A program made the position numbers and the translations under genes. The notes below the pieces were generated by a model. It did no database searches. It was not told the origin of the DNA and worked only from the letters and a program-made list of their open reading frames with translations. A stretch of 23,227 bases of DNA, from positions 1-23,227 of the IMG/VR virus record IMGVR_UViG_3300044954_000071. One strand, written 5' to 3'. This document shows positions 1 to 23,227 of the stretch, piece by piece. Source of the stretch: a virus. Numbering within the stretch: the stretch's first letter is position 1; every line of letters begins with the position of its first letter.

Positions 1-180
1 GGTACCGCTTGTACCACTTATACCACCACTGGTACCGCTTGTACCACTTGAACCGCTTGTACCACTGGTACCACCACTGGTACCGCTTGTACCACTTATA
101 CCACCACTTGTACCGCTTGTACCACTTAAACCGCTTGTACCGCTTGTACCGCCACTTGTACCGCTTGTACCGCTTGTACC
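1..180 (-). repeat. Gly-Thr-Ser collagen-like coding repeat with a 78-bp higher-order period
   Basis: The basic unit is 9 bp encoding G-T-S. Blocks of triplets separated by an extra Gly codon give a larger unit of 26 residues (78 bp). Bases 1-78 and 79-156 are near copies of each other, both starting GGTACCGCTTGTACCACTTA on the plus strand. The repeat runs off the left edge, so the total copy number is unknown. A plus-strand reading of the same bases gives only an artefactual Tyr/His/Leu-rich frame. Confidence 0.85.
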
Positions 181-342
181 CGCTGAATTGCATTCAATAG
201 ATTTTCTTAATTCGTCTATGATTTTCAAAAACGGTTTTAAACTAGAATCGTTTACTGACGATCTAGATTTTTTATAATCTTTAATTGCGTTATTTAATAA
301 ACAAGCTTCTGGAGGACATGTACTGTGGTTACAATTTGTCAT
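1..342 (-). CDS. Collagen-like repeat protein, probable tail fibre or virion surface protein (3' end cut off by window edge)
   Basis: The frame opens at an ATG (342-340) and stays open for 114 codons to the left edge, so only the N-terminal part is present. Residues 1-53 form a small non-repetitive head beginning MTNCNHSTCPPEAC, with four cysteines (positions 4, 9, 14, 51) and a helical stretch. From about residue 55 onward the protein is almost entirely Gly-Thr-Ser triplets, with occasional Leu, Ile or Ser in the middle position. Glycine at every third residue is the hallmark of a collagen-like triple helix, common in phage tail fibres and fibre-associated proteins. The register is broken regularly by an extra Gly. 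The start is preceded by an A/T-rich leader containing TTTATAATTATAAACA and no Shine-Dalgarno. It lies 69 bp beyond the end of the tail completion gene on the same strand. A surface or fibre role is inferred from composition and position. Confidence 0.75.
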   Translation of the reverse strand, partial: MTNCNHSTCPPEACLLNNAIKDYKKSRSSVNDSSLKPFLKIIDELRKSIECNSAGTSGTSGTSGGTSGTSGLSGTSGTSGGISGTSGTSGGTSGTSGSSGTSGTSGGISGTSGT

Positions 343-411
343 TGTTTATAATTATAAATTTGTAGTAGTAGTATATAAATTATATATATATATTTAAAAT
401 AAAATGCTAAA

Positions 412-1794
412 TTAAAGGGGATTAAACTTTGAAACAGGAATTCTTCGCCATTCTCCTGAACTATAAATATAAAAATAATTACTATCGTAACTTATCCAAC
501 CATCTTGTCCATAATCTGACGATTGATATGGAACTTGGTAATATATTTTTTCAGGAAATCTTTGAAATATTCTAAAAGCGGTATTAATTGGTCTGTTATT
601 TTTATTTGTGTATATTGGATTATCGTTGCAATCGTATCCGCTAATATATTGTTGCGTACTGTAATCATAATCAAAAGTAGAAATTTCTCTCTTTAGCCAT
701 CCCGCTGGATATTGGTATAAATAAATATAATTAGAATCGTATGACAACCACCCATTTTCTCCGTAATCGGTTATAGATTTTGGCGGTGGATGAAACTGTG
801 ATGTTATAATTTTCTGATCGGGTATCTTATTATATCCAGAATCGTTTTTAATATCTGGATTTTTAAGTTCAACGCCAATATTATCAACATAATCGAAGTC
901 GGTATTTTTATCCTTCAATACAGTAGTATCTTGATAATTTGTCAGTGAAATATCATCAAATGATTTTACAACTTGTTCGTCGAGTTTAATTTTACGAATT
1001 GTAAACAACTTACTTGTAGTATTCTTGACACCACTCATGCCAGAAACAATTGTATCGTTTAATAGGTAAGCGTTTACATTTAAATCAAATGTAGTTTTTA
1101 CATTGCGATCTTCGCCACCATTAACTTCTTGTTCGATGTTATAACTATCTACTCTAGCTCTAAACTTAAATCTTTCTCTATCGCCCCAATAATCTTTAGC
1201 CGCGTAGTTTATTTGTTCCAACAGTTTATTATTTTGATCAACATAATCAGTCCAAATTATACACTCGTAACTAATGTTTACATGATTTGGTAGAGAAACA
1301 CTGTAAATTTGTTTGGTAGGTTTGCTTCTAAAAACTCCTTTATTTAGTAAATCAAATCGATCATACTTATTTTTTTCAGTATAACTCATTAATGTTTGAT
1401 AACTCAAATAACGATTAAATGTTGCGAGGTCTTTATTATTTTCTACACTTTTTCTGCGAATCATAATAGCGGGCAACAATATTTTTCCTTGATTATCTCG
1501 TATATGACCATGCTGTTTCATAGCAAACCATCTTTCTGGGTTGCCATAAATTACAGGCACACCAACTACTTCTCCGTTATCCATAACTTGTAACTTTAAT
1601 ACGCTATTTAATGTATTAATAATTGCGTCATCTATGTCCGACAAAGCTATTGTTATGTTCTTTTGTGTATCTGTGTCACGGCGTACCGCGTTGGCGCGGT
1701 TATAATTAACTTTTACATCCGATTGATTATTATTTTTTTCAACTGGATTTGGCGAGTTATTTGGATTATTTACATTTGATGGACCCCACGACAT
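412..1794 (-). CDS. 15: Tail completion / sheath stabiliser protein, T4 gp15-like, with a duplicated C-terminal module
   Basis: In T4, gp15 forms the hexameric ring that caps the tail tube and sheath and joins the tail to the neck. Residues about 45-270 follow that family's pattern. An N-terminal helix (ITIALSDIDDAIINTL) is followed by VPVIYGNPERWFAM, the block LLPAIMIRR, a strand-rich block ending ISYECIIWTDYVDQNNKLLEQI, and FRARVDSYNIEQEVNGGEDRN. The first 40 residues are Asn-rich and disordered-looking. The protein (460 aa) is much longer than T4 gp15 (roughly 270 aa), because residues about 341-457 add two copies of a module with the pattern YG-x2-GW-x-SYDSNY-x-Y...W-x-R. The gene follows gp14 by 3 bp (1795-1797). 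Family assignment is by pattern and by synteny with gp13-gp14. The role of the C-terminal modules is unknown. Confidence 0.7.
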   Translation of the reverse strand: MSWGPSNVNNPNNSPNPVEKNNNQSDVKVNYNRANAVRRDTDTQKNITIALSDIDDAIINTLNSVLKLQVMDNGEVVGVPVIYGNPERWFAMKQHGHIRDNQGKILLPAIMIRRKSVENNKDLATFNRYLSYQTLMSYTEKNKYDRFDLLNKGVFRSKPTKQIYSVSLPNHVNISYECIIWTDYVDQNNKLLEQINYAAKDYWGDRERFKFRARVDSYNIEQEVNGGEDRNVKTTFDLNVNAYLLNDTIVSGMSGVKNTTSKLFTIRKIKLDEQVVKSFDDISLTNYQDTTVLKDKNTDFDYVDNIGVELKNPDIKNDSGYNKIPDQKIITSQFHPPPKSITDYGENGWLSYDSNYIYLYQYPAGWLKREISTFDYDYSTQQYISGYDCNDNPIYTNKNNRPINTAFRIFQRFPEKIYYQVPYQSSDYGQDGWISYDSNYFYIYSSGEWRRIPVSKFNPL

Positions 1795-1797
1795 AAA

Positions 1798-2376
1798 TTA
1801 TGTTTGTCTTTCTACGAGATTTAATTTGCTTAGTCTTGTATAATGAGTATTAACAATTAAACTCCAAGACTTATCTGGATGACCACCTAAAAATTGTTCT
1901 TGTACAACATTATCAATTTCATAAAACCTTTCATTGTATAATACAACATCCCCAATTTCAGGAAAAAAATTGGTGATTATACAATCACGCTCTCTGAATC
2001 TATAAACAACATCTTGTTTACGATCTGGACCGTACCCCTGATTTTCAGTGTTTATGTCACTTCGTTCAACCAAACAGCTCAAATCAATAGCAGGATAAAA
2101 TACCTTACCCTTATCACTACTACTTTCACCATAAATGTTGACTGTAGTTTCATATGTTGCAATCTTAAACACTTGTACGACGCACTCAATTATATCTCCA
2201 ACCAATTCACCATTTACAGATCCTAATAAATTCATATCTCGTCTGGAGAAATATCTACCCGGTAAATAACCACTAGTATTTGGACTATAAATGCCTATAT
2301 CTTTTCTTCCCCGCGTCCAAAACTCTTTGAACGCTGGATTTTGTTGTGGATATTGATTGGTAGTTGGTGCTGCCAT
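1798..2376 (-). CDS. 14: Neck protein, T4 gp14-like
   Basis: This 192-aa protein resembles the head-completion/neck proteins of marine T4-like phages. The key stretch is VNIYGESS followed by FYPAIDLSCLVERSD, then YRFRERDCI, EIGDVVLYNERFYEID and a terminal STHYTR-like block (here VNTHYTRLSKL). In T4, gp13 and gp14 assemble on the portal after packaging and form the neck to which the tail docks. It lies between gp13 and gp15 homologues with gaps of only 3 bp on either side, which supports the assignment. A clear Shine-Dalgarno (AGGA, coding strand, 2386-2383) sits 6 bases before the ATG, inside the last codons of gp13. This is one of only three strong sites seen in the window. Confidence 0.72.
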   Translation of the reverse strand: MAAPTTNQYPQQNPAFKEFWTRGRKDIGIYSPNTSGYLPGRYFSRRDMNLLGSVNGELVGDIIECVVQVFKIATYETTVNIYGESSSDKGKVFYPAIDLSCLVERSDINTENQGYGPDRKQDVVYRFRERDCIITNFFPEIGDVVLYNERFYEIDNVVQEQFLGGHPDKSWSLIVNTHYTRLSKLNLVERQT

Positions 2377-2379
2377 AAA

Positions 2380-3597
2380 TTATCCTATGTAAATACGCAA
2401 AGGCACTTTAGAAAGCATTTTTTGCATTTCATCACTTTCCTTGCCTTTATTTTCTAATTGATTTACACGCAAAGTTTTTTCCAACATATCTCTCAACTTC
2501 TCAAGCAATGTATCCTTTTCCTCCTTGGCTTCAGCCCGTAACTCCGCCCCATCCAATGTTACTTCACCACCTGGAATTGGTACGGTACTATATTTTTGAA
2601 GAATACGACCCAATGTTTCTTTGCAAAGTGCCAAGAAATACTTTTTAATCCATTGTTTACCGGCTTGATTTATCTTGCAATATTTACAATATTCATATGG
2701 TATATCACTAGGATCACTGATGTATTCATAACGAGAACCACTGGTAAAGTTTGTGATATTTTTATCACTTTCAATATAGTATTCAACCCAAACTCTTGTA
2801 TTTTCTGTTGGTATAGGAAATAGTCTCAATTGATTGTTACCTAACAACTCAAATCCGAAATGACTCTTACGAACCATATCATTGAACTCAATAGCTTGTA
2901 CTCTTTCTAAATCTTCGAATATAGGAGTCATCAAGAATTGTGTAGCCGGACTATAAGCACTAAATCCCATTTCTTGAAGTACATTACTATAACTCATACC
3001 GGTCATACTAAATGGGTCATAAATACGAGCAATAGCAGGCGGTCTATAATGAAATATTCTACGAACTTCAATTCGTGAACCTGTTATATGTTCAATATCA
3101 TTTCCAATTAATTGATTTAAGTTAAAGGTTTGATTTGTGTTTGATAAACTAGCAGTTATATCAAAATAACTCTTTCTAAGAGGTACTTCTCCGCCTACAA
3201 GTGCTTCACTACCATATTGTTTACTTAGTTGTACAACAAATGGTAAACCAGTGCCTTTAACTCCCAAACCAATTAAATTTTGATATTGATCTTGTGGTAA
3301 TCCTTGTACATTAATTAAGTTATTAACAATATTAAATTCGTTAATGACACGATTATATTCCAAGACAGATTCTTCAAAACATGCATAAAAATTGACATCA
3401 ATCATTTCAATGTCAACTATTGGATACCCCAATCTTTTTGCAGCCCACATAGCGCTACCACTACAGTCGTTTTCAAATGTAGATTCGCTTGCGGAACAGT
3501 CTTCGTTAAGATAATACCCGAAAGGTACACTGTCAGATGTTACAACACTGCCGCTTCCGGGCCATCTCACGCGATCTTGATCTAAATTAGCACTCAT
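2380..3597 (-). CDS. 13: Neck protein, T4 gp13-like
   Basis: This is a probable head-completion/neck protein acting at the portal after DNA packaging. The N-terminal third is specific to this phage group (Cys/Ser-rich around residues 30-50). Residues about 55-90 contain YPIVDIEMIDVNFYACFEES, matching the gp13 pattern of a hydrophobic strand followed by a helix with a conserved Tyr. The C-terminal quarter carries the most recognisable part: KQWIKKYFLALCKETLGRIL followed by VPIPGGEVTLDGAELRAEA and a charged helix. At 405 aa it is longer than T4 gp13 (about 309 aa). The start follows the exact motif ATATTTATAA by 3 bases, with no Shine-Dalgarno. The identification rests on the C-terminal pattern and on position directly before gp14 and gp15. 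Confidence 0.68.
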   Translation of the reverse strand: MSANLDQDRVRWPGSGSVVTSDSVPFGYYLNEDCSASESTFENDCSGSAMWAAKRLGYPIVDIEMIDVNFYACFEESVLEYNRVINEFNIVNNLINVQGLPQDQYQNLIGLGVKGTGLPFVVQLSKQYGSEALVGGEVPLRKSYFDITASLSNTNQTFNLNQLIGNDIEHITGSRIEVRRIFHYRPPAIARIYDPFSMTGMSYSNVLQEMGFSAYSPATQFLMTPIFEDLERVQAIEFNDMVRKSHFGFELLGNNQLRLFPIPTENTRVWVEYYIESDKNITNFTSGSRYEYISDPSDIPYEYCKYCKINQAGKQWIKKYFLALCKETLGRILQKYSTVPIPGGEVTLDGAELRAEAKEEKDTLLEKLRDMLEKTLRVNQLENKGKESDEMQKMLSKVPLRIYIG

Positions 3598-3600
3598 TAA

Positions 3601-3610
3601 TTATAAATAT
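3601..3610 (-). promoter_or_regulatory. Start-proximal motif ATATTTATAA, upstream of gp13
   Basis: The coding strand reads ATATTTATAA, then 3 bases, then the gp13 ATG (3597). The same 10-mer recurs before several other starts in the window. Its role is unproven: it could be an A/U-rich translation signal or part of a promoter. Confidence 0.5.
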
Positions 3611-3646
3611 CTTGTGGTTAAGATATATACTTTATAATCTGCCAAT

Positions 3647-4798
3647 TTAGTGTATTAATAACCAAGTTCCTATTACATCTGGTCTATTTGCACTTTCATC
3701 ACCATCCCCCGGTTTTACAATTACATTCCATTTTGGTTCTTTTCCAACAGGAATATTTTTCATTTCGTCGTAGGTAATAATGCTATCTTTAGAAACACTA
3801 TACTTTGTAGCCAATTTTTGTTTTAATGTATCTATAGCCTCAGGAGACTTAAATTGCATCTTGCCATCGGCATCTCTAACCAGCTTGCCACTATCATCCT
3901 TGAGGATCAAATCGGTAAACATTGGTTTTGGAACAACCGTTGAGTGTTTTGATGTTGCAAAGTTGATTTGTTTTTCTTGTTCTGGAGTTGCACCCATGCT
4001 AAAATTAATCAAGAAGTTTGATGGCTTTCGACCCAAAGAAACACCTGCTATCTTTGTATATGCATAAAAATCTACATTTGGAAAATCTCTAGCAACACTA
4101 TATGCTAAATCCACATATTCTGGGCTAAAGAAATCACCAGCATCGTGCCAACGAATTACAACCTTGGCGTCCTTCTTGGAAGACCTATTTACGGCAGATT
4201 GTATTTCAGACTCCAATTTAGCTTTAAATCCTTGTGGATTATTCAATAAAAAGTTCAACAATCTGGTTTGAGACATTGAACTTGATTTCCATTGTACATA
4301 ACCACCTTTTTTAGCATAACAATATACCTTACAAGCACCTGCGCCTGGACAAGTATCTACCACAACAAATTCTCCAGTCTTTTCGTTTACTGCTAGACCT
4401 TTAAGTGCTGATAATCCGATATTATAGAACATCAAATCTTGACCACCACTGTGTGAAATTTTCTCATTTTGTTTTAAAATCTTTTCTGGACGAGTTGTAA
4501 TAGCGGCCTTTAATTTATCCAAATCAAATTTACGATTATTTTCATCTTTGATTTCAATGTTGCCTCTATGTACATAGGGCATTGTATATTTATCTAATTT
4601 TGTCTTTTTACCAGATGCGGTTTTTGCAAGATATGCTTGCATTTCATCTGGGGTCATAGTTCTGGTAGTTGCACCCAACATATCTGCTTCATCCAACTCT
4701 TGTTGTACAAATTGATTCAATGAAACAACTGATGAAGCGGGCAGCCCTAGTCCTTCAAACATAGTAATTTCGTTTAGCAAATCTTTAAATTTAGTCAT
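3647..4798 (-). CDS. GP88-family protein with Cys cluster and capsid-targeting-like N-terminus
   Basis: Residues about 110-300 match what I recall of the phage 'Gene product 88' family, whose activity is unknown. Visible marks are VDTCPGAGACKVYCYAKK (Cys150, Cys156, Cys160), then a conserved helix with R and N residues. These are followed by VVIRWHDAGDFFSPEY (residues 213-228, with Arg216, His218, Asp219, Asp222) and FYAYTK. The close cysteines suggest a bound metal or iron-sulfur site, but this is inference. Residues 1-10 (MTKFKDLLNE) resemble the T4 capsid-targeting peptide, ending in L-N-E, a consensus site for the gp21 protease. The protein may therefore be packaged and trimmed. Coding-strand CTATTTATTTAAT precedes the ATG, with no Shine-Dalgarno. 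The gene lies between the cupin gene and gp13. Confidence 0.62.
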   Translation of the reverse strand: MTKFKDLLNEITMFEGLGLPASSVVSLNQFVQQELDEADMLGATTRTMTPDEMQAYLAKTASGKKTKLDKYTMPYVHRGNIEIKDENNRKFDLDKLKAAITTRPEKILKQNEKISHSGGQDLMFYNIGLSALKGLAVNEKTGEFVVVDTCPGAGACKVYCYAKKGGYVQWKSSSMSQTRLLNFLLNNPQGFKAKLESEIQSAVNRSSKKDAKVVIRWHDAGDFFSPEYVDLAYSVARDFPNVDFYAYTKIAGVSLGRKPSNFLINFSMGATPEQEKQINFATSKHSTVVPKPMFTDLILKDDSGKLVRDADGKMQFKSPEAIDTLKQKLATKYSVSKDSIITYDEMKNIPVGKEPKWNVIVKPGDGDESANRPDVIGTWLLIH

Positions 4799-4812
4799 AT
4801 TAAATAAATAGT

Positions 4813-5079
4813 TTATAATTTTGTTATTAGAACAATTAATTTCCCAGTTCCTTTTATTACACGATGATAAGTTTCTTTGGGTATAAAAAGTTTATCGTTC
4901 AACGGTTTTGGCAATTGATTGTCTAATTGAACTTGCCACCCACTATTTTCAACAACCTCTACAATACGATCTTCTTTATCAATGTGCCATTCCAATTCAT
5001 GTGTATCTACATCAACACTAAATTCTCTTATATACTGATTATTACCAACGGTTGTTTCTTTAAATGGTAAATCATTCAT
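4813..5079 (-). CDS. Small phage cupin-like protein
   Basis: From the ATG at 5079 this encodes 88 residues with a cupin-like small beta-barrel pattern. First motif: ELEWHIDKEDRIVEVVE (His32, Asp34, Glu36, Asp37). Second motif: LFIPKETYHRVIKG (His72, Arg73). Very similar small proteins are frequent in tailed phages and are usually unannotated; no activity is known to me. An in-frame ATG 45 bp further upstream (5124) would add 15 residues, but they overlap the beta-helix gene. Start 5079 forms the tight ATGA overlap (5079-5076) with that gene's TGA stop, so translational coupling is likely. GP88 lies 14 bp downstream. Confidence 0.68.
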   Translation of the reverse strand: MNDLPFKETTVGNNQYIREFSVDVDTHELEWHIDKEDRIVEVVENSGWQVQLDNQLPKPLNDKLFIPKETYHRVIKGTGKLIVLITKL

Positions 5080-6329
5080 TTGAATAAGTTCTTTATCCAT
5101 TCGATTAATCTTATAAACCAACATTTTTTCTTTGGTGGAATTGATATAGTAGATAAAAACTCATTATTTATCATTTTTATTTTATCATCACCCACGGAAT
5201 TCCCCCAAAAACAAAATAATTTTGTGCTTTCTTCGAATGCAGAGTTTAACTTACGATAACCTAACGTTACTTTATTTTTTGTTATTACTATATTTTTAAA
5301 ACCGGGATATTTGACATGATCAACATTAGGAGCGTTTACATATCCCACAAAATTAGAAACTATGGGTGGTTTGTTCCAATGCCAATAACAATCTCCTATA
5401 GAAAGATTGATTTTATTTTCATCAAGAACTAAATTTTTATTAAAACTTATTTGGTTAGAATTATCCCAGTGTTGACATGACATTTGAAGAAATTGCCAAA
5501 CATTATCGGCGGTATTATTTTTTATAATAAAATCTTCATTGGTCCAACTATCCATATAGATACATGAGCCTTGAAAATTAATAAAATTATTATCTATAAT
5601 TTTAGCATTTTTTGTATTTCCAATTGAAATTCCATGTAACGGACTTTGTTGATTTATAACATTAAAATCCATATTTTCAAATACATTACCTTTTACTAAA
5701 GTGTCTACGCCACCAACTGCGACAACTGTATTTTCGGGAACATGGTTAGTTGTGCTGTTAGATTTTCTTCCCGGCAATGTAAAATAATTATCAATTATTT
5801 GTGTTCCTCTACCATCATTGTTTATAGGTCCGATTATAATCTGAAAACACTCATGTAAGTCTTTAGAACCAACTCCAAAATTTATAAATTTACAACTTTT
5901 TACAATGTTATTTTCTCCTCTAATTCTAATACCCATCAATGTTGCGGTGCTTCTATTCTTTTCATAATTGCCGTCAAATGTTATACCTTCAATCAAATTA
6001 TCATCACAACTTTCATCCCAATTGGTTGTGACCATTACTATTACATCTTTTGGTTCATCAAACAAATATGCAGCATGACAATTGTCGATCCATTTTAATA
6101 TTGTTTTATCTCTACCTGTTCCGATTATTTTAATTTTATGTTTTCTATTCCACCCCCAACAAATACTACTATCACTCCATACATGGCCCAGATTCCAATT
6201 TTTATCATTTCTTCCGATAATATGAGTACCTTCACTTATGTAACATTCGCCTGTAAGATCTATACATTTATTAATATAGGGTGCAATATTTTCACCTAAC
6301 TTATAACCGTAATATTCTGGCGTATTCAT
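5076..6329 (-). CDS. Right-handed beta-helix (pectate-lyase-like fold) protein, possible tail spike
   Basis: This is a 417-residue protein when started at the ATG at 6329, which lies 5 bases after the stop of the preceding gene. A longer frame from 6398 would overlap that gene by 64 bp and adds an unrelated Gln/Arg-rich stretch, so I reject it. The body has repeated short turns typical of parallel beta-helices: NLIEGITFDG, NIVKSCKFINFG, TQIIDNYF, TLVKGNVFENM, AKIIDNNFINF, FIIKNNTADN, IVITKNKV and IKMINNEF, at roughly 22-30 residue spacing. This fold is used by phage tail spikes, polysaccharide lyases and epimerases. No catalytic residues can be assigned. The last 18 residues (KKKCWFIRLIEWIKNLFK) form a basic amphipathic helix that could bind membrane or partner. 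The gene is coupled to the cupin gene by an ATGA overlap. Confidence 0.65.
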   Translation of the reverse strand: MNTPEYYGYKLGENIAPYINKCIDLTGECYISEGTHIIGRNDKNWNLGHVWSDSSICWGWNRKHKIKIIGTGRDKTILKWIDNCHAAYLFDEPKDVIVMVTTNWDESCDDNLIEGITFDGNYEKNRSTATLMGIRIRGENNIVKSCKFINFGVGSKDLHECFQIIIGPINNDGRGTQIIDNYFTLPGRKSNSTTNHVPENTVVAVGGVDTLVKGNVFENMDFNVINQQSPLHGISIGNTKNAKIIDNNFINFQGSCIYMDSWTNEDFIIKNNTADNVWQFLQMSCQHWDNSNQISFNKNLVLDENKINLSIGDCYWHWNKPPIVSNFVGYVNAPNVDHVKYPGFKNIVITKNKVTLGYRKLNSAFEESTKLFCFWGNSVGDDKIKMINNEFLSTISIPPKKKCWFIRLIEWIKNLFK

Positions 6330-6334
6330 AAAAT

Positions 6335-6937
6335 TTACCAGTAAAGACCTTTGCCTTTGTTGCCCAGACTTTTGATTCTGTGACTGCGGCAACTCCAATA
6401 GCCAGCCGTTGTACGATCTTTCTTTTGGCTACATTTGTGTCTAGCAGCAAAACTTTTACGACGAGCTTTGCTTCTACCTCTTACTCTTAAATTTGGGTCA
6501 CCAAATGTTACTTTTTTTACATTCCCATTCTTAGATTTTACATACACCGCATACTTCTTTGGACCGCCTGGAGTTCTAAATGGACGATTTAGATGTACTG
6601 TGCGACCTCTGTGTTTGAGTTCCATCAATATATCTTCTTCTATTTCAATAGGTGTATCCAAATACACTTCTCTGCCTTCAAAGATTTCTTTTTTACCCAA
6701 ATCACTCTCCACCAATTCAGCATCTGGATCACACAATTCAATTTGGTTGTTGAAATATAAAGTACGAACTTCTTCCAACAACTCAAAATAACTGTCGCTA
6801 TAAGTTCTAAAAATGTTTTCACTTAATGGTATTTGTTTTTCTAAGTGATATTTCAAATTGTCACTCACCAAAACATTTTGCAATAAATACATCGGACACA
6901 ATTTATCACTTTCTAGTAAATCTTTGAATCGTATCAT
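6335..6937 (-). CDS. Conserved T4-like phage protein with basic C-terminus and capsid-targeting-like N-terminus
   Basis: The C-terminal 90 residues belong to a family I recognise from many large tailed phages but cannot name. It contains LNRPFRTPGGPKKYAVYVK, then VKKVTFGDPNLRVRG, KARRKSFAARHKC and TTAGYWSCRSHRI. This half is strongly basic (Arg/Lys/His) with two or three conserved Cys/His positions and could bind DNA or RNA. The N-terminal half is acidic and helical. Residues 1-9 are MIRFKDLLE, close to the GP88 protein's MTKFKDLLNE and ending in an L-x-E site that gp21-type proteases cut. It may be an internal head protein. The start follows the motif ATATTTATAA by 3 bases; that motif overlaps the stop of the upstream lipoprotein gene (TAT-TTA-TAA). 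Confidence 0.65.
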   Translation of the reverse strand: MIRFKDLLESDKLCPMYLLQNVLVSDNLKYHLEKQIPLSENIFRTYSDSYFELLEEVRTLYFNNQIELCDPDAELVESDLGKKEIFEGREVYLDTPIEIEEDILMELKHRGRTVHLNRPFRTPGGPKKYAVYVKSKNGNVKKVTFGDPNLRVRGRSKARRKSFAARHKCSQKKDRTTAGYWSCRSHRIKSLGNKGKGLYW

Positions 6938-6940
6938 ACG

Positions 6941-6950
6941 TTATAAATAT
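6941..6950 (-). promoter_or_regulatory. Start-proximal motif ATATTTATAA, upstream of the conserved basic protein
   Basis: The coding strand reads ATATTTATAA, then CGT, then ATG (6937). The last codons and the stop of the lipoprotein gene lie inside the motif, so it cannot be free intergenic filler alone. Confidence 0.5.
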
Positions 6951-7870
6951 TGTCCGTATTTGTTTACTGCTTTTAATTCTCCAATTAATATCTTTTCATT
7001 GGAATTCATATTTTTATCTAACTCAATAAACACGTCGTTTAAAGTAACTTGTGAATTTGATCGTTTTTGTATAGTTTTCAAACTCTCAAGTGTGTCAACT
7101 ACCACATCTAATGTGTCTTTATATCTATTGAATGTTGGTAATTCTATATGACTGCTAAATTCAAGAGCTTTTGGTGCGATACCCTTCAAAATATTTATAA
7201 TTGTGGCAACTAAATGTTCTACTATAGAAAATATAGCCCCAGCAATAGGATTTGTTGCGGCAGCAAATCTTAATACCACAAACAACACTAAAAATATTAG
7301 TATTCCAGTAACTCCAATAGTTACAAATCGTTTCAATCCGTACATTACACCACCAAGACCCATCCAACTATTAACCTCATCCACAGTTACTTGTAATGCA
7401 TCCGCTTTTTTCGCAACTTGTGTAGCTTGTGTTTCTAATCCTTTTATTTGAGTTTCATATTTGTCTTTTATTTCTTTTTCTCTGGTTTGAAGAGATAAAA
7501 TTTCTTCATCCTTATCTTTTAATAATTTTATACCCGTTGATTTTTCTTTTTCAATTTCACTATTTAATAAATCTGTAATTTGTTTAATTTTATTTAACTC
7601 GTCAACATTAGGATTGCCAGTTATACTCAATATTCTACTATTAAAATCTATTGCTGTCTTGACTTGAACCGGCGGATTTGTTACGGATTTTAAAGAATAA
7701 TCAGTGCCAGCTGCTAAAGTAGATACTGTTTGTAACTTTTCTCCATCATTTTTAGCCCTTTCAACTCTGGTTTCAGCCAAAACATTTTTTGTTTTTTGAA
7801 CTTTTTCTACATTTGGTGTCTTGCAGCTTGTAAGAAAAACAAGGGCAAATATATATATAATATTTCTCAT
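6941..7870 (-). CDS. Phage lipoprotein with coiled coil and internal transmembrane segment (possible spanin-like or envelope protein)
   Basis: Residues 1-16 (MRNIIYIFALVFLTSC) are a signal peptide with lipobox L-T-S-C, predicting lipid attachment at Cys16. Residues about 93-165 are charged and heptad-like (coiled coil, e.g. EILSLQTREKEIKDKYETQI). A strong hydrophobic segment lies at about 183-203 (VTIGVTGILIFLVLFVVLRFA), followed by a Gly/Ala/Ile-rich stretch to about 235 and a soluble charged tail to residue 309. Two membrane anchors separated by a coiled coil recall unimolecular spanins, which fuse the membranes at lysis. In those, however, the membrane segment is at the extreme C-terminus; here about 105 residues follow it. 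The start follows ATATTTATAA by 3 bases. It is divergent from the Mom-like gene across 65 bp. The topology is well supported, the function is not. Confidence 0.6.
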   Translation of the reverse strand: MRNIIYIFALVFLTSCKTPNVEKVQKTKNVLAETRVERAKNDGEKLQTVSTLAAGTDYSLKSVTNPPVQVKTAIDFNSRILSITGNPNVDELNKIKQITDLLNSEIEKEKSTGIKLLKDKDEEILSLQTREKEIKDKYETQIKGLETQATQVAKKADALQVTVDEVNSWMGLGGVMYGLKRFVTIGVTGILIFLVLFVVLRFAAATNPIAGAIFSIVEHLVATIINILKGIAPKALEFSSHIELPTFNRYKDTLDVVVDTLESLKTIQKRSNSQVTLNDVFIELDKNMNSNEKILIGELKAVNKYGQYL

Positions 7871-7873
7871 ATA

Positions 7874-7883
7874 TTATAAATAT
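7874..7883 (-). promoter_or_regulatory. Start-proximal motif ATATTTATAA, upstream of the lipoprotein gene
   Basis: The coding strand reads ATATTTATAA, then TAT, then ATG (7870). It sits in the 65-bp divergent gap between the lipoprotein and Mom-like genes, so unlike the copy at 6941 it is not constrained by an upstream coding sequence. Confidence 0.5.
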
Positions 7884-7935
7884 CTGGATGTATATAAAAA
7901 CTTGAAGTTTAATTCATATACAATATTATGATATT

Positions 7936-8706
7936 ATGACAGAGTATTGTGATACTTCATTAATTTATTTACACAGTATCAATAAGAATGTTGCCAAAAC
8001 ACTTATTGAAACAAATCACTATACACACAAGTGGACAACTTGCACAGTTGCTTATGGAATTTATTATAAACATTTTCCGGAAACTAGTTTTTTCGGTGGC
8101 TATGATAGTAAATTAATCGGTGTACTTGTATATGGAAATGCAGTTGGGCGTAATGCAAGTACTAGTATAAGTTCTTTATTGACTAATGATAATGTATTGG
8201 AACTTACCAGATTATGGATTGCAGATGGATATGGTAAAAATATCGAAAGTTATTGTATAGCTGAAAGTCTAAAACATCTTAATCAAGATTATCCGCAAAT
8301 AAAATGCATACTCAGTTATGCAGATAGTGAAGCCGGTCATTGTGGAACAATATATCAAGCAACTGGCTTTATATATCAAGGAGATAATTATGTAGATATT
8401 GCGTTAATGCCCAATTATAGTGTCAGTTTATCAGGCCCACCAAATTATGATTGGATACACAGTAGAAGCGTATATGCTAGATGGAAAACGCATAGTGTAG
8501 ATAAATTAAAAGAACGAATTGGTAGAACTTTTTGGCGCAAACGAGAAAGTGGTAAACATCGTTATATCAAGTTCATAAGCAATAAAATAGAAAATAAAAA
8601 ACTTGTCAAATCACTAAAACATAAAGTTCTTCCATACTTAAAAAATACTTCGTTTAAAGAAGAAGTGCAAGAAATTTTTGTTGAAAATAATAACCAATTT
8701 TTTTAA
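7936..8706 (+). CDS. Mom-like DNA adenine modification protein (GNAT-related fold)
   Basis: This resembles the Mom family: phage Mu Mom converts adenine to a methylcarbamoyl derivative and shields phage DNA from host restriction. Visible family blocks are an N-terminal LIETNHYTHKW (residues 23-33) and LIGVLVYGNAVGRN (60-73). These are followed by the acceptor-like block LELTRLWIADGYGKNIES (88-105), then IKCILSYADSEAGHCGTIYQ (122-141) and ATGFIYQG (142-149). The last block, with its S-Y-A-D and G-T-I-Y-Q-A-T/S-x-F pattern, is the most diagnostic. About 75 basic residues follow the core (R/K-rich from 176 on) and may bind DNA. It is one of only three plus-strand genes, and it converges on the nuclease-methyltransferase gene with a 17-bp gap. 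No GATC lies in the 65-bp upstream region, so the Dam control known for Mu mom is not evident. A weak TTGAAG (7902) / TATTAT (7924) pair lies upstream. Confidence 0.72.
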   Translation: MTEYCDTSLIYLHSINKNVAKTLIETNHYTHKWTTCTVAYGIYYKHFPETSFFGGYDSKLIGVLVYGNAVGRNASTSISSLLTNDNVLELTRLWIADGYGKNIESYCIAESLKHLNQDYPQIKCILSYADSEAGHCGTIYQATGFIYQGDNYVDIALMPNYSVSLSGPPNYDWIHSRSVYARWKTHSVDKLKERIGRTFWRKRESGKHRYIKFISNKIENKKLVKSLKHKVLPYLKNTSFKEEVQEIFVENNNQFF

Positions 8707-8723
8707 TTAAATATTAATATTGT

Positions 8724-10736
8724 TTATATTTTAACAATCAATTCGTTTTTCAACCCGACATTACTGTCAAAATGGCTTCTATTGGATGCAATATAGGCAT
8801 CAATATGTTTCATATCTAATTTTGTGGCTAATTCTTCAGATATGTTGATATAACAATTTTTACCACGATATCGTTCAAATGATTTTATAAATGTATTTTT
8901 CCAATGATCAAAAGACTGATATTCCATATTATTGCTATATAATTCCAAATCATAATATGGTATGCTGGTAAAAATCAGGTCATAGTTATAATTTTCATCT
9001 TTGAAATCTTCAAATTTAGAATTATATATTTGAACGTGTAAATCATTCCAACCTGCATTTTCCTTTAATTGTAATAACTCATTGTATGTTTCTATATTTG
9101 GTTCACATCCAATGTATATTCCGTTTGGATACATAGATTTGAATCCCAATAATCTGCCACCAAATCCACAACATGGATCCAATACCATAGGGGTTTGATT
9201 GTCACCTAGATAATGTTTATATATAGCAGCGGCCAACAACGGTTTAAAAAATGAAACGGTTGTTCGTCTAGCAGACAAACCATTTATCAAATTTCTCAAG
9301 CTAAAATCAAATATTTCGTTTGAATTATTACATCCAATTCTATATTTGATTACTTCATTCATAATAGACTCGTTTGACCAAGCCTCTATTGGAGACATAT
9401 TATGTTTATATTTACTCTTCCAATATGAACGGAAAATGTGTTTCAAATAATTGTGTCCAATTGTAGATATATTATTTGAAAATGTCCGCACATTACCATC
9501 ATAAATTCTATCAAATGTATAATTGTGTATTGATGACAAAACCACATTCAAATCCTCATTCAGTAGAGGATACGGAAAATCCGGATGGAAATTTTTTATG
9601 AATTTTTTGAGCAACCATACAAATGATTCAACATATGGTTTTCCTTTTGAATCGATAGAATTTTTAAAATAATCTTTTTGTATAACAACATCGTCGTATT
9701 TTAGAGATAAATCGTTGATTTTATTATATTGTTTTATGTTTTGAATCAAAGTTTCTTTGTCTGTTGATTTATCTATCACGTTATTTAAATCATCTGATCT
9801 AATTCTGTATAGATTTTTAACCGCGTCATTTTTCTGTTTGTCGGATATAACACTTGATAATAATTTAAAATTTAAACCGTTTAATTGATCCGGATGCCAG
9901 TATGCTCCGTCTATTTCAACACACATATCATGTTCGGTTAAATAAAAATCAATAGACATATCTCTGTCATCTTTTGTGATTATGTATGGATGTTTGTATT
10001 TAATGCCCAATTTATTTAATATTGACTCAAATAATAACTCCGGTTCCGTATCAATTGTTTTTATATTTGGATTTTCCGAAAATCGTTCCACTGCACTCTC
10101 AGACATTTTTTTTACTGATAGTTTATCATGCGACTTTCCATACATAGGATTATTAACTCCAACAGAATTGTGTCCAGTCACATATTCTACTTTATATGGA
10201 TAGTAGTTTATCAATTTAACCTTTTTACCACATCCACAATTACAAAGTGGATGTTCATTTTTAAAAACATACTCCCAAATATATTTATCTTTTTCTAAGT
10301 TATGTATTTTTTTAATATGTCCACCCAACAATTTACCAGAAGCAAATTGGTCACCACATATCAAACAAACATGTTTGTCTTCTTCATTTAACCCCAATAA
10401 TCTATCTGTATATTCAATTTCTCTCAGTTTTGATGGTCTATATTCACCAAATTGATTAACATATTTTTCAACAGACATATCGTGACTATCTCTTAAATGT
10501 CCATAAAAACCAACACTAGCATATTCATTATTACAAATTCCACATTTTATTTTTTTAATATTTCGTTTTTTTATAGTTATTTTTGATTTTCTAAAAGTAC
10601 CATATGTTTTTTCATATTCATCCGCAGAACTATCGTGTGTCCATTTCAGATGGCCTGAAAAACTATATAGAGATATACTCTTTCCACATATATCACATTT
10701 TTTTAACGACGGTTTATTGACAACAATTCTTTTCAT
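8724..10736 (-). CDS. Zinc-finger / NUMOD3 / EDxHD-like nuclease fused to a DNA methyltransferase
   Basis: This is a 670-residue multidomain protein. Residues 14-145 hold three C2H2 fingers of the form C-x2-C-x11/12-H-x4-H (Cys14/17-His29/34, Cys65/68-His80/85, Cys124/127-His140/145). Residues 165-169 read C-x-C-x-C, followed by a NUMOD3-type DNA-binding motif NNPMYGKSHDKLS (195-207). Residues about 230-325 look like an EDxHD/Vsr-type nuclease: EPELLFESILNKLGI, then SIDFYL, CVEIDGAYWHP, an SDKQKNDAVK helix and YRIRSDDL. Residues about 343-670 resemble a phage DNA amino-methyltransferase: GLSARRTTVSFFKPLLAA, motif I DPCCGFGGRLLG (520-531) and motif IV TSIPYYD (590-596). Motif IV is normally S-P-P-Y; here Pro is replaced by Ile. 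A longer frame starts at 10787, but the start at 10736 has TATATTTAT just upstream and a normal N-terminus. The gene lies downstream of the capsid terminator. It could be a homing enzyme or a self-contained restriction-modification protein. Confidence 0.7.
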   Translation of the reverse strand: MKRIVVNKPSLKKCDICGKSISLYSFSGHLKWTHDSSADEYEKTYGTFRKSKITIKKRNIKKIKCGICNNEYASVGFYGHLRDSHDMSVEKYVNQFGEYRPSKLREIEYTDRLLGLNEEDKHVCLICGDQFASGKLLGGHIKKIHNLEKDKYIWEYVFKNEHPLCNCGCGKKVKLINYYPYKVEYVTGHNSVGVNNPMYGKSHDKLSVKKMSESAVERFSENPNIKTIDTEPELLFESILNKLGIKYKHPYIITKDDRDMSIDFYLTEHDMCVEIDGAYWHPDQLNGLNFKLLSSVISDKQKNDAVKNLYRIRSDDLNNVIDKSTDKETLIQNIKQYNKINDLSLKYDDVVIQKDYFKNSIDSKGKPYVESFVWLLKKFIKNFHPDFPYPLLNEDLNVVLSSIHNYTFDRIYDGNVRTFSNNISTIGHNYLKHIFRSYWKSKYKHNMSPIEAWSNESIMNEVIKYRIGCNNSNEIFDFSLRNLINGLSARRTTVSFFKPLLAAAIYKHYLGDNQTPMVLDPCCGFGGRLLGFKSMYPNGIYIGCEPNIETYNELLQLKENAGWNDLHVQIYNSKFEDFKDENYNYDLIFTSIPYYDLELYSNNMEYQSFDHWKNTFIKSFERYRGKNCYINISEELATKLDMKHIDAYIASNRSHFDSNVGLKNELIVKI

Positions 10737-10807
10737 CACTACATAAATATACACGATGTAGTAAGAAAAATCAATTATTTTTAGCATACCTCATTGTGGT
10801 GAAGTAT

Positions 10808-10837
10808 AAAAAAACCCCAACTTTCGTTGGGGTTTTT
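10808..10837 (-). terminator. Intrinsic terminator after the major capsid gene
   Basis: On the coding strand the stem CCCCAAC and its complement GTTGGGG (10832-10815) close a GAAA tetraloop, followed by seven T (10814-10808). Five A precede the stem. The stem is fully paired, and it lies about 25 bp after the capsid stop (10862). The plus-strand reading also ends in five T, so it may work both ways. It separates capsid transcription from the nuclease-methyltransferase gene. Confidence 0.92.
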
Positions 10838-10861
10838 GAGTTATTTTATTTCTACTAAGTA

Positions 10862-12697
10862 TTATACGGTATCGAGATCGCCGATAATAACTTTTCCATA
10901 GAATTCGGGGCGGACTACCTTCTTAGCGTAGCGGGTCATTACGCCTCTACGTGGTGTGAAGTTAGTTGGGTCGTAGACCAAAGGAGTTTGGATGAGTGGG
11001 ATGTATGGAGCATACACAGCACCGGTTTCGAGGAAGTTATTTCCACGGAAACCAACCAATACAATGTTATCGGTCATATATGGGTTCTTGTAGACTTGGA
11101 AGCGACTTGCGAAGCTACCAACACGACTTACACCCATTGCGAACTTGGCTTGGTCGCCGTCGGTGTTAACAACATATCCTGGGATTGATTCCAAGATGGT
11201 TGCTACATCTGGGCTTACGACCAAGAAGTTTGCACCACCACGGAGGGTCAATTTTTGGATTGTGTTACTGACCTTTTGGATCTTGTTACCGAGGGTTTGG
11301 AACCAAGTACTCTTGACATAAGCAGTACGATTTGGTGAACTGTTTGCATTACGTGTGAAGCTAGCTTGACCTGTTGTTGCATTAACAGACTTGCTAAATT
11401 CGACACCGATATCAGCACTCCAAGCTTCTGTTGTAGCGCCTGTTACAGCGTTGTTCAACATGTCTAGGATTTCGAGATCGATTTCCATTGATACATATTC
11501 GCTCAAGAGAGCAGTAAGTTCTGCTTCTGCATCAATTGAGTGATATGCATTCAAGTCTTGGGCCAATTCTGGAGTCCAGACAGCCTTCAACTTACGTGTC
11601 TTGGCAACGATAGGTTCGCTATTGAGTACCAAGTTGACTTCAGGAATACTGATATCTGTATCAATACTTTGTGTAGCAACTGCGTTAGCATTGCCGGAAC
11701 CTTCACCAGCTGTCTTACCAGCTTCGAAGTCACCACGGAGATTGTCAGTTGGTTGAAGAGTATAGACTAACTTAACTTTATTACCTGCACCAGCAAACGC
11801 GGAATTAGATGCGGATACGATGTATACTGTTTGATAGAATGGGTTAGCATTGCTACCTGTATTTAATACTCTGTTATATGTGTTTAATACCAAAGCACTA
11901 CTTGCGAGTGATGCTGGTTGATTTGCACTTGAACCTGTGATCAAGTTGAACGAACGAACTGCATTCAAATCAATATTCCAAGCATAACCGTTAGCTGCTG
12001 TGGTATTTGATTGTGAATTATCATCGTGATTCAAGATAACCTTGAACAATTTATTGTTAATAACCGATTGGCTTAATTCAGCCGCGAATTGAACATCGTT
12101 CCAAGAAGCGGATTGAATTGTGTTACCGGTAGCAGTTCCACTTGCATTTTTTGTTAATGTAATTGCTGAACTTGTCAATGCACGACTTGAATAAGCATAA
12201 GCACCTTGACCGTAGAGACCTTTCACAGCATCATCTGTGGAACCGAATTTTTTGCCGTTACCACCGAATAAACTGTCGTTAAGTTCTTTACCAGCACGGG
12301 TTGTCTTGCTACTACCGTTGTTCAAGTTACGAAGGTCTTGACCAGGAGCGGTTGTACCATACTTGAAATCTAAGTAGAAGATAAGACCGCTTGGGAGATT
12401 CATTGGTTGTACACTAACGAATTCCTTAGAAGCGATTTCAGCGAATACACGACGAACCAATGGAAGAGCAACACCGGCCCATTGTTCTGAGCTTGTGCTG
12501 GTACCAGTTGTGGTAGCTTCGTCTAAGAGTTGCTTTGCTTGGTTTTCAAGCAAAATACTCATGTGGGCTTTTTCAAGACCTTGGCATCCTTCTAGGAGGC
12601 CTGTCTTTGCCCACTTTGTTTGTAATCCACGGGTTTCAGCCATCAATTTGGCTTGTGGATTCATATTATTTGTCAATAATGATTTAATATCACTCAT
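10862..12697 (-). CDS. 23: Major capsid protein, T4 gp23-like
   Basis: This 611-residue protein forms the head lattice. The N-terminal region (1-60) is helical and charged, like the T4 gp23 pro-region. It ends in QLLDE (56-60), an L-x-E site, so gp21 should cut after Glu60 and leave a mature protein of about 551 residues. Residues about 70-110 carry the family signature: ALPLVRRVFAEI, then VSVQPMNLPSGLIFYLDFKYG. The C-terminal part contains FLVVSPDVATILESIPGYV and TPLVYDPTNFTPRRGVMTRY, both typical of gp23. The mid-section (about 115-360) is long and rich in Ser, Asn, Ala and Thr, probably the insertion domain. A strong Shine-Dalgarno (AGGA, 12708-12705) sits 7 bases before the ATG. It follows the scaffold gene by 44 bp and ends at the intrinsic terminator, so the pair forms one late unit. 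Confidence 0.95.
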   Translation of the reverse strand: MSDIKSLLTNNMNPQAKLMAETRGLQTKWAKTGLLEGCQGLEKAHMSILLENQAKQLLDEATTTGTSTSSEQWAGVALPLVRRVFAEIASKEFVSVQPMNLPSGLIFYLDFKYGTTAPGQDLRNLNNGSSKTTRAGKELNDSLFGGNGKKFGSTDDAVKGLYGQGAYAYSSRALTSSAITLTKNASGTATGNTIQSASWNDVQFAAELSQSVINNKLFKVILNHDDNSQSNTTAANGYAWNIDLNAVRSFNLITGSSANQPASLASSALVLNTYNRVLNTGSNANPFYQTVYIVSASNSAFAGAGNKVKLVYTLQPTDNLRGDFEAGKTAGEGSGNANAVATQSIDTDISIPEVNLVLNSEPIVAKTRKLKAVWTPELAQDLNAYHSIDAEAELTALLSEYVSMEIDLEILDMLNNAVTGATTEAWSADIGVEFSKSVNATTGQASFTRNANSSPNRTAYVKSTWFQTLGNKIQKVSNTIQKLTLRGGANFLVVSPDVATILESIPGYVVNTDGDQAKFAMGVSRVGSFASRFQVYKNPYMTDNIVLVGFRGNNFLETGAVYAPYIPLIQTPLVYDPTNFTPRRGVMTRYAKKVVRPEFYGKVIIGDLDTV

Positions 12698-12704
12698 ATA
12701 TGTT

Positions 12705-12708
12705 TCCT
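12705..12708 (-). promoter_or_regulatory. Shine-Dalgarno of the major capsid gene
   Basis: Coding-strand AGGA (within TTAGGAAAC) lies 7 bases before the ATG at 12697. It stands out because most genes in the window have no such site, and it fits the very high expression needed for a capsid protein. Confidence 0.8.
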
Positions 12709-12741
12709 AATTATTTGTTTGGTTTTACTCGCAAACTAATT

Positions 12742-13893
12742 TTACTTCGTGATTCCCGCGAGTTTTTGGAGTCTTGAAGCCAAGTCAGAAGCTTGAGGTG
12801 CTACAATTGTAGCGTCAGGCTTTGTACTTGATACTGGTTTGCTTGCCAAACCTTCGGTGATAGTTTGTGCAGTTGCATTTGTCTTTTTCTTGGCAACTGA
12901 TACACCAGAATTGATTGATTCGGCCAAAACTGTATAAGCTAATTTAACTTCACGAATATTCTTCGTTAAGTCAAAAGTGTTAATTACCTTGAGCTTTTGC
13001 TCTTCGGTCAAATTCTTACCCTTGAACAACTTGTTGGTATAAAGCAACTTAGCATTCAATAGATTTGTTTCACTCAATACGCCCTTCAAATACTTGACGG
13101 TATTTTCGTGTTCAACCAATTGAGCTTTCAATGTTTCATTTTCTTCATTAATAGCAACAAGTGCTTCTGCCATTTCTTCAGCTGTTACTGATTCTTCACA
13201 ATCTACTTCTTCAGATGGAGATGGTACTTGGCCAGCAACTGGAGCAACTGCAGCAGGAGCTTGTGGTGGAACTGGAGCTGGAGTTACAGGAGTTTGATCA
13301 ACGGCTGGAGCACCTTGTGGAGCATCTTCTTCGATTTCCAACTCAGCAAGAAGTTCGTCTAAATTGACGGTTTCATCAGTTTCTTCTTTTTCAGTTTCGC
13401 CGGTTTCTTCTTCCTTAGCTTCACTTACTTCACTTTCAAGTTCAGCAAGAATTTCATCTAATTCTTCACTGGTTACTTCTGTACCGTCTTCTACGGCAGG
13501 TTCTTCTTCAAACAAGTTTTTGATGGCCTTCACGGGTGAAAAAAATTCTTGCTTTCTAGCAGCAGGTGACGGATTTTTAGCATGTTGTTTACTTGCAACA
13601 TTGCCTTTTTCTCTGACGATGCCTGAAGAAGCTAATTTTTTTTCAATCTTACCTTCTTCACCTTCTTCACCTTCAGTTGTAGTTTCTTCACCTTCTTCAC
13701 CTTCAGTTGTAGTTTCTTCACCTTCTTCACCTTCAGTTGTAGCTTCTTCAGCCATTTCTTCCTTAAGTTTTTCCGCAAACATTTCTTTCATGCTGGCAGC
13801 AAAATTTTCTTCAAGGAAAGTTTTTGCATTTGCCAAAGCGGTTTCACGAACTGCCTTAGCATCTGCGATACTTTCTTTTAATAAGTCGCTCAT
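12742..13893 (-). CDS. 22: Prohead scaffold (core) protein, T4 gp22-like
   Basis: The scaffold fills the prohead during assembly and is then degraded by gp21. The protein (383 aa) is strongly acidic in its first two thirds. It contains a perfect tandem repeat TTEGEEGEET (about residues 52-82), further Glu-rich helices (EELDEILAELESEV, LDELLAELEIEED) and a Pro/Ala-rich linker (about 210-245). The recognisable part is C-terminal: a coiled coil ENETLKAQLVEHENTVKYLK, then ETNLLNAKLLYTNKLFKGKN, LTEEQKLKVINTFD and IREVKLAYTVLAES. This is the conserved block I recall for scaffold proteins of marine T4-like phages. A Shine-Dalgarno AAAGGA (13910-13905) lies 11 bases before the ATG. The gene is immediately upstream of gp23, as in T4, and has many L-x-E sites suited to proteolysis. 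Confidence 0.87.
   Translation of the reverse strand: MSDLLKESIADAKAVRETALANAKTFLEENFAASMKEMFAEKLKEEMAEEATTEGEEGEETTTEGEEGEETTTEGEEGEEGKIEKKLASSGIVREKGNVASKQHAKNPSPAARKQEFFSPVKAIKNLFEEEPAVEDGTEVTSEELDEILAELESEVSEAKEEETGETEKEETDETVNLDELLAELEIEEDAPQGAPAVDQTPVTPAPVPPQAPAAVAPVAGQVPSPSEEVDCEESVTAEEMAEALVAINEENETLKAQLVEHENTVKYLKGVLSETNLLNAKLLYTNKLFKGKNLTEEQKLKVINTFDLTKNIREVKLAYTVLAESINSGVSVAKKKTNATAQTITEGLASKPVSSTKPDATIVAPQASDLASRLQKLAGITK
13651..13740 (-). repeat. Three 30-bp tandem repeats inside the scaffold gene
   Basis: Bases 13681-13710 and 13711-13740 are identical 30-mers, and 13651-13680 differs from them at two positions. They encode the acidic decapeptide TTEGEEGEET. Identical DNA, not only identical protein, points to recent duplication or slippage. 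Confidence 0.9.
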
Positions 13894-13904
13894 AATTTAA
13901 TTAA

Positions 13905-13910
13905 TCCTTT
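13905..13910 (-). promoter_or_regulatory. Shine-Dalgarno of the scaffold gene
   Basis: Coding-strand AAAGGA lies 11 bases before the ATG at 13893, slightly longer than the usual spacing. The rest of the 178-bp divergent gap (13894-14071) holds A/T-rich sequence and a small GGGTT/AACCC inverted repeat (13933-13950) with no T-tract. I could not assign promoters in it with confidence. Confidence 0.6.
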
Positions 13911-14071
13911 CTTGATTGTTTTGTCTTATAGTGGGTTATTATTTAAACCCGGTGAAGTTATTGAAGAACTCCAAAGAAGATAAATTGATATGACATCAAA
14001 GAATGATGTATTTGTATAATAAATATAATATAAAATTGAAAGATATTAAATTATTTTATATTTATTGATAT

Positions 14072-14662
14072 ATGCCTGCAAAAAGCGAAAAACAAGCACG
14101 ACTATTTAGATTGGTGAGAGGTGTTCAAAAAGGAGATGTGTCTCCAAAAAAAGTATCACCTCGGATTCGTAAAATGGCAAAAACTATTAAACCTGGCAGT
14201 GTAAACGATTTTACTAAGCTGAAAGAAATAATCAATTTGGTAAAAGAATCGGAATATAGTTTGAGCAAGTTTAAAAAGGTAGAAGGAAAATCTTTCAATC
14301 AATTATTGTCAGAAAATACTGGGCTACCTTTTGATAAACATGAGTTATTAATTTTTCAAACAAAACAGACGGGATTTAGTGGATTCGGAAAAACTCCATT
14401 TTTACACAATAAAAATAAAAATGAAATAACAGCGGAAATTTTCAGCAATGAAAGTACCAAACGATTTGTATTTAAAAAACTTGTGGATAAAGAAGATAAT
14501 AGTGTTAAAAAATATGCGTGTTTTATTCAAAAAACTTTCCCAGATAACACAGATAAAGAAATATTTTATACACTGAGCAACAATTTTTCAGATTATAATG
14601 TATCTGAAAAAACAAAAATGTTAGGAGACTTCATCAACAGAATTAATTCTTATGGCTTATAA
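14072..14662 (+). CDS. Hypothetical protein with a DUF3008-like N-terminus, plus-strand cassette
   Basis: The first 50 residues (MPAKSEKQARLFRLVRGVQK, then SPRIRKMAKTIKPGSVNDF) closely resemble the small DUF3008-type proteins (MPAKSKxQ...) common in marine phages and bacteria. Those normally stand alone at 60-90 residues and their function is unknown. Here the module is followed by about 145 residues with no recognised family. That part has a helix-rich segment (EIINLVKESEYSL, 62-74) and a mixed alpha/beta part (ELLIFQTKQTGFSGFGKTPF). The gene runs opposite to its neighbours, divergent from the scaffold gene across 178 bp. TATATTTATT (14057-14066) lies 5 bases before the ATG, echoing the start-proximal motif of the minus-strand genes. 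Its stop overlaps the next gene by 11 bp. Confidence 0.6.
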   Translation: MPAKSEKQARLFRLVRGVQKGDVSPKKVSPRIRKMAKTIKPGSVNDFTKLKEIINLVKESEYSLSKFKKVEGKSFNQLLSENTGLPFDKHELLIFQTKQTGFSGFGKTPFLHNKNKNEITAEIFSNESTKRFVFKKLVDKEDNSVKKYACFIQKTFPDNTDKEIFYTLSNNFSDYNVSEKTKMLGDFINRINSYGL

Positions 14663-15110
14663 TTTCAACCCAAATTTTTCAAAACACTTTAACTCCAAAT
14701 CTGACAGTTACAAATATATTGTTAGAACCGGAGAAGAAAATCCATATAGCAATCCGGGTATGTATAATATGGAAGTAAAGAACTCAATCAAAAAATCTCT
14801 TAATTTTATTAACAACGATAATTTTGAAGAATCGGTGAGAATGTATAAATTAGAAGAAATAGATCATCCAAATGGATGGGAGTTTAAAGAATTGGACATG
14901 CTTGGCGAAATGGGGTTCAGAATCGAAGATGATTACAAAATGTGCGCTGAAGTTGAAGTGCCATCGTTACAATTGGAAAATAAAAAAATAAAAACCTCCA
15001 TCTATAAGACAGATGAAGGTTATGTTATTGAAATCAACAGAAAATATGTTTTTGAAACTTTTAATAAAATGATTGAGTTTATTGACTCAATTCCTGTTAA
15101 AAATTACTGA
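14652..15110 (+). CDS. Hypothetical protein, second gene of the plus-strand cassette
   Basis: I do not recognise this 152-residue protein. It is acidic and mixed alpha/beta, with an N-terminal Asn/Phe/Lys-rich part (MAYNFNPNFSKHFN), a central helix EESVRMYKLEEID and two strand-rich stretches near the C-terminus (KTSIYKTDEGYVIEINRKYV). There is no signal peptide or membrane segment. It overlaps the preceding plus-strand gene by 11 bp in another frame, so the two are almost certainly co-translated. It converges on the 126-residue minus-strand gene across 62 bp; no hairpin with a T-tract was seen in that gap. Confidence 0.6.
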   Translation: MAYNFNPNFSKHFNSKSDSYKYIVRTGEENPYSNPGMYNMEVKNSIKKSLNFINNDNFEESVRMYKLEEIDHPNGWEFKELDMLGEMGFRIEDDYKMCAEVEVPSLQLENKKIKTSIYKTDEGYVIEINRKYVFETFNKMIEFIDSIPVKNY

Positions 15111-15172
15111 GGATTTGTTTTCTGAATACTAACACTGCTTGGTTGAGATTGAGTTTGAAAAGCTTGTGAATC

Positions 15173-15553
15173 TTAATTTACAACATCTGCAATCTCAAAA
15201 TATCTTTCCAATCTATGACCAACTTGTTCGTATAACATTTCAAGTTGTTTTTCAATTTCTTTCATTTTATAAGCTTCTTCATATAATTTAGCAGCATCCC
15301 GCTTGATTTCTTTCATGTCTCGTTGTACCATCTTGGCTTCCATCCAATCGCCACATTCTTTTATAGCATAACGTTCTGCTAAGTTGACAGCTTCCATAAT
15401 TTTATTGGCTGTCTCATACACACTTTCTGCCTTCAATGATTTACGATATTGATTGTATGATTTAATAGTTTCATACATTTGTTTCTTTTCATAAACTGTA
15501 AGAGGAGTGTATGCGTGTTCTGTAGAATTTTCTAGTAAATGTTTTAATTTCAT
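15173..15553 (-). CDS. Small helical head-region protein with capsid-targeting-like N-terminus
   Basis: This 126-residue protein is almost wholly helical and highly charged (KIMEAVNLAERYAIKECGDW, EIKRDAAKLYEEAYKMKEIE). It has no recognised family. Its N-terminus, MKLKHLLE, ends in an L-x-E site and resembles the starts of the GP88 and basic proteins. This suggests incorporation into the prohead core and trimming by the protease encoded immediately upstream. In T4, small core proteins (gp67, gp68) and internal proteins are encoded near or behave like this, which fits the position between protease and scaffold. The start follows ATATTTATAA by 4 bases; the stop of the protease gene lies inside that motif. 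Confidence 0.62.
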   Translation of the reverse strand: MKLKHLLENSTEHAYTPLTVYEKKQMYETIKSYNQYRKSLKAESVYETANKIMEAVNLAERYAIKECGDWMEAKMVQRDMKEIKRDAAKLYEEAYKMKEIEKQLEMLYEQVGHRLERYFEIADVVN

Positions 15554-15557
15554 ACTA

Positions 15558-15567
15558 TTATAAATAT
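15558..15567 (-). promoter_or_regulatory. Start-proximal motif ATATTTATAA, upstream of the 126-aa gene
   Basis: The coding strand reads ATATTTATAA, then TAGT, then ATG (15553). The motif begins on the last base of the protease stop codon (TAA, 15569-15567). Confidence 0.5.
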
Positions 15568-16169
15568 TACAAATCTGATAGAATGTTGTGAATTATTCTT
15601 TCCACATTGTTAAATGGGTTGATAATTTTATTATTTTCAACACTTTCATTTATTTTTCCCTGAGGATACATGAAAGCGCCTTGTGTACTTGGATTACTAA
15701 CAAAGTCAAATGCGATTAAATCAAAGTCATCTTGAACTATATCTGCTTCTACCATCATATCCTTCTTCACCGAACCAAGTCCACGACTACTAATACCCAA
15801 TAAAATTCCAGAATTAAGAAGGTCTCTTAAAATGTTACCACTTGGAGTTGGAAGTATTTCTACAGTACCAACCAAATCGTCTCCATCCCACCCCATGTCA
15901 ACAATGTTGTGACTAACATTTTTTAAATTAACAACGCTGCTTTCTGGATGGTCCAATTCACCCATAGCTCTGCGTTGTTTTACATAATTCTCCATATACT
16001 TCTCAGATTCACGTTTGAGAATTTCCTTTGGATATATTCTACCATTTTGATTCTTAGCTTCTGCTCTTTGCAAAACTCCTGAGACCAGCGGTTTGCCATC
16101 TTTCAAAGACTCATTCAATGATGTTTTTTTAAATTCAAACGGTAATATATCTATCAATACTTGTTTCAT
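15567..16169 (-). CDS. 21: Prohead core protease, T4 gp21-like
   Basis: This serine protease matures the prohead by cutting scaffold, capsid and internal proteins, usually after Glu in L/I-x-E. Features seen in its 200 residues: the N-terminal block GVLQRAEAKNQNGRIYPKEI (31-50), MGELDHPESSVVNL with the probable catalytic His74 (69-82), and DLVGTVEILPTPSGNILRDL (98-117). The Ser motif GILLGISSRGLGSV (121-134, Ser127/Ser128) and DLIAFDFVSNPSTQGAFM (150-167) complete the family pattern. The length matches T4 gp21 (about 212 aa). It lies between the 311- and 126-residue genes, two genes from the scaffold in the minus-strand order. The start has no Shine-Dalgarno. Confidence 0.92.
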   Translation of the reverse strand: MKQVLIDILPFEFKKTSLNESLKDGKPLVSGVLQRAEAKNQNGRIYPKEILKRESEKYMENYVKQRRAMGELDHPESSVVNLKNVSHNIVDMGWDGDDLVGTVEILPTPSGNILRDLLNSGILLGISSRGLGSVKKDMMVEADIVQDDFDLIAFDFVSNPSTQGAFMYPQGKINESVENNKIINPFNNVERIIHNILSDL

Positions 16170-16178
16170 ATTTTCAAA

Positions 16179-17114
16179 TTATTTTGTAGGTTGAGATTCT
16201 GGAGATTGTTGAACTGATTGAGTTGGTGGTGGGGGTTGTGACTCTGGTTCTTCGTCAGATGTCACATCGTTTTGTGAAGAGGTTTGTGGTTCAACCAAAG
16301 CTTTTGATTTTGCGACTTGATATTGATCCTTAGGCTTCAATTTGTCTGAATTACCCAAGATTTTAATTTTAAATCCAGGCTTAATGAAAAATTTGGCAAC
16401 CTTTTGTTTATTTTCTTCACGGCCAATAATAATAATAACATATCTATCGTAGTAATAATCAATGTTTACACCCGTAACATTGATTGTATAATCAGCCTCT
16501 GGTTGTTTATAACCTTTACTAGCTCTTACAACAATCTTCTTACCTAAAATTTTATCTTGTATAGTCTTTTGTAAATTTACTTTAAGAGATTCCGTGCTAT
16601 TCTTCAACTTTTGATCAAATGATGTAAAATCTGGTTGAACATCATATGATGTAATATTCAACCGAGGTTGTTGAGGTTGGGTAGATTGTTGACCATTTTG
16701 TTCATATTTCAATCCATTTATACCTTCATACATTGGCAATTGACCTTGTTTGTAACCCACCAAATTTGGATCAATTTCTGGATCATTGTGTTGTACCAAA
16801 CCATTTTTGTCTGTGTAAGTTGGTACTGGTTCAATATTTTGTGCGGGTGTACCATATGCAGGTTCACTGTACATTTGATTTTCCAACTTATAATTTGGAC
16901 TACTTTTTACTTTTTTTGCAGGAGTAAATCCGGCTTGATGTACTACGCTTGGTCTAGCTCCTTTTCTACTAAAAGCAAATGGAGTAGTGCCGATATCACC
17001 GCCAGCTTGTACGCCGCCTGTTGCTACAGCCATAGTACCAGTTGTACTAGCTTCTTGTCTTAATTTAAAAGCTTTAAGAGCTTTCTTAACTTTTTCTTTA
17101 AGATTTGATTTCAT
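16179..17114 (-). CDS. Conserved T4-like head-region protein of unknown function, low-complexity ends
   Basis: I do not recognise a named family for this 311-residue protein. It starts with a basic amphipathic helix (MKSNLKEKVKKALKAFKLRQ), then a Gly/Thr/Ala-rich segment (EASTTGTMAVATGGVQAGGD, 17-40) and a long Gln/Pro/Asn-rich region (to about 155). A folded part at about 165-265 contains KTIQDKILGKKIVVRASKGY and IDYYYDRYVIIIIGREENKQ. The tail is Pro/Gln/Ser/Glu-rich (270-311). Its place between portal-side genes and the protease suggests a virion or prohead-assembly role. Its start overlaps the end of the 290-residue gene by 17 bp, indicating coupled translation. Confidence 0.6.
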   Translation of the reverse strand: MKSNLKEKVKKALKAFKLRQEASTTGTMAVATGGVQAGGDIGTTPFAFSRKGARPSVVHQAGFTPAKKVKSSPNYKLENQMYSEPAYGTPAQNIEPVPTYTDKNGLVQHNDPEIDPNLVGYKQGQLPMYEGINGLKYEQNGQQSTQPQQPRLNITSYDVQPDFTSFDQKLKNSTESLKVNLQKTIQDKILGKKIVVRASKGYKQPEADYTINVTGVNIDYYYDRYVIIIIGREENKQKVAKFFIKPGFKIKILGNSDKLKPKDQYQVAKSKALVEPQTSSQNDVTSDEEPESQPPPPTQSVQQSPESQPTK

Positions 17115-17970
17115 TAATGATTTTCTTAAGTTCTTCTACCAATTCGTATGCGTTTAATAAAGATGACAATTGATTTTCTTTAACAACCCCACTAACCGAC
17201 TTAGAAGAAAATTGGCTTATAACTTCATTAATTTTAATTTTTACTACCTCTGAATTTACACTTTGAATATTTTCCTTCAAAATAACTGATACTCTCTTAT
17301 ATTCTTCATTAACAAATTGTGTGAATTTAATAGAGTTAGAAATGTTTGTAATATATTCTTTCAATAATTTCTTCTGATCAGGCAAAAGATTGCTATATTT
17401 TTTATTGAAGTTTTCAATCAAGAATTTATATGCCATCAAACGAACATCTTGTGGTTGACTATCATAAACATCTAAAGGTTCATTACTATTCTTTTTTTCA
17501 CGGGTCAAATTTTCGACAATATATTCACGACCTTCTACTAATTCTTGCACATCAAACTTTACTTCGTTCTTTGTGGTGTTTTCAAATAACTTATAAACTG
17601 AAGCGTATAGCTTATAATTGGCAATCTTATTTTTTAGAAATTCATCGATGTCATATTTTTCTTTGATTTCTTTAATAAGATTATATTTTTGTTTGTCTAA
17701 TTCTTTTTCATTTAACTTGGAACGAGTTTGTAAAACAACATTTAAAATACGATCTGCGGATGTAACATCCTTACTACTCTGTTGTACCAGAAAGTTATAA
17801 AGTTGTACTTCCTTGCCCAATTCCTTACTTTCGTGAAAATATTTAAACATTAAATTTTTTGTAAATGACTCATCACGTCCCGCCAAAATGGCCGAGGTAA
17901 TTTGGCGAGTAAGAAGCTCAAACAATATTCCGGCATTCTTAAATTTTGAATGTTTAGCATTTTTATGCAT
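17098..17970 (-). CDS. Conserved T4-like phage protein next to the portal (function unknown)
   Basis: The N-terminus MHKNAKHSKFKNAGILFELL followed by TRQITSAILAGRDES is a pattern I recall from uncharacterised proteins in the head-gene clusters of marine T4-like phages. The whole protein (290 aa) is helical and charged (KYNLIKEIKEKYDIDEFLKNK, KFLIENFNKKYSNLLPDQKK). It has no membrane segment and no visible catalytic motif. It lies directly downstream of the portal gene (53 bp) and overlaps the 311-residue gene by 17 bp. A structural or portal-assembly role is possible from context only. Confidence 0.62.
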   Translation of the reverse strand: MHKNAKHSKFKNAGILFELLTRQITSAILAGRDESFTKNLMFKYFHESKELGKEVQLYNFLVQQSSKDVTSADRILNVVLQTRSKLNEKELDKQKYNLIKEIKEKYDIDEFLKNKIANYKLYASVYKLFENTTKNEVKFDVQELVEGREYIVENLTREKKNSNEPLDVYDSQPQDVRLMAYKFLIENFNKKYSNLLPDQKKLLKEYITNISNSIKFTQFVNEEYKRVSVILKENIQSVNSEVVKIKINEVISQFSSKSVSGVVKENQLSSLLNAYELVEELKKIINEIKS

Positions 17971-17982
17971 ATTTAATATTAT

Positions 17983-17992
17983 TTATAAATAT
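17983..17992 (-). promoter_or_regulatory. Start-proximal motif ATATTTATAA, upstream of the 290-aa gene
   Basis: The coding strand reads ATATTTATAA with 12 bases to the ATG (17970), farther than in the other copies. It sits in the 53-bp gap after the portal stop. Confidence 0.45.
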
Positions 17993-18023
17993 AAGGAAAT
18001 TCAGTAAATATATACTATTTATG

Positions 18024-20993
18024 CTATTCTTTTATATTTGTTTCGTCCATGAACGATTTTTCATCTCCTTCTTTCAAAATCGACTTTTCTTGTTCCACAG
18101 TATTTAATAAATCTTTTAATCCATCTAACGTTTCCAACGACAGTGGAGATTTCTTTTTATACTTGTGAGTCACGGATAAATCGGATTTTCTATTATTTTC
18201 TAATGTTCCCAGTGGATCTTCACCAAATGGATAATCACTGGCTTTTTTACGACCTGTTTGATCTCTTTCGGTTAACTTGGGATTTTCTTCACCGGCTCTA
18301 GCTTCGCCACCACCCGATTTTTTACTTTCTCCACCGGTTTCACCACCGGTTGGCTCACCACTTGCAGGTTCACTTTCACCGGTTAGATCAACTCCGCCGC
18401 CAGCTTCTCCACCGGCTCCGGCACCACCTTCTTTATCTTTTGACTTTAAAAATACTAGCGCGGGGTCATTACCTTCATCCTCAATTTGCTTAAACCTATA
18501 AGATCCCTTGGCATCATCAAAAAGTTGTTTTTGTAATTCAATCATGTCTTGGTCACTCATACCAAATACATTTTCATATACCCATTTCTTACTAAACAAC
18601 TTTTGTTCAGCCATGTCTTTGCTAACCTCAACCTTGCTCTTCCATACATCAATCTTTTCTTTTTCAAATATTGTAGAAGGATTGGTAAGTTCAAGACTAA
18701 AATCAACCAACGATTCATCTCTATATCCTTGACTATATAAGTGAACCACAGCAATCTTGTTCAATTCACTAACAATAATACGTTGTACACGTTGAATAGT
18801 ACGTGCAAAACGAATATCTTCTGCTGCCAACGTTGCTTTGCCAGAAAGCGATTCATCATAACCCAAGAATGCCTTTGGAATTTTGAGTGCTGCCATCATT
18901 TTGTTTCGTAGATATTCAATATCGTCTGTACCAGTCCATTCCAGACCAGGCAAGTTATCAATACTGGTTCCGCTGTCTCCACCACGAACTGGCAAGAAAA
19001 TGTCTTCAACCATGTTTTGTAGATTGAAACGAAGGTTGTAGTCACCTGTGTTTTGATCCAAATATGGAGTTTTCTTCATTTGTTGAATGATGCGATCTAC
19101 GTGATTATCAACTTCATTTGGAGGAATATTACCAATATCAATCTTGAATATTCTCTTTTCTGGAGCACGCATGATACGATGAATTAACATTGCGTCTTCC
19201 ATCAAACTCAATTGTTTCCATACACGACGTGCGCCTTCTAATATACTCTTACCATATGGCAAGAAATTGCTATCACTCAACAATCTAAAATGTGCTATTT
19301 GATAATTTTCACATTCCTCGATTTTATTTCCATATGGCAAATTAACTTGGAATTTAACAAAATTTTTATTTGTTAAATGTGCATTTTCAATACGAGTAAC
19401 ATAATAGCTGCTAAGGGGCTCTACCATGTATACACCATATTCTGGACTGATGTACAATCTCATATAAAAATCACCATATTTAACCAAACTACGAGTCCAA
19501 CTCCAAAGGTTGAATTCGATATTGAGAATGTCGTAGAACAAGTTGTTTAAGATGTTTTTAATTTCATCGTTGTTTGAACGAACTGCGATTACATCACCCA
19601 TCTCATTTCGTGTAGTACATTCGTCCGCATAAATGTCCAAAGCAGATGCCAAAATTGGGTCCATGTCCATTGTATTTGAAACGAAACAACTATCTGTTGC
19701 AAAATTTTCGTATTTTTCGACAGTAACATCATATACATCAACTTCACCGATCTGTTCTATTGATACTATTTTATGGTTTAATGTAGAAACCACTTCATTT
19801 TTGAATGATTTCCAATCGTGTCCTTCTTTTTTGAGACGATTTTGTAGAGTTGACTGATCACAATTAATATGTGCAATAAAATCCCACAAATTAATTTTTG
19901 AATATTCTTTATAGTATTCAAAAGCTTTTTCTTTTACATTCTCAAAAGTAACATCATGACGATATTTTGGATTTTTAATATCCGTTTGATCTCTATCCTT
20001 AAATGTTTCTTTTAATGTAGAATATCGTTTTTCATTGGATTCGTCGGAACGAGTTTTTCCGTAAAATGGGTTATTTTTCTCAGAACGTTCTCCATCCCAT
20101 CTGTAAAACTTTCTGTTGATATAACTTGGATGCGATTTTAACTTATTAAGTTGATTTTGATAATTATTATCTCCCCACAGTATATTTTTATTATATTCAC
20201 TGTGATATTTTTTGTGTTCTTTCCAATCCATTATGAGTAGATTGTCCGGAGAATTATTGGAACCATTTATATCTAAATGATGAACCACTTCATTTTTTCC
20301 AAGTGTTCTGTAAAATTGTTCAGCTACAATTTTATGTTCACTTTGCCATCCTTTTGAAAAATTGTATAAACGACGATATCTTTTAAATCCATGTTTTTTA
20401 TAGCCATATCCTTTCTGATAAAATGGCATTATAGAATCACCAACTCGGAGTTCAAATGTTCTTTTATATGTACCGTCCCTCATCATAAATGGATGTTTAA
20501 GACTCGCTATAATATATTGTCCGTTGTCAAATGTAACTTTATATCCTTGTCGTTTTCCACTTTTCTTTCTCGGATGATAAGCTTTTCCTAGCTTAATACT
20601 GTCAGTTTCGTGGTCATACGAGAATACATAAAATCTTTCTTGTGGTTTATCTTTATATTTCTCAGCAAGTTCTGCTATTGTTGGAGTTGTTCCATCAGGT
20701 AACGGAACAATCGTATCTGGCCCCACGCAATCATAATCTCTGAACAATTCAATACGAGCTGCTTGATAACTAAGTGTAAAATCTCTATTATATTGATTAT
20801 ATGCACTGATTCGTATACGGTCAAATCGATCTCTTAGAGTATTACGATCTGTAGCATACATTACCTCGTCTGTATCTACTATTTTTAACTTCTTACCACC
20901 AATATTACGAACTATTACATCGGTGGAAAACATTCGTTTTAACCTTGAATACAAGGAACGTTGTTTCAATATTTGAAATTCTTCTGATGGCAT
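18024..20993 (-). CDS. 20: Portal protein, T4 gp20-like, interrupted by an in-frame intein
   Basis: The portal is the dodecameric ring through which DNA is packaged and on which the neck assembles. The 989-residue precursor contains a 352-residue intein at residues 89-440; removing it leaves 637 residues. Portal-specific blocks after the intein are TMDMDPILASALDIYADECT (441-460), WSWTRSLVKYGDFYMRLY, IMRAPEKRIFKIDIGNIPPN and VEDIFLPVRGGDSGTSIDNL. LRNKMMAALKIPKAFLGYDE then completes the gp20 pattern. The C-terminus has a Gly/Glu/Ser-rich low-complexity tract (about 860-915) and a charged tail. The T4 tail sheath and tube genes, which separate gp17 from gp20 in T4, are absent between TerL and this gene. 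The start follows ATATTTATA by 8 bases. Confidence 0.93.
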   Translation of the reverse strand: MPSEEFQILKQRSLYSRLKRMFSTDVIVRNIGGKKLKIVDTDEVMYATDRNTLRDRFDRIRISAYNQYNRDFTLSYQAARIELFRDYDCVGPDTIVPLPDGTTPTIAELAEKYKDKPQERFYVFSYDHETDSIKLGKAYHPRKKSGKRQGYKVTFDNGQYIIASLKHPFMMRDGTYKRTFELRVGDSIMPFYQKGYGYKKHGFKRYRRLYNFSKGWQSEHKIVAEQFYRTLGKNEVVHHLDINGSNNSPDNLLIMDWKEHKKYHSEYNKNILWGDNNYQNQLNKLKSHPSYINRKFYRWDGERSEKNNPFYGKTRSDESNEKRYSTLKETFKDRDQTDIKNPKYRHDVTFENVKEKAFEYYKEYSKINLWDFIAHINCDQSTLQNRLKKEGHDWKSFKNEVVSTLNHKIVSIEQIGEVDVYDVTVEKYENFATDSCFVSNTMDMDPILASALDIYADECTTRNEMGDVIAVRSNNDEIKNILNNLFYDILNIEFNLWSWTRSLVKYGDFYMRLYISPEYGVYMVEPLSSYYVTRIENAHLTNKNFVKFQVNLPYGNKIEECENYQIAHFRLLSDSNFLPYGKSILEGARRVWKQLSLMEDAMLIHRIMRAPEKRIFKIDIGNIPPNEVDNHVDRIIQQMKKTPYLDQNTGDYNLRFNLQNMVEDIFLPVRGGDSGTSIDNLPGLEWTGTDDIEYLRNKMMAALKIPKAFLGYDESLSGKATLAAEDIRFARTIQRVQRIIVSELNKIAVVHLYSQGYRDESLVDFSLELTNPSTIFEKEKIDVWKSKVEVSKDMAEQKLFSKKWVYENVFGMSDQDMIELQKQLFDDAKGSYRFKQIEDEGNDPALVFLKSKDKEGGAGAGGEAGGGVDLTGESEPASGEPTGGETGGESKKSGGGEARAGEENPKLTERDQTGRKKASDYPFGEDPLGTLENNRKSDLSVTHKYKKKSPLSLETLDGLKDLLNTVEQEKSILKEGDEKSFMDETNIKE
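19674..20729 (-). mobile_element. Intein with HNH homing endonuclease and NUMOD3 motif, in the portal gene
   Basis: This element encodes portal residues 89-440. The first residue is Cys (CVGPDTIVPLPDGTTPTIAE, block A). Block B is IIASLKHPFMMRDG (162-174) with the usual His. Block F is VYDVTVEKYENFAT (420-433) and block G ends DSCFVSN, so the last residue is Asn440 and the first C-extein residue is Thr441. The penultimate residue is Ser, where His is usual. Between the splicing halves are an HNH endonuclease (EVVHHLDINGSNNSPDNLLI and MDWKEHKKYH, 235-265), a NUMOD3-like motif (NNPFYGKTRSDESNE, 307-321) and a helix-turn-helix-like part (about 350-390). The insertion lies exactly before the conserved T-M-D-x-D-P-I, rejoining as RDYD-TMDMDP. 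Splicing is inferred, not shown. Confidence 0.92.
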
Positions 20994-21001
20994 ATATAGT
21001 A

Positions 21002-21010
21002 TATAAATAT
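21002..21010 (-). promoter_or_regulatory. Start-proximal motif ATATTTATA, upstream of the portal gene
   Basis: The coding strand reads ATATTTATA with 8 bases to the ATG (20993), within the 24-bp gap after the TerL stop. It lacks the final A of the full 10-mer. Confidence 0.42.
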
Positions 21011-21017
21011 AAAGTGG

Positions 21018-22607
21018 TTACAATAACCACGTAAGATTTTCTGATTTATCGTTAAATTGACCGGTTTTCATTATCCAGGCATCGTGTGCCGATATTGATT
21101 TTGGAGTATAAATTTTATCATTGGATACTCTTGATATTCCTCCTAACATGGATCTATTCAAATCCATACTTTGTTGTCGAAGTCTTAATGCTGTATCTCT
21201 AACCCACAATCCAATACAAAAAGACATAACCAAATCATCGTTATATCCCTTCATTGCAGTAGCTTTATTACCATCCCAAATGAACACAGATAATTCATCC
21301 AATAATCTTTTAGAATAAACAACCAACGATTGTTCTCTAAAATATGTATCTAATTTAGATATTAAAAGAGGTCTGGTTTTTTGACTGTTTGTAAAGCCAG
21401 GAACCATTCTTTTATCTTCACGATTGTATTTATTTGTCAATTGACGTTCAACATCCACATATTGTAAATCTGCATTGCTATAAAAAGTATTAGGATATTG
21501 TCTATCAATTATCTGTTGTAACACTGCCCACCCAATATTGTTATTTTCAACAATGAGTAAAGCATTATTATAGTCTGTCGCAACACCTACCAACACATTA
21601 CCATAGTCTTTAGTGTTTATTTGACCTCTATATTCTGCAACTTGTGTCAACGATTCTACGTCTATAACATGAAATGCACTATAATCGGTGCTGTCGCCTC
21701 TCGCAACGTCTGCGGCAACAATATAATTTCTACTATAATCTGGATACTCCCATATCCAATAACCGCGGTCTACTCCACGCATTTCAACTGGGTCTTTTGC
21801 CTTTGTTTGTTTATAAAATTCAACCAAATGTGACTCAATTACAGTATTTCCAGATGACAAAAATTCAGTATCACATTCCTGTGATGCTCTTTTTGGACCC
21901 AATTCATCAGTTTGTCTATTTCTCCAAGATTGGTCTCTTTCCGGATGTCTATCCCATTTTAACCGAGTTGTTTTAAATGTATTTTTCTTGGCTTCTGCGT
22001 CTACCCACATTTGATGGAAGAAATTTCCCACACCGTTTGGTGTAGAAAGAAGAATTGCACGACCACCAGTAGCCATTGTCTGTTGAGCAGAGGTCCAAAC
22101 TTCTTCCGCATTATCAATAAATGCACATTCATCCATTACAAGTAAATAAGCACTGAAACCACGAGCACTATCAGCGGCAGAAGAAGCTGCCAAAACTCTA
22201 GATTCATTTTTAAACTTTAAAGAAAGTCTGTTATCTTCTACAGTTGGAACTTTTAACCAACTTGGCAAGTTATTATTGGCTAATCTAATTTTAGATACAG
22301 TTTCTTTTGAAGTATTTTGGACAGTAGATAAAATTAATACGTTTTTGCCTGGATTAAATATCATAGTCCACAACGCATATGCGGAAACTAATGTAGATAT
22401 ACCCATTTGGCGTGATTTTAAAACTATATTTCTGTCATTATCAATGAAATCTTGGAGAGTTTCTTCTTGGAATTCATATAATTCAAATGGAATAATGCCT
22501 CTTGTTTGATGTTGAATTTTTACGTATTTCTTCATGAAATACATTGGGTCAACCAAACACTTTTTATACTCTTCTTTGATTATTTCTTTAAGTGTTTTTT
22601 CACTCAT
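21018..22607 (-). CDS. 17: Terminase large subunit, T4 gp17-like
   Basis: This ATP-driven motor and endonuclease packages concatemeric DNA into the prohead through the portal. The N-terminal ATPase has an adenine-binding-type block (ELYEFQEETLQDF, 42-54), Walker A SRQMGIST (65-72), Walker B LLVMDE (155-160, catalytic Glu160) and the coupling motif LLSTPNG (186-192). The C-terminal RNase H-like nuclease shows its first acidic site in YIVAADVARGDSTDYSAFHV (Asp300), a second in LIVENNNIG, and a third in KGYNDDLVMSF. The length (529 aa) is slightly below T4 gp17 (610 aa). Its ATG overlaps the upstream gene's TGA by ATGA, and it leads into the portal gene after 24 bp. Confidence 0.96.
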   Translation of the reverse strand: MSEKTLKEIIKEEYKKCLVDPMYFMKKYVKIQHQTRGIIPFELYEFQEETLQDFIDNDRNIVLKSRQMGISTLVSAYALWTMIFNPGKNVLILSTVQNTSKETVSKIRLANNNLPSWLKVPTVEDNRLSLKFKNESRVLAASSAADSARGFSAYLLVMDECAFIDNAEEVWTSAQQTMATGGRAILLSTPNGVGNFFHQMWVDAEAKKNTFKTTRLKWDRHPERDQSWRNRQTDELGPKRASQECDTEFLSSGNTVIESHLVEFYKQTKAKDPVEMRGVDRGYWIWEYPDYSRNYIVAADVARGDSTDYSAFHVIDVESLTQVAEYRGQINTKDYGNVLVGVATDYNNALLIVENNNIGWAVLQQIIDRQYPNTFYSNADLQYVDVERQLTNKYNREDKRMVPGFTNSQKTRPLLISKLDTYFREQSLVVYSKRLLDELSVFIWDGNKATAMKGYNDDLVMSFCIGLWVRDTALRLRQQSMDLNRSMLGGISRVSNDKIYTPKSISAHDAWIMKTGQFNDKSENLTWLL

Positions 22608-23227
22608 ACATCGAATTTATGACGTTCTCTGTTTTTTATAAATTCCAAAGTCATTTTTTTTGCTTTTTCCTCAATTGACGGATCGTAGTCAACTTTTGAC
22701 ATTTCTTTTTCACACTCTGATATCTGTCTTTCTACTTCTATAATATCTTTTTTCAAATCATTTAATACTTTATTTCTATTATCTGTACTATCTGTCCAAA
22801 CTTCATATGTTCCATCTTCGTTGAAATATTTTAATTTAGGATCGTAATTTTCAAGATATTCTATGCTCTCTAAAATTTTTGTTTTAAAGTCTTTTAACTT
22901 TGAATATTCAGTGGAAAATGTATAATATTTTGCATAATCGTTAAATTTGCCTAATATTTTTAACCGGCTGTCGAATATTATGCTACAATCATAACATTTC
23001 CCACATCTATTATAGACTCTTTGATCTAAATAATTGCCAAATTTTATATTTAAATTACAAATAGAACATTTTTGTTCAATTTTAATTTGTGCTAATTTTG
23101 ATACTCTTTTTTTAACTCCATTTTCTTTTTTCCATTTATTTCTCCGACTATCTTCCCACTCTTCACCTTCTTTTCTATTTAATAGTTCGGTATTAGAATC
23201 ATAACCTACTTGAATAAATGCTCTTTC
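22604..23227 (-). CDS. Zinc-ribbon and coiled-coil protein before TerL (5' end cut off), possible small terminase or accessory
   Basis: The frame is open from the right edge for 207 codons and ends in TGA overlapping the TerL start (ATGA, 22607-22604). The start lies outside the window. A four- or five-Cys ribbon is visible: C-x2-C (KCSICNL) followed 17 residues later by C-x2-C-x2-C (RCGKCYDCS). The rest is helical and charged, with a coiled-coil-like stretch (LNDLKKDIIEVERQISECEK). In T4-like phages the small terminase (gp16) is encoded just before gp17, so position suggests that role. The zinc ribbon is not typical of gp16, so I leave the function open. The protein also resembles zinc-ribbon parts of phage nucleases in general form. 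Confidence 0.6.
   Translation of the reverse strand, partial: ERAFIQVGYDSNTELLNRKEGEEWEDSRRNKWKKENGVKKRVSKLAQIKIEQKCSICNLNIKFGNYLDQRVYNRCGKCYDCSIIFDSRLKILGKFNDYAKYYTFSTEYSKLKDFKTKILESIEYLENYDPKLKYFNEDGTYEVWTDSTDNRNKVLNDLKKDIIEVERQISECEKEMSKVDYDPSIEEKAKKMTLEFIKNRERHKFDV

Follow-up and report, generated by a model that had tools for sequence, protein, structure and literature searches.

The window analysed here is the whole of a 23,227-base viral record, whose minus strand carries, among others, T4-like terminase, portal, capsid and neck genes. Between the major capsid gene and a Mom-family DNA modification gene lies one minus-strand frame, 8724-10787(-), which is unbroken and encodes 687 aa. 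The later of its two candidate starts, the Met at 10736 (670 aa), appears likelier than 10787, because a sigma70-like site (10774-10746) lies immediately upstream. This site, TTGATT-17-TATATT, has 9/12 matches and is on its own no better than chance; insert promoters across the family of fusions described below are good in some members and at chance level in others, including the window. Features are collected in Table 1, and residue numbers refer to the 687-aa frame.

Table 1. Features in and around the post-capsid insert of the window
Feature	Position	Strand	Basis or remark
Major capsid protein gene (T4 gp23-like)	10862..12697	-	phrog_138, 1.5e-69
Terminator hairpin behind the major capsid gene	10810..10837	-	Common to empty-site relatives
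Inserted cassette, ~2.1 kb	8704..10808	.	Delimited against the empty L096 site; accurate to within a few bases, since the ends fall in T/A runs
Promoter-like site TTGATT-17-TATATT, within the insert	10746..10774	-	9/12 consensus positions
Fusion ORF	8724..10736	-	670 aa; zinc fingers, NUMOD3, EDxHD nuclease and methyltransferase; alternative start 10787, 687 aa
Three C2H2 zinc fingers	10302..10697	-	Sequence; Pfam zf-C2H2_4, 4e-6; helices and strands in the model
NUMOD3 DNA-binding motif	10101..10160	-	PF07460, E=0.0056, under the Pfam curated cut-off
EDxHD/Vsr-like nuclease core (predicted)	9762..10055	-	E250, D280, E291, D293, H298, D316
Amino-methyltransferase (predicted)	8727..9755	-	N-terminal helical part (345-480), then Rossmann domain
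Methyltransferase motif I, DPCCGFGGR	9153-9179	-	Within the fusion ORF
Methyltransferase motif IV, TSIPYYD	8949-8969	-	Within the fusion ORF
Mom-family DNA modification gene	7936..8706	+	PF25680, 6e-44; other side of the insert

Profile and fold searches bore out the domain content that the initial annotation had read from this single frame, namely three C2H2 fingers, NUMOD3, an EDxHD/Vsr-like nuclease and a methyltransferase. By sequence, the finger residues are C31/C34/H46/H51, C82/C85/H97/H102 and C141/C144/H157/H162, and the protein also holds a Cys cluster. Chance domain matches were ruled out by these searches, and because the entire domain order is kept in 24 distinct fusions.

The window protein matched Vsr profiles (Pfam, 3e-4; TIGR00632, 1.5e-5), and a nuclease profile of 23 family members matched the catalytic domain of I-Bth0305I (3r3p) at 5e-6. 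Since a fold search with the whole model returned mostly methyltransferases, the nuclease domain was predicted alone (pLDDT 83). Its top Foldseek match was I-Bth0305I (3.9e-4), and VIA-align ranked Vsr (1cw0) first (Z 8.0) and I-Bth0305I third (Z 7.0). The predicted structure thus has the Vsr/PD-(D/E)XK-like fold that had been proposed for the nuclease core. Among the 23 family members, D280, D293, H298 and D316 are invariant, and E250 and E291 nearly so. As modelled, the nuclease is EDxHD/Vsr-like, with I-Bth0305I and Vsr as its nearest solved structures. The very-short-patch repair endonuclease Vsr, which in E. coli acts beside a methyltransferase (Dcm), shares the fold but is a separate mismatch-repair protein, neither mobile nor fused. 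I-Bth0305I shares both fold and residues, but it is intron-encoded and has no reported methyltransferase, whereas the window gene is free-standing and fused. With EDxHD homing endonucleases the window protein further shares extra DNA-binding modules for long targets (PMC3943268).

The other half of the protein matched PHROG 12517 (4e-7) and PADLOC mad2 (2e-9). PF01555 was not reached by the window protein; it was reached by two fusions of the same methyltransferase family to other nucleases (L018, 9e-8; L211, 1e-8). In the whole-protein model (pLDDT 86), the C-terminal domain matched class I amino-methyltransferases with Z 12-14, and its solved structural neighbours include the RNA enzymes METTL5 and Trm11. 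Motifs I and IV are kept across the aligned fusions, in which the second position of motif IV is I (T in L014), not P. The C-terminal domain is therefore a predicted DNA amino-methyltransferase of class I fold, with motif I and motif IV. The frame stops ~75 aa past motif IV, and no separate target-recognition domain was assigned there; the N-terminal helical part or the zinc fingers might take that role.

Type IIG/IIC enzymes likewise place a nuclease N-terminal to an amino-methyltransferase within a single chain, and this likeness, together with the resemblance to mad2, favours one-chain restriction-modification. The fusion would then methylate many short sites in the genome and destroy unmodified co-infecting phage or host DNA, and its capsid location would be incidental. 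Unlike Type IIG/IIC enzymes, the window fusion has zinc fingers and NUMOD for targeting, lacks a recognised target-recognition domain after the methyltransferase, and has a mobile, single-site location.

Searching IMG/VR with the family alignment, with methyltransferase patterns and with one nuclease pattern yielded 51 ORFs with both domains, or 23 clusters at 95% (24 counting the window). Two full-protein pattern scans of viral contigs returned no relatives, probably because those patterns came mostly from the variable N-half, and no relative was found in bacterial genome contigs with the patterns used. A 484-kb huge-phage record encodes a full-length homologue with 39% identity; there, too, the gene follows the capsid gene, separated from it by one other homing gene. 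With 24 distinct intact fusions in phage contigs and none split, a fusion derived from sequencing or assembly was ruled out. No stand-alone gene occurs among the closest methyltransferases (E<1e-60 to the fused-domain profile), and the two that lack a nuclease are contig-end fragments. The suggestion that a homing nuclease had invaded a methyltransferase gene is not supported as a recent local event, because both domains are present in 24/24 members and nucleases of several unrelated kinds are joined to members of the methyltransferase family; the sequences clearly point to an ancient nuclease-methyltransferase fusion. Where it could be measured, both halves are under purifying selection: dN/dS between L009 and L187 is 0.08 for the N half and 0.11 for the methyltransferase, and 0.10-0.28 in other pairs without saturated synonymous sites. 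One allele of the L012 fusion, in L013 and L182, has a frame that starts 204 nt later and has lost the first finger; it is possibly a decaying copy.

The fusions occupy a preferred position. Twenty-one of the 24 share the strand of the major capsid gene and begin 54-236 nt downstream of it (75 nt in the window, to the longer 687-aa frame), and 23 lie in the post-capsid region. Three depart from the close spacing: L200 begins at 970 nt, L002 is separated from the capsid gene by another homing gene, and L197 lies elsewhere. The L197 fusion (3475-7073) sits beside a gene that, judged by eye, is tail-tube-like, and the ORF upstream of it resembles, also by eye, TnpB/IS605 OrfB.

We surveyed this slot by scanning with the window capsid protein, taking as close relatives those with 70-88% capsid identity. 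The gap is empty in seven genotypes (L096, L099, L101, L106, L107, L108, L110), where 52-63 nt separate the capsid gene from Mom; it holds a GIY-YIG-type homing gene in two (L098, L112) and the fusion in three (window, L009, L203). In more distant relatives the slot contains GIY-YIG-like genes (L119, L144) or EDxHD-GNAT homing genes (L126, L135). The window and L096 agree up to the terminator T-run (~10808) and again from the last Mom codons (~8704). The intervening ~2.1 kb, 96% of which is the fusion ORF, begins directly after the terminator T-run. The L009 insert, unlike that of the window, sits upstream of the terminator and therefore looks like a separate insertion event. The records searched for the empty-site phages are fragmentary, and no fusion turned up at any other place in them. 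A comparable arrangement exists in T4, where the homing gene segD sits between genes 23 (capsid) and 24 (PMC2988022) and so occupies the place behind the same gene as the window fusion. The T4 free-standing homing genes (seg, mob) are likewise small intergenic cassettes by conserved genes, present or absent among relatives (PMC2988022), but they encode GIY-YIG or HNH nucleases without a modification domain. In L093, the post-capsid slot holds a GIY-YIG-like ORF (150-818), and a small stand-alone EDxHD-like ORF (2058-2600) lies further on.

These observations bear on the possibility that the fusion belongs to the phage's resident genes, passed on together with the capsid operon and by now serving a non-homing role such as regulation of capsid expression. 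The post-capsid position holds over capsid identities down to 38%, as such inheritance would predict. Against it stand the empty sites in close relatives, the differing insertion points, the rival homing genes in the slot, the strong constraint on the nuclease and the transfer between phages described next, and we regard it as very improbable.

The fusions of L009 and L187 are 87.9% identical (aa), compared with 66% for their capsid proteins and 53% for the next gene, and DNA identity between the two climbs at the cassette edge and drops sharply behind the cassette. The cassette thus moves between phages, out of step with its flanking genes. A second candidate case, L187 and L188 (identical fusion, 90% capsid protein identity), was dropped, as the two are near relatives with one divergent capsid stretch.

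Comparison of the halves of the protein pointed to exchange between them as well. Between the window and L009, identity is 87% for the capsid protein, 21% for the DNA-binding part, 31% for the nuclease and 64% for the methyltransferase domain. In L010, the DNA-binding part is of one group's type and the nuclease is closer to the other group. Nuclease identity showed no correlation with methyltransferase identity across all pairs (rho -0.05), and in the methyltransferase tree one common clade for the B-type N-termini is rejected, if modestly (p-AU 0.027). These data show that the nuclease half has been swapped against the methyltransferase half. If the methyltransferase is kept while the DNA-binding half swaps, either both activities use that half or the methyltransferase has its own specificity; the first would favour protection of the target site, and the second a general protective passenger. 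The swapped N-terminal halves provide matched enzymes for asking whether cutting and methylation share a target.

The same data weigh on one-chain restriction-modification. Restriction predicts no fixed slot, yet nearly all of the fusions start just behind the capsid gene, where GIY-YIG and EDxHD-GNAT homing endonucleases occur as well. The nuclease groups with I-Bth0305I and Vsr, and zinc fingers with NUMOD are characteristic of homing enzymes that recognise long targets. Moreover, exchange of the DNA-binding half with retention of the methyltransferase would break a matched pair unless targeting is shared. We therefore consider restriction-modification unlikely.

The empty sites, the rival homing genes in the slot, the transfer between phages and the module swapping together support the identification of the fusion gene as a free-standing homing endonuclease gene, of which we are confident. 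The initial annotation had suggested a self-protecting homing enzyme that modifies sites it has already colonised; the homing part of that proposal stands on this evidence, and we infer the self-protection part. For the combined description, a free-standing EDxHD homing gene whose protein carries a C-terminal DNA amino-methyltransferase marking its target, our belief and doubt are evenly balanced.

In this proposed mechanism, a co-infecting relative would carry a long target that lies within the 3' end of its capsid gene or close to it; the zinc fingers and NUMOD3 would bring the enzyme there, the EDxHD domain would cut that relative's DNA, and repair from the carrier genome would copy the ~2.1-kb cassette into the gap. 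With less confidence than we attach to these homing steps, we propose that carrier genomes escape cutting because their target is marked by the methyltransferase, as N6-adenine or N4-cytosine. That methylation shields the element's own target is plausible, with doubt slightly outweighing belief. Ordinary free-standing homing endonucleases owe their immunity to sequence differences or to an intron. With its target marked, the enzyme could instead aim at a sequence common to donor and recipient; the window element would bring its own immunity and need no target difference. Over the last 600 nt of the capsid gene, no fixed difference separated the three carriers from the empty sites, and just 2 bases of L009 were absent from the empties, which agrees with a marked target. 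Immunity through substitutions private to carriers at this 3' end was accordingly set aside, a result that is suggestive only. Three considerations weigh against self-protection: the insertion, or unseen differences in the target, could itself give immunity; ordinary free-standing homing genes manage without a methyltransferase; and the solved neighbours of the methyltransferase include RNA enzymes. That cutting and methylation read the same site is an assumption, no target-recognition domain having been assigned to the methyltransferase.

Free-standing homing genes face self-cutting when their target is a conserved neighbouring gene that the insertion leaves uninterrupted. A built-in methyltransferase would be a general answer to this problem, and would link selfish homing genes to restriction-modification. 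With empty, rival and fusion alleles next to one and the same capsid gene, the slot offers a ready natural experiment.

The methyltransferase could also be a helpful passenger of a homing endonuclease, guarding the whole phage genome from host restriction and unrelated to the homing site. Such protection would pay for keeping the element, relatives of the methyltransferase occur as separate genes in many phages (L019-L087, Vibrio and Bacteroides phages), and module swapping suggests independent halves. Yet none of the closest methyltransferases stands alone, and a Mom modification gene is already resident in the phage group of the window. We judge this explanation, too, improbable, if somewhat short of implausible. 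The Mom-family gene adjoins the capsid slot in many relatives, including empty-site ones, and the group therefore probably carries modified adenine.

Members of the same methyltransferase family are joined to other homing-type nucleases elsewhere, a recurrence that speaks for the homing reading. In L006 (2988-6677), L211 (3116-4996) and L212 (3211-5088) the methyltransferase is fused behind LAGLIDADG_2 domains, and in L211 a second LAGLIDADG ORF adjoins the fusion gene. L018 (5414-7201) has the reverse order, with NUMOD4-HNH_3 at the methyltransferase C-terminus. In L208 the family is joined to HNH_repeat with a weak PDDEXK match, and in L216 (3948-5783) to a TnsA-like nuclease domain, directly behind a capsid gene. 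Proteins of the PHROG 3339 type, with a zinc finger, an EDxHD/Vsr-like nuclease and a Mom-like GNAT, occupy the post-capsid slot in L126 (1797-3326), L135 (6729-8252) and L002 (10148-11860). The GNAT end of PHROG 3339 aligns with Mom at an hhalign probability of 91.5%, versus 0.1-1.8% for unrelated controls.

The PHROG 3339/559 'homing endonuclease' families probably correspond to the REase-Mom fusions that Iyer et al. (2021) described from jumbo phages and interpreted as pairing restriction with modification (PMC7824862), a reading that lends restriction-modification some support by analogy. These are the nearest precedent for the window fusion: they too are single chains that join a Vsr/EDxHD-like nuclease to a DNA-modification domain, and in the three genomes just named they sit in the same slot behind the capsid gene. 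They differ in that the Mom-like GNAT transfers an acyl group rather than a methyl group, and in having been described as restriction-modification, not homing (PMC7824862). In phage ShiLan, an HNH homing nuclease gene is likewise physically combined with a DNA methylase gene, but it is inserted out of frame inside the methylase, whereas the window has two domains in one protein; the 2025 paper on this element states that a strong association of HNH enzymes with methylases is not yet known (PMC11855218). We found no earlier report of a methyltransferase-homing endonuclease fusion in the open literature, most subscription journals being outside the scope of the search.

We tentatively suggest, with more doubt than conviction, that modification-coupled homing endonucleases form a general class, in which unrelated nucleases (EDxHD, LAGLIDADG, HNH, TnsA-like) independently gained a DNA-modifying domain. 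The added domain would be this methyltransferase family or a Mom-like GNAT, and each element would mark what it has colonised, which we hold equally tentatively. If so, homing elements and one-chain restriction-modification would be two ends of one continuum. The 'nuclease + modification' proteins of large phages also gain a testable mobile-element reading.

Two further features of the window were observed away from the slot. The T4-like portal gene (18024-20993) carries an in-frame intein bearing HNH_3 and NUMOD3 motifs, and a 'Gene product 88' homologue (PF17338, 1e-30) lies at 3647-4798.
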